A stretch of 64,000 bases of DNA from Paraflavitalea sp. CAU 1676. GTDB lineage: Bacteria; Bacteroidota; Bacteroidia; Chitinophagales; Chitinophagaceae. Under the pieces are notes generated by a model, which worked only from the letters and a program-made list of their open reading frames with translations, was not told the origin of the DNA and ran no database searches. Positions 1 to 64,000 of this stretch are shown here, piece by piece (positions within the stretch are counted from its first letter, which is position 1; every line of letters starts with the position of its first letter). Location of the stretch: assembly GCF_029223285.1 (NCBI RefSeq), contig NZ_JARHUJ010000002.1, positions 434,001-498,000 on the forward strand. Direction: 5' to 3'. The position numbers were made by a program, and so were the translations under genes.

Positions 1-509
1 ATATGGTTTCCCTGGCCCGGCAACGATCTCCCTTGCTCGAGCCTGCACTCATCCGCCTGTCGGATATGATGCGGTATATGCTTTATGAAACCAATGGCGA
101 ACGCTTTCCACTCGATAAGGAAGTGGAGTACCTGCGCAACTACATAGAACTGCAGCAGATGCGTTTTGGAGAAGATGTGGAACTGCTCACCACCATCGAC
201 GTGGATGCACAACCCTATACCATCGAACCCATGTTACTCATTCCCTTTGTGGAGAACGCCTTCAAGCATGGCATAGGGTTGGTAGATCACGCTTATATAC
301 ACATCAGTCTGGTGGTGAAGGAAGGTAAACTGGAGTTCCGCGTTCTCAATAACTACAATGGCGGCAACCGGTCCAAAGATGCCGTGTCCGGCATCGGGCT
401 GGCCAACGTTCGCAACCGGCTGCAGTTATTATATGGAGAAAAGCATAACTTGACAATACAGGATCATGGATCCATATACGATATAACCCTAAAGCTGGTA
501 CTCTCATGA
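1..509 (+). CDS. Sensor histidine kinase, LytS/YehU type (C-terminal part, 5' truncated)
   Basis: This is the C-terminal part of a membrane-anchored kinase of the His_kinase (LytS) family. The gene is cut by the window start, so the phospho-acceptor histidine lies outside. What remains is the helical stretch after the H-box (LSDMMRYMLYE, then YIELQQMRFG) and the ATP-binding domain, with its N-box (PFVENAFKHG) and a glycine-rich lid (GIGLANVRNRL). It overlaps the next gene, a LytTR response regulator, by 4 bp, so the two are co-translated and form a cognate pair. The signal sensed cannot be told from this fragment. Confidence 0.93.
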   Translation, partial: MVSLARQRSPLLEPALIRLSDMMRYMLYETNGERFPLDKEVEYLRNYIELQQMRFGEDVELLTTIDVDAQPYTIEPMLLIPFVENAFKHGIGLVDHAYIHISLVVKEGKLEFRVLNNYNGGNRSKDAVSGIGLANVRNRLQLLYGEKHNLTIQDHGSIYDITLKLVLS

Positions 510-1207
510 TGAAGTGTATTGCGGTAGATGACGAAAAACTGGTACTCGACCTCCTGGTCGATAATATACAGCAGATGCCTTACCTGCAACTGGTAAAGCG
601 TTGCCGCAATGCGATGGAAGCAGCTGAAGCCCTGCATGCCCATGATGTTGATCTGATCTTTCTCGATATTCAAATGCCGGGATTAAATGGATTGCAGTTC
701 CTGCAATCATTGAAGCATCCGCCCAAGGTGATCCTGATTACGGCATACCCCGAATATGCCATCGAAGGATTCAACCTCGATGTGGTCGATTACCTGTTGA
801 AGCCAGTGTCGTTCGAACGTTTCCTGAAAGCCTGCAACAAGGCATTGGAGCTTCACCGGCTGCAGCAAAAGCCTGTAGCGAAAGAAGACCTGCCCGATTA
901 TTTTTTCGTGTACGTGGAGTACATACAGGTAAAAGTGTCCATCCCGGCTATCGTCTATATCGAAGGGATGAAAGACTATGTGAAGATATACCTCGATAAT
1001 ACCACGAAGCCTGTCATCACCAAAATAAGCCTCAAAGCCATACAGGAAAAGCTCGCTGGTTTCCGTTTTGCACGCACGCATAAGTCCTACATCGTTGCAG
1101 CCGATAAAGTAACAGCTGTTAAACGCGATCTCGTTTGCCTGGGTGGGCTAGAGCTTCCCCTCAGTGAAAGCTACAAAGCAGCAGTCGGCGACATGCTGAC
1201 ACTCTAA
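506..1207 (+). CDS. LytTR-family response regulator
   Basis: Two-domain response regulator of 233 residues. The N-terminal receiver domain (about 1-120) has the acidic pair in AVDDEK, the phospho-acceptor Asp54 in FLDIQMPG and a later lysine in LLKPVSF. The C-terminal domain (about 140-233) is a LytTR DNA-binding domain, with the usual YIEGMKDYVKIY opening and ARTHKSYIV segment. Such regulators bind direct repeats upstream of target genes after phosphorylation by a LytS-type kinase. Its start codon overlaps the stop of the kinase gene. The following TonB-dependent receptor, 122 bp downstream on the same strand, is a possible target, but I see no clear site. Confidence 0.95.
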   Translation: MMKCIAVDDEKLVLDLLVDNIQQMPYLQLVKRCRNAMEAAEALHAHDVDLIFLDIQMPGLNGLQFLQSLKHPPKVILITAYPEYAIEGFNLDVVDYLLKPVSFERFLKACNKALELHRLQQKPVAKEDLPDYFFVYVEYIQVKVSIPAIVYIEGMKDYVKIYLDNTTKPVITKISLKAIQEKLAGFRFARTHKSYIVAADKVTAVKRDLVCLGGLELPLSESYKAAVGDMLTL

Positions 1208-1329
1208 GCGCGGTCTCCTCATCTCCCTGTTTGGTCTACACCTTTCCTGCAACATATCTATTCTACGGTGGCCGCTCCGGTCCGTGCTGATACTTTTGGG
1301 TCCTATTTATCACGCAAAAGGAATCAGCC

Positions 1330-3561
1330 ATGCCATCCACCTGCAGCATCATCCCGCTTATACTGTTCCTGTTCGTTGGCGTACAACTACAGGGCCAGAC
1401 AAGCCTGCGCGGCCGCCTGTCAAATGCACAAGGACAGCCAGTGGTCGCCGCCAGCATCCAGGTAAAGCAGGGCCGCTCCGGCGCCACCACCGACTCGGCC
1501 GGATGCTTCAGGCTGCCATTGAGCACCAGCGGTAACGTGATACTGAAAATATCGTCGGTGGGTTATAGATCAAAAGATACGCTGGTCAATACACTCGATA
1601 CAGCCTTGCTGGAGATCGTGCTGGAAGAAGCAGGCGTCAACCTGGGTGAAGTCGTGGTAGTAGGCGCCGGCACATTTGAAGCGAGCGATAAGGCGAAAGG
1701 CGCCTCGCTCACACCCATCGATGCTGTAACCGTGGCGGGCAATGGAGGCGACATCGCCAATGCATTACGATCGCTGCCCGGGGCCCAACAGATAGGGGAG
1801 ACCGAAGGCTTATTGGTAAGGGGCGGCGCCGGCAATGAAGCAAAGCAATTTGTCGATGGAGCACTACTGCCGCACCCCAACTTCTCTGCCATACCCGGCA
1901 TCCCACAGCCCGCCCGCCTCAATCCATTTTTGTTTAAGGGAATCCTCTTCAGTACAGGTGGCTACTCTGCCTTGTACGGCCAGGCCATGAGCAGCGCCCT
2001 CGTACTGGAAACGGTCGACCTGCCCGATCAGTCATCCGCCAGTGTGCAGTTGTTTCCTATGATGGTGGGCGCTGGCATTCAGCAACTGTCCCGTGATCAT
2101 AAAAGCAGCTACGGCGTCAATGCCCGCTATGGCAATTCAACAGGCTACAACAAACTCATCGATGCAAGGCCCGATTTTACGCACGGTCCGGAATATGCCA
2201 GCGGTGATGCCAACTTTCGCATAAAGACAGGCAAGGCAGGCATGCTGAAGTTCTATACCAACTACGGATACAATCATACCGGCATCAACAATCCCGATGC
2301 CGACAGTGCCGGCTGGTGGAACAGCTACGTCCTGAAAGGCATCAACAGTTACAGTAATCTGTCCTGGCGCAGCCCCGTGGGCACGGGCTGGAAAATAGAG
2401 GCCGTTCTCGCTTATAATTATTACAAGGAAGATGTGTACCATCAACTACTGGATGCAAAGAAATCCCCTGTCGTTTTACCTGGTGATTGGGCGGCTAAAA
2501 AGAATGCTGTCCATCATACCCGGAGCGATCTCGCGCAGGCGCGCACGGTCCTGAGCAGAACTTACCGCCGTCGGCAGGCCCTCCGGGTCGGTGCCGAATA
2601 CTTCTACGCCAAAGATGGATACCGCGTCGATGATACGGCACAAAGCCTGCAGGATCACCTCGTCGCCTTATTCGCAGAAACCGATCTCTACATCATCCGC
2701 AACCTGGCGTTTAAGGTCGGATTGCGTACCGAATCCTCCACCTTGCTGCAGCAGCTCAATTGGGCGCCGCGCATCGGCCTTGCCTATCGCTTCAAAGAAG
2801 GCGGACAGCTCAATGCAGCTTATGGCATCTTTTACCAGAAGCCCGAAAACAGGTACCTCCTGCAACAGGAGGCACTGACATATACCCGGTCCGATCATTT
2901 TATCCTTAATTACCAATACAAATTCAGCAACCGCCTCCTGCGTCTGGAAGCCTACTATAAAAAATATTACGACCTCATCACCACCACGCCCGGGGCGAAG
3001 AATGAAGGCGACGGATACGCAAAAGGGGTAGAACTGTTCTTTCGCGATAAGCGCACTTTCAAAAATGTCGATTACTGGGTCTCCTACACCTACCTCGATA
3101 CCAAAAGGCAATACCTGGATTATCCCGCACGGTTGCAGCCGGCATTCGCCACACCACATACTGTATCGTTGGCGGTGAAGCGCTTCTTTCGGCAACTCAA
3201 CCTGAGCGCCAATGGCAGCTTCACCTGGGCCACCGGCCGGCCTTATTATAACCTGCAAAAGGATGCTACCGGTACTGCTTATGTATTTGATCAGGGAACA
3301 ACCAATCAGTATGCGGCACTCAACCTGAGCTTTGCCTACCTCTTCACGATGTTCAAAGGATGGAAGAACAAAGACTTCTCTGGAATTGGCTTTGGTATGA
3401 ACAATGTATTCGGCAGGCAACAGGTGTTTGGGTACAACTACAGTTTCGATGGATTGACCAAACTGCCCGTCACCCAACCCGCGCTGCGCACCTGGTATGC
3501 CGGACTCTTCATGAGTTTTGGCATCGATCGCCGCGATGACCTTATCAATGAAAATCTATAA
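1330..3561 (+). CDS. TonB-dependent outer-membrane receptor with carboxypeptidase-D-like N-terminal domain
   Basis: Outer-membrane active transporter of 743 residues, short for this class. A signal peptide covers about residues 1-23. A carboxypeptidase-regulatory-like beta-sandwich follows (about 25-105), then a plug domain (about 115-230; see LRSLPGAQQIGETEG and VRGGAGNEAKQFVDG), then a beta-barrel with alternating aromatic strands to the C-terminus. It has no SusD partner and no SusC-type signature, so it resembles the smaller siderophore or peptide class of receptors rather than a glycan importer. The next gene follows after 22 bp. The ligand is unknown. Confidence 0.88.
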   Translation: MPSTCSIIPLILFLFVGVQLQGQTSLRGRLSNAQGQPVVAASIQVKQGRSGATTDSAGCFRLPLSTSGNVILKISSVGYRSKDTLVNTLDTALLEIVLEEAGVNLGEVVVVGAGTFEASDKAKGASLTPIDAVTVAGNGGDIANALRSLPGAQQIGETEGLLVRGGAGNEAKQFVDGALLPHPNFSAIPGIPQPARLNPFLFKGILFSTGGYSALYGQAMSSALVLETVDLPDQSSASVQLFPMMVGAGIQQLSRDHKSSYGVNARYGNSTGYNKLIDARPDFTHGPEYASGDANFRIKTGKAGMLKFYTNYGYNHTGINNPDADSAGWWNSYVLKGINSYSNLSWRSPVGTGWKIEAVLAYNYYKEDVYHQLLDAKKSPVVLPGDWAAKKNAVHHTRSDLAQARTVLSRTYRRRQALRVGAEYFYAKDGYRVDDTAQSLQDHLVALFAETDLYIIRNLAFKVGLRTESSTLLQQLNWAPRIGLAYRFKEGGQLNAAYGIFYQKPENRYLLQQEALTYTRSDHFILNYQYKFSNRLLRLEAYYKKYYDLITTTPGAKNEGDGYAKGVELFFRDKRTFKNVDYWVSYTYLDTKRQYLDYPARLQPAFATPHTVSLAVKRFFRQLNLSANGSFTWATGRPYYNLQKDATGTAYVFDQGTTNQYAALNLSFAYLFTMFKGWKNKDFSGIGFGMNNVFGRQQVFGYNYSFDGLTKLPVTQPALRTWYAGLFMSFGIDRRDDLINENL

Positions 3562-3583
3562 CAAACCATAAAAACAGAAAAGT

Positions 3584-4240
3584 ATGAAAAGATCACTCCC
3601 TGTATGGCTCATAGCTAGTCTGATGACAATAGGCGCAATAGCGCAGGACAAAACAGAAGCATCCCTGCAGGCGGCAGTGGGAAAACTCGATAACGCCACC
3701 ACGGCCAAAGAGTATCAGCAACTGGCCACCGAGTTTGCCGCCATTGCCCGCCAGTCGCCCACATCCTGGCTGGCCTGGTATTATGCCGCGTACAGTAATG
3801 CGAAAACTGGTTGGCTGTATGAAAATGACGGCGATAAAATAGAACCCTTTGCCAGGCTGGCCGAAGAGCAGGGCAAAAAAGCGCTCGCGCTGCTCGATAC
3901 CGCCCGGCAAAAAGAGGAGACCTCCGAATTGTATTGTGTGCTCAGCATGGCCAACCGTGCCTGGGTATTCATCAATCCCATGAGTTATGGGCGCAAATAC
4001 GGACCCATCGCAGGACAGTATGTACAGAAAGCGAAAGCAGCGAACCCCGCCAATCCCCGGGCGCTTTACCTCGAAGGCTGGGAGAAATATGCAACGCCCA
4101 AAATGTGGGGTGGCGATAAAAAGAAAGCAAAGGAGTTGCTGGAGCACGCACAGCAAGAGTTAACGGCCCGGTCGGCTACCGGCAATGCACCACACTGGGG
4201 AAAGCGGGAAGTAGAAGAGCTGTTGTCGAAACTTAAGTAA
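3584..4240 (+). CDS. Exported TPR-like protein of unknown function
   Basis: 218 residues with a signal peptide (about 1-20, ending AIA-QDK). The rest is alpha-helical, with TPR-like helix pairs rich in Ala, Leu, Tyr and Trp (for example SWLAWYYAAYSNAK and NPRALYLEGWEKYA). It probably acts in the periplasm as a protein-interaction scaffold. It starts 22 bp after the TonB-dependent receptor stop, so the two are likely co-transcribed and may work together. No catalytic motif is visible. The family name is not recognised; the domain call rests on the helix pattern. Confidence 0.75.
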   Translation: MKRSLPVWLIASLMTIGAIAQDKTEASLQAAVGKLDNATTAKEYQQLATEFAAIARQSPTSWLAWYYAAYSNAKTGWLYENDGDKIEPFARLAEEQGKKALALLDTARQKEETSELYCVLSMANRAWVFINPMSYGRKYGPIAGQYVQKAKAANPANPRALYLEGWEKYATPKMWGGDKKKAKELLEHAQQELTARSATGNAPHWGKREVEELLSKLK

Positions 4241-4244
4241 AAGG

Positions 4245-4262
4245 GTGGGGCGGAAGCCCCAC
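4245..4262 (+). terminator. Short GC-rich hairpin after the TPR gene
   Basis: A perfect 7-bp inverted repeat, GTGGGGC-GGAA-GCCCCAC, starts 4 bp after the stop of the TPR gene. There is no clear U-tract, so it could be a weak terminator or a 3'-end processing hairpin. It lies before the next small gene, which probably starts at 4293 rather than at the upstream in-frame GTG inside this hairpin. Confidence 0.45.
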
Positions 4263-4292
4263 ACCTATTCAATCATCTTTAAATCATGCGTT

Positions 4293-4550
4293 ATGCCATT
4301 CGTATTCATCATCCTGCTACGCATACTGTTTGTAGCGTGCATGGTATTCATCATCGGTTATGTATTCGGAGGATTCTCAAAAAAGCCCGCGTTGGTAACC
4401 ATCACCAAAGTAGCCGTCATTATGGCCATCCTCCTGTTTATTACCACGAACTTCCTGTCGATGCGGGCCGGATTCCGGCACCAGCGCTATGGACAGCAGG
4501 CGGATTGCGGCTGGTACCAGCGCGATTCGGTCAATGCGCCGCACCATTGA
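4293..4550 (+). CDS. Small membrane protein, unknown
   Basis: An 85-residue protein with two hydrophobic segments (about 2-24 and 34-54) joined by a short basic/glycine turn (GGFSKK), and a polar tail. I chose ATG 4293 because translation from upstream in-frame codons would cross the hairpin at 4245-4262. Its stop codon directly abuts the stop of the convergent sensor-kinase gene, the two forming the palindrome TGATCA. No family recognised. Confidence 0.55.
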   Translation: MPFVFIILLRILFVACMVFIIGYVFGGFSKKPALVTITKVAVIMAILLFITTNFLSMRAGFRHQRYGQQADCGWYQRDSVNAPHH

Positions 4551-6560
4551 TCAGGCGGCCAGGACAAACTCCGATAACAGGAACTCGATCCTGATGGAAC
4601 TGCCTTCGGAGGAAGAGTCTATATGCACTGTTCCTCCGAAAGGTTCCATGCGCTGGGAAAGCCCCCGTAAGCCTAAGCTGCCGCCTGCCTGCAACGAGGC
4701 CGGGTCAAACCCCTTGCCATTGTCTTCAACAGTAATGGAGAACATATCCCGGAAGAAGGAGAGCTGCACGATCACTGCAGAAGCATTGGCATGTTTGATT
4801 ACATTGTTTAGCAGCTCCTGGATCGTATGAAAGGTGAGCAATTCAAAATGATACTTGAAACGTTCTGGCTGTCCATGCGATTGAAACGAAACAGAAAGCT
4901 GATGATTGCGCCCGATCTTGTCGCAATAAGCCTGCACCGCATCTCGGAGGCCCTTATCCTGTAAAATGACTGGCTGTAGATTATGGGCCGCTTCGCGGAT
5001 GGAAGCGGTGGCATCCTTCAGCAGGCCCAGGGATTCCCGGTAAGGTGCCAGTGCAGATAGATGACCTTGTTGTATACCAAGCGCATCCATCTTGAGTCGC
5101 GCAGCCGATACGGCACTGGCAACGCCATCATGCAGGTAGCGCGCTATGCGGCCTCTTTCTCTTTCTTCACCTTCCATCATCGCCTGCATAACCCGCAGAT
5201 CATATTCCCGTTGTAAGGTCAATAATTTTTGCTGTTGCAGCAGTCTTTGCTGGCGGTAGTAGAACCAGCCGACTGCGCCGGTGATGAGTACTACCAAAGT
5301 GATACACGCCCAGATGAGGGTCCAGGTATCCTTTTGTTTCAGGGCCAGGTCACGCTGCGCAATAGCCAGCTGTTGCTCTCCGATGGCTTTGTCTTTTTGC
5401 AGGGTCCGGAATCTCGTTTCAAGCGTGTTGACCTGGTTGGTCACTTCTTCATTGCGCAGGCTGTCGCTGTACAACTGGTATTTTTGGAAGGCATCGAGAC
5501 TGGCAGCCTTCATGCCCAAAGAAGTATACACGATGGTGAGGTAGTCATAAGCGCGCTGCAGGTTTTGTTTTTGATGAATGGGAGTGGCAATGGCGACCGA
5601 TTTCAGTAGATATTCCTTGGCGCGTGCATATTGCTTCAGCCCCTTATACGCTTTGGCAAAACCCAGGTAGATGCCGCTAAGGTAATAGGGATCGCCCGAT
5701 CGAATGGCCAGGGACTCCGCTACACGCAGGTAATTCAGGGCCGGGTCGTACTGGTTGAAATTACACAGGTCGTCCGATAGGTTCAACCTCGTCAGGTACC
5801 TGCCCACCAGATATTCCTTCCGGTCGCTCAGGTGCATGGCAGCCTGCGTGGTTTCAAGAAATGCAGGCCTGCGGCCGAGCGTCTTATAACTGACCGCTTT
5901 GGCGATGAGCGCAATCACCACACGAACAGTATCCTTGTTCTGCCGGGCAATAGCTTCCGCTTTATCGATGTATTGTAAAGATTTCGCCGGCTGATCCAGC
6001 TTTTGAAAGATCGTGCCGATATTACAGTATACCGGAGCCAGTAGGTGGCGTGTTGACGTTTTTTCCAACAGCGAGGCTGCCTTCAGATAGCCGTCCATGG
6101 CTTCCTGCAGCAAGCCCTGGAAATTGTACAGGTTGGCCATATTGTTATAAACCTTCCCCAATTCAATATCGTTGTGCAATTTTTCGAAATATGGGATTGC
6201 CCGGGTGAAGAGTATCTTGGCGCTGTCGTACAGCCCGCGGTCCGATAAGATCATGCCTTTGAGTAAGTGCGACCTTGCGATGCCATACGGATAGTCGAGT
6301 CCCGTGCTCATCTCGTAAGTTCGTTCAAGCAACCGCAATGAACTGTCTCCCTCCACATCCATCAGATCGTAGCAGTAAGCGAGCAGGTGATTGATGGAGG
6401 CTGTATCATTCCTGATATCGGCTGTCTGCGCCCGGTATTTGTCGTGCACAGCTTGCGGAGTTTGGGCATTAGCTGGAGGTAAAGTAATAATACAGGCCAA
6501 CAGCAGCACTAAACTGCAGCAACCGGGTCGCACGGCTATCAGCAAATGGAATGGGCGCAT
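4551..6560 (-). CDS. TPR-containing sensor histidine kinase (HisKA_3 / NarX type)
   Basis: 669 residues from ATG 6560. This start gives a clean signal peptide (LVLLLACIITLPPANA); an in-frame ATG 117 bp further up would bury it. The periplasmic part (about 50-400) is a run of TPR repeats. One transmembrane helix follows (WTLIWACITLVVLITGAVGWFYY), then a coiled coil, a HisKA_3 domain with phospho-acceptor His477 (ARYLHDGVASA) and a HATPase_c domain (NNVIKHA, DNGKGFDP, GLRGLSQRM). Kinases of this type normally phosphorylate NarL/LuxR-type regulators, but none is in the window, so it is an orphan here. Confidence 0.93.
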   Translation of the reverse strand: MRPFHLLIAVRPGCCSLVLLLACIITLPPANAQTPQAVHDKYRAQTADIRNDTASINHLLAYCYDLMDVEGDSSLRLLERTYEMSTGLDYPYGIARSHLLKGMILSDRGLYDSAKILFTRAIPYFEKLHNDIELGKVYNNMANLYNFQGLLQEAMDGYLKAASLLEKTSTRHLLAPVYCNIGTIFQKLDQPAKSLQYIDKAEAIARQNKDTVRVVIALIAKAVSYKTLGRRPAFLETTQAAMHLSDRKEYLVGRYLTRLNLSDDLCNFNQYDPALNYLRVAESLAIRSGDPYYLSGIYLGFAKAYKGLKQYARAKEYLLKSVAIATPIHQKQNLQRAYDYLTIVYTSLGMKAASLDAFQKYQLYSDSLRNEEVTNQVNTLETRFRTLQKDKAIGEQQLAIAQRDLALKQKDTWTLIWACITLVVLITGAVGWFYYRQQRLLQQQKLLTLQREYDLRVMQAMMEGEERERGRIARYLHDGVASAVSAARLKMDALGIQQGHLSALAPYRESLGLLKDATASIREAAHNLQPVILQDKGLRDAVQAYCDKIGRNHQLSVSFQSHGQPERFKYHFELLTFHTIQELLNNVIKHANASAVIVQLSFFRDMFSITVEDNGKGFDPASLQAGGSLGLRGLSQRMEPFGGTVHIDSSSEGSSIRIEFLLSEFVLAA

Positions 6561-6829
6561 AGCGTGCAAATTAAAAAAGCCGCTTCGCCCGGCGAGCTCC
6601 ACCGCTTGCCGTTCATCCGCTTTCGGCATTTTGGCGGTCTGAACGACCTGATAGGGGCGCTGAAATGCCTTATTCAATAGTTCGATTACAACCTTCTGTC
6701 AAAGGTCTTATGTCTAACAGCGCAGTAGGTCGCCCTGCTGCGCTGTTACCTTATCTGTAAGGCATTTCGCTATTGATCTGGTACAAAATCGGTAAGCACT
6801 TTTTTACCCGTTGGTCGGCAGACTCGTTC

Positions 6830-7606
6830 TTATTTTCCAAGCGCCTTGACGATCGCTTCCCCAACGCCCTTGGCCGATTGCGGGTTTTGGCCAGTGATCA
6901 ACCGCCCGTCTACCGTAACATGAGGCTGCCACAAACCCGATTTCTCAAATTGACCGCCACGCTCGATCAGTTTGTTCTCCAGCAGGAAAGGAACAACTTT
7001 CTCCAGCTTTACCGCAGTTTCTTCTTCATTGGTGAAGGCATTGATCTTTTTACCCTTTACCAGGTAATCGCCATTGCTTAATTTGATATTGACCAGCCCG
7101 GCAGGGCCATGACATACCGCACTCACAATACCTCCTTGTTCATAGATAGCGGTAGCGATCTTTGCGAGGACTGTATTGTCGGCCAGGTCCCACATAGCGC
7201 CATGCCCGCCCGCATAGAAGATCGCAGCGTACTGGCTGGCATCTACCTCGTCCGGCTTCATAGAATGTTCGATCTTATCGCGGTATTTCTTGTCTTCCCA
7301 GAAAGCCTTGTTGGCGGCATCGTCCAGGTTGAACCCGTCGACCGGCGGTTTACCGCCCTGCGGGCTCACAAAATCTATTTCATAACCCGCTTCCTTTAAT
7401 ACTTCCCAGGGATGTGAAACTTCGCCCAGGTAATAACCGGTCGGCTCGCCGGTGCTGCCTTTTTTGTCGTGGCTGGTAACCACAAAGAGGATCTTCTTTT
7501 TCATATTTACTGATTGACGCGTTTGAGCAACAGTCTGTCCCACGCCAGTGGTCAGCAGGGCCAGGACCATTACAGAATGAAATAATTGCTTAGTTGATAG
7601 TTGCAT
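6830..7606 (-). CDS. Exported DJ-1/PfpI-family protein, Hsp31-like (glutamine amidotransferase class I-like)
   Basis: 258 residues from ATG 7606, which puts a signal peptide at about 1-28. The body matches the Hsp31/DJ-1/PfpI superfamily: the nucleophile elbow AVCHGPAG with Cys165-His166, an upstream acidic residue in STGEPTGYYLGE, and GGHGAMWDLADN. Members act as chaperones, glyoxalase III or proteases; which applies cannot be told from sequence. An exported form is less usual. It lies downstream of a Crp/Fnr regulator gene on the same strand, with a CRP-like palindrome about 75 bp ahead of its start, so regulation by that protein is likely. Confidence 0.9.
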   Translation of the reverse strand: MQLSTKQLFHSVMVLALLTTGVGQTVAQTRQSVNMKKKILFVVTSHDKKGSTGEPTGYYLGEVSHPWEVLKEAGYEIDFVSPQGGKPPVDGFNLDDAANKAFWEDKKYRDKIEHSMKPDEVDASQYAAIFYAGGHGAMWDLADNTVLAKIATAIYEQGGIVSAVCHGPAGLVNIKLSNGDYLVKGKKINAFTNEEETAVKLEKVVPFLLENKLIERGGQFEKSGLWQPHVTVDGRLITGQNPQSAKGVGEAIVKALGK

Positions 7607-7629
7607 AATGTGGTAATGAATTGACCACA

Positions 7630-7637
7630 CAAAGCTC
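7630..7637 (-). promoter_or_regulatory. Candidate -7 element of the DJ-1/PfpI gene
   Basis: On the minus strand this reads GAGCTTTG, one base from the Bacteroidota -7 consensus TAnnTTTG at the fixed positions. It would place the transcription start near 7626. The centre of the CRP-like palindrome would then lie about 62-63 bp upstream, close to the classic class I activator position. Confidence 0.35.
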
Positions 7638-7680
7638 GGGAAGGGGAAGGGCCCGGCACAGGAGCCAGCGCACAAATTTG

Positions 7681-7698
7681 GTGTGATCTATATCACAC
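7681..7698. promoter_or_regulatory. CRP-like operator palindrome TGTGA-N6-TCACA
   Basis: GTGTGAT-CTAT-ATCACAC is a perfect 7-bp inverted repeat. It contains the full TGTGA-N6-TCACA consensus known for Escherichia coli CRP. It overlaps the last base of the stop codon of the crp/fnr-family gene and lies 75 bp upstream of the DJ-1/PfpI start. The adjacent regulator has the SRETLSR recognition-helix pattern expected to read TGTGA, so this is probably its own operator. Confidence 0.7.
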
Positions 7699-8264
7699 TA
7701 GGCGCCATGTAAACGGCTGAGGGTTTCACGCGACACGCCCAGGTAAGCGGCGATCATCGTTTTGGGCAGGCGTTGGGTAAGGGTAGGGTACTGTAGCAGG
7801 AACTGTTCGTAACGTTCTTTGGCGCTGCTGTCGAGCAGGCTGATGATGCGTCGCTGTAAAGCTACATAACCGTTGCTGGTCTTTACGCGGAAACAATGCT
7901 CGATCTTATGCAGCTCCGAACACAGCTTTTCGCGATTGTGCAGCGACAAACACAGCACTTCCGTTTCTTCAAGGCAGTCGATATTGATGGTGGCGGCAGC
8001 CTGGTTGAAATGCGCCTGGTAATCGGAGATCCACCAGTCCTCCATCGCAAATTGCAGAATGTGCTCCTTGCCGTCTTGCGAAGTATGCGTAGCCTTGAGC
8101 AATCCCTTCAGCACAAAGTGATCGTTGGGCACCGCGTTGCCTTCCTGCACCAGGAACTGGTGTTTCTTCAACTTCTTCGTCGTGAAGTGAGACAGGATAT
8201 AATCGAACTCCGCATCGCTGAACGGACTGATTTTCTCCAGGTGTATGCGTAACGGGTGACTCAT
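7698..8264 (-). CDS. Crp/Fnr-family transcriptional regulator
   Basis: 188 residues from ATG 8264, preceded by an unusually good ribosome site (AAAGGAG). The N-terminal half is a cyclic-nucleotide-binding-like beta-barrel (about 10-115), without a clear cAMP-binding phosphate cassette. The C-terminal helix-turn-helix is short, with recognition helix GVSRETLSRLH (Arg179, Glu180, Arg184), the R-E-x-x-x-R spacing that in E. coli CRP reads TGTGA. There are no Fnr-type N-terminal cysteines. It sits between an MFS gene (28 bp) and the DJ-1/PfpI gene, whose upstream region carries a matching palindrome. The effector is unknown. Confidence 0.92.
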   Translation of the reverse strand: MSHPLRIHLEKISPFSDAEFDYILSHFTTKKLKKHQFLVQEGNAVPNDHFVLKGLLKATHTSQDGKEHILQFAMEDWWISDYQAHFNQAAATINIDCLEETEVLCLSLHNREKLCSELHKIEHCFRVKTSNGYVALQRRIISLLDSSAKERYEQFLLQYPTLTQRLPKTMIAAYLGVSRETLSRLHGA

Positions 8265-8287
8265 ATTCGCTCCTTTAATGCCGTAAA

Positions 8288-8295
8288 CAAAGCTA
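8288..8295 (-). promoter_or_regulatory. Candidate -7 element (TAGCTTTG) for the crp/fnr-family gene
   Basis: Minus-strand TAGCTTTG is a perfect match to the Bacteroidota -7 consensus TAnnTTTG, 23 bp upstream of ATG 8264. It overlaps the stop codon of the upstream MFS gene, so the regulator may have its own promoter in addition to read-through. No clear -33 box is seen. Confidence 0.45.
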
Positions 8296-9483
8296 AACAA
8301 TTGGGTCCTGGGCTGGTTGCGCTGGCTGTGTTTGCAGGTGGATCTTCCCCATCATCCACAAAATGATCACGCCCAGCAACGACATCAACGCAAACGACCA
8401 CCGCAGGTTCGAAGCCTGAGCAATAAAACCCACCACCGGCGGCACGATCAGGAAACCAAAATAGCCCACTGTCGATACTGCAGCAATCGCCGGACCTCCA
8501 CTCATATTGGGCACCTTGCCCGCCATGCTGAACGCCATAGGCACCACACACGAAACGCCAAAGCCTACCAGCAGGAAGCCAAAGGCGGCAATATAGGTAT
8601 AGGGCAACAGCGCCGCCAGCAACAAGCCGGCAAACATCAGCGAACCACTGTAGGTGAGCAGTTTCCGGATACCGATCTTGTTCGCTACCCGGTCACCGGC
8701 AAACCGGCCCGTCGTCATCGCGACCATATAAATAGCATAACCGGCAGTAGCCAGACCAGGCGCCGCGCCCGTCGCTTTGCGCAGGTAAATGGCCGCCCAA
8801 TCGTACATCGTGCCTTCGCAGGCCATCGAGGCAAAACACACCAGGCCAAATTTCAGCATCGTACGGTCGGGCATCACAAAACTGCCCTTCCTTTCATGGG
8901 GCGAGGGCAATTGGTGCACACTGTCCTTGAAGAAATAACAACATAAGCTCGTCAGCACCACGCTTACGGTAAGCAGATGCCAGGAAGTGGCAATACCAGC
9001 CGATACCGCCAGCGTACCCATCGCGGCGGCTGCAAAACCCGCGGTACTCCAGATGCCGTGCAACGAGGCGATGATTGATTTGGAGAACATGGCTTGCACA
9101 CCCAATGATTGGGCATTGGCCGAAATATTGAAGAGGTTGCGCGAAGAACCAAAGAAGAACAACACCAGCACCAGTTGCCAGGTCTCATTTACAAAACCCA
9201 CCAGGCACATCATCAGGTTAAAAAGGATCGCCCCACCCATCATCACATAGCGGCTGCTGATGCGGCGCAACAGGAAACCTGTCAGCGGCAGCGTCAGCAT
9301 CAACCCCGCCGGCATGGCAAACAGCACAGCGCCCAGTTCGGCCTCATTAAGATTCAGATGGTGCTGGATAGACGGAATACGCGAAGCCCAGGAGGCAAAG
9401 CCAAAGCCTGATACGAAAAAAAACACGGCAATTGCGATACGGGCCTGTCGGGGAGAAGCTAAATCCGGGTCACCAGTCATCAT
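8293..9483 (-). CDS. MFS transporter, YbjJ-like
   Basis: 396 residues from ATG 9483; a second ATG follows immediately. About 12 hydrophobic segments with an MFS layout, including the RIPSIQHHLNLNEAELG loop after helix 1 and the GDRVANKIG loop between helices. The N-terminal SWASRIPSIQ region resembles the YbjJ/FucP-like branch of the major facilitator superfamily, which imports or exports small solutes by proton coupling. It is the first gene of a minus-strand set (MFS, Crp/Fnr, DJ-1/PfpI) and is divergent from the large SusC operon. The substrate is unknown. Confidence 0.85.
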   Translation of the reverse strand: MMTGDPDLASPRQARIAIAVFFFVSGFGFASWASRIPSIQHHLNLNEAELGAVLFAMPAGLMLTLPLTGFLLRRISSRYVMMGGAILFNLMMCLVGFVNETWQLVLVLFFFGSSRNLFNISANAQSLGVQAMFSKSIIASLHGIWSTAGFAAAAMGTLAVSAGIATSWHLLTVSVVLTSLCCYFFKDSVHQLPSPHERKGSFVMPDRTMLKFGLVCFASMACEGTMYDWAAIYLRKATGAAPGLATAGYAIYMVAMTTGRFAGDRVANKIGIRKLLTYSGSLMFAGLLLAALLPYTYIAAFGFLLVGFGVSCVVPMAFSMAGKVPNMSGGPAIAAVSTVGYFGFLIVPPVVGFIAQASNLRWSFALMSLLGVIILWMMGKIHLQTQPAQPAQDPIV

Positions 9484-9785
9484 TACAATTATGCTTAATG
9501 TGAAGGTGCTAAGATAATCAAAACCAGCCAGCAGGAGGGAGACATTAGCCCCACCTGTCGAATTATCTTGCTCACGTGCAATCGTTTGAGCAGATCCCGG
9601 CAAAACGCAAAATCAAAGATTGCGCACACGGTTGTACAGCCAACACAATCGTTTGCAATTAAGATGTGCATTTTTCACCATGCATGGCGAGCCGGTTTAT
9701 CTTCTAAATTCAAGGCGTATTTAAAAGGATAGCAGCAAAAAAACGGAAACATCAACACCTGCTATTACGCCAAATAAACAAGCTT
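9484..9785. promoter_or_regulatory. Divergent intergenic region with two CAATCGTTTG motifs
   Basis: This 302-bp region separates the MFS gene (minus) from the 11-gene SusC operon (plus). It contains no gene. The 10-mer CAATCGTTTG occurs twice in direct orientation, at 9579-9588 and 9646-9655. With flanks the copies read TGCAATCGTTTGAG and CACAATCGTTTGCA, which resemble LacI-family operators with a central CG. A poor -7-like sequence (TATCTTCT) lies at 9698-9705. No LacI-type gene is in the window. Confidence 0.45.
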
Positions 9786-12773
9786 ATGAGATTAAAGTCG
9801 CTATTGCCAGCGAAAAGCATCGCTTTTTGCGCCTTGCTCATTGTGAACGCCCGGCCCGCCGCAAAAGCCTACACTGGTTACCAGGCAGCCCCACCCGCAA
9901 GCAACGGTAAGGACACCATCCCGGTTACCGACACCACGCTGGCAGCAAAAGCAGCACCCCAACAGATCGCGACCCAGGCTACCTTCTCCAAAGATGGAAA
10001 GGTCAACGTTCGCACCCTCAGTTTCACACCCTTTATTTCGGTTCAGCAGTACGTAAAAGGCAATTTGGCCGGCGTATATGTACAAGAGCCCTCCGGCGAA
10101 CCCGGTACCGAACAGAACCTATTTATCCGTGGCATCTCGATGCCACTCCTCAGCAAAAGGGAACTCTTCGACAACCAGGCAGCCGTATACCTCAATGGAG
10201 TACCCCTGGCCGCCGACAATCCTTTTGCTTACGAGATACAGCAATACGATTTTAACCGCATTGGCCCCGCCACCAACCTGCTCGCGGCATTGAACATCGA
10301 TAATGTGGAGTCCATCGAGGTCATCAAAGATCCCGCACGACTCGCCATCCTGGGTCCTGTAGCAGCCAATGGCGCCATCTGGATCACCACCAAAGCCGCG
10401 AAGTCTGGCCGTCGCCAGATCAATATCAACGGCTACGTGGGTTTTGCACCACAGCAACAGGTAACACCTGTTAATGGCGTATACGAAAACAATTTCCGCC
10501 TGCCTTTCTATAATAAATACGGCACCCTCAACGACCGCTTTAATTATCCAGCCTACCTGAAAGATTCATCCAATGCTGATTATTACGGTCGCTCCAACTG
10601 GACCGATAGCTATTACAAGAACCAGGCGCTGTACAACCTCGACCTGAGTCTCACAGGTGGTTCCGAAAGGGCCAACTTCCGCTTCTTTGGCGGCGCCACC
10701 CGCAACGCCAACACGGCCGATGAAACAGCCCTCCAGCGTTACAATGCTTCGTTCTCGATCAACGTGCTGCCGCTAAAGTGGGTCACCGCTTCAGCCATGA
10801 TCAACGCCACGCACATGATCCGCAACCGCAACCGCAATTTCGTCGATCGCCTCGCCGAAGCACGCTACCTGCCCGACGTATCCAATCCGTTACCGCCCAA
10901 TAAATCGGTGTACGAACAATACCTCGGCCAGTTCGATGAGAATGTAAAGGACGATAACAAGACCACCGCCGTACAGGGTTACTTCAATATCCTTGCCCAA
11001 ATGAAAGGATTCCGCTACACCGGTGGCCTCTCTTTCGATTATAACGAAGGCACACGCGATGTGTTCTATCCCACGCAACTGCTCGAAGGCAACAACTTTG
11101 TATCGAACTATTTCGGCTTCAACCAGCGCTTCATATTCAGCAATGCAGTGGGATATACCTGGAACATCGATACGCAGAACAAGCTCGATTTCGAAGCCGG
11201 ACAAACCTACCAGTCAACCCGTAATAAGTTCGAGTATGCCTATGGATACAATGGCCCCAACAACTTCATTAAGCTCAATATTGTAAACGGTGATCCCAAT
11301 GCCACCGACTACCTCCAGTCCAATGGCTTTGATGTATTTTACCATCCTTCCAACCAGAAAGTAGCAATAGCCGCATTCTTCGGAAAGGCCAACTGGGCAT
11401 ACAATGATATCCTCGACGTTACCGCTGTTGTACGCCGCGATGGAGCATCCGTCATGCAGCCCGACAATCGCTGGTACACCGGCTATGGCCTTACAGCCAC
11501 ACTCGATCTGTACAAGACCGTAGTAAAGAATGCCGATTTCCTCAGCAACCTAGACCTTACAGCATCCTATGGCAGAAACGGCAAACTCCTGTCAGATGAT
11601 CGCTTTGCAGGTGGTCCCAACTACCGCTCCGATCTTTCCTGGACAGGCGCCCCCACCATCGGTAGCTTCGCGGGTCTGCCTGGCCTTTCCCGCCCCTACA
11701 ACTCCGGTTGGGTAGGGTATGGCATACCTTGGGCCTATGTAGAACAGCTGAGCGCTGGCATCAAAGCAGGCTTTCTGCAAAACAAACTCCAGGTAGGTAT
11801 CGACGTATACAGCAAAACCGATAAGGACATGATGCTGCCCGTACCGGTACCGGCTGAATATGGTTACAAAACAGCCTATGCAAGCGGCCTCGATGTAAAC
11901 AACAGCGGCGTAGACCTTACCCTGCATGCAGGCGTGTTGACAGAAGCTGCCAATAAACCAGGCCTCAGCCTCCATGCCAACCTGAACTACAATAAGAATG
12001 AACTGAAGGCACTGCCCAACGGACTGCAGCGCCTCGTGATCAACGATCACCTGCTGCAGGTGGGTCAACCCATCGATGCCTTTTGGGTATATAAGAATGA
12101 AGGGATCTACAACACGAATGCAGAAGTGCCCGTTAAACCCGGCACATCGCAGCCCCTCACATACCAGGGCGTAGCGCTCAAAGCAGGCGATGCACGCTGG
12201 CAGGATGTGAACGGCGACTATACCATCAATGAAGATGACAAGGTAATGGTGGGCAACTCCCTGCCTAAGATCACCGGCGGATTTGGCGGCAACCTGGCAT
12301 ACCGCTCCTTCAACCTCGATTTCAACTTCTATTTCGCACTCGGCCACAAACTGCTCAATAAATATGCGGCACAAAGGCTCGACTTCATCAATACCGATGC
12401 CAGCAGCTCGATCGACGGCGTAAAGGAGATCACCTTCTGGGAAAAGAAGATGGACCTCGGCGCCTATCCCATGTACAACCCCTGGAGCAACACCATTCCT
12501 TACCGCCTCGATCAGGACCTGTTCCTCGACAAAGCATCCTTCGTGAAGCTGCGCTCCGTGACACTGTCCTACAACCTCGTTAGCGGCTGGAAAGGAAAAG
12601 GCAAGAGCAATGTGTTCAAAGAAGCAACGGTATACCTCACCGGCGCCAACCTGTTTACCATCACCTCGTTCAAGGGCGACGATCCCGAGCTGGTACAGTA
12701 CAATGGCTTGTACACCGGCGCAGGATTGCCCATCCAACGCTCCTTTATCCTCGGTTTCAAATTAGAGTTATAA
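9786..12773 (+). CDS. SusC/RagA-family TonB-linked outer-membrane protein (lacks N-terminal CarboxypepD-like domain)
   Basis: 995-residue outer-membrane barrel that, with the SusD lipoprotein encoded next, imports oligomeric nutrients using TonB energy. A signal peptide lies at about 1-29. The plug domain shows SusC signatures (LFIRGIS, NVESIEVIKDPA, GAIWITTK), and the barrel ends in a C-terminal aromatic strand (SFILGFKLEL). Most SusC proteins carry a CarboxypepD-like domain before the plug. Here a polar Pro/Ala/Thr linker of about 40 residues takes its place, unlike the second SusC of the same unit. First gene of the 11-gene unit; SusD follows after 28 bp. Confidence 0.93.
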   Translation: MRLKSLLPAKSIAFCALLIVNARPAAKAYTGYQAAPPASNGKDTIPVTDTTLAAKAAPQQIATQATFSKDGKVNVRTLSFTPFISVQQYVKGNLAGVYVQEPSGEPGTEQNLFIRGISMPLLSKRELFDNQAAVYLNGVPLAADNPFAYEIQQYDFNRIGPATNLLAALNIDNVESIEVIKDPARLAILGPVAANGAIWITTKAAKSGRRQININGYVGFAPQQQVTPVNGVYENNFRLPFYNKYGTLNDRFNYPAYLKDSSNADYYGRSNWTDSYYKNQALYNLDLSLTGGSERANFRFFGGATRNANTADETALQRYNASFSINVLPLKWVTASAMINATHMIRNRNRNFVDRLAEARYLPDVSNPLPPNKSVYEQYLGQFDENVKDDNKTTAVQGYFNILAQMKGFRYTGGLSFDYNEGTRDVFYPTQLLEGNNFVSNYFGFNQRFIFSNAVGYTWNIDTQNKLDFEAGQTYQSTRNKFEYAYGYNGPNNFIKLNIVNGDPNATDYLQSNGFDVFYHPSNQKVAIAAFFGKANWAYNDILDVTAVVRRDGASVMQPDNRWYTGYGLTATLDLYKTVVKNADFLSNLDLTASYGRNGKLLSDDRFAGGPNYRSDLSWTGAPTIGSFAGLPGLSRPYNSGWVGYGIPWAYVEQLSAGIKAGFLQNKLQVGIDVYSKTDKDMMLPVPVPAEYGYKTAYASGLDVNNSGVDLTLHAGVLTEAANKPGLSLHANLNYNKNELKALPNGLQRLVINDHLLQVGQPIDAFWVYKNEGIYNTNAEVPVKPGTSQPLTYQGVALKAGDARWQDVNGDYTINEDDKVMVGNSLPKITGGFGGNLAYRSFNLDFNFYFALGHKLLNKYAAQRLDFINTDASSSIDGVKEITFWEKKMDLGAYPMYNPWSNTIPYRLDQDLFLDKASFVKLRSVTLSYNLVSGWKGKGKSNVFKEATVYLTGANLFTITSFKGDDPELVQYNGLYTGAGLPIQRSFILGFKLEL

Positions 12774-12801
12774 TCATTCAACATATTAATATCCCCATAG
12801 T

Positions 12802-14379
12802 ATGATAGGGAAAAAAATAGCAACTGTTTCACTCACCGCCCTGCTGTTCGCCGGAACGCTGCCGTTCACAGCCTGCAACAAACAGCTCGACGTAAATTCC
12901 ACCCGCCAGTCGGATGAAGCCAAAAGCTGGAAAACCATCGACGATGCCCGCTCAAGTCTCATGGGCATCTACGGACTGTTCCGCGCAGCCGTAGCCGACA
13001 ACAACGCGCATTGGCTTTTCGGTGAACTGCGCAATGGCGACTTCACCGCACTTAAGCGTCCCGATCTCAAAGCCATTATAGAAGGGAAACTCAATGCATC
13101 ATATCCCGTAATCGAAAGTATTGCCAACTGGCGCCGTTTCTATGCCGCCATCAATGCCTGCAACCTCTTCATCGAGCGTTCGGGCGAAGCGTTGGCCGAT
13201 ACCCGCTACACCGAGATCAACCACAAGGTCGATGTAGCCCAGGCCAGGGTACTGCGCGCATTCATGTACTACTATATCGTACGCATCTGGGGCGATGTGC
13301 CCTTGCTCACCAAATCCTACGATAACGGATCCTTCAAACAATTTCCCCGCAGCAGTAAGGAAGATGTGCTGGGATTTGCCGTGCGGGAGATAGAAGAAGC
13401 AGCACCCATGCTGCCGTTTGCCTATGGCGCTGCCGATCCCAAAATGCCCGGGGAGGTGTACCACACCAAAACTTATACAGAATGGAAGAACATGCTGATC
13501 AATAAAGTGTCGGCTTACGCCATTCTCGCACACATCACCGCACTGCAGGGAAACTACTATGCAACAGCCGGCTATACCGACTACGTGATGCAGAACTACA
13601 ACCGCATCGCCATCAACTACCTGTCGGTAGGTGACCTCACCGGCAGAACCGGTATATTCAACGAGCTGGCCGATGACCTGGGGACCGATCAAAATCAGTT
13701 CATCTCCTTCAATTTCCTCCGGGGAATGGGAGAGTTGTCCGTATCAGGCCACATCGAGCAACTCACCCTGGCATACCCGCTGGTATCAAAACAATCGCCC
13801 GATATTTACATTACAAAAGATACACTGGCATCCATGTTCCCCACCAGCAACGGACAGGATCTCCGCTTTGGTACCGATACCTCCAGCGTCGATCAGGGAA
13901 CGCCTACCTTATACCGGAATGCCTACATCACCAACTACGGTGAAGAAATTCCCATCTTCAGCAAGGTTAAATCCATCAACGCAGGGGTAGCCGGCGAACA
14001 ACAGTTCAACGTGTTCACCAGCGCCATCCTGTTTACCCGCCTTGAAGAAATAGTCCTGTTGCGCGCAGAAGCACTCGCGGTGCTGGGCCACGAATCAGAT
14101 GCAGCCACCCTGCTCAATAATATCCGTTCCCGCCGCAACGTAAAAGCCTTCGACGGTGAAGAGGCCGGAGCCGATCTCATCAAAGAAATATTCGAAGAAC
14201 GTCGCCGGGAACTGGTAGGAGAGGGCTGGCGTTGGTATGACCTTGTACGGTACAATAAGATCAAAAAGAACAACCCCGCCTTCAACGCCCTCATCAGCAA
14301 TGGCGGCATCTATTGGCCCGTATCGAGAGACGTCCTCAACAACAACGCACTCATCACCCAGAACAATTACTGGAAATAA
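12802..14379 (+). CDS. SusD/RagB-family nutrient-binding lipoprotein
   Basis: 525 residues with a lipoprotein signal (lipobox cysteine at Cys25, PFTAC) followed by the helical TPR-like SusD fold. Typical features are the N-terminal SLMGIYGLFRA helix, the ARVLRAFMYYYIVRIWGDVPLL block, and the C-terminal SusD_RagB region with LLRAEALAVLGHESDAATLLNNIRSRR and EERRRELVGEGWRWYDLVRY. It forms the lid of the preceding SusC channel on the cell surface. Next gene after 36 bp. Confidence 0.95.
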   Translation: MIGKKIATVSLTALLFAGTLPFTACNKQLDVNSTRQSDEAKSWKTIDDARSSLMGIYGLFRAAVADNNAHWLFGELRNGDFTALKRPDLKAIIEGKLNASYPVIESIANWRRFYAAINACNLFIERSGEALADTRYTEINHKVDVAQARVLRAFMYYYIVRIWGDVPLLTKSYDNGSFKQFPRSSKEDVLGFAVREIEEAAPMLPFAYGAADPKMPGEVYHTKTYTEWKNMLINKVSAYAILAHITALQGNYYATAGYTDYVMQNYNRIAINYLSVGDLTGRTGIFNELADDLGTDQNQFISFNFLRGMGELSVSGHIEQLTLAYPLVSKQSPDIYITKDTLASMFPTSNGQDLRFGTDTSSVDQGTPTLYRNAYITNYGEEIPIFSKVKSINAGVAGEQQFNVFTSAILFTRLEEIVLLRAEALAVLGHESDAATLLNNIRSRRNVKAFDGEEAGADLIKEIFEERRRELVGEGWRWYDLVRYNKIKKNNPAFNALISNGGIYWPVSRDVLNNNALITQNNYWK

Positions 14380-14415
14380 TTGCCGCAACGACTTCACCTG
14401 AAAAAGAGAACGATC

Positions 14416-15090
14416 ATGAACATCAACTATAAAAAACTCGCACTGGCCGCAGCCATCGCCTGCATCGCCATCGTAGGTTGTAAAAAGGATGAAACCTGGT
14501 ACAACTACGACAAAGAGACCAGTGTATTCAATGGAAACAGCTACCAGTACCTGCAGAATGGCAACGGACTGTTCGATTCCATGCTCCTGGTCATCAACCG
14601 CCTGTCGGGATTGAAAGATTCCCTCACGAAAGGCAATGTGACCCTCTTCGCGGTCAACAACAACAGCTTCAACCTGGCCATGAAGAACCTCAACCTGCGC
14701 AGGGCCACCATGGTGCCGGCAAGGCCGCCACTCACCCTGGCCACCCTCGATTCCACCCAACTCGATACGCTCGCCTGCCGATACATTTTGGCTGGCATGT
14801 ACAATACCGATCGCGTGGTCGACAATGCCGATGGTGTCCTGGCACCCGCTATCAAATACAGTTACAATATGAACCTGCTGTACGAAAGGATCAATGCCGC
14901 CGGTTACCAGGGCGGTGGCCCGCAGCAGCTGTTCTTCAGCGACCCCAAACAAACTCCCTTCGAAGTGTTCTGGGTAACCACCAAAACACAGATCGTGAAC
15001 GTAAAGACCAGCAATGGCATCGTACACGTGCTGTCATCGGGGCACGACTTCGGTTTCGGGAATGAATTCGTAGAAAGAATGAACCGCTAA
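14416..15090 (+). CDS. Fasciclin (FAS1)-like lipoprotein
   Basis: 224 residues from ATG 14416, which gives a proper lipoprotein signal ending at Cys22 (IAIVGC). An in-frame ATG at 14380 directly after the SusD stop would add a charged, non-signal leader. The body has a FAS1-like pattern: a start with LFDSMLLVINRLSGLKDSL, a VTLFAVNNNSF motif, and a closing TSNGIVHVLSS strand. FAS1 domains mediate adhesion or carbohydrate and protein binding. A second FAS1 lipoprotein lies at 20983-21729, so the locus carries one after each SusC/SusD pair. Confidence 0.82.
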   Translation: MNINYKKLALAAAIACIAIVGCKKDETWYNYDKETSVFNGNSYQYLQNGNGLFDSMLLVINRLSGLKDSLTKGNVTLFAVNNNSFNLAMKNLNLRRATMVPARPPLTLATLDSTQLDTLACRYILAGMYNTDRVVDNADGVLAPAIKYSYNMNLLYERINAAGYQGGGPQQLFFSDPKQTPFEVFWVTTKTQIVNVKTSNGIVHVLSSGHDFGFGNEFVERMNR

Positions 15091-15123
15091 CCCCACAAAC
15101 ACTCATCCCAAAACAAACGACTT

Positions 15124-16173
15124 ATGAATAATAAACAATGGCGGCTCTTCACTGGCACCCTGTTGGCTGGCGCCTTCCTGCTGGCCCTCACTGCCTGTAA
15201 CAAATTGGTACCCACCTACCGCGATGCACTCAGCGCAGAGGCCGGCTTCTCCCAAACCACCTTCGAGCCGGTGGTAGGACGTACCACCCAGTACTCCAAC
15301 GTATTTGTGAACCCCAACAACGGGTCTACCTATCCCATCGACTTTACCATCGTGAATGCCCGTCGCTTCAGCGGCGAAGCAGCGCCCGAACTGTCAGATA
15401 TATTTCCCGTAAAGGTCTGGAAGCAGGCCTACACCGGCACCGAAACCAGTATTGCGGAGATCGAAGGCAAACGTGCAACCGAATACCACAATGTATTTGA
15501 AGTGCGCAAGCATTCCGGCGACTTTGTATTGTGGTCCTCATCAACCTCGCGCATCCTGCGTTGTCAGGCCGACTCCGGATATGTATTCGATGTAGAAATG
15601 AGCAATAGCGGCGGCCGTCGCTACTTCCGCAACATGCGCCTCATGCCATTCCGCGAACGCCCTTATGAACCATCCAACCTCAACCCGGTCACCGGCCAGT
15701 CGGTATCCAATGGTATCTATCCTTCTTATATGTTGAATGTAAGAGGCGATTCCTCCAACAACTACCTCACCGCCGCCGATGTGGATGTGTATATCCGTAA
15801 ATCATCGGAAACTGGTAAAACGCCGGGCAATACCATATCCTTCATGTTCCTGGACAAATACTTCAAGCCCATCGATCCGGCAAAGTTCGCCCTCACCGAC
15901 TGGAATAATCTCCTGCACGGTTTCAACGTGAAGAAGACTGCTACCCGCGTAACCTACGATGTAGCATTCCCCGTTCCCCTGGCACAGTTACCTACCCGTT
16001 TCACAACGGCTGATGGAAGGAGAACAAGCGTAAAGTTTGGTTACTCACGCATCGGCTTTGGTGGCTTCCGCCAGGATGCGGTGATCGGACTTGACTTTGC
16101 CATTTATGAACCCGGCGATTGGGAGATCGTATTCGCCTTTAAAAATGACAGCCCCAAATTCTCCAATGACTAA
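15124..16173 (+). CDS. Surface lipoprotein, DUF5007-like
   Basis: 349 residues with lipobox Cys25 (LALTAC). The sequence is beta-rich and repeatedly shows short strands and Asn/Gly turns. It has no catalytic motif that I recognise. Its position between the fasciclin lipoprotein and the second SusC, and its general look, fit the DUF5007-type lipoproteins found in SusC/SusD loci; this name is from memory and tentative. A role in ligand binding at the cell surface is inferred. It ends 16 bp before the next SusC start. Confidence 0.7.
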   Translation: MNNKQWRLFTGTLLAGAFLLALTACNKLVPTYRDALSAEAGFSQTTFEPVVGRTTQYSNVFVNPNNGSTYPIDFTIVNARRFSGEAAPELSDIFPVKVWKQAYTGTETSIAEIEGKRATEYHNVFEVRKHSGDFVLWSSSTSRILRCQADSGYVFDVEMSNSGGRRYFRNMRLMPFRERPYEPSNLNPVTGQSVSNGIYPSYMLNVRGDSSNNYLTAADVDVYIRKSSETGKTPGNTISFMFLDKYFKPIDPAKFALTDWNNLLHGFNVKKTATRVTYDVAFPVPLAQLPTRFTTADGRRTSVKFGYSRIGFGGFRQDAVIGLDFAIYEPGDWEIVFAFKNDSPKFSND

Positions 16174-16189
16174 TCCAAACGCTATAACA

Positions 16190-19100
16190 ATGAAAAGTAA
16201 TACCAACATAAGGACATCATACCTGGCCTGCATCCTGTTGTTACTGCTGGTTGGCATTAGCCCGTTGGGAGCCTTCGCACAGGAAAAGATCAAGGTGCAG
16301 GGCATCGTGCTCGGCAAAGGCGACAATGCCCCCAAATCCGGCGTAACCATCTCTGTTGGAAAAAAATCGATCGCAGCTACAGATAAAGACGGCCGATTTA
16401 CCGTAATGGTAGATCCCGGCGCTACACTCACGTTCACGTTCAGCGGTTTCGGCGCTGAGAAGAAAGTAGTGCAACGCGCAACCGCCAACCTCGAGATCGT
16501 CATGGCGCCCAAAGACGAAGCCATGCGCGAGATCGTGGTACAGGGCTTTAAGAGAGCCACCCGCGAAACCACCACCGGTTCTACCGTAGTGATCAGCGGA
16601 AAGCAATTGCAGGACGTACCCGTATCCAACGTACTCGAACTGTTGCAGGGAAAAGTAGCGGGCGTTAACATCCAGAACAATACCGGTTCACCCGGCGCCA
16701 TGGGTACCATCAACATTCGCGGTGTATCCAGCGCACAGGTAAACTCCAGCGGCTTCCTCACGCCAACATCACCACTCTTCGTGATCGACGGTGTACCCGT
16801 TGACATGAACACCAACTATGAATACGGATTTCAGGGCGGTGGTCCCGGCATCAGCCCCCTCTCACTGATACCGCCCGAAGACATCGAGTCGGTAGAGTTC
16901 CTGAAAGACGCCGCCGCCACTTCTCAATACGGTTCAAGAGGCGCCTACGGGGTGATCATCATCACCACCAAGCGTGGCCGTTCCAAAGTGCCCATCGTAT
17001 CTTATTCAGGTTCTTATTTCGTGAGTTATGCTCCCGCCCAGCGCAAGGTAATGGGCGGTAATGAAGAACGTCGGTTCAGGATCAACCAGATCCTCAATTA
17101 CGATACGTCGTACGCCCAGGGAATGAGCCTGATCAATATTACGCCGTTCCTGGCCGACTCGCTCAATCCTTACTTCAACAATTCAACCGACTGGCAGAAG
17201 CTGTTCTTCCGCACCACCAACAACCAAACGCACAACGTCAACATATCTGGTGGCGACCAGACCTTCAATTACAAGACCAACCTCAACTATTATTCAGAGG
17301 AAGGTATCTTGCGGAATACTGGCTTCAAGCGCTATACCCTGGGCATGGACGCACTGTACCAGCCGTCCGATCGCTTCAGGATGGTGGCCAACCTGAAAGG
17401 GGCCATGGGGCAGCGCAACAACGGTAGCGGAATGGGATTGCAGCAGGTCAATATCAAGAATGCCTCCAACCTGTCTTCTCTCGTGTCCCCGGCCTATTAT
17501 GCCGATTTCAACCAGGCAGCCGACGGCAAAGAGGTACGTGATGATAATAAGAACATCAACGTGTCCACATCACTCGACCTTCAATACGAACCCATCAAAG
17601 GATTGCGCTTCTCGAACCTGTTTACCTACAACATTATCACAGGCAGCTCCAGCAAGTTCAGCCCATCCTTTATCAATGATAATATACCGGAATACTACGC
17701 CTACAACGATAAAACCTACAACCTCTACGACCGGGCAGCCATCAACTATATCCGTTCTATTGGCAATCACAACCTGAATTTCTTTGTATTCAACGAAGTA
17801 TCGTCCTATGGATTCCGGGCCAACGCGTCACTGCTCACACAAACGGCCAATGACCAGATCGAAGGTCCTGTTGGGTACAGCTGGTACCGCTCCAAAGGAG
17901 GTACCCTCGACAATGCCAAGGATACACGTATCCATGGTTTTGGTGGAAGCATCTCCTACAACTACGATACAAAATACGTGGTCGATATTAGCTATCGCCT
18001 CGATGGAACCTCCACCAACGGACCCTCTACCGGTTACACCGTCAACCCGTCCATCAGCGCACGCTGGAACTTCAACCGCGAGAATTTCCTGTCAGACCTG
18101 CCCTGGCTTAGCTATGGATCGATCCGCGGTAGCTGGGGTCGCAATATTGTACCAACAGGCAGCATCTTCGATGTGTTCGGTACCTATCGCATCGGTAACA
18201 ACTACAACGACGACCCAACGGTATACATCGACTGGGGTAATATTCCCAACGATGCCTTCAAGCCGGTCACAAAAACCAAATTCAACCTGGGGTTAGACCT
18301 CGGCTTGTTCAACAATGCAATAAGCACGGTCATCGAACCCTACTATGAGACTACGGATAATGAGGTGATGGATGTAAGCCTGGCCAACGTCAACGGCTTT
18401 ACCAAGATCAAATCCAACGCACGCAGCGTCGCCAACTATGGAATCGATGCGTCGCTCACCTGGCGCGTGTTGCCGCAGAACCGTGCAGTCCAGTGGACAG
18501 TGTCTGGAAATATAGCATGGGTGAATCCCATCCTGAGCAAGTTGCCCAATGGTGAACGCCAAACGATCCTCTCATTCACCGATGCAGACAACGCTAAGTT
18601 GCCCCTCGTCTATCGCCTGGGTAAAGCACCTTTCGCCAACCAGTTGTACAATAATGAAGGCGTATATGCCAGCACGGCCGATGTACCGGTGAATCCCCAA
18701 ACAGGCCTGCGCCTGCAGAATGGCCGTAACACAGGGATCTTCTTCCAGGGCGGCGATCCCATCTGGACCGACATCAACGGTGACTACATCATCGACGAGC
18801 AAGACCTCGTAACGGCGGGTAACCCCTGGCCAAAATTCACCGGTGGTATGAACTCCATGTTGACCTATAAGAACTGGACCTTCAATATGAACGTTTCTTA
18901 TACCCTCGTAAGAGATGTTTTGAACATACCATTGGCGCAAACCTTCCAGAATTTTTATAACCCAACCGTGCCCCAGGCCCTGGTGCCCATCAATGAGTAT
19001 GATATCTGGAAACCAGGTGGCTCCAAAACATCAGGCAGCCTGAACGCCAAATACCCCAATCCTTTCGATTTCAGAAGGGCAGGGCAGATCAACCCGTACC

Positions 19101-19360
19101 GCGCCGATCAAACCCTCTTCCAGGAAGACGGCTCTTACTGGAAGATCAACCAGATGACGTTCAAATACAATTTCAACAGGACCTGGACCAAGCGCATAGG
19201 AGTAACCTCAGCCGCAGTATATGTAACACTCAACAACGTCTATACTTTTTCAAACTATTCCGGACCCGATCCCGAGTTGGTGACCCAACTGGGCCGCGAC
19301 ATCTCCGGTGGTTATCCCAACCGCCGCAGCATGGCCCTCGGTGCAAACATCCAATTCTGA
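16190..19360 (+). CDS. SusC/RagA-family TonB-linked outer-membrane protein (second copy)
   Basis: 1056 residues from ATG 16190, chosen because it lies just after the previous stop and opens a signal peptide (ACILLLLLVGISPLGAFA). An ATG 99 bp upstream would overlap the previous gene. It has the full SusC layout: CarboxypepD_reg-like domain (about 33-110; VQGIVLGKG, KDGRFTVMV, LTFTFSGFG), plug domain (VLELLQGKVAGVNIQNN, INIRGVSS, VEFLKDAAATSQYGSRGAYGVIIITTKRG) and barrel. It pairs with the SusD gene 42 bp downstream. Confidence 0.96.
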   Translation: MKSNTNIRTSYLACILLLLLVGISPLGAFAQEKIKVQGIVLGKGDNAPKSGVTISVGKKSIAATDKDGRFTVMVDPGATLTFTFSGFGAEKKVVQRATANLEIVMAPKDEAMREIVVQGFKRATRETTTGSTVVISGKQLQDVPVSNVLELLQGKVAGVNIQNNTGSPGAMGTINIRGVSSAQVNSSGFLTPTSPLFVIDGVPVDMNTNYEYGFQGGGPGISPLSLIPPEDIESVEFLKDAAATSQYGSRGAYGVIIITTKRGRSKVPIVSYSGSYFVSYAPAQRKVMGGNEERRFRINQILNYDTSYAQGMSLINITPFLADSLNPYFNNSTDWQKLFFRTTNNQTHNVNISGGDQTFNYKTNLNYYSEEGILRNTGFKRYTLGMDALYQPSDRFRMVANLKGAMGQRNNGSGMGLQQVNIKNASNLSSLVSPAYYADFNQAADGKEVRDDNKNINVSTSLDLQYEPIKGLRFSNLFTYNIITGSSSKFSPSFINDNIPEYYAYNDKTYNLYDRAAINYIRSIGNHNLNFFVFNEVSSYGFRANASLLTQTANDQIEGPVGYSWYRSKGGTLDNAKDTRIHGFGGSISYNYDTKYVVDISYRLDGTSTNGPSTGYTVNPSISARWNFNRENFLSDLPWLSYGSIRGSWGRNIVPTGSIFDVFGTYRIGNNYNDDPTVYIDWGNIPNDAFKPVTKTKFNLGLDLGLFNNAISTVIEPYYETTDNEVMDVSLANVNGFTKIKSNARSVANYGIDASLTWRVLPQNRAVQWTVSGNIAWVNPILSKLPNGERQTILSFTDADNAKLPLVYRLGKAPFANQLYNNEGVYASTADVPVNPQTGLRLQNGRNTGIFFQGGDPIWTDINGDYIIDEQDLVTAGNPWPKFTGGMNSMLTYKNWTFNMNVSYTLVRDVLNIPLAQTFQNFYNPTVPQALVPINEYDIWKPGGSKTSGSLNAKYPNPFDFRRAGQINPYRADQTLFQEDGSYWKINQMTFKYNFNRTWTKRIGVTSAAVYVTLNNVYTFSNYSGPDPELVTQLGRDISGGYPNRRSMALGANIQF

Positions 19361-19402
19361 TCTGCCATAACCGGCATCAACGAAAACAAGAAAAAGAAGA
19401 AC

Positions 19403-20962
19403 ATGAAAAAGACGCTCATCCATACCATCGCAATAATAGCCCTGCTGTTCACTGGAACGGGTTGTAAGAAATTCCTCAACCTCGATCCGCTCAGCAACCT
19501 GTCGGGCAATAACTTCTGGCAAACAGAAGCTGATGTGGACAATTACACCAACGGATTATTCGAATTGTACCGGGCAGCCACCTTCCGCAGCAATATGAAA
19601 GCAGGCGGCGGTACCGACGAATTTCCCTTCTTCGCCTTTAGTGGCGACATGCGCTTTGCGCCGATCTATGAACCCTCCAATAGTGGTTGGAACCGAACCT
19701 ACGTACAGTTCCTGCGCACCAACAACCTCAATCCCATCGTACGGGGTAACTACAACTGGGGTGGCAACAACTGGTCAAGCATATTCACCACTTCCCGTTT
19801 CATGAACTGGGACCGACTGTTCAAAGTGGTAGCCGGCGCCAATATCCTGGTAGCTGAGGTAGACGATGTGCCTGGCCTTACCCCCGAAAAGAAGGCAAAG
19901 TATAAAGCAGAAGGTGTGTTCATGCGTAATATGGCTTACTTCACCATGGTCAGGATCTTTGGTGACGTTCCTTATTATACCAACGCATACAACGCTACAG
20001 CATTACCCAGAACGCCGATGGTGGAAGTGTTGAAGAAATGTGTGGAAGATATGGCCGCTTATGAAAAAGACCTGCCCTGGACCTATGATGATGCAGCCCG
20101 TCGCGCCGTTCGTGGCATGCGTGGTGGCGCCCTGGCCCTCCTCATGCACATGAAAATGTGGCTCGCCTCCTTCGATGGCGCCAATGCATTCAACCATTAC
20201 AACGATGCCATCGCTTACGGCGAAGAACTCCTCAAAGAGAACAAAGGCGCTTATGAACTGATCCCATATGTTAACCGCGGGTTCCGCACCGTATTCCGCG
20301 GCCGTTCCAAAGAAGGGCTGTTCGAAATGCCGCAGAACTCCAACTACGGCGAGAGTTTTGGCTGGTCATTCTACAGCGACCACATTACCCGCTACCGCGT
20401 TAACGCCACCGAAACGCGAAATACCTATCTGTACTACGCGCAAACTTATCTCGATGAGATCTATCCACCCGGACAGCCCGACATTCGCCGCAGCGAATGG
20501 TATGTAGATATTTATTCCACTACCGGCCGTTTCTGGCTCACCAAGTACAGCAATATCTTCCAAACGGAGAACAACTCCAGCTATGTCGACGATAGCCAGA
20601 TCGTATTCCGCCTCGGCGAATCATACCTGCTGCTGGCCGAAGCTTACGCCAATGTTGACCGTAACACGGAAGCTGTAGCTGCGCTCAACGCCATTCGCGA
20701 TAGGGCAGGCGCTACGCCGTATAGCGGACAGTCTGGTGATGAATTGAAGAAAGCTATCTGGTACGAACGCTGCAAGGAACTCATCGGCGAGGGACATTTC
20801 TCGTACGATATGATCCGTACAAAGAATGTGCTCGATCCGAAATTGTCCTTCGGGAATTCCATTTCTGTAGAAGACTACAAGAACGGAGCCTGGACCTGGC
20901 CCCTCAGCAATGCCGTACGGGCCAACAATCCTACCATTACTTTAAATAACTACTGGAACTGA
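19403..20962 (+). CDS. SusD/RagB-family nutrient-binding lipoprotein (second copy)
   Basis: 519 residues with lipobox Cys21 (LFTGTGC) and an A-rich leader ahead of ATG. The SusD helical fold is supported by LSGNNFWQTEADVDNYTNGLFELYRA, the NMAYFTMVRIFGDVPYYT block and the C-terminal LGESYLLLAEAYANV and ERCKELIGEGHFSYDMIRT motifs. It is the lid protein of the second SusC. The fasciclin-like gene follows after 20 bp. Confidence 0.96.
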   Translation: MKKTLIHTIAIIALLFTGTGCKKFLNLDPLSNLSGNNFWQTEADVDNYTNGLFELYRAATFRSNMKAGGGTDEFPFFAFSGDMRFAPIYEPSNSGWNRTYVQFLRTNNLNPIVRGNYNWGGNNWSSIFTTSRFMNWDRLFKVVAGANILVAEVDDVPGLTPEKKAKYKAEGVFMRNMAYFTMVRIFGDVPYYTNAYNATALPRTPMVEVLKKCVEDMAAYEKDLPWTYDDAARRAVRGMRGGALALLMHMKMWLASFDGANAFNHYNDAIAYGEELLKENKGAYELIPYVNRGFRTVFRGRSKEGLFEMPQNSNYGESFGWSFYSDHITRYRVNATETRNTYLYYAQTYLDEIYPPGQPDIRRSEWYVDIYSTTGRFWLTKYSNIFQTENNSSYVDDSQIVFRLGESYLLLAEAYANVDRNTEAVAALNAIRDRAGATPYSGQSGDELKKAIWYERCKELIGEGHFSYDMIRTKNVLDPKLSFGNSISVEDYKNGAWTWPLSNAVRANNPTITLNNYWN

Positions 20963-20982
20963 TCCGGCTTAACAGATAAACT

Positions 20983-21729
20983 ATGATCTCGATCAAAAAG
21001 ATACTACCACTCGCCGCCTTCGGGCTGATCCTGATGAGCAGTTGCTCCAAAAGTAACTACCAGGATGGTGGAACACTCGACCCCGCTTTTAAGGGCTCCT
21101 CATTCGACTACCTCGTATCGAGGCCCGAGTTGTTTGATTCCCTCACCAAAGTGATACGGCTCGCTGGAATGGAACAGATCCTTCGCCAGGAAGAAGTGAC
21201 CTTCTTTGCGCCGCCTTCTCAATCCATCATGAAAAGTGTGACGGTGCTCAACGACGACCTCAAAAGGGTAGGCGCAGATACCGTTTATAACCTCCGGCAG
21301 ATCAAACCCGCCGTGTGGAAGAAGTTCCTGAACCGATACCTCTTCAAACACAAGAAATCGCTCACCGATTATCCGCAGGTCGATTTTGAAAATATCCCGG
21401 TATATCCCGGACAGCCCTACGTATCCTACGGCAATGATGTCATGAACATCGGAGTATCTTACAACGATGCAAGTGGAATACAGTATGCCGGGCCAAGGTT
21501 CCTGTACCTCTCTTACATTCAATCATTGTCCTCACCAACCACTTCCTGGCTCAGTACGCCGGTGGCTACATCCAATATTCTCACTACGAATGGCTATGTA
21601 CATGTGTTGAGGTATGCATCACCCATTACCATCACCGGGGTCGATATCATCAACCTCACCGAGCACCATTTCGGCTTCAACCCGTTCCAGTTTGAACTCG
21701 AAGCCTTGAATGCGGGGATAGACAGATAG
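20983..21729 (+). CDS. Fasciclin (FAS1)-domain lipoprotein (second copy)
   Basis: 248 residues, lipobox Cys21 (LILMSSC). FAS1 features are clearer than in the first copy: SSFDYLVSRPELFDSLTKVI, EEVTFFAPPSQSIMKSV, LNRYLFKHKK (the usual L-x-Y-H-type helix), and the terminal TTNGYVHVLRYAS strand. Probably surface-exposed and adhesive or ligand-binding (inference from the family). Confidence 0.88.
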   Translation: MISIKKILPLAAFGLILMSSCSKSNYQDGGTLDPAFKGSSFDYLVSRPELFDSLTKVIRLAGMEQILRQEEVTFFAPPSQSIMKSVTVLNDDLKRVGADTVYNLRQIKPAVWKKFLNRYLFKHKKSLTDYPQVDFENIPVYPGQPYVSYGNDVMNIGVSYNDASGIQYAGPRFLYLSYIQSLSSPTTSWLSTPVATSNILTTNGYVHVLRYASPITITGVDIINLTEHHFGFNPFQFELEALNAGIDR

Positions 21730-21765
21730 CCAGCAGAAAACAACTAACACATTTAAAGGAAGCTT

Positions 21766-23403
21766 ATGAAATTTGTACGAAATCCTTATAACAAAATAAA
21801 CTGGCTGATGCCGGCCCTGGCAATCTGCCTCTTTGTAGCCTGTAAGAAAGACGACCCGGCAAGGGTACAGATCTATCCCGATGGCCCCAAAGCCGAAGTA
21901 CAGTTCCTCGATGGAATACCTTCCCCTTCTCAAGGCAGGGCGGGAGCAGTGGTTACATTCAAAATAAAGGGGTTGAAAGGGAAAGAAAATAAATTCAAGT
22001 TCCTCATCGGTCAACTGGAGTCGGAAGTGTTGAGTGTGGCCGACAGTACCGTGTCGGTGCGTGTACCGGCCGATGCCATCACCGGTGGTGCTGCCGTAAT
22101 ATTTGACAATCAGTATTATTTCGGACCCGAATTTCGCGTTCGGGGCGATCTGATAATAGATCCCACATTTGTAGGGTTCAATGGAACCAATGGACCAATA
22201 AATGATATCGTGAATGCCACCAGTGAACTGGGCTCCTATGTGATCGCCGGTAGCTTTAGCAACTATAATAACCAGTTCACCCTCACAAACCCCATCTTCG
22301 ATATAGCCAAGATCGATAAAACGGGCAATATTGCATCCAGCAACCGGTTCATCACCCGTGCAGGCACAGGAGGGGGCACCATTTATTCACTCACGCGCCT
22401 TGCGTCGGGCAACTACCTGCCCGCTGGATTCTTCACCAAATACAATGACCGCACCGGGCCCAACTCCATTACCAGGGTATACCAGCGCGGCCAGCTCGAT
22501 ACCATGACGGTTGATCTCGTAAATCCCGATCCCATCAACAACCCCAACGACAATAAGGATACGGTGGCTACCTTCAACGGCGGCGTAAATGGCATCATTC
22601 AGTACGCCTATGAAACGGCAGGCGGGCAAATCGTTGCAGTAGGATCCTTCACGGAATATAGAAGTATCTACTACACCAGGTCAACCAAAGCCAGTAAGAT
22701 ACCGAATCGCGTATTGATGAACCAGGTGCTCAAAATGAACGCCGATGGATCGCTCGATTCTTCCTTCAACTACGACCTCACCCTGCACAAAGGAAAGCCC
22801 GGGCCCAACGGACCCATCCTGGCGGCCATGAAAATATCCAACAACAGGATCGTATTGGTAGGCGCCTTCACCAACTACAACGGTGTACCGGCCCGCGGCA
22901 TCGTTTGTATTGATGAGTCCGACGGTAAAGTGAGCCCCACTTTCTCTACTGGTTCAGGACCCGATGCGCCCATCGGTACGGTAACCTTCAATGAAAAGAC
23001 CAACAAGATCCTGGTCACCGGAGGCTTCCGTTCATTCAATGGAATACCCGCCGGTGGAGTGGTCATGTTAAATGCCGACGGCAGTGTAGACGAATCATTC
23101 TCGATAAAGCCGGTTAGCGGCGGTTCGATCAATTACGCAGCGCAATTGAATTCCGGCAATATCATGATCGCCGGCAGCTTCCAGCGCTATAACGATAAGG
23201 TCCGTCCAGGTTTCGCATTCCTCGATGCAACCGGCGTTGCAACCCCGGCTTATAACACCACCGGAACCTTTACCGGCAATATATACAAGATGCTCGAACG
23301 CACAACCGACCTCGGCTATCCCGGTGTGATCCTGGTAGGTAGCTTCTCGAAATTCGACAATACCGACGTACGCAATATTGTTTACCTCGAGATCAGGAAA
23401 TAG
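21766..23403 (+). CDS. IPT/TIG plus delta-60-repeat beta-propeller lipoprotein (DUF5008-like)
   Basis: 545 residues, lipobox Cys26 (CLFVAC). An IPT/TIG-like beta-sandwich is at about 40-125. From about 145 onward there are repeated blade units of the delta-60 (DUF5122) type, with a recurring gG.F..yn.....-i..ln.DGs.D..F pattern, for example LVGAFTNYNG, LVTGGFRSFNG and MIAGSFQRYND, each preceded or followed by an N/D-G-S-x-D-x-S-F element. Such lipoproteins are often called DUF5008 in Bacteroidota SusC/SusD loci (tentative). Likely a surface binding propeller. Confidence 0.82.
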   Translation: MKFVRNPYNKINWLMPALAICLFVACKKDDPARVQIYPDGPKAEVQFLDGIPSPSQGRAGAVVTFKIKGLKGKENKFKFLIGQLESEVLSVADSTVSVRVPADAITGGAAVIFDNQYYFGPEFRVRGDLIIDPTFVGFNGTNGPINDIVNATSELGSYVIAGSFSNYNNQFTLTNPIFDIAKIDKTGNIASSNRFITRAGTGGGTIYSLTRLASGNYLPAGFFTKYNDRTGPNSITRVYQRGQLDTMTVDLVNPDPINNPNDNKDTVATFNGGVNGIIQYAYETAGGQIVAVGSFTEYRSIYYTRSTKASKIPNRVLMNQVLKMNADGSLDSSFNYDLTLHKGKPGPNGPILAAMKISNNRIVLVGAFTNYNGVPARGIVCIDESDGKVSPTFSTGSGPDAPIGTVTFNEKTNKILVTGGFRSFNGIPAGGVVMLNADGSVDESFSIKPVSGGSINYAAQLNSGNIMIAGSFQRYNDKVRPGFAFLDATGVATPAYNTTGTFTGNIYKMLERTTDLGYPGVILVGSFSKFDNTDVRNIVYLEIRK

Positions 23404-23432
23404 CCTCATTACAGACATACAACAACATAAAC

Positions 23433-25244
23433 ATGCAAGCAAAGAACAAAACATACAAAGGCCGCGCTGCAAGAAGATGGTGGTCTGTAGGACTCCTGGC
23501 AATCCTGGGGGCAACCTCCACCCTGATCGCCTGCAACAAAACATTCGAAAACACCCTTGAGCAGGATTATGGCGCAGATGGTGGTGCAGGAAAAAAACAA
23601 AAGACCCTCGTGATCATCGTCGATGGGGCGGTCGGTCTCGAAGTGCAGAAAACACGCGCGCCTTACCTCACCGTATTGGCCGATAATGCCATTTATTCCT
23701 GGAACGGACTCACCGATACCCGGAAGGATGCCGTAACCAACGCACTGGGCTGGACAACCCTCCTCACAGGCGTAACATCCAACAAACATAAGGTGACCGG
23801 TGAAGATTTTGCCGGCAACGATCTGCAGCAATACCCCACGTTGTTTGCCCGTATCAAACAGCAAAAGCCCACTGCAAGAACCGTGGCCATCGGAGCATCT
23901 GCAGCCTTCATACAAAACCTGGCGGCCGATGCAACCGAGAAAAAGACATTGGCTACTGATGCCGCAGTAAAGGATGCAGCAGTAACCGAACTTACTACTG
24001 GCAATGCCGACCTGGTAGTAGCCCAGTTTCATGAAGTGGATGCCGCGGGTGTAGCTGGCGCTTACGTCGCTGAAGATGCCGGCTACAAAGCGGCTATCCT
24101 TCAAACGGATGAGCACGTTAAAACGATCGTGGAAACACTGGCGCGCCGTGCAACCTATACGCTGGAAAACTGGATGATCATCGTTACCTCTAACAAAGGT
24201 TCCATATTGGCATCCAACCCCGCAGCGGCCGATAAACTCGCCTATGATGATTCCCGTCGCAATACATTCTTTATTTGCTATGCACCTAATCTTAAGGTCT
24301 CCTACAAGCCTGGTTCATTGCCCTTCTCCGGCACAACACCGGCCTATCAGGGATCATCGGCTGCGGCTACCAAAGCACAGGGCTCCAACATCGGCAACCT
24401 GCTCGATATTGGCGCATCTGGCAGCTACACCATCGAATGCAAGGTGAAAATGCCCACCGGCAACTTTAACTATCCGGCATTCCTCGGTAAAAGAGCTTCG
24501 TTTACCAGCGGAGTAGTTGGCTGGGTACTCTTCCTCGAAGGCAATTACTGGCAGATCAACTTCGGACAAACCAGTCTTGGCAACAGGCAGATCAGGGGAG
24601 CTACAATCTCTGATGGTAAATGGCATACCCTGACCGTAACCATCCGTCAGGTGGATGCAACTACCCGCCGGGTTGAAACATTTACAGATGGTGTGTATTA
24701 TGATGGAGGGATCTCCGATGCAAACCGGAACATCAACTCCTATGGCAACCTCAACAGTCCTGCGCCTTTCCAGATCGGTCAATTTGGCACCGACAATACG
24801 ACCAGCCTCACCAACTACAACGTAACCGATGTAAAGATGTACGACACCGCCTTTGGCCGCGATTACATCCAGGCCAACAATTGCCGCACATCCATACCAG
24901 CCGACGATCCGTATTACAAGAACCTCATCAGCTATTGGTCGGGCCGCGAAATAGCAACCCTCGGTGGTAAAAAGGTATTGGCTGGCACATCAGGCAAATA
25001 CAAGAATGGAGAGAATGGCTTTACCAACGATAAATTGGCGCTCACGCTCAGTGGAAACTATGGCACCAGCAGTTTTGTGGAAGTAGTGAACAATATCTGC
25101 CCCACACCCGATGCCAACTCGTATAAAGTGGTGCCCAATTCAGTAGATCTGGTAGCACAGACACTAGCCTGGCTCGGCATCAACCAGGAAGCGGGCTGGA
25201 ACCTCGACGGCAGCACCTGGCTGACCTCTTTCATGAATTTATAA
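23433..25244 (+). CDS. Lipoprotein with degenerate alkaline-phosphatase-like domain and LamG domain (DUF4983-like)
   Basis: 603 residues, lipobox Cys34. Residues 57-290 follow the alkaline-phosphatase/phosphodiesterase superfamily: Asp64 in VIIVDG, a candidate nucleophile Thr102 in VTNALGWTTLLTGV, then FHEVDAAGVAGAY and VTSNKGSIL. In active members the last two read D..GH and SDHG. Here Val207 and the Asn-Lys pair replace the His, Asp and His metal ligands, so the domain is probably inactive. Residues about 310-500 form a LamG/concanavalin-like sandwich (SYTIECKVKM, KWHTLTVTI, FTDGVYYDGG), the usual partner called DUF4983. A paralogue lies at 27273-29000 beyond the protease gene. Confidence 0.85.
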   Translation: MQAKNKTYKGRAARRWWSVGLLAILGATSTLIACNKTFENTLEQDYGADGGAGKKQKTLVIIVDGAVGLEVQKTRAPYLTVLADNAIYSWNGLTDTRKDAVTNALGWTTLLTGVTSNKHKVTGEDFAGNDLQQYPTLFARIKQQKPTARTVAIGASAAFIQNLAADATEKKTLATDAAVKDAAVTELTTGNADLVVAQFHEVDAAGVAGAYVAEDAGYKAAILQTDEHVKTIVETLARRATYTLENWMIIVTSNKGSILASNPAAADKLAYDDSRRNTFFICYAPNLKVSYKPGSLPFSGTTPAYQGSSAAATKAQGSNIGNLLDIGASGSYTIECKVKMPTGNFNYPAFLGKRASFTSGVVGWVLFLEGNYWQINFGQTSLGNRQIRGATISDGKWHTLTVTIRQVDATTRRVETFTDGVYYDGGISDANRNINSYGNLNSPAPFQIGQFGTDNTTSLTNYNVTDVKMYDTAFGRDYIQANNCRTSIPADDPYYKNLISYWSGREIATLGGKKVLAGTSGKYKNGENGFTNDKLALTLSGNYGTSSFVEVVNNICPTPDANSYKVVPNSVDLVAQTLAWLGINQEAGWNLDGSTWLTSFMNL

Positions 25245-25268
25245 CAACGAAACACTACGACTATCTAT

Positions 25269-27233
25269 ATGAGAAAGAATATAATGCTGATAGCCTGCAC
25301 AACAATTGTCCTTGCGCATTGCGCAAAGAACAAGGAAGTATTTCAGGACGGCAGGGACGAAGGTGGACACCCTGAGCCCAAGGTAACGGTAGATACCAGC
25401 AGCGCCGTGGTAGACGTGAGCAAGTATGCCCAGGCAAGGGTATTCCCTGGCCTCATCTGTAGCTCGGAGCCGCGCCTGAAGAACCAGGCCCTCACCATGA
25501 ACCTGAACTACAACTACGTAAAGGAAAACCTGCGCATACAGGTGGCACCGGAGCCAATGTTCAGCACCGGGTTCTATGCAGCGCCCGGCGAACTGGTCAC
25601 CATCGATGTGCCCGCCGACTATTCCTTGTCGGTACAGGTAGGCGCCTGGGACGATAACCTGCAATCGGTCCTCAACGCACCACGTGATCCGTTGATCTTT
25701 ACCCGCATGCAGTTGGCGCCCGGCCGCAACTATGTGCGCAACCTATACGGAGGCCATATCTACATCTTTGCCGCAAGACCCGTAGCAACACCGGTTACGC
25801 TCACCTTCTCGGGAGTGGTCAAATCACCCGACTTCGTATTGGGTAAAAGCACCAACGCCGAGTGGACCGCAGCCATCAAAACATCCTGCGTGCCTTACCT
25901 CGAGTTGAGGAGCAAGAACATCATCTTCGTAGTACCCCGCGACTATTGTGTAACCTATAATGTAACCGATCCCGAAGCCATCATGCAGGAATGGGATCGT
26001 TCCATCGATCTCGATTATTACCAGTGGGAAGGCCTGCAGGAGAATCCTGCCGAAGCCTACGACCTGGCGCCCATCTTGCCATGGCGCGTGGTACAGGATA
26101 TCAAGCCATCTGTAGGATATGGACACAGCGGCTATCCTGTAGTTACCTACAACGACTTTGGCTGGTTCAACGAGTTCACCAACCTTACCAATATCCGTAA
26201 GGGCTGGGCATGGGGCACCTACCACGAGATAGGCCACAACAACCAGCAACCCCGTTACTGGAGCTGGGGCTCATTGGGCGAGACCTCCAACAATCTCTTT
26301 AATTTTAAAGCAGCCCACCGCCAAAGCATCGAACACGGCAATCCGGCTGCATGGCCTCCATACCATCCTGCAGTGAACAGCATGTTCCCACAGGCACTGG
26401 CATTCGCAGCAGCAACTGGTACAAAGGATTTCGACGGAACCGATGCCCGCATCAACGATCCCTTTGCCCGCATCACGCCATTTGTACAGATATTCGATAA
26501 GATCCCTGCCGACTGGGGTTATCCCGGACAGCCCGATGGCTGGTCATTCATGGGTGAACTCTACAAGAGGGCACGTCGTGCTAAGTTTCAGTCAAACAAC
26601 GATCAGGATAAACGTGACTTCGTATACGAAACACTCTGCGATTTCACCAAAACCGATTGGCGCTTGTTCTTTAGTGCATGGGGCATCAACATCAGTTCCG
26701 TATCGCTCAATGCCATCGAAGCAAAGGCCTACAGGATGCTGACACAGGAGATATGGAAATACAATCCCATCACACGCACCGGTGGTGATACCTTCCTCGA
26801 TCTCTATGCCCGCGCCAACTGGACCGTTACCGTGAACTCGGTAAACCCCGAAGGTGGTGGTAAGGATGTGATCAAAGATGGCGACGTAGCCACCTACTGG
26901 CACAGCGCTTATGGCCCCACGGCACCAGTAGTCGGAACGATCGATATGGGGCGGAAGCTGGAGATCAAAGGATTCAAATTCACCCAAAGGCAGGGAGGCG
27001 CCCGTAACATCAAGAACCTGAAAGTGGAAGTGAGCAATGACAATACCAACTGGACGCCCATCGCCGGTAGCCCGCTCCTGTTGCAGAAGATGGACGCACA
27101 GCAAAGCTTTTTATTGCCATCCAGCATCAGTGTACGGTATTTCAGACTCACCATCAGTGCTGCAGCAGATACCTATAATACAGACGGATCGCTCAATACC
27201 AGTTTGGCCGAGGTCGATGTGATCAAGCCATAA
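25269..27233 (+). CDS. Peptidase M60 family (mucinase-type) lipoprotein with F5/8 type C domain
   Basis: 654 residues with a probable lipobox (VLAHC, Cys18). The central M60/enhancin domain (about 90-450) has the gluzincin motif HEIGHNNQ (His319, Glu320, His323) and the downstream Glu338 in GSLGETSN, the HExxH-x(8-28)-E signature. M60 proteases cleave mucin-type O-glycoproteins. The C-terminal 140 residues form an F5/8 type C (discoidin) sandwich (DVATYWHSAYGP, GTIDMGRKLEIKGF, VRYFRLTI), usually glycan-binding. It is flanked by two paralogous pseudo-phosphatase/LamG lipoproteins and is the only clear hydrolase of the 19-kb unit. Confidence 0.93.
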   Translation: MRKNIMLIACTTIVLAHCAKNKEVFQDGRDEGGHPEPKVTVDTSSAVVDVSKYAQARVFPGLICSSEPRLKNQALTMNLNYNYVKENLRIQVAPEPMFSTGFYAAPGELVTIDVPADYSLSVQVGAWDDNLQSVLNAPRDPLIFTRMQLAPGRNYVRNLYGGHIYIFAARPVATPVTLTFSGVVKSPDFVLGKSTNAEWTAAIKTSCVPYLELRSKNIIFVVPRDYCVTYNVTDPEAIMQEWDRSIDLDYYQWEGLQENPAEAYDLAPILPWRVVQDIKPSVGYGHSGYPVVTYNDFGWFNEFTNLTNIRKGWAWGTYHEIGHNNQQPRYWSWGSLGETSNNLFNFKAAHRQSIEHGNPAAWPPYHPAVNSMFPQALAFAAATGTKDFDGTDARINDPFARITPFVQIFDKIPADWGYPGQPDGWSFMGELYKRARRAKFQSNNDQDKRDFVYETLCDFTKTDWRLFFSAWGINISSVSLNAIEAKAYRMLTQEIWKYNPITRTGGDTFLDLYARANWTVTVNSVNPEGGGKDVIKDGDVATYWHSAYGPTAPVVGTIDMGRKLEIKGFKFTQRQGGARNIKNLKVEVSNDNTNWTPIAGSPLLLQKMDAQQSFLLPSSISVRYFRLTISAAADTYNTDGSLNTSLAEVDVIKP

Positions 27234-27272
27234 ACAACAAAACAACTTTCCTTTACTGAATCATATACGAAC

Positions 27273-29000
27273 ATGAACAACAGGAAACAAATTACAGGGA
27301 TAGCATTGCTGGCGGCGGCCGTTATCGGCAGCATCTCGATCCCCGCATGTAAAAAGTACGACGATCCGCCTCCCTTCTTCGAAGAAGATGATACCACAGT
27401 AGTGTTGTCCTCGCGGAAAACATTGCTGGTCGTGATCGATGGGGGAGTGGCCGAAGCTTTCCGGACCATCGCACCGCCAAGCATCACCACCATGCTCACA
27501 CATGGCAAGTATACCTATACAGGCCGCACGGAAGATGTATCGACCGACGGGGCCTCCTGGAAATCCCTGGCATCGGGCGTATCCTATACCCGCCACAAGA
27601 TATCCGATAGCTCGCTGGTATTTTCGGCGCCCTCCGGCGGCGACCTCCACGATGCTCCTGCCAACTTTCCATCCTTTATGCAGTTCATATTAACCTCCAG
27701 CCGCTCCGATATCCAGACGACGGTGATCAGCCCCTGGGGTTATATGATCAATAAACTGTTCCCCGAAGCGGAGAAGCCGATCGCAGTAACAAGCGACGCA
27801 GCCGTAAAGGACAGCGCAGTGGCCCAGTTGAAGAATGGCAATCCCGATCTGATGATCACCCATTTCAATGGCATCAGCGCAGCCGGAAAGGAATTCGGAT
27901 TCGATGCAAACGTAGCCGAATACAAAGCAGCGGTGCTGAAAGTAGATGGATACATCAATGAGATCATGACCGCCCTCAAGGCGCGTAAGGAGTACAATAA
28001 AAAGGAAGAATGGCTGGTGATCGTTACCACCTCGCATGGTGGCCTCGGTAAGTCGTTTGGGGGTAGTTCAGCCGCTGAGACCAATGTGTTCACGCTTTAC
28101 TACAACGAGAACATCAAGAAGCAGGAACTGATCCGCGGCGGATATGTAGGGGTGCAGATGAAGGGAAAAGATGCCACAGCTATTGCTGCTAGCCTCGCCG
28201 ATGGAACCCAATACAACCCCGAGCGTAACCAGCAAACGGTACAGATCAGGGTAAAAGGAACATCGGGCGCTTATCCGCACTTCTTCTCCAAGATGCAGCG
28301 CTGGCCATCTACACCAGGGTGGTCGATGTTCTCCTCCGGGTCCAACTGGTCGATATCTGTACGATCTACCACCAGTGGAGAGCTTCGTATACAGCCGGGA
28401 TCACCTACGGTGTTCAATAACCAGTGGCATACCATTACGATCGTGTTTGCTGATAGCGCTTCCAAGCGTTGGCTGAGAAGGTATACCGATGGCGTGCGCC
28501 ACGACCAAACGGAGCTCACGTCCCAATATGCGAATGGTGGCACGTACACGAATTCCTCACCGCTCACAATAGGATTCGGATCCGATCCTACCTATACCAG
28601 TTCCGTGTTCTATTCCGCCGACGCGATGGTATTCAATACCGCGCTCACGGATGCGGAGATCAAGGATAATATTTGCCTGCGCGATCTTACGAAGCATCCG
28701 CAGTATGCAAGCCTGGTGGGTTACTGGCCCGGTTCGGATGGTTACGGCGGACAGTTTATCAACAAGGCGCCCAACCAAACCAACAACTTTGTCCTGAAAG
28801 GATCCTATAAATGGGATGGTCTCAGCGATGTGCCCTGTACCCTCGATCCGCTCACGACTACCCAGGTGGCAGTACAGCCCGCCAACGTAGATGTGGTAGC
28901 GCAGATCTTCTACTGGATGCGTATTACCATCAAGTCCGACTGGAGCCTCGATGGCGGATCCTGGATCAAGTCCTTCGAAAGAGAGTTCATCAAGCTATAA
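27273..29000 (+). CDS. Lipoprotein with degenerate alkaline-phosphatase-like domain and LamG domain (second copy)
   Basis: 575 residues, lipobox Cys26 (SIPAC). Same architecture as 23433-25244. Asp56 in VVIDGG is kept and a Thr91 (VSTDGASWKSLASGV) stands at the nucleophile position. The second metal-site segment reads FNGISAAGKEFG, with Ser202 and Lys206 in place of Asp and His. The third reads VTTSHGGLGKSFGG, with Ser254 for Asp, His255 kept, and Phe in place of the last His. The LamG domain spans about 300-475 (PLTIGFGSDPTY). The two copies have lost different ligand sets, so both look like binding rather than catalytic domains. Last gene of the unit, 20 bp before a strong terminator. Confidence 0.85.
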   Translation: MNNRKQITGIALLAAAVIGSISIPACKKYDDPPPFFEEDDTTVVLSSRKTLLVVIDGGVAEAFRTIAPPSITTMLTHGKYTYTGRTEDVSTDGASWKSLASGVSYTRHKISDSSLVFSAPSGGDLHDAPANFPSFMQFILTSSRSDIQTTVISPWGYMINKLFPEAEKPIAVTSDAAVKDSAVAQLKNGNPDLMITHFNGISAAGKEFGFDANVAEYKAAVLKVDGYINEIMTALKARKEYNKKEEWLVIVTTSHGGLGKSFGGSSAAETNVFTLYYNENIKKQELIRGGYVGVQMKGKDATAIAASLADGTQYNPERNQQTVQIRVKGTSGAYPHFFSKMQRWPSTPGWSMFSSGSNWSISVRSTTSGELRIQPGSPTVFNNQWHTITIVFADSASKRWLRRYTDGVRHDQTELTSQYANGGTYTNSSPLTIGFGSDPTYTSSVFYSADAMVFNTALTDAEIKDNICLRDLTKHPQYASLVGYWPGSDGYGGQFINKAPNQTNNFVLKGSYKWDGLSDVPCTLDPLTTTQVAVQPANVDVVAQIFYWMRITIKSDWSLDGGSWIKSFEREFIKL

Positions 29001-29020
29001 GATTGTGTTGTGCTGTTAGT

Positions 29021-29051
29021 AAGGGCCTGTATCATAGATACGGGCCTTTTT
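29021..29051 (+). terminator. Rho-independent terminator of the 11-gene SusC/SusD-M60 unit
   Basis: A 13-bp stem with two G-U wobbles (arms 29021-29033 and 29037-29049) closes on the 3-nt loop ATA and runs into a T-rich tail (29047-29051). It lies 20 bp after the stop of the last LamG gene and marks the end of the transcription unit. Confidence 0.9.
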
Positions 29052-29285
29052 GTTGTTGGCCGGTCCGGTGGTCCCTCCGGCCCACACTGTTGGGCCGCCT
29101 AAGTCGCCTGTTTCCCCGGTTTTGCATCTTTACCCACGTGCATGCTGGCCTCCCTGTTCGTGCCCCACAGACCCTCCACCACCGCTATATCGCCATACAA
29201 CACCCTGCCTCCGCCCCACATGGAGGTATAACCTTTTTTTAGTAAGTTCGACACCAGTTAAACAACCGGAAACCCCATAAGCCTT

Positions 29286-30404
29286 ATGTCATTCTTCAAG
29301 AAACTATTCGGCAAAAAAGAAAAGCCTCAACAAGAGGAAGTCGTGCTTCCATGGCTGGAGGCCGCGAAAAGTCCCTGGGGTGTCAGGCTGCTTGACCTGC
29401 GGCCCTATACGCATCAAATGATATCCACCACAACGGAGAAGCGGCTGGCCGAAAATGCGGCCTCTTACATGTCGGATGATGGCTTGTCATTTGTAGGCAT
29501 CCAGCCTCCGGAACAAGAGACGATTGCGGCAGACATTTGCTTTAAACTCGAAAAGTCGCTACTGCCGGGAGTCTTATTTATTCCGGCAATGATGGAGCAC
29601 AAGTGGGCAATCTACTATCATGGGGAGAAAATAATCTTTGTGCGGAGTTGGCTGCGGGAGGTGTGGGTTACTGCGGAGACAGTGCAGGAAAACGGTCAGT
29701 TAAGAGTGACCTCCATTACAGGGAAGTTTCTGGAAAGTGAACCACCGGAATTTACCCGGCGGCTGTTGAAAGCAATTCTGGCAACGCATGCGATGCGGGA
29801 AACGGTACCGGTACCATTACCTTCGGAACTGGTTGAAGAGCCCATAGAGGCAGCGCAATGGGCTTTTTCGGTATTGGGCAATCTGGCCGATTGCGGAGTG
29901 TTTGAGGACGATTTCGATTATGAACTGACCAGACCGTTACGTTCCAGTTCTTTAATGCATATCGCAGTAGCAAGAGGCGATCTTCACGAGGTTCATAAGT
30001 TCATACAACAGGGAATTGATATCAATACGCTGGCGGCGGATGGTATGTCAGCCTTGCATTGGTCAAATGCCCCCCAGGGCACGGAAGCGATGAGCACGCT
30101 GTTGGAGCTCGGAGCCGACCCCAATGTTCGGTCAGCCGAAGGCGCAACGCCATTGATGAATGCGGTGCAGTCGAACAAGGCAGCACATGCCGGCGTGCTA
30201 TTAAAAGCCGGAGCAGATGTGAACGCTAAAGACATCCGCGGATTCACGTCCTTGCACAGGGCGGCCGAAATGGGGCATGTTGACATGGTGAAGTTGCTAC
30301 TCGCTGCAGGCGCCGATAAAGCGATAGCCGCAGGCGGCTACACCGCCCTTTCGCTGGCAGAGCATCGTGGAAACAGGGAGATCATCAAGTTGCTGCGGGG
30401 GTGA
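29286..30404 (+). CDS. Ankyrin-repeat protein with uncharacterised N-terminal domain
   Basis: 372 residues, no signal peptide (starts MSFFKKLFGKKEK). Residues 20-200 form an alpha/beta domain of unknown family that resembles DUF1444-type proteins only loosely. Residues about 222-372 contain about five ankyrin repeats (SLMHIAVARGDLHEVHKFI, GMSALHWSNAP, GATPLMNAVQSNK, GFTSLHRAAEMGHVDMVKLLL, GYTALSLAEHRGN). Ankyrin proteins bind other proteins; several act as immunity proteins. It starts the patchwork of orphan genes that follows. Upstream 29052-29285 holds no gene. Confidence 0.85.
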   Translation: MSFFKKLFGKKEKPQQEEVVLPWLEAAKSPWGVRLLDLRPYTHQMISTTTEKRLAENAASYMSDDGLSFVGIQPPEQETIAADICFKLEKSLLPGVLFIPAMMEHKWAIYYHGEKIIFVRSWLREVWVTAETVQENGQLRVTSITGKFLESEPPEFTRRLLKAILATHAMRETVPVPLPSELVEEPIEAAQWAFSVLGNLADCGVFEDDFDYELTRPLRSSSLMHIAVARGDLHEVHKFIQQGIDINTLAADGMSALHWSNAPQGTEAMSTLLELGADPNVRSAEGATPLMNAVQSNKAAHAGVLLKAGADVNAKDIRGFTSLHRAAEMGHVDMVKLLLAAGADKAIAAGGYTALSLAEHRGNREIIKLLRG

Positions 30405-30507
30405 CGCATCCGAAAAATGGATAATATTGTGCGAGTAGGTGTAGGTGACAGAACTTTAACACAAAATAGCTGACAGGAATTATCATGTCTCAGCAAATTT
30501 ATGTAAT

Positions 30508-30852
30508 ATGATTTTCGATGAGTTGTCATTCCATGATGCGCGGATCCTTGAAGTAAAGGAGGATACTGCTACACAGACTTTGGATTTCGTGCTTTATTTT
30601 CCAGTTGACTGGGAGAATAACAAGTTCGAAAAGAAAGTGCTTCGGTTTAAAGATGCCATTGTGTATGTCAAAAAAGAAATCCTGTTTGCTGGTTGTCCCA
30701 CAATCATGGAGGTGAAGGAGCAGCATTCACACAAGCATACTTATACATTTGCAGATGGCATTACCGTAAGTTCAAAATACAAAATCAAAATTGAAACTAA
30801 TGCAGGCGATCGCTTTGTAGAGTTTAATGAAGCTGAATTGTTAGATGTTTGA
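30508..30852 (+). CDS. Small hypothetical protein, possibly immunity-like
   Basis: 114 residues, beta-rich, cytoplasmic, no signal. It opens with DELSFHDARILEVKED, a pattern like that of small immunity-type proteins with an N-terminal H-D-A motif. No family is firmly recognised. The AT content is visibly higher than in the SusC unit. It precedes the next hypothetical gene by 37 bp. Confidence 0.6.
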   Translation: MIFDELSFHDARILEVKEDTATQTLDFVLYFPVDWENNKFEKKVLRFKDAIVYVKKEILFAGCPTIMEVKEQHSHKHTYTFADGITVSSKYKIKIETNAGDRFVEFNEAELLDV

Positions 30853-30889
30853 GGCAAATCCACAGGTTGCACTTGAAAATAAACCATAG

Positions 30890-31522
30890 ATGTCATCAAA
30901 ATCGGATAAAGCTAAAGGGGCGTTTTTCGGCTCTACGGAAAGGGAGCTGGAACAATTCTTTGTGGGACTTGGAGAAGTCTCATTCGGCGAAGACGCTGTG
31001 ACTTTCAAAAATTATCCGTTTGATAAATCGTCTGCTTCAGTCAAAATTGAAATTACTTCGAAAGACATAATAAATATTTGCACGAAAACTGCTCCGCCGA
31101 CGATTAGGGTGGGCGACGAGTTGATATTTGTTTCAGCCGAACACCGGCAGGAACTTAATGATTTTGCGGTTCGCCATAAAATTCCGGTAGTAGACAGAGT
31201 CGAGCTGTGGGATTGGATACTGGAACCATTTCTTGACACGGAATTTCCAAAAGAACAAGAGGATAGGACATACTGGTTGTTAGAAAGGTATGCCCTGAGT
31301 AGGCAGGAGGTTGATCTACTAAGGAAGACAGTGAAAGATCAGATGATGAAGTACAATTTTGACACAATGATTTGGGAGTGGGTAACGTTTGGCGCATTGG
31401 ATGTGTTGACAGCAATGAGGCCGAAACTGACTCCTGAAGATTTTAATTCGTTTTACAAGCAGGTCATTGAAATTGCGATACGGCCAGATTCAATGAATAA
31501 ATGCGATATAACTAATTCGTGA
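30890..31522 (+). CDS. Hypothetical protein
   Basis: 210 residues, cytoplasmic, unknown family. The first half is alpha/beta (VSFGEDAVTFKNYPFDK; IRVGDELIFVSAEHRQEL) and contains IPVVDRVELWDWILEPFLDTEFP. The second half is helical. Followed after 25 bp by an exported protein gene. No function is proposed. Confidence 0.65.
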   Translation: MSSKSDKAKGAFFGSTERELEQFFVGLGEVSFGEDAVTFKNYPFDKSSASVKIEITSKDIINICTKTAPPTIRVGDELIFVSAEHRQELNDFAVRHKIPVVDRVELWDWILEPFLDTEFPKEQEDRTYWLLERYALSRQEVDLLRKTVKDQMMKYNFDTMIWEWVTFGALDVLTAMRPKLTPEDFNSFYKQVIEIAIRPDSMNKCDITNS

Positions 31523-31547
31523 CAACCATAACAAGCCTTTCTTTTGT

Positions 31548-32330
31548 ATGGCAAAAGCTGTGATAGTGCTTTTCTTGTTATTCTTTTTAACAGCAAACTT
31601 TTCGTTTGCCCAAACTTCTCCGAAGTTGGATGCGACAATGGCATTCATAAAATCAAAAGGAATCAGGTTGAATACAGTAACACCGCCACCTGGGTTTACT
31701 GTCTATTACGATTGTGACTCTTTATTATTTATGAAGGGTATATTCGGCGATACCATTAAGATCTGGACACCAGCAGTGGATTCGCATCAGGAACTCGAAG
31801 ATTTTCATGGCATTATTGAGAATGAAAGTTTTGGGGTGACGCAGTTTGCAAAAAACATAGACAATGATGGTCGCATCATTGTATCATCCTATTATCAGAC
31901 TGACTTTATATACAGGAATGATTCCTTGTTTGAGATTCGGAATTCAAATCCGGCACGACCAGGGACCCTGATCAAACTTTTTGACGACTACTTTAACAAG
32001 AAAATAGACAAGGATACTTATGAAACCCGGTTGGATAGCCTTAACAAGATCGAAGAAAGTCAGGCAGTCTACACGCCGAAATTGATATTTGCGAAAAAGA
32101 TGTTTCAAAAAGGCAAAAAGGTAAAGCTGCCAAAGAAATTGAATTTCGAAAGAGATGAAATTGAGTTGGAAAGTCAGTGGCAGGAAAACGGCAAAACCTG
32201 CTACCTGGTAAGGATCAATAATAAGGTAGATGGCCAGGAGACTACCTATGCTTATGCCATTGATCAGGATATGAAATTTGTCTACTGGGAAGGCTGCGCC
32301 GGACGGTCATCGCCTGGGGGCAGCAAATAA
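31548..32330 (+). CDS. Exported hypothetical protein
   Basis: 260 residues with a clear signal peptide (VIVLFLLFFLTANFSFA). The mature part is polar, with many Lys and Asp and no conserved motif that I recognise. Composition is AT-richer than the flanking catabolic loci. Confidence 0.65.
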   Translation: MAKAVIVLFLLFFLTANFSFAQTSPKLDATMAFIKSKGIRLNTVTPPPGFTVYYDCDSLLFMKGIFGDTIKIWTPAVDSHQELEDFHGIIENESFGVTQFAKNIDNDGRIIVSSYYQTDFIYRNDSLFEIRNSNPARPGTLIKLFDDYFNKKIDKDTYETRLDSLNKIEESQAVYTPKLIFAKKMFQKGKKVKLPKKLNFERDEIELESQWQENGKTCYLVRINNKVDGQETTYAYAIDQDMKFVYWEGCAGRSSPGGSK

Positions 32331-32407
32331 GGAGCGACCACCCTCAATTCCCCATCGGGTTTGTGTATATTTATGGATCGCAAACCAATTAACTGCAACC
32401 CCTTTTT

Positions 32408-32968
32408 ATGACAGCAAAGACCACCATCGAAATCCCGCTTAGCAAAGTAAAACTGACTAAACTTGTGTTTTACTGCGTTTTGTTCCTGGCCGGTGGACTT
32501 TGGATGATTATATCCAACCCGCAAACAAGTAATCCTGTTTTTAACAATCCTTTTGTCAAGGCAGTATCCGCCTATGGTGGCGTATTAATGGGGATATTGG
32601 GGATCATTTTCATAGGCAGGAAGTTATTCGATAACGAACCGGGTCTCGTGCTTAGCGAGCAGGGGATCATTGATAATGCAAGTACTTACAAATTCGGGTT
32701 GATCCCCTGGTCAGATATTTCTCAGATATATGACAGAACGGTTCAGGCATCCATAACTTCGAAGCAACGTTTCGTGACAATAGGCCTGGAAAATCCTGAT
32801 AAATACATTTCCAGAGAAACAAATGTTCTAAAGAGGAAACTATTACAAGCAAACGCCAAAAACTATGGTTCGCCCATTCACATTTCAACAAATGGGCTAA
32901 AGACAAGCCATAAAGAGTTACTGAACTTAGTAAACTCTTATTTTGAAAAATACAAACAGGTTGATTGA
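32408..32968 (+). CDS. STM3941-like two-helix membrane protein
   Basis: 186 residues. It begins with IEIPLSKVKLTKLVFYCVLF, has two transmembrane helices (about 19-35 and 50-70) and then a cytoplasmic PH-like segment (GLVLSEQGIIDNAS, FGLIPWSDISQIYD). This matches the layout of STM3941-family proteins, which are small stand-alone membrane proteins of unknown role. The family name is from memory. Confidence 0.7.
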   Translation: MTAKTTIEIPLSKVKLTKLVFYCVLFLAGGLWMIISNPQTSNPVFNNPFVKAVSAYGGVLMGILGIIFIGRKLFDNEPGLVLSEQGIIDNASTYKFGLIPWSDISQIYDRTVQASITSKQRFVTIGLENPDKYISRETNVLKRKLLQANAKNYGSPIHISTNGLKTSHKELLNLVNSYFEKYKQVD

Positions 32969-33030
32969 TAGGGTAGGGGCGTCTCAATAGTTTCATAAAC
33001 CACTGTTGTGCAGGCGACAGCATAGTTGCC

Positions 33031-33441
33031 TTATTGGCTGAGTTCCTCCTGCATTTGTTCTAGTTCACTAAGCTGAATGCTAAGCTGATTGATACCGGCC
33101 TTGAGGATCTCTTTAGCCTTTTTCTTGTTGGAAGAGTTATGGTCGATATAATTGGCAGCATCGATGTAGGCGTTCAGGTATAAATTGCTTAATGTCAGAA
33201 AGCTATCATAAAGAGCTTCGATGTCCTCGGGTTCAAATTGCTCTGCAACAGTAGGGTCGCTGGCAAATTGCAGGGTGTGTGCGAACGTTAAAGTTAGAAT
33301 CGAATTGTTTTTAGAATCCTTTAGCTGATTTGCGTACTTCAAAATGGCTTCGTCAGCACTGAGGGAATAGGTTGCTTTAACAAATTCTAAAACGGCTTTA
33401 TTCTGTATGATGAGGTTGTTGATAGAATCCTTAAGCGTCAT
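33031..33441 (-). CDS. Helical hypothetical protein
   Basis: 136 residues, almost fully alpha-helical, with a C-terminal coiled-coil-like segment (INQLSIQLSELEQMQEEL). No signal peptide. Forms a minus-strand run with the DUF6717-like gene 12 bp upstream. Function unknown. Confidence 0.65.
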   Translation of the reverse strand: MTLKDSINNLIIQNKAVLEFVKATYSLSADEAILKYANQLKDSKNNSILTLTFAHTLQFASDPTVAEQFEPEDIEALYDSFLTLSNLYLNAYIDAANYIDHNSSNKKKAKEILKAGINQLSIQLSELEQMQEELSQ

Positions 33442-33453
33442 CTTGCTGAAAGT

Positions 33454-33819
33454 TTAGTTAGTTATTTCACGTTCCCTCTTTACGTAGATTTTATCTGGTA
33501 AATGACCAAATACAAACTCAGTTACCTCGCATAGCCACATTGTTATGTTTATCTCCTGGCCTTCGTAGGTCCACATTTTATAGTATCCGCCACCGATCAT
33601 AGGGTCACATATTTCGATAAGGTCAAGCAAGTCTGAACCTTCAAAAAACTGTGTGGAGATTTGGAGGCTGACAGACGTCGAGTTTTCTGCCATCAGATCA
33701 AGCATGGTGTCTGCGCCATCCACCATTTGCAGGGCGCCCATGCTGCCTCCTTGTTCGAGGTAGGCTGGAAGGTCAATATACCACTCGTCTCCCCGTTTAA
33801 TAAACTTGTAAATGCTCAT
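33454..33819 (-). CDS. DUF6717-like protein
   Basis: 121 residues from ATG 33819 (MSIYKFIKRGDEWYIDLP). The opening W-Y-I-D-L-P motif, the GALQMVDGADTMLDLMAE block and the later YYKMWTYEGQEINITMWLC fit the DUF6717 family as I remember it. These are small cytoplasmic proteins of unknown role, often seen among orphan or immunity-type genes. An in-frame upstream ATG at 33861 is less likely because it would overlap the gene before. Confidence 0.65.
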   Translation of the reverse strand: MSIYKFIKRGDEWYIDLPAYLEQGGSMGALQMVDGADTMLDLMAENSTSVSLQISTQFFEGSDLLDLIEICDPMIGGGYYKMWTYEGQEINITMWLCEVTEFVFGHLPDKIYVKREREITN

Positions 33820-33842
33820 GCTGAATTGAGGTTTAGTACATT

Positions 33843-34007
33843 TCACCGCGTAGGCTCCCAAACATAGTTCCCGGTTTTATCGAACTCGTCGGAAAATGAA
33901 GTGACCGCGTCAAATTCAAAATCTATGACAACCTTACCTTTGCAGTCGATAAAACCCGACTTACCATCTTTAGTAACGGGAAACAGGTCCTGATGAGGAT
34001 CTTTCAT
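33843..34007 (-). CDS. WG-repeat mini-protein, probably internally deleted
   Basis: 54 residues from ATG 34007. It contains a single WG-repeat unit (DGKSGFIDCKGKVVIDFEFD) followed directly by DKTGNYVWEPTR, which looks like the usual C-terminal end of longer WG-repeat proteins. The simplest reading is loss of the middle repeats of a longer gene, leaving an intact frame. Whether it still works is unclear. Confidence 0.5.
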   Translation of the reverse strand: MKDPHQDLFPVTKDGKSGFIDCKGKVVIDFEFDAVTSFSDEFDKTGNYVWEPTR

Positions 34008-34066
34008 ATTTACCTTTACTGATTCGAAATAGATGTGTAAGTCTATGCAAGCTGTAAACAATTGAT

Positions 34067-34351
34067 CTACACCTCAGCCGATTCAATAACTTCAAAAAGC
34101 TGTGCCTTGGGACTTGTTATAACGGTGCCTTGAACCTTATTCCACAAAGTCTGTAACTTCTGTAATGTTAGCTCCGCCTCAGCGGGATTGTCAAATTCAA
34201 GGTCCACCACAACATGGTTGGGGTCGGTCACTGATCGGTATACCGTGTACCTTCTTACGCCCGAGGCCTTTCTGTCAATCGGGTCAGCGTCGAATGTCTT
34301 TTTCCAGCCGTCATAGCTGGGAACCGGATGTTCGATATGAAGAACTACCAT
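34067..34351 (-). CDS. Small dimeric alpha/beta-barrel-like (monooxygenase/cyclase-like) protein
   Basis: 94 residues. The order of segments (HIEHPVPSYDGWKKTFDADP, GVRRYTVYRSVTDPNHVVVDLEFD, AEAELTLQKLQTLW, AQLFEVIES) is that of a ferredoxin-like dimeric alpha/beta barrel, close to small proteins annotated as cyclases or antibiotic-biosynthesis monooxygenases. No substrate is implied. A TGTCTCAATAC motif lies 44-54 bp upstream of its start. Confidence 0.65.
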   Translation of the reverse strand: MVVLHIEHPVPSYDGWKKTFDADPIDRKASGVRRYTVYRSVTDPNHVVVDLEFDNPAEAELTLQKLQTLWNKVQGTVITSPKAQLFEVIESAEV

Positions 34352-34394
34352 AACATGAGTTTGAGAGTTTTATTGCCCAGGTTGGTACGCTGGA

Positions 34395-34405
34395 GTATTG
34401 AGACA
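34395..34405 (-). repeat. Single GTCTCAATA-type motif
   Basis: Minus-strand TGTCTCAATAC followed by TCC. The same 11-mer is present twice upstream of the Bcr/CflA exporter (39558-39595). Here it lies upstream of the small alpha/beta-barrel gene and is a candidate regulator site. Confidence 0.35.
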
Positions 34406-34460
34406 TATAGGTATATGATATAATAACTAAAGGTAATTTATAAACGGGGTTTGTAATTAA

Positions 34461-34868
34461 TTATTCAGTAAAAGGCGTCAAATCCTGACCCAATTGATGG
34501 AGCATTCCGAGAAAATCATATTGATTCCAGGCTTCGGCAACCCTCCCGTCTTTGATCCTCACCATACAAAGGCCCGAAAAGTTAACGGTCTTACCGGTTT
34601 TTCTATGCAACGCAGTTACCTCCGTCAGAGCGCATTCCATATCATCCTGGGATATTACATCTTTAGTGGTGACATGAATATTCTCGAACTGCTGCCTGAA
34701 ACCTCTGTAAAAAAACTTGAAGCCTTCAGGTCCTCTAGGTTGTTCTGGAGATAATATGCCATGCGCATAGGAGTCTGGTGTCATAAGTTCGTCTATCGAC
34801 TCTTCGCGGTTTTGATTCCACACCTCTTCAAACCAGCGATTCAGGAGTGTTGATTTGATGTCTCGCAT
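34461..34868 (-). CDS. SnoaL-like ester cyclase family protein
   Basis: 135 residues with the NTF2/SnoaL fold pattern: NRWFEEVWNQNREESIDELM at the start, GPEGFKFFYRGFRQQF in the second helix, and the C-terminal VNFSGLCMVRIKDGRVAEAWNQYDFLGML. Members hold small hydrophobic substrates in a conical pocket; the reaction here cannot be told. The 259 bp upstream (34869-35127) hold no gene with a start codon. Confidence 0.8.
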   Translation of the reverse strand: MRDIKSTLLNRWFEEVWNQNREESIDELMTPDSYAHGILSPEQPRGPEGFKFFYRGFRQQFENIHVTTKDVISQDDMECALTEVTALHRKTGKTVNFSGLCMVRIKDGRVAEAWNQYDFLGMLHQLGQDLTPFTE

Positions 34869-35127
34869 GACGTTAATTCTACTTGAAAAATTGGCAGCTG
34901 TCGATATGTTTCAAATCTACGGGCAGTAATCAGAGAATCGGATATATCATTTCACTATTTCGTCAACAATCCACTTGCTAGTGATCTGATCGGACAAAAA
35001 TTACAAAAAAACCAGCTGCTTGCCAACTGTATTTGCCGGATGCCGGATTAAATTGGTCCGTTGGTCGCTGGATTGCTGGCGTCACTACATTGTTGAGCGT
35101 AGGAGGCCTTAAGAGTAATAAAACGAT

Positions 35128-36099
35128 TCAGGTTCCTCCTTTCTGCCTCTTAAATTCGGAAATCTGGCTTCGGTGAGCTTCCGATTGCGCGGTTTTCTCC
35201 CAATGATCGATAAGGTCATTGATCTCCTGGTCCTTCGGGTCGAGGGAGTAGTAAAGAAGCGCAGCATTGATCCTGTGCGTTTCTTCAAGTGATCCTGTTA
35301 ATTCTTCACCGTCAATGCTGAAGGTTTCATTTCCGGCCTCGTCATATGATAGTATGGCACCATCAAGTAGGGGAGACCTGTCCTCAATGTCTTCGCCTTT
35401 TGCCAGGGCTTTGATGAATGATAGTTTTTCGATTGCCTCCTGCGGATAGTTGATGGATAATAGCCTGAGTATAGCGAGCCCATCGATGGGATCGTCTGCT
35501 GAATACTCTTCAAAAACAGCAAGCATGATGCTGGGTACTTGTTTATTGCCTGGAATGGAAGACAGCGATGCTATTGATGGAAATACCGCTTCATACCTGA
35601 AAGACTGTATTTTTTCGCCAATATCATTAATTATATTGTCGGTTTGTATTCCTTCTTTTGCTAGCCGGCACAATACATGAATTGCCTTATATTGTGTCCA
35701 GTCGTATTCCCCAAATCCAATTGAATATAAGGTAGGGATCGATTGTTCTTTATAGTTGAATAAGATCTCAAATACTGCGTTCTGGCAAATATTCATCCAT
35801 ACGCCAAACAGTCCATACTTGACCGTTTTGCTTTTCAGGTGTTCAGGTTCGGGCGGATTTTTATGAAAGAACCTGGTAAGGCCTTTGGCCTCATTGAAAC
35901 TCAGACGGGAGGCTACCTCTTGCGCTTTTGTTCTGAACCGATCCTCGTCCTCGAACTCCTGGGCTACCTCTATCAGTAATTCCCCTGGATCTAGCCGTTT
36001 ATTAGACGCGTCGAAGGATGGATGCCCGCCCTTCTCTGATGGCTCTTTATCATCGGTCTTCCTGGTGATTCCTAATTTTTCTAGTATCCTTCTGATCAT
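35128..36099 (-). CDS. Hypothetical helical protein
   Basis: 323 residues from ATG 36099 (MIRRILEKLGITRKTDDKEP). A longer start at 36180 would overlap the upstream disrupted gene. After a charged linker, the body (about 50-320) is made of repeated helices with a HEAT-like look (AIHVLCRLAKEG, GLAILRLLSINYP, NAALLYYSLDP). No signal peptide and no catalytic motif. The layout is like some immunity proteins, but this is a guess. Confidence 0.6.
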   Translation of the reverse strand: MIRRILEKLGITRKTDDKEPSEKGGHPSFDASNKRLDPGELLIEVAQEFEDEDRFRTKAQEVASRLSFNEAKGLTRFFHKNPPEPEHLKSKTVKYGLFGVWMNICQNAVFEILFNYKEQSIPTLYSIGFGEYDWTQYKAIHVLCRLAKEGIQTDNIINDIGEKIQSFRYEAVFPSIASLSSIPGNKQVPSIMLAVFEEYSADDPIDGLAILRLLSINYPQEAIEKLSFIKALAKGEDIEDRSPLLDGAILSYDEAGNETFSIDGEELTGSLEETHRINAALLYYSLDPKDQEINDLIDHWEKTAQSEAHRSQISEFKRQKGGT

Positions 36100-36154
36100 T
36101 TGAAAGATGTTTTTGAATTGTTCATTGGGTATGCGTCCACACCCAACTGCATGG

Positions 36155-36763
36155 CTAAGAATGCCAGTCTGAGGCTTCAAAGAAAAAGCCCTTGGCTCCG
36201 GTTAGAAGGTATCGCCTGCCGCCCCAGCCATTCAGTGGTCCTTTTTGGTACATACCGGCTACCCGGATAACGATATGTTGCTGAATTCCGTCCCTGTCGA
36301 ATATTTTGCAACGTCCTTTTTCAATCAGTTGGTCTAGCGAAATGGATGAACCTAATCCAACTTTGTTAAACGTATGTTGCGACACATATAGAGTATCCTG
36401 CTTCGAGATCAATCCCCTGGCAGAGCGATACATGGAATCTAAAACACGCCAGCGTGGCTCATAATCCGGATTGATGTATTCTCCGGGCTTGGCGCTTGTT
36501 ACATATTTCATTCCGTTTTTATAGTGTTTCCACAAGGGTTGCAGGTCTTTGATGTAGTCCTTGTAGTTGATGTAAATGGTGAGGCCCAATAGCGTATAAG
36601 ACACAACTTTTGAATCTGTTGCTGAATTCAGTCGGAGAGTGTCGACTCTATACTTGTCGAGGCCTTGGTTATCGTAGTTTATAGCCGGGGCATGGCTGGG
36701 TATGGGCTACCCGCGGGAATAGATACCGGTCAGCAACAGGGTAAATAGGAAGATCAATCGCAT
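36155..36763 (-). pseudogene. Exported hypothetical protein interrupted by an in-frame TAG
   Basis: From ATG 36763 the frame encodes a clean signal peptide (MRLIFLFTLLLTGIYSRG) and then meets TAG at 36709-36707. The same frame continues without a break for about 183 codons ([15 protein letters not shown] and onward) to a stop at 36155. One base change (for example CAG or TGG to TAG) explains it. The distal part could restart at a GTG (36604) but would lack an export signal. Suppressor reading or a sequencing error are alternatives. Product family unknown. Confidence 0.7.
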
Positions 36764-36795
36764 AAGTAAATAGTTTGAATAGAACGCTGCTTTGC

Positions 36796-37542
36796 TTACT
36801 GTTCAATGATTCGTGGGTAAACGAACTTCACAGGTCTCATACGCGGGAGTTCCGATGCCGAATAGCCAAAGTATTTTCGTTGCATGATCACCACAGGAAG
36901 TGATATTTTCCTGGCTGAATCGGAAATATAAGAATTGAGAATGGAAAGGTATCTGTCCAATTGGCTTTTTATTTGTGCTTTACAATTTTGGTCGAACTGC
37001 TCTTTCGTACTATCGGTCCATTCATTCGGTAACTGGAAGGTGGCCCGGAACTGAATATCATTAAATACTGTTTTGGAACCGCTGTAGTATTTTGATACAT
37101 TCTTAAAGCCCTTCGGCGGATTCTTCCGAAGCCCACGACTGATTTGGTCGAACTGTGTGCTGTCAATATCGATTACCCAAAAGAGGAAATTTGGATTAGG
37201 ATTGTCGTGCGCGGAAGAGAAATATACCTGCGCCGGGGTTATGGAAAGAATATAATAGCCGTCAGTGCAGTCTGAGTTCCAGTTGAATTCGATCGGCCTT
37301 GTCTTCCTGCCTGTCTTGTTGTCTATCATTGTTGGGTGACTAACTCCATGAACTGAGTCTGCCAGGGCAGATGGCGGAATATAGAAGTAACTTCCCCGGT
37401 CTACAGTTTCAACGATTACAGGGCGGTCGCTCGTCTGCCCATACAGTCCTTCAACCGATAGTAATAACGCTACCAGCATAAGACTGACTATTCTGATTGA
37501 ATAACGCCGGGCAAGAATCTTGCGGATTAAAATGGTCGTCAT
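36796..37542 (-). CDS. Exported hypothetical protein
   Basis: 248 residues with a signal peptide after a basic start (LMLVALLLSVEGLYG). The mature part has PPSALADSVHGVSHPTMID and a polar C-terminal region ending RMRPVKFVYPRIIEQ. No family recognised. It starts 3 bp after the zinc-ribbon gene stop, so the two are co-transcribed. Confidence 0.65.
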   Translation of the reverse strand: MTTILIRKILARRYSIRIVSLMLVALLLSVEGLYGQTSDRPVIVETVDRGSYFYIPPSALADSVHGVSHPTMIDNKTGRKTRPIEFNWNSDCTDGYYILSITPAQVYFSSAHDNPNPNFLFWVIDIDSTQFDQISRGLRKNPPKGFKNVSKYYSGSKTVFNDIQFRATFQLPNEWTDSTKEQFDQNCKAQIKSQLDRYLSILNSYISDSARKISLPVVIMQRKYFGYSASELPRMRPVKFVYPRIIEQ

Positions 37543-37545
37543 AGT

Positions 37546-37866
37546 TTAAGTCTGTTGTGGACCTTCAACGTCATACCTGGTTTCAATTTTCCAATTGAAA
37601 TTCAATGCCCCGCATTTTGGACAATGCATGTATTCGTCATCGAGTTTGTCATAGCGGCACCGGTTGCATCGGCCGTATTGTTTATTGATATGTAAAGCGG
37701 TGTATTTTGCATCTCTTTGGCTTAGGTTAAATTGGCTGGTCAGGTACTTTATAGAATGAATAGGGGAGTTGCACGCCAATTCATGAAGTCGCATTTTGTC
37801 AGTTTGACTAAATGCTGGAATGTCGATTCCCTCTTCTGGCAAACAATGTTTGCAGGTAACTTTCAT
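37546..37866 (-). CDS. Zinc-ribbon-like small protein
   Basis: 106 residues. Three CxxC pairs (Cys5/Cys8, Cys67/Cys70, Cys82/Cys85), of which the last two form a zinc-ribbon (RCNRCRY and HCPKCGALNF). The middle part is helical (HSIKYLTSQFNLSQRDAKYTALHINKQYG). No signal peptide. The role is unknown; nucleic-acid or protein binding is possible. Confidence 0.65.
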   Translation of the reverse strand: MKVTCKHCLPEEGIDIPAFSQTDKMRLHELACNSPIHSIKYLTSQFNLSQRDAKYTALHINKQYGRCNRCRYDKLDDEYMHCPKCGALNFNWKIETRYDVEGPQQT

Positions 37867-37924
37867 GTCTTATTGGAATTGGTTAAAACTTACTGACAGC
37901 ACTTTGGGTATTAAAATGCTTGAT

Positions 37925-38479
37925 TTACCACGCCCCCATAGGCGCTTTCATATAGCGCTTCCAGCCATCGTCGTTCCGTTGATAAAAGAACAGGTAGTCG
38001 AATCCTCCGGATGCGTCGAGCATTTCAGACAGCCTGAAAACTGCCATGGAGCTATCCCTGAAATAGACGACACGGCTAAAGCGAAAATATCTTTTGTATT
38101 TCTTCCCGTTTTCCGATGGCAATAGTTTCTGTTGGTAGTATTCAATGGAATCCGAAGAAGTCCTGACAGAATTGGCAAACATATGCGCTGGCCATACAAG
38201 ATCGGTTTCCTTCTTGAACTCTCTGTTTAGCCATTTGATCTCGTCTTTTTTCAAACGAAGCACAACTTTGGTATTGTCCAGGTAGCCGGTAATAAACCCT
38301 TTTGACGGTCTTCTGCCAATCTGGTGGTAAATAGTCGTCCCCCGGTCAATATAAAGAATGGTGTTTTGTTCTTGTAAACTGAGCACTGCATCTTCAATCA
38401 TAGAAGCCGCACTGTCCTGTTGAGCAAAACTAGAAATGCTTATTGTAAATGTTGAAATGATGATAATAAGAGTCTTCAT
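37925..38479 (-). CDS. Exported hypothetical protein
   Basis: 184 residues with a signal peptide (TLIIIISTFTISISSFA). The mature part is polar and beta-rich and ends in FDYLFFYQRNDDGWKRYMKAP, a pattern often seen in lone periplasmic proteins of Bacteroidota. No family recognised. Confidence 0.62.
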   Translation of the reverse strand: MKTLIIIISTFTISISSFAQQDSAASMIEDAVLSLQEQNTILYIDRGTTIYHQIGRRPSKGFITGYLDNTKVVLRLKKDEIKWLNREFKKETDLVWPAHMFANSVRTSSDSIEYYQQKLLPSENGKKYKRYFRFSRVVYFRDSSMAVFRLSEMLDASGGFDYLFFYQRNDDGWKRYMKAPMGAW

Positions 38480-38605
38480 AGTAACAGTTTACTTTTTCGC
38501 CTTGCCATTCTCTTCCCCCACAGCTTCGCCACCTTAGTCACAGATCGTAACTTAAGTGCCGACAGGGAACCTGTGTCCTGGTCTTTCACAAATGTACATC
38601 ACTCT

Positions 38606-39453
38606 TTATCGCGCAAAAAAGCGTTCTGCATTCAGGTAATATACCTTGTTTTTTTGTTCCTTCGTCAGAAATGCAAGGCCTTCAACAGCACGGGTCACCT
38701 TGTCTATTTCGCCATTGTCTGTGCCGAACATCAGTCGGTCCTCCAATCCCTCTTTGATAAAAGCCTGCATAATTTCGGCGAGGCGGGCGGCTGGTACAAT
38801 ATCCGGATTGGAGATCACTGAAATATCGGCGTATAATGTAGCATATCGCTTCATGAGCGTAATAGTCTCTTTGTAATATTGGTCTCCCGCATGCATGATC
38901 CATATTTCAAACCCGGAAACCTGTATATTAAAGGTTCAACAAATAGCGGGTTGCCCAGCTTCAGGTTGAAATTCGGCGCACCATGATTGGGGCCAGCTCC
39001 CCCGGTGTGAATGCCTACGGGTAAACGATACTTCACCGCCAAAGCGTAATAAGGTAACATGGAAGAATCTCCCGGGTATATTCCAAAATACTGCGTCAAT
39101 ACCTCTCCGATAAAATCTATTTTGCCGGCTTTTATCTGAGCTTCTGTCCACGCAAGGCCAGGCCACGCTGCACCGTTTGAATAACAGGGTTGAAGGCTGT
39201 AAGGCACCTTGCCATTCGGACAAGGAAGCATAAGCCCATAGAGCAACTTTACCTTTGGATCATTATAAGTTACTTGCTGATCCCAGGAAGTACTGAGCGC
39301 TGCTTTGTAAACATGAGCGCGGCCCAATTGCTGCAATTGACCTGCAGGATCCTTACTCCCATGAAGGTGAACATCAAAGATCTTTTGGGAGTAAACAGGC
39401 CGGTAGCATAGGTGTAACAAGAAAAGAACCAACAGGGGAGCAATCGATCTCAT
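38606..39453 (-). pseudogene. Exported amidohydrolase (Amidohydro_2), frameshifted
   Basis: The 5' part (from 39453) gives a signal peptide and an amidohydrolase start (KIFDVHLHGS with the H-x-H metal motif; PVGIHTGGAGPNHG). The frame is lost near 38903-38910, at minus-strand TTGAAATATGG. The -1-shifted frame carries on at once with IWIMHAGDQYYKETI, YADISVIS and MFGTDNGEIDK, as in a TIM-barrel amidohydrolase. One missing A (GAAAATATGG) would restore the gene. It may be a real inactivation or a homopolymer sequencing error. Confidence 0.78.
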
Positions 39454-39557
39454 GTGAAAGCACCAATTTTTATAACGTTATTTAATAATTCAGTAGGTCG
39501 CATCGAAACAAAATGTACTAAAAAGCAACGCATTGGCCAAATGCTTTTACCAGCTTT

Positions 39558-39595
39558 TTGTCTCAATACCCCCGTTGAATTGTCTCAATACCACC
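39558..39595 (+). repeat. 22-bp-spaced direct repeat TTGTCTCAATACC(C/A)CC
   Basis: Two copies of a 16-bp sequence, starting at 39558 and 39580, differ in one base and are offset by 22 bp, about two helical turns. They lie in the divergent region between the broken amidohydrolase and the Bcr/CflA exporter. This is typical of tandem sites for AraC-like or other regulators. A related single copy lies at 34395-34405. Confidence 0.5.
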
Positions 39596-39644
39596 CGGTC
39601 AGCTACCACGGTAGACACTAGTTTTGGCTACCAGAATAATAGCC

Positions 39645-40853
39645 ATGACAAACACGATAGTCCTTAAAGGCCGGATGAAGCCTGCGGAATTCATTGCCTT
39701 AAGTGCCAGTACCATGATGCTCACAGCATTGGGCATAGACATCATGCTGCCTGCCCTCGCGCAGGTTCGCCACCACTTTGGGTTGACACCCGAATCAACC
39801 GATGCTTCGCAGATCATCACCTTCTTTTTCACCGGACAGGTAGCCCAGATCATATTCGGTATCCTGTCAGACCGCTATGGACGCCTGCCGATCCTGCGTC
39901 TCGGGTTTCCGCTGTACATCGTGGGAGGCATCGCAGCCACCTATGCGCCCAGCCTCACCGTGATGTATGTAGCCAGGTTCATCGCTGGCATGGGCGCCTC
40001 CGCAGTACTGATGACCACCATCGCCGGCGTACGCGATCGCTTTGTCGGCGATCAGATGGCGCGGGTAATGTCGCTCGTCTTTACCATATTCCTTTTTGTT
40101 CCCATCCTCGCCCCATTCCTGGGGATGGCAATACTGTCCGTAGCATCCTGGAAAGTGGTATTCCTCACGCCGCCGCTGTTTGCCGTCCTCATCTTCGCCT
40201 GGTCCCTGAGGTTGGAAGAGTCCCTGCCCCGCCACCAGCGTACCACCCTGAAAGGAACGGTCATCCTCCAATCGATACGACAGGTTCTAAGTAACAAAAC
40301 TTTCCTCCGCTACACAATTACCACCACCATCCTGTTCAGCACCCTTAGCTCCTTTGTTTCCAGTTCCGAGCACATGGTGGGAGAGATCTACGGCAGGCCG
40401 CAATTGTTTCCCTGGATCTTTGGAGGCATCGGGCTGTTGATGGCCTGCTTCACGCTCATGAATGCCCGCTTTTCGGCCCGCTTTGGCGCCCGCCGCAGCC
40501 TCAAAACCTTGCTGCTGGTGTATGCGGCTATCGCTACGCTGTTGTTTGCGTTTACGCTGGCGACGGGCGATCCGCCGCCGATGGGCATTTTCTTTGCCGC
40601 TATAGCCTTGCTCATGGGCATTAACCTCGCCATCGAACCAAACAGCAGTGCCCTCGCCCTCGAACCCCTGGGCAATTTGGCCGGCCTCGCTGCCTCTGTC
40701 TATGGAACCATATTCTTTTTCATCGGCGGCTCCCTCGGGTCCATCATCAGTGTGCGGCTCACCCACGGCGTATGGCCCCTGGTGCTGAGTTATTTCATTA
40801 TCGGCTTCCTCACGATAGGCCTGGTGTTCAGCGACCGTAGACCTTTGCAATAG
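39645..40853 (+). CDS. Bcr/CflA-family multidrug MFS exporter
   Basis: 402 residues from ATG 39645; a TTG 21 bp upstream is in frame but less likely. Twelve transmembrane helices. Family signs are PAEFIALSASTMMLTALGIDIMLPALAQV at the start of helix 1, the motif-A loop GILSDRYGRLPILRLG, and RFIAGMGASAVLMTTIAGVRDRF in helix 4-5. The family exports drugs such as bicyclomycin, or peptides or amino acids. Its upstream region carries the 22-bp-spaced direct repeat. Its last 567 bp are overlapped on the other strand by the reading frame of the next gene. Confidence 0.9.
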   Translation: MTNTIVLKGRMKPAEFIALSASTMMLTALGIDIMLPALAQVRHHFGLTPESTDASQIITFFFTGQVAQIIFGILSDRYGRLPILRLGFPLYIVGGIAATYAPSLTVMYVARFIAGMGASAVLMTTIAGVRDRFVGDQMARVMSLVFTIFLFVPILAPFLGMAILSVASWKVVFLTPPLFAVLIFAWSLRLEESLPRHQRTTLKGTVILQSIRQVLSNKTFLRYTITTTILFSTLSSFVSSSEHMVGEIYGRPQLFPWIFGGIGLLMACFTLMNARFSARFGARRSLKTLLLVYAAIATLLFAFTLATGDPPPMGIFFAAIALLMGINLAIEPNSSALALEPLGNLAGLAASVYGTIFFFIGGSLGSIISVRLTHGVWPLVLSYFIIGFLTIGLVFSDRRPLQ

Positions 40854-41693
40854 GTCCACTTTCGCCACATCCAGGGGTTCCCTGGCGTCGCCGGGTATCA
40901 CCTTAGCATCCTCGTGGATCTTCATGGCGCCGCCAGGTATCACCTTAGCAACCTCCAGTATTTTCATGACGCCACCCGGAATCACTTTGGCCGATCCAAT
41001 GGCTGCCTGTTGGTAAAACACAATTCCGGTAGTCAGGAACAAGCATCCATCTGCCAGGGGGGCCATCGTATCCTCGAGCAACAGGCGTTCGGTTTCCACC
41101 GCATCGAGTGGCAGCAATCCCGATTCTTTACTATCCCACTTGAACGACTTTTTATCAAATTGGATCACCGCCGTATTCATCACCACTTTGAAATGCGTGG
41201 CGCCTTTCGGAGCAATCAGCCGTTGCTGCGGATTAAACGGCTCAATGAGTAACGACATGGCTCCCGTATCGGCATCGATCCTGCTTTGAAGATCCATCAT
41301 CGCCACCGATGCAAACGCAGTCTCCTCGAAGAACTCAAACTCCTTCACCAATGCTATTTGCCCGTTCGAAAAAAGCCGCTCGCCACGCCAACTCACCGGG
41401 TCCGATTTCACCACGCGGTGCATAATGCCATTCACCCTACCCGATAATTCACCATCTGCCAGCTTGTAACCTTTGATCAGGGTATACAAACACCGTCGCA
41501 GCAGCGTGCTGCCCTTGATGGCACGGCCAAAATCGGAGGAGTTTTCACGCGTACGCACAAAGTTCTTACCCTTCAAAACCTGCTCGCGGGTCGGACCGCC
41601 TTTGGCCCGTACATAATACTTGTCTTTCTTTTTGTACCCAACAGTTCCGTCGAGAGAACCCACGTAAGGGTGTTTACCGGCTTGCCGTGCCAT
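40287..41693 (-). CDS. Hypothetical protein with 14-residue tandem repeats; 3' part overlaps the MFS gene
   Basis: The frame is open for 468 codons from ATG 41693. The first ~235 residues look like a real protein of a Bacteroidota-specific family (opening MARQAGKHPYVGSLDGTVGYK), probably beta-rich. Residues about 236-277 are three copies of a 14-residue repeat (AKVIPGGVMKIL..). Beyond about 40855 the frame runs antisense through the Bcr/CflA gene and turns into a charged, low-complexity sequence, so the native stop seems to have been lost or the end lies elsewhere. The boundary of the working product is unclear. Confidence 0.5.
   Translation of the reverse strand: MARQAGKHPYVGSLDGTVGYKKKDKYYVRAKGGPTREQVLKGKNFVRTRENSSDFGRAIKGSTLLRRCLYTLIKGYKLADGELSGRVNGIMHRVVKSDPVSWRGERLFSNGQIALVKEFEFFEETAFASVAMMDLQSRIDADTGAMSLLIEPFNPQQRLIAPKGATHFKVVMNTAVIQFDKKSFKWDSKESGLLPLDAVETERLLLEDTMAPLADGCLFLTTGIVFYQQAAIGSAKVIPGGVMKILEVAKVIPGGAMKIHEDAKVIPGDAREPLDVAKVDLLQRSTVAEHQAYREEADNEITQHQGPYAVGEPHTDDGPEGAADEKEYGSIDRGSEAGQIAQGFEGEGTAVWFDGEVNAHEQGYSGKENAHRRRIARRQRKRKQQRSDSRIHQQQGFEAAAGAKAGRKAGIHEREAGHQQPDASKDPGKQLRPAVDLSHHVLGTGNKGAKGAEQDGGGNCVAEESFVT
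40860..40985. repeat. Three tandem copies of a 42-bp repeat
   Basis: Units at 40860-40901, 40902-40943 and 40944-40985 share the ends TTAGC..GGTATCAC or close variants. Each encodes 14 residues in the minus-strand gene, with consensus AKVIPGG-MKI-E-. A partial fourth unit continues upstream of the array. This is a coding minisatellite next to the stop of the MFS gene. Confidence 0.85.
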
Positions 41694-42469
41694 AGCTTTT
41701 TAATTTATTGGTTTTAAATATGATGTCGATCGGGTCAATGCAGCCTGTCTTCTTGGTCCAAAGCCTGGATCACGCCCGGAACTACACCACGACTCCTACG
41801 CATACTAACAGGCCGTTAGTGCATATACGTAGGGTGTCTGGTGCATTCGGGTAGAATGTCCAGTGAGTAGAACCCGAAGAATAGATGAATACCCCTTACT
41901 TATAAGATGCAGAAACCCCGCTTTTTCCATACCGAAAAGCAGGTAAAATGTAGGCGGGACGCGGTTTTTTCAACGCGTCGGAGTGGTGATGGTGCGAAGT
42001 TTTGGAGAGTATCGACCGATTAAAGCTAATGACGACCGTTATGTGGTCCGGGGAGCGTTTTGAGCTGTTTTGTGGCTGGTCCGAACGGCTTAGAGCGTCG
42101 TCTCCCAGCTCCGGCACCGCGGTTTTTGCGTCGTCCCTGATCATCCGCTCATATCCGTCTGATGGCCGCCTCATCAGCCGCTCATCGCCCTCTAAGCTAC
42201 TCCCGGTCATCTCCTCAGTAAGTCGTGGGTAAATCCCGGGCATGAGCAGCCTTGTAGTAGCCATATAGTAGCATAGTAGTAGCCTCCTAGTAGCTGGAGG
42301 CCTGGTGCCGCTAAGCATCAACCCGGCCGAATGGCCGGGTTGATGCAGTATCAAACCACTATGGTGATAGGTCAGTTTCATCTCAAAGCGAAGAAAAAAG
42401 CGCCCGACAGAAAGCCGGAAACACAGCTAATGCTTCTACCATAATGTACGAAAAAAAGAGGGCATCTCA
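41694..42469. other. Gene-poor region with hairpins and TAGTAGC microrepeats
   Basis: No convincing gene in 776 bp. It holds inverted repeats (ACTAAC/GTTAGT at 41804-41820; TTCGGGT/ACCCGAA at 41846-41878), a cluster of TAGTAGC-type short repeats at about 42252-42297 and a strong 14-bp hairpin at 42315-42346. A minus-strand open frame of 161 codons (41896-42381) reads as low-complexity sequence (for example a run of four His) and crosses the hairpin, so I do not accept it as a gene. Confidence 0.5.
42315..42346. repeat. Perfect 14-bp palindromic hairpin
   Basis: GCATCAACCCGGCC-GAAT-GGCCGGGTTGATGC: a perfect stem with a 4-nt loop. There is no T-run on either side, so it is not a standard terminator. 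It may be a REP-like element or a protein site. Confidence 0.7.
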
Positions 42470-43396
42470 TCACTTTAAGGAGGAAATATTTAGCTGGTCC
42501 CCGATGATGCGGTTTACGAGATTGGCCCCGCCTGGTTTAACACCGGCATCGCGCGAAGCGTCCATTTCCGCTAACATGCTCAGGTAGGCAGGATCGAATT
42601 GCTCCGGCAATTTCAACACCGCATCCGCAGCCTCCTGCTTCAACAACCGTTTACAATGCTCATAATGATCCACGAAGATCAGGTAGTAGCGCGAATCCCG
42701 GTCCTCACTCAAAAAATCGTGCAGGTAAGGCAATTGCACCAGTTTCTTCCACGCAAAGTCCGGCGCGGGCGGAATAGGAGTGTCGGGCCTCAGTTGAAGT
42801 CCCTGTTCCGATGTCGACAATCGTCCGATAAACAATTCCTTTTGTTTTTGCTGCACCGCCTCCTGGAAAAACTGGCTATTGCTGATATCACGATACTGCT
42901 CCTCATATTCGTTTCCCAATGCCGTGAGGTAAGCGATCATATAGTGCAGGCTCACCCGTAGCTTCGCCAGCATGTGATGGTCAACCGAATTTTGGGAATC
43001 GACCAGGCTACGTTTAATATCATACAGGGTAGTGATGGAGGGCAGGATGTTTTCACGCACCCGTTCACCATAAGTCTTGGCCGACCGGTGTGCTTTGATC
43101 AGCAACCGGCTCGCGTCCACCGCATCGAAAGTGCCGCGCAACCGCGTCAGCAGGTCCCGCCTGAACTCCTTCCTGCGCGTGTACTTCCTGCCTTCTTCCT
43201 GGTACGAGTCAACGAAGAACTTGACCAGTCCGCCAATGATGACCGACATGCCCAGCGTCAGTACGCCTTCACCCACTTCCTTATGCCAGTCGGTGCTCTT
43301 TTTGTGATTGATCAAGACCCACGACAGGGCGACAAACCCACCGGCTATTGCGATCAATAACAACAGTATGACGAATTTCCTGTGTTTGTTGAACAT
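42470..43396 (-). CDS. Membrane protein of unknown function
   Basis: 308 residues from ATG 43396; further in-frame upstream sequence is hydrophobic by chance and crosses the terminator of the TPR gene. Two N-terminal transmembrane helices (about 8-29 and 43-65), then a cytoplasmic helical domain rich in Arg, Gln and Glu (YTRRKEFRRDLLTRLRGTFDAVDASRLL). No motif recognised. Possibly a membrane-bound partner or effector, but this cannot be shown. Confidence 0.65.
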   Translation of the reverse strand: MFNKHRKFVILLLLIAIAGGFVALSWVLINHKKSTDWHKEVGEGVLTLGMSVIIGGLVKFFVDSYQEEGRKYTRRKEFRRDLLTRLRGTFDAVDASRLLIKAHRSAKTYGERVRENILPSITTLYDIKRSLVDSQNSVDHHMLAKLRVSLHYMIAYLTALGNEYEEQYRDISNSQFFQEAVQQKQKELFIGRLSTSEQGLQLRPDTPIPPAPDFAWKKLVQLPYLHDFLSEDRDSRYYLIFVDHYEHCKRLLKQEAADAVLKLPEQFDPAYLSMLAEMDASRDAGVKPGGANLVNRIIGDQLNISSLK

Positions 43397-43463
43397 GATA
43401 GACCCGTTTAACGGTGAAGTGAACAAGGCCGGAACGAGCGGGGGAGAGGAATACACTAATATA

Positions 43464-43498
43464 CAAAAAAATAGCCGGGAGTAAGAATACACCCGGCT
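43464..43498 (-). terminator. Rho-independent terminator of the TPR gene
   Basis: On the minus strand, AGCCGGG and CCCGGCT (43498-43492 and 43479-43473) form a 7-bp stem with a 12-nt loop, followed directly by ATTTTTTTG. It lies 62 bp after the TPR gene stop, between it and the next gene on the same strand. Confidence 0.8.
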
Positions 43499-43559
43499 TG
43501 TGCAAGAAATCAAAAGTCAAGAAGACTGGCAGATAGACCAGTGAAAAGAAGCATCTTTA

Positions 43560-45188
43560 TCAGTTGTTATTACTATCGGCGTTTACTTTCTTTTCGAGGA
43601 TCGAGATATAGTTCTGTGCATCCTTATTGGCGGGATCGATCTCCAGGATCTTTTGCAGGTGCCCGATAGCATCAGCATAATCTTTTTCCTGGTTGGTTTC
43701 ATAGGCCGCGATATATCCATACGCTTCTACCAGCCACTTTTTCGTGGTAGCGGTAGCATTCGCACTGTCTTTCTCCAATTTCTCTATGAGGTTGTTGTAG
43801 TGTTGAATGGCCAGCCCTTTTTCCATGGCCGAATCCTTCAGCGAATTGGCCCTGGCCCGCCAGTAGTAACCAAAGCTTTGCTCCGGATACTTGCCGATAT
43901 ATTGACCAAACACCGTATCGGCCATATCATATTGCTCAGCTTTAAAATGGGCAATCCCCCAATTGAAAAGATCGATATTGGTAGCCTTCGCATTGTTGGT
44001 GTAATACCTGCCCAGCCAGATAGCCTGGTTGGCATTGTCCTTTTTCTCCTTATACAGATCGCTTAACTTTTTGTAATAAGTAAACAAAGCAGCAGAATCG
44101 GTGATCTTCGTTACCGCCGTTTGGTAAAATACCAGGGCCGAATCTTCTTTGCCCGGCGTAGCATTGTACAGGTCGGCCATAAGCTCATAATCCTTTACCA
44201 CGAAATGGCTATCATCCTCCTGCGCAAAATAAGCGATCATCGAAGTCAGCGCGCTCGCCGTATCCTTGAGGCCGGAATAACTATAAGCCATCAGCTTGTG
44301 CAGGCGGGGCATCGAATCTGCCGGTAAACCCGCCAGCGTGGACTTCGCCATAGCGATGGCCGAGTCGTATCGCTTGTTCAGGTACAACAGGTCAATAAGC
44401 TGATAATGATTTTCCGTACTGTAGTCACTTACGGCGAGGTATTGACGAAAGTAATCCAATGCCTTGGCCGCATCCTTGAAATAAGTGTCGTAATACAACT
44501 CATACCAGGCCGGAGCATACAAAGGATCCGCGGCGATCGTTTTATTGAAATACCCGAGATAGCTTTCTGCATTTTGCTGGGCCAGGAAGATCTTGCCCAT
44601 CTGGAACAACGCTTCGGCATTTTTGCCATCCTCATTCAACGCTGCCTGGTAAGCTCGATACGCTTCAGTACCATTGGCCAGCTTGCGATAAGCATTACCG
44701 CGCACCACATTCATAGCAGGCGCGTCGATATCTTTCTTGCCCGCCTGAGTCAAAACCTGCAACGCCCTATGGGGATCGGCATTCTTTTCACTCACATAGG
44801 CATTCGCAACAGCCAGCAGGATAGCGGCATCCTTTTTCCGCCCATCGCCAATGGCCTGGTCAAAGTACAGTTTGGCACTGTCGGGTTTTTGACTGGCCAG
44901 CAATAATTGTCCGTACGCTACTTTATAATAAGGCTGTTCCTTCACCGCAGCAGGCGCGCATTGTAAAGTGTCCAACAAAGCACGTGTTTGCTTCAAGGGC
45001 AGGTAGGCCTGCGACAACCGGTACCAGGCCTCGGCATTGTTGGCGTCTGCTTGCAGGATCGTGTGCAGCGCCGCCTGCGCACTGTGATACCGTTCGTGGT
45101 AAAGGAGTTGCGTGGCGTCGGGCAGGGTTTGAGCTGCCAGCGCAGCCGATATACAGAGCCCGCTCATCAGTAAGTACGTCTTTTTCAT
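43560..45188 (-). CDS. Exported TPR-repeat protein
   Basis: 542 residues with a signal peptide (about 1-18) and a nearly continuous array of TPR helix pairs (for example NAEAWYRLSQAYLPL, NAEALFQMGKIFLAQQ, YAPAWYELYYDTYFKD), ending with a TPR typical of N-D-A-Q-N-Y-I-S. Probably periplasmic and part of a protein complex. It is divergent from the OmpR-type two-component operon. Four CTAAT boxes at 11-bp spacing lie 36 bp upstream of its start, so it is a likely target of that system. Confidence 0.85.
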   Translation of the reverse strand: MKKTYLLMSGLCISAALAAQTLPDATQLLYHERYHSAQAALHTILQADANNAEAWYRLSQAYLPLKQTRALLDTLQCAPAAVKEQPYYKVAYGQLLLASQKPDSAKLYFDQAIGDGRKKDAAILLAVANAYVSEKNADPHRALQVLTQAGKKDIDAPAMNVVRGNAYRKLANGTEAYRAYQAALNEDGKNAEALFQMGKIFLAQQNAESYLGYFNKTIAADPLYAPAWYELYYDTYFKDAAKALDYFRQYLAVSDYSTENHYQLIDLLYLNKRYDSAIAMAKSTLAGLPADSMPRLHKLMAYSYSGLKDTASALTSMIAYFAQEDDSHFVVKDYELMADLYNATPGKEDSALVFYQTAVTKITDSAALFTYYKKLSDLYKEKKDNANQAIWLGRYYTNNAKATNIDLFNWGIAHFKAEQYDMADTVFGQYIGKYPEQSFGYYWRARANSLKDSAMEKGLAIQHYNNLIEKLEKDSANATATTKKWLVEAYGYIAAYETNQEKDYADAIGHLQKILEIDPANKDAQNYISILEKKVNADSNNN

Positions 45189-45224
45189 TGTCTGTTAGAG
45201 TTGCCCACAACTTAAAATGTCCTC

Positions 45225-45262
45225 ATTAGGCATTCATTAGGGCCGTATTAGAATAATATTAG
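45225..45262 (-). promoter_or_regulatory. Operator array: four CTAAT boxes at exact 11-bp period (TPR gene promoter)
   Basis: ATTAG occurs on the plus strand at 45225, 45236, 45247 and 45258, each exactly 11 bp from the next; read toward the TPR gene this is CTAAT x4. The two distal boxes extend to TTCTAAT. The last box ends 36 bp before the TPR start. A TTG sits at 15-17 bp after the last box, as in the second array at 47462. One site per helical turn is what an OmpR-family dimer array would need. Confidence 0.8.
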
Positions 45263-45390
45263 AAATGCGCGCCCTGTATGCCGCCAGCGCTGCGCCAAGG
45301 CCCGTCAGCGCGGCCGGCCCGGCCTCCGCCACACCGCAGTTCCGGCATTTGCTCGTACCTTCGGGCCCGTAAACATATCAGTAGCAGCCT

Positions 45391-46080
45391 ATGGAGGAAA
45401 GGAAGATACTTATTGTAGAAGACGAACATAAGATTGCCGATACGTTGAAGACCGGCCTCGCAGAGAATGGATATCATGTAGAAGTAGCGTACGACGGGAA
45501 GATAGGGGAGCGCCTTTTCATGGCGCACGATTTCAACCTCGTGATACTCGATATCAACCTGCCCGGCATCAATGGCTACGAGCTCTGTAAGATCATCCGC
45601 AGCCGCAATGCCCACGTGCCCGTCATCATGCTCACCTCGCTGGGCAGGCTCAACGACAAAACGGAGGGCTACGATGCAGGCGCCGATGATTACCTCGTAA
45701 AACCCTTCGAGTTCAAAGAACTCCTGCTCAAGATCAGGGTGCTGCTGCGGCGTACCATGAACCAGCAGCTGCCCGTTGGCAATGTGCTCAGCGCCGCCGA
45801 CCTCACGATGGACCTCGACCGCAAGGAAGTCATGCGCGCCGGTAATGCCATCACCCTCACCATGAAAGAGTTCCAGTTGCTCGAATACTTGTTGCGCAAC
45901 AAGAACAGGGTGGTGTCGAGGGCCGATATAGCCGTAAACGTATGGGAGATCGATTTCGATACCAATACCAATGTGATCGACGTATACATCAATTACCTGC
46001 GCAATAAGATCGATCGCAAATACGAGCAAAAGCTGATCCAGACGCAGGTAGGAATGGGATATGTTCTAAAAGAAAGCTGA
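45391..46080 (+). CDS. OmpR/PhoB-family response regulator
   Basis: 229 residues. Receiver domain at about 1-120 (VEDEHKIADTL, phospho-acceptor Asp54 in VILDINLPG, LVKPFEF lysine), then an OmpR-type winged helix (about 130-229; LTMKEFQLLEYLLRNKNRVVSRADIAVNVWE and the final IQTQVGMGYVL). Its stop is 5 bp before the kinase gene. It probably binds the 11-bp-phased CTAAT arrays on both sides of the operon (45225-45262 and 47462-47499). Confidence 0.97.
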   Translation: MEERKILIVEDEHKIADTLKTGLAENGYHVEVAYDGKIGERLFMAHDFNLVILDINLPGINGYELCKIIRSRNAHVPVIMLTSLGRLNDKTEGYDAGADDYLVKPFEFKELLLKIRVLLRRTMNQQLPVGNVLSAADLTMDLDRKEVMRAGNAITLTMKEFQLLEYLLRNKNRVVSRADIAVNVWEIDFDTNTNVIDVYINYLRNKIDRKYEQKLIQTQVGMGYVLKES

Positions 46081-46085
46081 AGCCA

Positions 46086-47465
46086 ATGCCGGTTAGACTG
46101 AGGATCACCCTGCTGTTCGGATGCATCGTATTGTTCATACTGCTGCTGGTATGCGGCTCGGTATATTATTTCTCCCGTACAGAGCGCACCCGCGATACCC
46201 GCCTGCGCCTCGTGAACCGCGCCATCACCCGCGCCCGCCTGCTGGCACACCCCACGTATTTCGATGCAGAACAACTGCGCATCCTCGATTCCTCTACCAT
46301 GATGGCCCTGCAGGACAAATCACTCCAGGCCTACAACTACAAAGGCGAAAAAGTATACAGCTACAGCGAAGAGCCGGAAGATACCCTCGCGGTCGACAAT
46401 AAATTATTAGACGAAGCCCGCATAAAAGGAACGGTCTATTTCCGGATCGGTAAAAAAGAAGCCGTGGCTTATCACCACGTCGATAGTAATATGCGGGTAG
46501 TGGTAGTTGCGGCCGCCTACGATGAAATGGGTCTGAAGAAGCTGCACGAGCTCGAGAACATCCTGCTCATCAGCTTTATCACCGGCAGCATCGTGGCATT
46601 TGCCGCAGGGTATATATTCTCGGGCCGCCTCCTGCGCCCCATTAAGAAGATCGCAGACGATATACAGGTCATATCTGCCCAGGAGTTGAACCGCCGGATA
46701 GACGGAGGCGATGCCAACGACGAATGGCGCTACCTCTCCGAAACGATCAATCAATTGCTCAACCGCCTGCAGGAAAGCTTCGACATGCAACGTCGCTTTA
46801 TTGCCAACGCATCACACGAACTCTCAACGCCGCTTACCTCCATCTCCAGCCAGTTGGAGGTATCGCTCTCGCGCGACCGCGAGGCCGATAAATACCGTAC
46901 CGTGATGCAGAGTGTGTACCAGGATGTACGCCACCTCGGCAAGCTCACCCAAACCCTGCTCGAATTTGCCCAGGCCTCCGGCGATCCCGGTGGACTCACC
47001 ATACAACCCGTGCGCATCGACGAAATATTACTCGAAATGCCGGCCGATGTCAACAAGCTGAATCCCGAATACACCGTGTCGCTCGCCTTTGGCGACATGC
47101 CGCCCGAAGAAGAAGCGCTCATCGTGGTAGGTAATAACGAACTCCTCTCGCTCGCCGTGCGCAATATCGTCATCAACGCCTGCAAATATTCTCCCGATCA
47201 TAAAGCCAATGTGCACCTCGAAGTGGCCGATCGCCAGCTGGTGATCTCCATATCCGACAAAGGCGTCGGGATACCCGAGGCAGACCTTAAATACATCTTT
47301 CAACCCTTTTACCGGGTTAACCACACCGGACCCGAATTGGGTTTTGGCCTGGGCCTCTCGCTGGCCCACCGCATCGTCAAACTGCACAAAGGCACCATAG
47401 AAGTGCAATCCACCCCCGGAGAAGGCTCCCTGTTCACCCTCCGGCTACCGGCTGCGCAATTCTAA
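46086..47465 (+). CDS. HAMP-domain sensor histidine kinase
   Basis: 459 residues. Transmembrane helices at about 8-29 and 160-179 enclose a periplasmic sensor of about 130 residues. HAMP at about 180-235, HisKA with phospho-acceptor His244 (FIANASHELSTPL), then HATPase_c with NACKYSPDH, DKGVGIPEADL and GFGLGLSLAHRIV. Domain order matches CusS/BaeS-like kinases. It is translated 5 bp after the response regulator, so the two form a cognate pair. Its stop codon overlaps the first box of the second CTAAT array. Ligand unknown. Confidence 0.96.
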   Translation: MPVRLRITLLFGCIVLFILLLVCGSVYYFSRTERTRDTRLRLVNRAITRARLLAHPTYFDAEQLRILDSSTMMALQDKSLQAYNYKGEKVYSYSEEPEDTLAVDNKLLDEARIKGTVYFRIGKKEAVAYHHVDSNMRVVVVAAAYDEMGLKKLHELENILLISFITGSIVAFAAGYIFSGRLLRPIKKIADDIQVISAQELNRRIDGGDANDEWRYLSETINQLLNRLQESFDMQRRFIANASHELSTPLTSISSQLEVSLSRDREADKYRTVMQSVYQDVRHLGKLTQTLLEFAQASGDPGGLTIQPVRIDEILLEMPADVNKLNPEYTVSLAFGDMPPEEEALIVVGNNELLSLAVRNIVINACKYSPDHKANVHLEVADRQLVISISDKGVGIPEADLKYIFQPFYRVNHTGPELGFGLGLSLAHRIVKLHKGTIEVQSTPGEGSLFTLRLPAAQF

Positions 47466-47499
47466 TCAGATTCTAATGTCATACTAAGGGCCGGCTAAT
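47462..47499 (+). promoter_or_regulatory. Operator array: four CTAAT-type boxes at exact 11-bp period (small lipoprotein promoter)
   Basis: CTAAT, CTAAT, CTAAG and CTAAT start at 47462, 47473, 47484 and 47495, each 11 bp apart. The first two extend to TTCTAAT as in the other array. The last box ends 37 bp before ATG 47537, and a TTG (in AATTTG, 47514-47516) lies 15-17 bp after it, exactly as in the array upstream of the TPR gene. Confidence 0.8.
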
Positions 47500-47536
47500 C
47501 ACCCGGTTACAATTTGCTTCCGAAAGAAGGCCGGGT

Positions 47537-47761
47537 ATGAAAATCAATTATTCTTTGTTCCTGATATTCGTCATCATGGGGCTGCTGGCCCTTAGCGGAT
47601 GCCTTTTTAAACAAAGCACCACCTACCGGTTACACAACCGGGAACTGATACTGGAAAACGATTCGCTGATCTCCGTGACCATCGAGCTCAGGAAAGAATT
47701 GGAGAAGGTGCAGCACGGTGGAGCACCGCAACGCAAAAGATCAACAGCAAGTTCAAAATAA
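47537..47761 (+). CDS. Small lipoprotein
   Basis: 74 residues. Lipoprotein signal with lipobox LALSGC (Cys22), then a short helical, Leu/Glu-rich mature part (LELRKELEKV-like heptads) and a basic tail. It lies directly downstream of the second CTAAT array and ahead of uspA (30 bp), so it is likely the first gene of a unit controlled by the two-component system. Function unknown; it could feed envelope state back to the kinase. Confidence 0.75.
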   Translation: MKINYSLFLIFVIMGLLALSGCLFKQSTTYRLHNRELILENDSLISVTIELRKELEKVQHGGAPQRKRSTASSK

Positions 47762-47791
47762 CATTGTTTCATGGTCCCATAGACTGAGCGT

Positions 47792-48601
47792 ATGATAAAG
47801 AACATCGTGGTGCCCATCGATTATAGTGAAGCATCGCTCAACGCATTGGAAACTGCCGGCTACGTAGCAACACAGCAACGTAGCCGGGTGCAATTGCTGC
47901 ATGTGCAGGAAACGGATGAGGCCTACCTCGATCAGGCGGCCCTTACCATGCCCTCACATGCCCGCAGTGTGGCCGATGCCATCGCGGCAGGCTTTCATCA
48001 AAAGCAGGGCATTAACCCAAGCATTGTTTTCAGGACCGGATTTGCCGGGCCTACCATTGTCAAGGCTGCACACGACCTCAAGGCCGACCTCATCGTATTG
48101 GGCGCGCATGGCGCTTCTGGTATGCGTGAGCAATTCATTGGCACTACGGCTTATTATGTTGTGAAGTATGCCAATTGCCCCGTACTCATCATACCCGAGG
48201 GCAGCAAGTGGCCGGGGTTCAGTAAAGTGCTGTTTCCCCTGCGTACCAGCTTCGGATCCTATAAACGCTACGAGTTCATCAAAGCCCTGAGCGGTGACCG
48301 TGGCGCACACCTGGAAATATTCGCCCTCTCGCTCGACCGTGATCCTGTAGAAGGCCAGGCACTAGAGCTCATGCGTCAGCGGCTCAATGCCGGCAACCCC
48401 AAAAACGACATTACCCTTTCCCTTCACCACAGTGAGCATAAGAATATATCCAAGGAAGTGCTGGACCGGGCCGATCGTACGCTCGCCAACCTCATCGTAT
48501 TATCGCCGGCAGTAGATGTAGTGAATAAACAATTCTTTGTAGGCCCCTTCTGTCAGCGCATTATTCACCATGCCCGGGTGCCGGTGCTATATGTGCGTTA
48601 A
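47792..48601 (+). CDS. Tandem universal stress protein (UspA)
   Basis: 269 residues with two Usp domains. The first is complete (KNIVVPIDYSEASLNALETA at the start; DLIVLGAHGASGMREQFIGTTAYYVVKYANCPVLII with the G-x2-G-x9-G(S/T) nucleotide-binding pattern). The second (from KVLFPLRTSF) is more divergent and ends in IVLSPA and RVPVLYVR. Such proteins bind ATP or sense stress. It follows the small lipoprotein by 30 bp and precedes nhaA. Confidence 0.93.
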   Translation: MIKNIVVPIDYSEASLNALETAGYVATQQRSRVQLLHVQETDEAYLDQAALTMPSHARSVADAIAAGFHQKQGINPSIVFRTGFAGPTIVKAAHDLKADLIVLGAHGASGMREQFIGTTAYYVVKYANCPVLIIPEGSKWPGFSKVLFPLRTSFGSYKRYEFIKALSGDRGAHLEIFALSLDRDPVEGQALELMRQRLNAGNPKNDITLSLHHSEHKNISKEVLDRADRTLANLIVLSPAVDVVNKQFFVGPFCQRIIHHARVPVLYVR

Positions 48602-48634
48602 CGGCATAATGGCGAGGTATTAATACATAAGTGG

Positions 48635-48677
48635 TACCTTTAACGGGTCGGCTCATGGCCGCAGATACTAACCCGTT
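48635..48677 (+). promoter_or_regulatory. nhaA leader: -7-like TACCTTTA and inverted repeat up to the start codon
   Basis: TACCTTTA (48635-48642) resembles the -7 consensus TAnnTTTG. AACGGGT (48642-48648) and ACCCGTT (48671-48677) form a 7-bp inverted repeat with a 22-nt loop that itself holds CGGC-TCATG-GCCG. The right arm ends at the base before ATG. If transcribed, it would form a hairpin against the start codon; if the -7 call is right, the left arm is only partly in the RNA and the repeat may be a protein site. Confidence 0.4.
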
Positions 48678-49844
48678 ATGCGATTGACCAGATTGTTCAA
48701 TGAGTTTTTTCACAGCGAAAAGGCCGGTGGTCTTTTATTGGTTGGCTGCACACTCATCTCGTTGTTGATAGCCAACACCGCTATTGGCGATAGTTACATC
48801 CATTTCTGGCATACCAACCTGGGGCCAAAGCCTGTCGAGTTTTGGGTGAACGATGTGTTGATGAGCATCTTCTTTCTGCTCGTTGGCCTGGAGATCGAGA
48901 GAGAACTCTACATCGGTGAAATGTCCGACCTCCGCCGGGCCATGTTGCCGGTGTTTGCTGCCATTGGAGGTATGGCCGTGCCAGCGCTCATTCATTATCT
49001 GTTTAACCACGGTACAGCGTCTCAGGGTGGGGTAGCCATCCCCATGGCCACCGATATCGCCTTCTCACTGGGTATCTTGTCGCTGCTGGGTAATCGCGTG
49101 CCCGCGGCACTCAAAGTATTTCTCACCGCCCTGGCCATTATCGACGACCTGGGTTCCATACTCGTAATTGCCCTGTTTTATGCACACGGCATATCTACAA
49201 CCAACCTGCTCATCGCCGGAGGGATCTATGCCGTAATGCTGGTGCTCAATAAATTCAAAGTATACCGTACCTGGATATATCTGCTGCTGGGAGTAGTGAT
49301 GTGGGTCTTTATGTACCGTTCTGGTGTACACGCTACCATCACCGGCGTATTGGTAGCCGCCGCCATACCGTTTGGCAATGGCGATGAGCATTCACCATCC
49401 TATCAACTGCAGCATCGTTTGCACAAGCCGGTCGCTTTTGTGATATTGCCCATTTTTGCCCTCGCCAATACCGCCATCGCCATTCCCGCTACCTGGATGG
49501 ATGACCTCGGCTCGCCCAACAGCCTCGGTATCATGCTGGGCCTGCTCGCCGGCAAGCCGGCAGGTATCTTCCTGTTCAGTATGATCCCTTTTTGGCTGGG
49601 CCTGGCCAGTTTACCGGCGGGTATTAAACGGGTGCACCTCCTGTGGACGGGCTTGCTGGCTGGCATCGGCTTTACCATGTCCATCTTCATCACCCACCTG
49701 GCCTTTGCCGATGAAACCCTGGTGGTAAGCTCTAAGATCGCCATTATGCTGGGTTCGGTGACAGCTGGCCTGCTGGGTTTGCTGCTGCTGAAAGCGTCAC
49801 TTAAACAGGCAGCCGACCCGCTTTCGGAGGCCGAAACCACCTGA
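48678..49844 (+). CDS. nhaA: Na+/H+ antiporter NhaA
   Basis: 388 residues, the usual NhaA length, with about 12 membrane segments. Family signs are EKAGGLLLVGCTLISLLIANT at the start, GLEIERELYIGEMSDLRRAMLPVFAAIGGM, ATDIAFSLGILSLLGNRVP, and the ion-binding pair in AIIDDLGSILVIALFY (matching Asp163-Asp164 of E. coli NhaA). It swaps Na+ for H+ and sets internal pH and sodium. Its place after uspA and near a two-component system suggests a stress-response set. Confidence 0.97.
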   Translation: MRLTRLFNEFFHSEKAGGLLLVGCTLISLLIANTAIGDSYIHFWHTNLGPKPVEFWVNDVLMSIFFLLVGLEIERELYIGEMSDLRRAMLPVFAAIGGMAVPALIHYLFNHGTASQGGVAIPMATDIAFSLGILSLLGNRVPAALKVFLTALAIIDDLGSILVIALFYAHGISTTNLLIAGGIYAVMLVLNKFKVYRTWIYLLLGVVMWVFMYRSGVHATITGVLVAAAIPFGNGDEHSPSYQLQHRLHKPVAFVILPIFALANTAIAIPATWMDDLGSPNSLGIMLGLLAGKPAGIFLFSMIPFWLGLASLPAGIKRVHLLWTGLLAGIGFTMSIFITHLAFADETLVVSSKIAIMLGSVTAGLLGLLLLKASLKQAADPLSEAETT

Positions 49845-49878
49845 GCAGAATTACCAGCGAATAAATCGTTTTACATAC

Positions 49879-49886
49879 TACCTTTG
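49879..49886 (+). promoter_or_regulatory. Candidate -7 element (TACCTTTG)
   Basis: Perfect match to the Bacteroidota -7 consensus TAnnTTTG, 18 bp upstream of ATG 49905. No clear -33 box. Confidence 0.5.
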
Positions 49887-49904
49887 CTCTCAATTATTTC
49901 AACT

Positions 49905-50177
49905 ATGGCATTACCTAAATTCATGATCGCCGACGACCCGGTGACCGATCCCGACAACGAGTATATCTTCCACACACAGGAGCCTCGCTTTATTGCGAAA
50001 AGGGTGGAGGATGATGACGAGAATGCGCATATCGACATCGTGGAAGAGATCGATGATGTGGCCGGTTTCTTCAACAACGATCCGGTACAGCTGCAGGTAT
50101 TGCTCGATGAGCTCGGAGAGTGGTACAGCGACTATATGGACTGGCTCGAAGAAGATGAACTGGACGAAGAAGGCTAA
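49905..50177 (+). CDS. Small acidic protein, unknown
   Basis: 90 residues from ATG 49905 (MALPKFMIADDPVTDP). Strongly acidic, with many Asp and Glu, ending YSDYMDWLEEDELDEEG. No signal peptide. The family is not recognised; similar short acidic proteins are common in Chitinophagaceae. Preceded by a perfect TAnnTTTG element, so probably expressed on its own. Confidence 0.7.
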   Translation: MALPKFMIADDPVTDPDNEYIFHTQEPRFIAKRVEDDDENAHIDIVEEIDDVAGFFNNDPVQLQVLLDELGEWYSDYMDWLEEDELDEEG

Positions 50178-50237
50178 TCCGGCCGGGCTGGGCGAAGCAG
50201 CGGTTTGGTATATCCTTTTGTCAGGGTAAATAAAACC

Positions 50238-50633
50238 ATGCGCGCCCGCCATATTTTCTCCTGCATACTGGCAGTCTCCCTGGCCCTCACTGCCTGCAAA
50301 AAGGACAAAGAAGGATATACGCAATCCTGCCAGGACGTTAAGGAAGCCCTGAAGAATGAAAGTAAGGAGGTTTTGAGAGCGCAGATAGACCGGTTGATCG
50401 GTCAGTTAAGCGACAAGCACCACAACCAGGCCAACCTGGAGGCGCTGGTAACGGCGATCAATGGGCAGTGTGGGTTGCAGGCCGCCATCCTCTGCGTTCA
50501 GTGTATAAAGACCCTTCCTCCACAATCAGAAATATCCATCACCTTCAGCGAAAACGGTAGCCAGATCAGGCGGACCATCGATATCAGTTCCACCCAATCG
50601 GATGATATGCGGTTTAGCAGCGTACACCAGTGA
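50238..50633 (+). CDS. Small lipoprotein
   Basis: 131 residues from ATG 50238. Lipoprotein signal with lipobox LALTAC (Cys20) and a lysine-rich start of the mature part (KKDKEGYTQSC). The rest is helical, then beta, and has several Cys (CQDVKEAL, CGLQAAILCVQC) that may form disulphides. Function unknown. Its stop lies 5 bp from the stop of the convergent permease gene. Confidence 0.7.
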   Translation: MRARHIFSCILAVSLALTACKKDKEGYTQSCQDVKEALKNESKEVLRAQIDRLIGQLSDKHHNQANLEALVTAINGQCGLQAAILCVQCIKTLPPQSEISITFSENGSQIRRTIDISSTQSDDMRFSSVHQ

Positions 50634-50638
50634 TCGGT

Positions 50639-53038
50639 TTATTCCGATCTCAAACTCTTTACCGGGTTCGCAACCGCCGCTTTAATAGCGTTGAAGCTTA
50701 CCGTGATCAATGCAATAAGGATCACCAGCAACGCGCCCAGTGCCAACATCCACCAGCTCATATGAATGCGGTATGGATAATTCTCCAGCCATTTATTCGC
50801 AGCGAACCAGGCCAGCGGCAGGGAAAATACCAGCGCCAGCGATACCAGCTTCATGAAATCTTTGGAGAGGATCGCTACTACATTACTTACAGAAGCGCCC
50901 AGTACTTTGCGCACACCAATCTCCTTCACGCGTTTCTCGGCCGATAGTACCGACAATCCGAACAAGCCAATACAGGATACGAAAATGGTGAGCACAGCAC
51001 CAAAGAGAATAATGTTCTTCCAGCGTGCTTCCCATTCGTAATACTTGAGGTTCTCATCATCCTTGAATACATAAGCATAAGGGTTGAGCGGGTAGAGGCT
51101 TCTCGATACCTTTTCAATATGCCGCAACGCAGCGGTGGCGGTGCCAGGTTTTATCTTGATATAGGCGCGTCCATAGGAGTGCGAAGGTTTCATCGTGAAC
51201 AACTGCGGTTTGATCTCCATCGACAGCGATTCGAAATGATAATTCTTGACCACGCCCACCACGGTGTATTTCTCATTGTTGTTGTACCAGAAATTCACTT
51301 CTTGTCCGATCGGCGATTTCCAGCCGGCACGCTTTACAAATTCTTCATTGACTACCACCGCTTTTGTCGAGTCCGAAACATGAGCGCCCGAGAAATTCCT
51401 GCCCTGTATCACCGGTATCTTTAGCGAAGGAATATACGTGTCATCGATCGTTTCATAGGCAAAACTGGTCTCTTTGTCTCCATTTACTTTGGCAACCGTA
51501 AACCAGCCACCGCCGTTTTTGAACGATACCTGCGTAATGGCATTGTTCTTCAACAACTCGTTGCGGTACACCTGTGCTTGTGCGCCATGGATATTGGGCA
51601 GGCCCACCCATACCAAGTTACTGTCGTCATAGCCCAACGGCTCCCTGGTAAGGTAATTGAACTGTGTATAGATCACGATAGTGCCCACGATCAGAAAAGA
51701 AGCCAGGCCGAACTGCAATACAACCAGGCTCTTCTGCAAATAGTTCTTACCCGCCAGCGTAAACCGGCTGTATAGGGTTTTGACGGGATTGTAGGCCGAC
51801 AACACCAGCGAAGGATAGAAACCGGCGAGCAGCGTCGTCACCAAAAACAAACCGATAAAGCCAGCCACCAGCTTGAAGTCGAGCAGATACGAAAGCGACA
51901 GCGCCTTGTTGGCCATCTTATTGAACATAGGCAAAGACAGTTGCACCAGCGCAATGGCCAACAGAAAAGCTAGCAGGCTCAGGAAAAACGATTCTCCCAG
52001 GAACTGGAAAATAAGCTGCCGCCGCTCGCCGCCGATCACCTTCCGGATGCCAATTTCTTTTGCCCGCTTGATCGAGCGGGCCACCGTCAGGTTCACAAAA
52101 TTGATGCAGGCGATCAGCAGAATGAACAACGCGATGCCGGATAGTATATAAGAGTAGGTAGGATTGCTGGCGTCGGTGAGCCCGTTCTCTGCCTTATAGT
52201 CTTTGCTGAGGTGAATATCGGTGAGCGGCTGCAGATTGTAAAAGGTCGCCGAGTTGTCCCCGTAATCTTTGGCGGCCTGTAGGATCGCGTCTTTTGCGTC
52301 GGCCTCGTACACCCGCTTCATCTTTGCTTCCACGGCTTTCGTATCAGCGCCGGGCTGCATCACCACAAACGTGTTCAGGAAGAAGTTCAGCCAGTTCATG
52401 CCCTGCGCTTCCTCTTTGGCCGATACCACGAGCGGCAGCAGCACCTTGAACTTGAGAGAGGAGTTTTGCGGGCATTCCTTTGCCACCCCCGTTACGGTAT
52501 AGGGAATCAGTTTGTCTTCCTCGTCTCTGATCATGATGGTTTTGCCCATCGCCTCAGTGGTGCCAAACTGCCGCTCGGCAATCTCCTCCGTGATCACCAC
52601 CGATTGAGGATCCCGTAATGCTGTACGGGGATTGCCGCTCAAAAGCGGGAAGGAAAATACCGAGAAGAAATTGGAGTCGACCAGGTGTACCCCTTGCGAT
52701 TTCATATCCTGACCGGTTTGCACGTCGCGCTCGTTGGCTTGTACCCGCACAAAAGCCCGGATCTCAGGAATATTGGCTTTGAAACGCGGACCGGGAAAAT
52801 AACCGGTATAACCACCCATGCCGTCAACAGAACCATCGGGTTTTATCCGTTTCATGCCGATCCGGTAGATATTATCTTTCTGAACATGGAAACGATCGAA
52901 ACTCAGTTCGTCCTTCACATACAAAATGATCAGCATGCCGCAGGCCAGGCCAATACTCAAACCAAGAATATTGATGATCGAATAGGCCTTGTTGCGCCGG
53001 AAATTGCGGAAAGCAGTTTTAAAGTAGTTCCTGAACAT
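50639..53038 (-). CDS. ABC-transporter permease, MacB/FtsX type
   Basis: 799 residues. N-terminal transmembrane helix (SIINILGLSIGLACGMLIILYV), a large periplasmic MacB_PCD domain, an FtsX block of three helices in the middle (ILSGIALFILLIACINFVNL with the conserved R-A-K-E-I-G-I-R-K-V), a second periplasmic domain, and a final FtsX block (EKRVKEIGVRKVLGASVSNVVAILSKDF). This double layout is typical of the large stand-alone permeases of Bacteroidota. The partner ATPase is not in the window. Possible roles are export of peptides or lipids or mechanotransmission. Confidence 0.93.
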   Translation of the reverse strand: MFRNYFKTAFRNFRRNKAYSIINILGLSIGLACGMLIILYVKDELSFDRFHVQKDNIYRIGMKRIKPDGSVDGMGGYTGYFPGPRFKANIPEIRAFVRVQANERDVQTGQDMKSQGVHLVDSNFFSVFSFPLLSGNPRTALRDPQSVVITEEIAERQFGTTEAMGKTIMIRDEEDKLIPYTVTGVAKECPQNSSLKFKVLLPLVVSAKEEAQGMNWLNFFLNTFVVMQPGADTKAVEAKMKRVYEADAKDAILQAAKDYGDNSATFYNLQPLTDIHLSKDYKAENGLTDASNPTYSYILSGIALFILLIACINFVNLTVARSIKRAKEIGIRKVIGGERRQLIFQFLGESFFLSLLAFLLAIALVQLSLPMFNKMANKALSLSYLLDFKLVAGFIGLFLVTTLLAGFYPSLVLSAYNPVKTLYSRFTLAGKNYLQKSLVVLQFGLASFLIVGTIVIYTQFNYLTREPLGYDDSNLVWVGLPNIHGAQAQVYRNELLKNNAITQVSFKNGGGWFTVAKVNGDKETSFAYETIDDTYIPSLKIPVIQGRNFSGAHVSDSTKAVVVNEEFVKRAGWKSPIGQEVNFWYNNNEKYTVVGVVKNYHFESLSMEIKPQLFTMKPSHSYGRAYIKIKPGTATAALRHIEKVSRSLYPLNPYAYVFKDDENLKYYEWEARWKNIILFGAVLTIFVSCIGLFGLSVLSAEKRVKEIGVRKVLGASVSNVVAILSKDFMKLVSLALVFSLPLAWFAANKWLENYPYRIHMSWWMLALGALLVILIALITVSFNAIKAAVANPVKSLRSE

Positions 53039-53277
53039 GTAATGAAGTTATGGTTGTCTTAATAACACAAAAATTGTGGCACATTTTAGGGGTATGGTTT
53101 TCAGTAGGTTGCAAACAACCAACTTTTTCCACTGTTCGGTTTCGATACACCGTGTGTACGCGTCCAAACATATAATTCGATAATTTAGCCCTTCGTCGCT
53201 GGTGGTGAGTCTATTAGAGAGTCCAACCCGCTGTCCGAACAAGTAATTTACTGACCCAAATCAATGACTGTCCCTGC

Positions 53278-55791
53278 ATGAAGAAAAGAACCCTGGCATT
53301 GGCTATTTGTTGCATCGCCCTGGCCGAATTCTCAACGGCCCAGGAAGTTTTTTTTAAGAATGGATTGATCGCCAACCTGCCCAGCCGCTATGGCCGCGAA
53401 GCCGTGTACAGCGATGAGCTGGCTTACCGCCTCTATACCGGAACCCTGAAAACACCCGTGGCCGGCGACACCATCGGCACCACTGAAAGAAACCAACCCA
53501 TCGTATGGATGCCCATCGAAGCCGATAGCACCAACCGCCTGCGCGTACGCGGCGGCAATTTCCGGGGCGGGGCACCAGCCGGTCCCGGCGTAACACCAGG
53601 CGCCATCCGGGGCGGACTCGGCGCTGGCGGCAGCTATATCTACCTCACGTACACCTCACCCAAAGCACAAACCGCCCTGCTCAACATCAAAGGCAATAGC
53701 GGCGTATTTGTGAATGGCGCCCAGCATACCGGCGACCCCTATAGCATGGGGTACCTGAATATACCCGTGCAACTGAAAAAGGGACTTAACGAGTTCTATG
53801 TACGCGGCGCAAGCGCGGTAGCAAGCCTCCTCTTTCCCGCTAAACCCGTATTGGTCAACACCGACGACCCTACCTTGCCCTTCGTGGTGCCCGGCCAGCA
53901 GGCCGGCGTACAGCAGGGAGCCGTAGTGGTGATCAATACCACCAACAAGCCCCTCAAAGGATTCCTGATCATCAGCAACCTGGAAGGCAAAGAGGTATCG
54001 ATCGGCGTGCCCGAGATACCCGCATTGGCCTCCCGCAAAGTGCCCTTCAGCTTCGATGGCAGCAACATCACCACAAAAGGCAAATACCCTTGTAAAATTA
54101 TCCTCACCAACAAAGGCGTAATAAAGGATGTAAATACCGTCAACATAGAAGCCGTGAACCCCGGTGAGCAATACAACAGCACCTTCACGAGCGCCATCGA
54201 TGGCAGCCTGCAGTATTATTCCGTAACACCGCAGTCCGCCACCCCCAACGCCAACAGCGCACTCTTCCTCAGTGTGCATGGCGCCGGCGTAGAAGCCATC
54301 AACCAGGCACGTGCCTACAAACCGAAAGACTGGGGCACACTGGTAGCAGCCACCAACCGCCGGCCAAGGGGTTTCAATTGGGAAGACTGGGGCCGCCTGG
54401 ATGCCCTCGAAGTGCTGGGCATCGCCAAACAACGGTATCAACCCAATCCACAAAATATCTACCTCACCGGCCACTCCATGGGCGGTCATGGTACCTGGTT
54501 CCTCGGCGTAACCTATCCCGACCAGTGGGCAGCCATAGCCCCCTGCGCCGGTTACCCCACCATGAAAGGATATGGCTCGGCAGATGGCCTTATACCAGAC
54601 AGCAGCGGCAATCCGCTCGAGCAACTGCTCCTGCGCTCCGGCAACCAAAGCGATGTGCCCAAGCTCGCCACCAACTACAAAGCACACGGAGTGTATGTGT
54701 TTCATGGCGATGACGACCGCACCGTACCCGTTACCTATGCCCGCCAGATGCGCAAGCAGCTGGGCGAGTTTCATCCCGACCTCAGCTACTATGAATATCC
54801 CGGCGGCAGCCATTGGTTTGGCGACCATAGCGTAGACTGGAAGCCATTGTTCGATTTCTTTCAATGGCACCACCGCCTGCCCGATAGTAGCGTCAATACC
54901 ATTGATTTCAGTACTGCGAGCCCCGGCATATCAGCCACTTTCCGTTGGGCTACCATCCTGCAGCAAAGCAATGCACTCGCTTACAGCCGCATCCAGTTGC
55001 GCAGGGATAAGGCAGCCGGTACCATCACCGGCACTGTAGAGAATACACGTTTGCTGAAACTGCACCTGAAAGATTTTGCCACAGGCAAAGCCGTAAAGAT
55101 CACCCTCGATGGCGCCGCCGCTGTGAGCTATACAGTACAGGGTGCACAGGACAGCATCGTGTTACAAAAGGAAGGCAATAGCTGGACCCTGGCAGCACAG
55201 CCTGGCTTGCAGCAAAAAGGACCGCACCGCTATGGCACCCTGAAGGATGCATTCAACAATCGCATGATACTGGTATATGGCACGGCCGGCAATGCAGCCG
55301 AAAATGCCTGGAGCCTGGAGAAAGCCCTTTTCGATGCGGAAACCTGGTACTACCGCGGTAATGGCGCTGTAGATATCATTGCCGATAAAGACTATTCCCC
55401 CGGGAAATACAAAGACCGTGGGGTGATCCTCTATGGCAATAAGTCGACCAACAGTGCCTGGAAAGTATTACTGGAAGATTGTCCCGTGCAGGTAGACCGC
55501 AACCTGGTGACCGCAGGTGCCAAACGTTTGCCCGGCGACGACCATGCAGCCTATATTGTATGGCCCATTAAGAACTCCAACATCGCATCCGTAGCGGTAA
55601 TTGGTGGCACTGGACTTAAAGGCATGCAAGCCGCATCGGCCAATCAGTATTTCGCCGGCGCCAGCGGATTCCCCGACTTCATGGTCTTTAACCTCGAAAT
55701 GCTGCACAGCGGCGCCGGTTCGCTCGAAATAGCCGGATTCTATGATCACAACTGGCAGATCGATACTGTCAATACTGCTTACAAACCATAA
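53278..55791 (+). CDS. Exported alpha/beta-hydrolase (prolyl-oligopeptidase/esterase type)
   Basis: 837 residues with a signal peptide (about 1-22). The N-terminal part (about 60-300) is beta-rich and holds a Gly-rich segment and a galactose-binding-like sandwich. The hydrolase domain (about 320-540) shows the nucleophile elbow GHSMGGHGTW (Ser400), VFHGDDDRTVPV (Asp) and GGSHWFGDHS (His). It resembles esterases of polysaccharide loci (acetyl- or feruloyl-esterase-like). A C-terminal beta domain follows. First gene of an operon with a GH29 and a GH2 gene. Confidence 0.85.
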   Translation: MKKRTLALAICCIALAEFSTAQEVFFKNGLIANLPSRYGREAVYSDELAYRLYTGTLKTPVAGDTIGTTERNQPIVWMPIEADSTNRLRVRGGNFRGGAPAGPGVTPGAIRGGLGAGGSYIYLTYTSPKAQTALLNIKGNSGVFVNGAQHTGDPYSMGYLNIPVQLKKGLNEFYVRGASAVASLLFPAKPVLVNTDDPTLPFVVPGQQAGVQQGAVVVINTTNKPLKGFLIISNLEGKEVSIGVPEIPALASRKVPFSFDGSNITTKGKYPCKIILTNKGVIKDVNTVNIEAVNPGEQYNSTFTSAIDGSLQYYSVTPQSATPNANSALFLSVHGAGVEAINQARAYKPKDWGTLVAATNRRPRGFNWEDWGRLDALEVLGIAKQRYQPNPQNIYLTGHSMGGHGTWFLGVTYPDQWAAIAPCAGYPTMKGYGSADGLIPDSSGNPLEQLLLRSGNQSDVPKLATNYKAHGVYVFHGDDDRTVPVTYARQMRKQLGEFHPDLSYYEYPGGSHWFGDHSVDWKPLFDFFQWHHRLPDSSVNTIDFSTASPGISATFRWATILQQSNALAYSRIQLRRDKAAGTITGTVENTRLLKLHLKDFATGKAVKITLDGAAAVSYTVQGAQDSIVLQKEGNSWTLAAQPGLQQKGPHRYGTLKDAFNNRMILVYGTAGNAAENAWSLEKALFDAETWYYRGNGAVDIIADKDYSPGKYKDRGVILYGNKSTNSAWKVLLEDCPVQVDRNLVTAGAKRLPGDDHAAYIVWPIKNSNIASVAVIGGTGLKGMQAASANQYFAGASGFPDFMVFNLEMLHSGAGSLEIAGFYDHNWQIDTVNTAYKP

Positions 55792-55809
55792 CCTGATCAA
55801 TTGCACGAA

Positions 55810-57249
55810 ATGCGAATCAACTATTACCTGTTCCTGCTGCTGTTACTTGGTAACAGCGCAGTATTTGGCCAGAATACCATCCATCCGGTTTCCATAGCCT
55901 ACGAAGCACCCACCGATCCACAAGTGAAGGCCAAGCTCGATAAATGGCAGGACCAGAAGTTCGGGATGATCATACACTGGGGTCTGTATGCCGTGCCCGG
56001 CATGATCGAGTCCTGGGCCCTCTGTTCCGAAGACTGGATCGACCGCGACAGCAATACCGCCTACGACGATTTCAAGAAATGGTACTGGGGACTCAGCAAA
56101 ACATTCAACCCAACAAAGTTCGATCCCGCTTCCTGGGCCGCTGCCGGAAAACAGGCAGGCATGCGCTACCTGGTGTTTACCACCAAACACCACGACGGGT
56201 TCAATATGTTCGATACCAAACAAACCGATTTCAGTATAGCGAAAGGACCTTTTGCGAATAACCCCAAAGCCGACGTGGCCAAATATGTATTCGAGTCGTT
56301 CCGCAACGAAGGTTTTATGATCGGGGCCTATTTCTCCAAGCCCGATTGGCATACGGAGTACTACTGGTGGCCTAAATACGCAACCGCCAACCGCAATAAC
56401 AACTATGATATCCGTCGCTTTCCCTGGCGCTGGAACAAATACAAGGAATTTACCTACAACCAGATCCAGGAGTTGATGAGCAATTATGGAGCGGTAGATA
56501 TACTGTGGCTCGATGGAGGCTGGGTGCGCCCCCGCGAATCCGTAACCGCAGAAGTGCTGTCCTGGGGAGCGCCAATCCCCGATTGGAGCCAGGACATCGA
56601 TATGCCGAAGATCGCAGCTATGGCCCGCAGCAAGCAGCCGGGCATCCTCATGGTCGACCGTACCGTGCATGGACCGTATGAAAATTACCAGACGCCCGAA
56701 CAACGCATTCCCGACAAACAACTCGACCATCCCTGGGAAAGCTGTATGACCCTGGCCAATAACTGGGGTTGGGTGCCCAACGATCAGTTCAAGTCGCCTA
56801 CCAAGGTGATCCATTCCCTGATAGAGATCGTGGCAAAAGGCGGAAGCCTCTTACTGGGTGTAGGCCCCAAGGCCGATGGCACCTTGCCACAAGAAGCCAT
56901 CGACCGGCTCGCGGCCATTGGTGAGTGGACAAAAGTAAATGGAGCAGCCATCTATGGCACACGCACCGTACCCGACTACCAGCAAGGCAATATTTACTTT
57001 ACCCGTAGCAAGGACAATACTAACCTGTATGCACTGGTGTGTGTGAAGGAAGGAGAAGCCATACCGGCATCGGTAGAATGGAAAGGCAACCTGCCGAAGA
57101 AAGGCAGCAAAGTAACATTATTGCAAACCGGCCAGTCTGTTAAATGGAAGATCACCGATGGGGTAGTAAAGGTTGAACTCCCCGCAGCCTTGTTGAAGAA
57201 AGAAGTGCAAACACCCGCACTGGCTTTTGCATTTAATCCTGCACAATAA
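55810..57249 (+). CDS. GH29 alpha-L-fucosidase
   Basis: 479 residues from ATG 55810; an in-frame TTG 9 bp upstream is less likely. Signal peptide about 1-20. The GH29 barrel shows KFGMIIHWGLYAVPG, TTKHHDGF and the nucleophile Asp235 in DILWLDGGW. A C-terminal beta-sandwich follows. GH29 enzymes remove alpha-L-fucose from glycans with retention. Starts 18 bp after the esterase stop; next gene 2 bp downstream. Confidence 0.94.
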   Translation: MRINYYLFLLLLLGNSAVFGQNTIHPVSIAYEAPTDPQVKAKLDKWQDQKFGMIIHWGLYAVPGMIESWALCSEDWIDRDSNTAYDDFKKWYWGLSKTFNPTKFDPASWAAAGKQAGMRYLVFTTKHHDGFNMFDTKQTDFSIAKGPFANNPKADVAKYVFESFRNEGFMIGAYFSKPDWHTEYYWWPKYATANRNNNYDIRRFPWRWNKYKEFTYNQIQELMSNYGAVDILWLDGGWVRPRESVTAEVLSWGAPIPDWSQDIDMPKIAAMARSKQPGILMVDRTVHGPYENYQTPEQRIPDKQLDHPWESCMTLANNWGWVPNDQFKSPTKVIHSLIEIVAKGGSLLLGVGPKADGTLPQEAIDRLAAIGEWTKVNGAAIYGTRTVPDYQQGNIYFTRSKDNTNLYALVCVKEGEAIPASVEWKGNLPKKGSKVTLLQTGQSVKWKITDGVVKVELPAALLKKEVQTPALAFAFNPAQ

Positions 57250-57251
57250 CC

Positions 57252-59903
57252 ATGAAGAAGTTACTGATAGGTATATTGATCGGAGTGCCTTATTGGCTGA
57301 TGGCACAGTATCGTACTGAACTGAACAAGGGTTGGCAGTACGCGCGTGCCGACAAGGTGAAGGAAGGGGGAGCTGCCCTCTCTCAACCAATCCACGCGTT
57401 GGCTGGCTTCCGGCCTGCACAGGTGCCCGGTACCGTGCTCACCAATATGCTGCGCGACAAAGAAGTGCCCGATCCCTTTTATGGCATGAACAACGAACGC
57501 ATCCCGGATATCTACCATACGGGTCCTGCTCATTATACCTATTGGTTCGTCAACGATTTTAAAGAGAAAGCGGTGCAGGGCAAAGATGTCTTCCTGCACC
57601 TGCGGGGCGTAAACTATGCCTGTGATGTATTCGTCAACAATAAGAAGTTGAACGACGCTACACACAAAGGCATGTACCTGCGGCAAACCTATAATATCAG
57701 CAGCCTGCTCAATGCCAATGGCAATAACCGGCTCGCCATCATCGTATATCCGCCCGATCCGCCCGGCAATCCCAATGGCGGACAGGGAGGTGATGGCAGG
57801 ATCGCCAAAAGTGTATCGCACCAATATGTGGCAGGGTGGGATTGGATACAACCCATCCGCGACCGCAATACCGGCATCTGGGACAAAGTGTACATCGAAA
57901 GAACGGGGATAGTAGATGTGCGCAATCCGCATGTGATAACGCTGGTGCCCGGCGTGCGCAAGCCCAACGGCCCACAGCAACCGGCCACCCTCAAAGTGTC
58001 TGCCGAATTGTTGAACAATGCCGGCCGCGAGGTAAAGGGCAGTCTGCAATACACCATTGCAGGCAAAAAGGTCTCAAAACCCGTGTCGCTGTCTCCACAT
58101 GAATTGAAAGAGATCCAATTGCCCGACCTGAAGATGGAGAACCCCAAACTTTGGTGGCCCGCCGGTTATGGTAAACAGGACCTCTACAAACTCGACCTGC
58201 AGTTCATAGAGCAAGGTAAGGTCACTGATAAAGAAGTCGTGAATGTAGGCGTGCGCGAAATACAACGGGTTTGGAATGCTACCACCCTCAGCAGTGAGTT
58301 TCGCGTAAACGGACAAAAGATATTCATCAAGGGCGGCAACTGGATCATCTCCGATGCCATGCTGCGCCTCAGCGATGAACGCTACGATGCAGAGATACGC
58401 TATCACCGCGACATGAACCTGAACCTCATCCGTATCTGGGGTGGCGCCCTGCTCGAAAGGCCGGAGTTTTACAAAGCCTGCGATAAATACGGCTTGCTCG
58501 TGTTCCAGGACTTCTGGATGTCGGGCGATTGCAATGGCCGCTGGGTGGATCCCAAGAAAGCGGAAGACCAGGATACCCGGCGCAAATACCCCGATGATCA
58601 TGGCCTCTTCCTGCGTTCAGTAGTCGATGGTATAAAACTCATTCGCAATCATCCCTCGCTCGCCATTTGGTGCGGCGGCAACGAGATCACCCCGCCCGAT
58701 GATATCCTCGCTGCTATGCGCGATTCGTTATTGCCACAGCTCGACGGCACGCGGGTGTTCTTCGACTATTCCAACTCCGATAGCATGTCGATGAAGATAC
58801 TCGGCGGCAATGGCGATGGTCCGTACAATATTCAACCCACCGACACCTTCTGGAAGTTCCGCACCTATCCATTTAATTCTGAAGTAGGTTCCGTGGGCAC
58901 CGGTGACTATGAATCGTTGAAAAGATTCATCCCGGCTGAGAATATGACACCGCCAGTCTATACACCGGCGGCCGGCGATCAGCGTGCCCGCGAGAAAGCC
59001 GATTCTGTATGGGAATACCATAAGTACATTGGCTACAGCAAATACATCAGCCCCTATGGTCCTGTAAGAGATGTACCCGACTTTGCCAACAAAGCGCAAA
59101 TCGTCAACTACGATCAGTACCGCGCCCTCATGGAAGGCTTCAGTGCACACATGTGGAGCTGGTACACCGGCACCATCATCTGGAAAACACAGAACCCCTG
59201 GACAGCCTTGCGCGGACAGATGTATGATTATTACCTCGACCCCAATGCCTGCCTATATGGCTTGCGCGCTGGCGGAGAGCCAGTACACGTAATGTACAAT
59301 CCGGTGGAGGGAAATGTAATGGTCGTCAACAATGGGTTTACCGATCTTAACAATGCGACTGTACGTTTCGAAGCCTGGACCATGAATGGAGAGAAAATAC
59401 CGATAGGCCATAGCCTGGCACAATTGCCGGCCACCTCGGTCATCACCTCGTTAAACATTAAGGCTAAGGTCGATGAACTCCGCGCACAACAGGGCATCTT
59501 TCTGCGCCTTCAGTTGGAGAATGACGCGAAGAAAGGGTTGAGCGAAAACATTTATTGGTTGCCCGATGCCAGCGGTGAGTACAGCGGCCTGCAACGCATT
59601 CAACCTGCCGCCCTGGCCGTAACAGCCCGGCATATAAAAGCCGGTAAGGTAGAAGTGATGCTCTCCAATAAAGCAGGCAACCCGGTGTCCTTCTTCAACA
59701 GGATATCTTTACTGCATCCGGCAACGAAAGAAAGAATATTGCCGGCCTTCTATACCGATAACTATATCACCGTATTGCCAGGTGCAACGAGAACGATCCA
59801 GGTTGAGTATGATGAGCATGCCATCAAACCCATCCTAAGCGTAGAAGGATGGAATTCACCAATAAAAACCGTTATTCCAGCAAGCCCGGTTAACCCCAAA
59901 TGA
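57252..59903 (+). CDS. GH2 glycoside hydrolase, exo-beta-D-glucosaminidase / endo-beta-mannosidase subgroup
   Basis: 883 residues with a signal peptide (about 1-18). Layout: GH2 N-terminal sugar-binding domain (LHLRGVNYACDVFVNNKKL), Ig-like domain, TIM barrel with IRIWGGALLERPEFYKACDKYG, acid/base Glu478 in IWCGGNEITPP and nucleophile Glu544 in FNSEVGS, then C-terminal Ig domains. The two glutamates and their spacing are like CsxA-type exo-beta-D-glucosaminidases; a mannosidase function is the main alternative. Starts 2 bp after the fucosidase gene. Confidence 0.88.
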   Translation: MKKLLIGILIGVPYWLMAQYRTELNKGWQYARADKVKEGGAALSQPIHALAGFRPAQVPGTVLTNMLRDKEVPDPFYGMNNERIPDIYHTGPAHYTYWFVNDFKEKAVQGKDVFLHLRGVNYACDVFVNNKKLNDATHKGMYLRQTYNISSLLNANGNNRLAIIVYPPDPPGNPNGGQGGDGRIAKSVSHQYVAGWDWIQPIRDRNTGIWDKVYIERTGIVDVRNPHVITLVPGVRKPNGPQQPATLKVSAELLNNAGREVKGSLQYTIAGKKVSKPVSLSPHELKEIQLPDLKMENPKLWWPAGYGKQDLYKLDLQFIEQGKVTDKEVVNVGVREIQRVWNATTLSSEFRVNGQKIFIKGGNWIISDAMLRLSDERYDAEIRYHRDMNLNLIRIWGGALLERPEFYKACDKYGLLVFQDFWMSGDCNGRWVDPKKAEDQDTRRKYPDDHGLFLRSVVDGIKLIRNHPSLAIWCGGNEITPPDDILAAMRDSLLPQLDGTRVFFDYSNSDSMSMKILGGNGDGPYNIQPTDTFWKFRTYPFNSEVGSVGTGDYESLKRFIPAENMTPPVYTPAAGDQRAREKADSVWEYHKYIGYSKYISPYGPVRDVPDFANKAQIVNYDQYRALMEGFSAHMWSWYTGTIIWKTQNPWTALRGQMYDYYLDPNACLYGLRAGGEPVHVMYNPVEGNVMVVNNGFTDLNNATVRFEAWTMNGEKIPIGHSLAQLPATSVITSLNIKAKVDELRAQQGIFLRLQLENDAKKGLSENIYWLPDASGEYSGLQRIQPAALAVTARHIKAGKVEVMLSNKAGNPVSFFNRISLLHPATKERILPAFYTDNYITVLPGATRTIQVEYDEHAIKPILSVEGWNSPIKTVIPASPVNPK

Positions 59904-59904
59904 G

Positions 59905-59912
59905 TAGCTTTG
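59905..59912 (+). promoter_or_regulatory. Candidate -7 element (TAGCTTTG) just ahead of the haemoglobin gene
   Basis: Perfect match to TAnnTTTG, ending 7 bp before ATG 59920. The transcript would start only about 4 nt before the ATG, so the gene may be read from an almost leaderless mRNA as well as from the GH operon. Confidence 0.45.
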
Positions 59913-59919
59913 TGGTCCT

Positions 59920-60306
59920 ATGCAAGACATACAGAACCGGGAAGACATAACCTTGCTCGTAAATGAGTTCTATAAAAAAGTGATACCCGATCGCATGATC
60001 GGGCATTTCTTTACCCGGGTGGTCCATTTCTCCTGGGAATCGCACATACCCATCATGATCAACTTTTGGGAGTCGGTATTGTTTGCGGAACCTTCCTACA
60101 AAGGCAATCCGATGATCAAGCACCTCGACCTCGATGCCTTGTATCCCCTCGATCCGCTGCACTTTGATCGGTGGCTCTACCTGTGGCAGGAAACTGTACG
60201 GCAAAACTTTGCCGGCGATAAGGCCAACGAGGCCATCGATCGCGCACAATCCATCGCAAAGATCATGAAAGCAAAGATCGCCGCCCGGCGTGGATCGGAA
60301 GGTTGA
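59920..60306 (+). CDS. Group III truncated haemoglobin
   Basis: 128 residues. The pattern LVNEFYKKVIPDRMIGHFF, SWESHIPIMINFWESVLF, YKGNPMIKHLDL (proximal-histidine segment) and HFDRWLYLWQETV is that of group III (class P) truncated haemoglobins, which bind O2, NO or sulfide in the cytoplasm. It follows the GH2 gene by 16 bp and may also have its own promoter. Its stop is 1 bp from the stop of the convergent cytochrome gene. Confidence 0.93.
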   Translation: MQDIQNREDITLLVNEFYKKVIPDRMIGHFFTRVVHFSWESHIPIMINFWESVLFAEPSYKGNPMIKHLDLDALYPLDPLHFDRWLYLWQETVRQNFAGDKANEAIDRAQSIAKIMKAKIAARRGSEG

Positions 60307-60307
60307 A

Positions 60308-61534
60308 CTACCGCTTCCTGTAAGCTTCTATAAAAGCCTTGGTCTGATCGGCGTAGATACCGGTCTTATGCGTCCGCACCAGGTTGGCATTGGCTTCCGT
60401 TTTGTCTTCTTCTTTTAAAGAGATGGCGCTCGAAGGCAGCGCAGGCATATGACAATCGATACAATTGCTGTTGATCGCATTGGCAGGTAGCTGTTGGGTA
60501 AAGCTATGCGTTACGGAAGTGTGGCAGGTGGTGCAGCGTTGCGACAAGGCAGCCAGGTTCTCTCTTTCCTGCACGTGCGGGTCGTGGCAGGAGGTGCAGG
60601 TCAGCACATCGCTCTTGATATAACAGGCGCTGGCGGTCATCAGTTGGTACTGGTTGCCATGTACGTCGAGGTTACCGGCCTTGGCGCCCGTTTGCACGGC
60701 AGAGGAAAAGTACTGCGACAGAGAATCGCCTGGTTTGAAATAGAAGATGGAATTATGCGAAGTATGGCCGCCGGAATGGCATTGGGCACAAAGATCAAGC
60801 TGTTGCTGCCGGGGCAGTTTCTTGTACAGCGCAATATGCTGCGGCTGTTTCTCTTCCGGGTGGGCAGTATGAAAGTTTACATGGGCGGCCGCAGGTCCAT
60901 GGCAGCGTTCGCAGTCCATACCATAGATTACTTTGGATTTGTCGAAATAGTCTACCTGCCGGTTGCCTTCCTGTTGTGTGCCCTTGCGTTCGATATAAGA
61001 ACCATGACATTCAAAACAGCCGATATTGATGAGGCGGTCGAAGCGAACCTTGTCGGCCGGATAGCTCGGACTGTTCACCCAGGCCGCTGCATTGACCGAA
61101 TAGGAGACTGGTAACTGAAAGGCATTATCATCGAGCCAGTACAGGTAGGTTTGCGCCTTGCGGCCCGAACCGACTACCACACCAAAAGGGAAAGCCTGCT
61201 TTTCTACATCGTTCATATAAGCTACCTGGTACAAGCCAGTGGCCCGCTGTTCCATCTGCACCTTCACGTTCTGCCTGTAATGAAAAGCATTCTTTCCCGG
61301 CTCGAAAGAGCCTTTGATCGTGGCGGGCGAAGGAGAGGCGGATGTATTCCGGTGGGCGGTGGCTAACCAGCTTTGGTGAATGTCCTGGTGACATTTATTA
61401 CAGGCATCGGCGCCCGCATAAGCTGCGCCGCGCAGGTCAGATAAAGCCGATTCTGGCGGCGCATCCATGCACTGAGAAAGGCCCAGGATTAGCAACACAA
61501 AGCAGGTGGCAATAAGAAGTTGGGTTCGTTTCAT
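60308..61534 (-). CDS. Seven-haem c-type cytochrome lipoprotein
   Basis: 408 residues, lipobox LGLSQC (Cys22). Seven CxxCH haem-binding motifs: ACNKCHQ, GCFECHG, DCERCHG, LCAQCHS, TCTSCHD, RCTTCHT and NCIDCHM, spaced as in multihaem cytochromes of the c554 type. Attached by lipid in the envelope, it probably carries electrons in the periplasm or at the surface; no enzyme activity is proven. A terminator separates it from the SusD gene upstream. Next to a haemoglobin gene, a link to NO or redox chemistry is possible. Confidence 0.93.
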   Translation of the reverse strand: MKRTQLLIATCFVLLILGLSQCMDAPPESALSDLRGAAYAGADACNKCHQDIHQSWLATAHRNTSASPSPATIKGSFEPGKNAFHYRQNVKVQMEQRATGLYQVAYMNDVEKQAFPFGVVVGSGRKAQTYLYWLDDNAFQLPVSYSVNAAAWVNSPSYPADKVRFDRLINIGCFECHGSYIERKGTQQEGNRQVDYFDKSKVIYGMDCERCHGPAAAHVNFHTAHPEEKQPQHIALYKKLPRQQQLDLCAQCHSGGHTSHNSIFYFKPGDSLSQYFSSAVQTGAKAGNLDVHGNQYQLMTASACYIKSDVLTCTSCHDPHVQERENLAALSQRCTTCHTSVTHSFTQQLPANAINSNCIDCHMPALPSSAISLKEEDKTEANANLVRTHKTGIYADQTKAFIEAYRKR

Positions 61535-61553
61535 GGGTTTAATAAAGGAAGAA

Positions 61554-61579
61554 AACCCCTTGTAAAAACAAGGGGTTTA
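61554..61579 (-). terminator. Rho-independent terminator after the third SusC/SusD pair
   Basis: Minus-strand perfect 10-bp stem AAACCCCTTG / CAAGGGGTTT with a 6-nt loop, followed by TCTTCCTTTATT. It lies 37 bp after the SusD stop and before the cytochrome gene start, so the cytochrome gene is probably on its own transcript. Confidence 0.8.
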
Positions 61580-61616
61580 CCAAAACTAACTGCTATATGA
61601 GTGATTGAGTAAGCCA

Positions 61617-63212
61617 TTATCTGTAATCGGAGTTCTGCTGCAGGTTGGGGTTCTTGTCGATCTCCACCTGCGGAATGGGGAACAGGGTACGTGGCTTGCC
61701 GTCGAGTTTAGGACGGTGGTTAAACCAGATCTTGCGACTATAAACACCAAAGCGGATCAGTTGCTGACGACGCTGGCCTTCCGCAGCGAATTCCCAGCCC
61801 AGCTCATCGAGCATGCGGCCAAAAGGAATATCGGCGCCTCCTTGCAGGTCGGCAATGGAGCCATCCACATTCTGCCAGCCGTATTTGTAAGAGCTGCCCA
61901 ATTGTAATTGAGCACCGGTTACAGTTGCTTTTGCAGGAGTGGCAAGGAAAGCCCTTTTGCGTACATCTGTAACCAGCACGGCTGCTTCATCGGGCTTCCC
62001 GGTACGCAATAGCGCTTCCGCTTTCATCAACATGATACCGGCCAGGCGGAATACAGGGTAGTCCACACTCAGGCCACCGCGGGCGCCTGCCTTGATCTCA
62101 TACTTTCCAATGCGGAAGCCGTCGAAGAACTGGGTATTGTCGATGCTGGGTACAGCCTTGGTATAGGTAAGGATCAATTCACCAGTCCTTACGTTACGCT
62201 GAGGTCCCTGTATCCAGGTATCCTTCATACGGGTATCGTCCGGATCGTAGGTGTCGATGAACTGTGGTACAGCGCAGTTGCCGCCCCATGGTTGCGCAGC
62301 CAGGTCGAGCACGTTACGGTGAGCCGTGGCGAGCGTTTTCATGTGGATGCTGTTCTGCGTAGCGAAGATCTCATCAAAAGGAACCGCGAAGATCAGCTCC
62401 TTGGACGTGTTATTGGTAGTCGTGAAATTGTTCTTAAAGGCAGGTTCCAGCACAAAGGGACCTTTGGTGATGATCTCGTTACATTGGTCGATACATTTCT
62501 GCCACTGTGCGGTACCGGTGTATACTTCAGCATTGAGATAAAGCCGGGCCAGGGTGGCATGGGCAGCCCACTTGTTCATCCGGCCATAGTTGCTGTTATC
62601 AGACTTGGTACTAAGCTTTGGAAGCGCTTCCGTCAATTCCTTCTCAATGAAGGTGTACACTTCCAGCCTGGTACTTTGTTTAGGACGTACGGTGTCGGTA
62701 AAGCTGGTTACGATAGGCACATTTCCATGGTTGTCGACCAGCATGGAATAATAGAAGGCCCGGGCCGCCTTTAACTCGGCGATCACTTCATCCTTACCGT
62801 TGGTGACGGGGATAGAACCACCTTCAATCTGGGCAATGATCCTGTTTACCGTGTTGATGCCCCTGAAATTCTGGTTCCAGGAATTGATGGGTTGCCATTC
62901 GTCGGCCCTCCATTCGTGCTTGTGCATCCGTTGGTAAGTACCACCGTCGTACCATCCATTGGGGCGTACCGGTGTTACAATAATATCAGCCGGCTCTTCC
63001 TGCAGGTCGAAATCTCCCTGCCAGCCTACCATCACAGTGCGAAGGGGAACATAAGCGGCGCCTAGAATAGAAGGAAGATCTGCTTCTGTAGGTTTAAAAG
63101 AAGTTTCCAGTACCTGGTCGTACACATGTTCGTCCAGTTTGGTACACGAGCCCAGCATGAGCGAAACGCCCATCGCCATATATATCGCTGTAAAGAATTG
63201 TTGCTTTTTCAT
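61617..63212 (-). CDS. SusD/RagB-family nutrient-binding lipoprotein (third copy)
   Basis: 531 residues, lipobox LMLGSC (Cys23). SusD features are LDEHVYDQVLETSF at the start, the ELKAARAFYYSMLVDNHGNVPIVTSF block, LARLYLNAEVYTGTAQW and the C-terminal LGWEFAAEGQRRQQLIRFGVYSR. It is paired with the SusC gene 21 bp upstream in transcription order, and the pair ends at the terminator at 61554-61579. Confidence 0.96.
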   Translation of the reverse strand: MKKQQFFTAIYMAMGVSLMLGSCTKLDEHVYDQVLETSFKPTEADLPSILGAAYVPLRTVMVGWQGDFDLQEEPADIIVTPVRPNGWYDGGTYQRMHKHEWRADEWQPINSWNQNFRGINTVNRIIAQIEGGSIPVTNGKDEVIAELKAARAFYYSMLVDNHGNVPIVTSFTDTVRPKQSTRLEVYTFIEKELTEALPKLSTKSDNSNYGRMNKWAAHATLARLYLNAEVYTGTAQWQKCIDQCNEIITKGPFVLEPAFKNNFTTTNNTSKELIFAVPFDEIFATQNSIHMKTLATAHRNVLDLAAQPWGGNCAVPQFIDTYDPDDTRMKDTWIQGPQRNVRTGELILTYTKAVPSIDNTQFFDGFRIGKYEIKAGARGGLSVDYPVFRLAGIMLMKAEALLRTGKPDEAAVLVTDVRKRAFLATPAKATVTGAQLQLGSSYKYGWQNVDGSIADLQGGADIPFGRMLDELGWEFAAEGQRRQQLIRFGVYSRKIWFNHRPKLDGKPRTLFPIPQVEIDKNPNLQQNSDYR

Positions 63213-63233
63213 ATAGTGAGTTGTAAGCTTGGA

Positions 63234-64000
63234 TTAGAATGTCATATTTAAACCCAGGGTAAATGTGCGCATCGTAGGATACTTATCCCTGGAGTCATTA
63301 CCCGGATCGAGCCCCAGTCGCGTAACTTCCGGATCGAGGCCCTTATAGCCGGTAATGCTGACCAGGTTAAGGGTCGATACATATACGCGAAGATTCTTCA
63401 GGTATTTAGCGCCGCCGTTGATGACATTGTAGCCAAGGGTTACGTTGTCGATCTTCCAGTGGTCACCATCCTCGATGTAGTGCGATACATAGGCGAGGGG
63501 AGAGTTAAGTCTCTTCTTGCCATACACGAGATCCATCGCACTCTTCAGCATATTATATTCTTTCACACTTGGGTTTTCATAATACATGCGCTGGAAATTG
63601 AGGATCTGGTAATCGAATGCACCACGCATACCGATAGCCAGGTCAAGTTTCTTGTAGCGGAAATTCAGGTTTAAGCCGGCAGTGTGCTTAGGGATACCAT
63701 TGCCCAGGTATTTTTTGTCATTTACTTTCGCATCCTTGATCGGCTTGGGTTTTCCATCCTCTCCTTCAATGATCCATCCGCCGTTCTCATCAACATCGAT
63801 CGAACGGTATCCGTAGAACATACCAACCGGACCGCCTACTAAAGTACGGTGTGTAGCTGTTTGGATGGGCTCACCGGTATATCCCGCCTCAAGAAACTGA
63901 CTGGCCAGTTGGAATTTGGGATCAGATGAGATAGAAACCAACGTGTTCTTGTTGTATGACCAGGTGAGATTGGCATTCACTTCAAAATCGCGGGTACGGT
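63234..64000 (-). CDS. SusC/RagA-family TonB-linked outer-membrane protein (C-terminal part, runs off window)
   Basis: The last ~255 residues of a SusC barrel. The frame is open to the window edge, so the 5' part, including signal peptide and plug, is outside. The barrel end shows the strand pattern NLNFRYKKLDLAIGMRGAFDYQ, WKIDNVTLGYNV, VSITGYKGLDPEV and the C-terminal aromatic strand FTLGLNMTF. Partner of the SusD gene 21 bp downstream. Confidence 0.95.
   Translation of the reverse strand, partial: RTRDFEVNANLTWSYNKNTLVSISSDPKFQLASQFLEAGYTGEPIQTATHRTLVGGPVGMFYGYRSIDVDENGGWIIEGEDGKPKPIKDAKVNDKKYLGNGIPKHTAGLNLNFRYKKLDLAIGMRGAFDYQILNFQRMYYENPSVKEYNMLKSAMDLVYGKKRLNSPLAYVSHYIEDGDHWKIDNVTLGYNVINGGAKYLKNLRVYVSTLNLVSITGYKGLDPEVTRLGLDPGNDSRDKYPTMRTFTLGLNMTF

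Follow-up and report, generated by a model that had tools for sequence, protein, structure and literature searches.

The locus lies in a window of 64,000 nucleotides (the whole stretch of Paraflavitalea DNA that was analysed) and consists of a response regulator and its neighbouring sensor kinase, flanked by two arrays of short repeats:

43560..45188, minus strand: TPR-repeat protein whose start resembles a signal peptide; predicted target of array 1
45207..45214, minus strand: -7 promoter element of the TPR gene, TAAGTTGT in the window, from the alignment of orthologues
45225..45264, minus strand: array 1, boxes TTCTAAT, TTCTAAT, CCCTAAT and GCCTAAT at an 11-bp step, directed at the TPR gene
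45391..46080, plus strand: OmpR/PhoB-family response regulator (Response_reg and Trans_reg_C); predicted binder of the arrays
46086..47465, plus strand: membrane sensor histidine kinase (HAMP, HisKA, HATPase_c)
47460..47499, plus strand: array 2, boxes TTCTAAT, TTCTAAT, TACTAAG and GGCTAAT at an 11-bp step
47508..47516, plus strand: imperfect -7-like element of the small membrane protein gene, TACAATTTG, at a position that fits the array logo
47537..47761, plus strand: small membrane-anchored protein of 74 aa in which an LxNDS motif is conserved; predicted target of array 2
47792..48601, plus strand: universal stress protein (Usp; PF00582)
48678..49844, plus strand: NhaA Na+/H+ antiporter (PF06965; NCBIfam NhaA above its cut-off)

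Both domains of the regulator score over their cut-offs (PF00072, 106.3 bits; PF00486, 87.8 bits), which places the protein in the OmpR/PhoB family, and among the best 25 of the 98 NCBIfam models matched it falls under the cut-off of every one. Its best match there, TIGR01387, reaches 243.4 bits against a cut-off of 279.2, and an assignment as a heavy-metal regulator was rejected on that score. The small membrane protein, found at 13 of the 14 orthologous loci described below, matches nothing in Pfam or NCBIfam at E <= 0.001. It had been called a lipoprotein in the original prediction, and a lipobox-like cysteine is indeed present in the window's copy and in some orthologues; because it is absent in others, we regard the protein as a membrane anchor rather than a strict lipoprotein. 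It could act in feedback on the kinase. The Usp gene, present at 11 of the 14 loci, probably shares a transcript with the small protein gene, and the NhaA gene possibly lies on the same transcript; NhaA is a neighbour at only one of the 14 loci and is thus a weak member of the gene set. The TPR gene has an orthologue at 13 of them.

On re-reading the sequence, both four-box CTAAT arrays were found where they had been predicted. In array 1, CTAAT occurs four times with starts exactly 11 bp apart, from 45262 down to 45225 on the minus strand; in array 2, CTAAT, CTAAT, CTAAG and CTAAT follow one another at the same step across 47462-47499 on the plus strand. TTCTAAT makes up the two distal boxes of both, as had been claimed, and the last box ends 36 bp (array 1) or 37 bp (array 2) ahead of the ATG. 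Tandem half-sites of one orientation at a step of about 11 bp define an operator of the OmpR/PhoB type, and this is the arrangement of both arrays, which look like working operators. Array 1 faces the TPR gene and points away from the regulator and kinase genes, so there is no clear sign that it serves as their promoter. Another short stretch of conserved sequence, at about 45344-45359, lies between the TPR and regulator genes outside the boxes and may be the promoter of the regulator gene itself. In array 2, box 1 overlaps the stop codon of the kinase (TTC TAA T, window 47460-47466). A C-terminal phenylalanine is common to most of the kinase orthologues, which may be due to this overlap.

The twin arrays had been thought hard to explain by chance, and controls bear this out. 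A three-box pattern allowing up to two mismatches has four matches in the window, all inside the two arrays; across 100 dinucleotide-preserving shuffles of the window the mean was 0.09 matches, and none of the 100 reached four. In the whole 8.84-Mb genome the exact pattern finds array 1 only (two overlapping matches), and at up to one mismatch there are six matches, four of them in arrays 1 and 2, compared with four for the pattern read backwards.

Orthologous loci were gathered by kinase similarity, which gave 16 loci in named genomes. Fourteen of these, with kinases 54-81% identical, were kept as orthologues and come from Paraflavitalea, Niastella, Longitalea and Flavisolibacter; L068 and L069, whose kinases are 26-30% identical, were excluded as non-orthologues, and neither of these two distant loci has an array. 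Loss of the arrays in relatives that keep the two-component genes, which the original prediction had set as its refutation, was not seen, both arrays being kept at 14 of 14 loci. Array 1 keeps at least 17 of its 20 box letters at all 14; boxes 1 and 2 of array 2 are recognisable at every one, and the TAA core persists in box 3 at 13 and in box 4 at 11. Twin arrays are present in all five genomes of the genus. The DNA around the arrays diverges while the arrays persist: in a footprint alignment of the intergenic region between the TPR and regulator genes (14 rows, the window plus 13 loci; "other" columns are those with few gaps), the invariant columns are 19 of 28 in the boxes, 4 of 9 in the -7 element and 2 of 132 elsewhere. 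Columns kept in at least 12 of the 14 rows number 22, 8 and 12, respectively, and most of the 12 well-kept outside columns cluster close to the regulator gene.

The alignment also clarifies the promoter. Upstream of the TPR gene, the -7 element reads TAAGTTTG in 10 of 13 aligned orthologues. TAnnTTTG is given as the -7 element of flavobacterial housekeeping promoters, with a variant TAnnTTGY, in the excerpted text of PMC9723704. The TTG noted at bases 15-17 past the last box is present in both arrays as predicted; as an element of its own it falls away, because the sequence shared by those 10 orthologues matches the Bacteroidota -7 box, of which TTG forms the end. On the same logo and alignment, a reading of the TTG at offset 17 as a -33 element was rejected. 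The proximal box ends about 10 bp ahead of the TAnnTTTG-like element, and for this reason the boxes cover the usual place of the -33 element; on the spacing that we take to be standard, the usual -33 position would fall between boxes 3 and 4. Among 94 arrays from other genera of the family, gathered with a pattern in which only boxes 1-3 are fixed, 62 continue with a fourth TAA core one 11-bp step further on; TAnnTT occupies the -7 place in 39, and the exact TAnnTTTG is found there in 15, compared with 5 at a control offset. This layout is that of an activator that stands in for the upstream promoter element.

Across 244 genomes of the family, the array pattern at up to one mismatch gave 193 matches in 90 genomes (overlapping matches counted separately), and the backwards pattern gave 22 in 21. 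Genomes were then binned by the exponent of the best E-value to the window's regulator. Arrays occur in 43 of 48 genomes at e-100 and beyond, 14 of 21 at exponents 90-99, 3 of 13 at 80-89 and 25 of 74 at 60-79, and in 5 of 88 where the regulator has no match at 1e-60; five of the 48 genomes with a close regulator have no array match at up to one mismatch. Because the fall is not smooth and arrays also occur in those 25 genomes with a distant regulator, the motif belongs to a clade of regulators of which the window's is one member. A phylum-wide search found matches in 71 of 395 genomes, about 129 in all against about 51 backwards, and since this excess is only about 2.5-fold, most of the motif signal lies in the window's class. 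One backwards-control match, L307, itself holds two TTCTAAT boxes 11 bp apart, so the backwards control slightly overstates chance.

The operator geometry is already known from PmrA, CovR and PhoB, and the mechanism proposed here is an ordinary one, unusually regular and well conserved. PmrA/BasR, also of the OmpR/PhoB family, binds head-to-tail half-sites of 6 bp that recur every 11 bp and have a TTAAT/CTAAG-like core, the PmrA box being CTTAAT-N5-CCTAAG (PMC3973317, in excerpt). It differs in having one pair of half-sites where there are four boxes here, and in its phylum and targets; the window's regulator lies far under the NCBIfam PmrA cut-off (159.1 vs 330 bits). PhoB, in the same excerpted source (PMC3973317), likewise binds direct repeats head-to-tail; its boxes differ in sequence. 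The window's regulator falls under the cut-offs of the PhoB models of NCBIfam as well. PhoB sites share the 11-bp step, and their boxes replace the -35 element.

CovR of streptococci offers a further likeness. Its reported box is ATTARA, which on the opposite strand reads TYTAAT, and tandem ATTARA-like motifs 5 bp apart, at the same step as here, are reported as well (PMC8893699, in excerpt). CovR is also the second-best match to the window's regulator among solved DNA-binding domains, and the two recognition helices are nearly the same, TNVVDVYIRYLRGKID in CovR and TNVIDVYINYLRNKID in the window's regulator; in another span quoted for this helix, TNVVDVYIRYLR (CovR) is close to TNVIDVYINYLR. 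A CovR-like helix together with a CovR-like box lends separate support to the flanked regulator as the binder. CovR differs in its phylum, in its degenerate sites and in repressing many of its genes, and the excerpted account of it holds no four regular boxes before a -7 element (PMC8893699). The CusR/CopR/PcoR group (TIGR01387) supplies the best NCBIfam match and, in PcoR 2jzy, the best DNA-binding-domain match, and elsewhere in the phylum efflux genes of the TolC or CusB type lie behind some of the arrays. CusR itself binds inverted repeats, and there is no metal-efflux gene among the six genes scanned beside the regulator (TPR, regulator, kinase, small protein, Usp and NhaA). Against the RprY model from Bacteroides the regulator is again under the cut-off, at 135.3 vs 370 bits.

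This genome encodes three regulators of the same family, including paralogues 48% and 68% identical to the window's. Twelve loci, picked by regulator similarity, represent the orthologue group of the 68% paralogue (G000 C1:188742-189422; L071 and L390, with group mates L379-L389). Their layout of regulator, kinase and small membrane protein is that of the window, with a small-protein frame in 11 of 12, and the small membrane proteins of the two systems are homologous (best E 2.5e-14 in the set of 11). Two boxes lie upstream of the regulator in this group and more after the kinase, at the same step, and they carry T as the third base (TTTTAAT/GTTTAAT). After the kinase of the 48% paralogue (G000 C17:507565) come two TTCTAAT boxes spaced two turns apart, and the paralogue's own gene is preceded by TTCTTAT/TTCTAAT. 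In clade members at 50-54% identity, TTCTAAT arrays lie behind the kinase.

The box letter varies with the residue at helix position 202: among 49 labelled loci, phenylalanine goes with T in 17 of 17 and tyrosine with C in 31 of 32 (F/T 17, Y/C 31, Y/T 1). The labels derive from 72 loci, 37 with a usable array (3 mixed) and 35 without, plus 15 clade-A loci; the array threshold was an uncorrected p <= 0.02 from mononucleotide shuffles, with up to four stretches per locus. Eight of the Y/C loci (L391-L398) had been chosen for having TTCTAAT arrays, and leaving them out gives F/T 17, Y/C 23 and Y/T 1; 11 of the 17 F/T loci belong to one orthologue group. On the tree there are two changes (one independent pair on well-supported branches, two on all; sign test p = 1), and because there are only two, the covariation of Tyr/Phe with C/T is a lead and not proof. 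A wider scheme is possible, and we offer it tentatively: Chitinophagaceae may carry duplicated modules of regulator, kinase and small LxNDS protein (the last maybe feeding back), each with its own arrays and insulated from the other by the TTCTAAT/TTTTAAT letter through Tyr/Phe 202, the TTCTAAT member running an ion, osmotic and Usp response.

Our preferred reading, to which we assign a probability of about 0.8, is that the arrays are operators of the OmpR/PhoB-family regulator encoded between them, which would activate by head-to-tail binding. The flanked regulator is favoured as the binder because both arrays are kept at all 14 orthologous loci, because array presence tracks the regulator across genomes, and because a paralogous system has a changed box. 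In sequence, the putative operator consists of four half-sites of 7 bp (consensus TTCTAAT, with the distal pair the strongest) in one orientation every 11 bp. Phosphorylated regulator would bind head-to-tail with one DNA-binding domain per box, probably in the form of two neighbouring dimers along a single DNA face, and would recruit the housekeeping RNA polymerase where a good -33 element is missing, as PhoB does. We infer from sequence the binding itself, its dependence on phosphorylation, activation rather than repression, and the choice of main binder among the three same-family regulators.

That choice has a competitor, which we consider rather unlikely. A different member of the clade, for instance the 48% paralogue, may be the main binder, or several members may share the arrays; the paralogue has TTCTAAT boxes beside its own genes and the same helix tyrosine, and TTCTAAT arrays also follow the kinases of the clade members at 50-54% identity. 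However, it is the window's regulator that the arrays flank at each of the 14 loci, and they are commonest where a close orthologue of it exists. Slightly less probable again is that this regulator binds the arrays and represses, or works both ways. The proximal boxes do sit where RNA polymerase would contact the -33 region, and CovR, whose helix and box are similar, is a repressor of many genes (PMC8893699, in excerpt), but the distance from the end of the arrays to the downstream -7 element is nearly constant and the element itself is left uncovered, as at activator sites. The arrays could in principle be chance A+T-rich repeats or functionless remnants, given that three-box matches at up to one mismatch do arise by chance (about four in this genome by the backwards control). 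Shuffles, backwards controls, the footprint and co-occurrence with the regulator all oppose this explanation, which has a negligible probability; a chance origin was rejected on the shuffles, the backwards controls and conservation.

Under activation by the flanked regulator, the divergent TPR gene and the small-membrane-protein and Usp genes, perhaps also NhaA, would be its targets in the window. Candidate targets elsewhere come from 100 array regions fetched from the matches listed in the genus and family scans, which are part of all matches. A downstream reading-frame rule gave a frame for 90 arrays (up to one mismatch) and none for 11, and 89 different frames, some of them probably not genes, were scanned. 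Among the matches listed, Usp accounts for 22 of the 89 frames, compared with 0 of 16 downstream of backwards-control matches; the same set includes outer-membrane efflux proteins (6), OmpA (4), hemerythrin (4), glycerol-3-phosphate dehydrogenase (3), TPR (3), glycosyltransferase family 20 of trehalose synthesis (2) and DUF4142 (2). Single examples are an Na+/H+ exchanger, a ClC chloride channel, a trehalose synthase/phosphatase and an S30AE ribosome-associated protein. Within the genus, the Na+/H+ exchanger promoter has two boxes and a -7 element in one register in all four orthologues found; outside it, boxes occur in 0 of 7 orthologues. A general Usp regulon within the genus was rejected, since of 25 scorable loci (30 fetched) only four have an array, all at the window's locus. 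A weak Usp-like gene in another species of the genus (L168) has an array at two mismatches. Ahead of a CxxCxxCC (zinc/iron-chelating) gene (L177, L165, L170), boxes occur in three of five species of the genus, where other upstream DNA is also conserved; in the window's own genome this gene is followed by an Na_H_Exchanger gene. The regulator would also act at Na+/H+ exchangers elsewhere in the genus and, in some species, at a chloride channel and trehalose synthesis; in other genera its targets would often be universal stress protein genes. Together these would make up what we would call an ion, osmotic and envelope stress regulon.

For a widespread clade of response regulators in Bacteroidota, our findings provide a readable operator whose promoter geometry is regular, and candidate regulons can now be read from genomes. 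We know of no RpoS in this bacterial group. Among the matches listed in the open-licence literature we found no description of this box or regulon, nor was the paralogue set found described there, or a regulator of this kind for ion, osmotic or universal-stress-protein genes in the phylum. The candidate targets, including ion exchangers, trehalose synthesis, Usp and a ribosome-hibernation-type protein, make some of this stress biology directly testable, and the one-letter box difference between paralogous systems is a natural test of how cross-talk is avoided after duplication.

At L173 (G002 C81:79542-90500), four array matches lie within 6 kb in one species, where they precede the genes of a TPR paralogue and a trehalose-phosphate synthase as well as two further genes. 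Phylum-wide, 5 of 25 scanned downstream genes are TolC-like and 3 of 25 CusB/HlyD-like. In other families of the class, arrays precede a P-type cation ATPase and an MgtC-family gene (L312, L325), hinting at a role in divalent-cation stress for some members of the clade.
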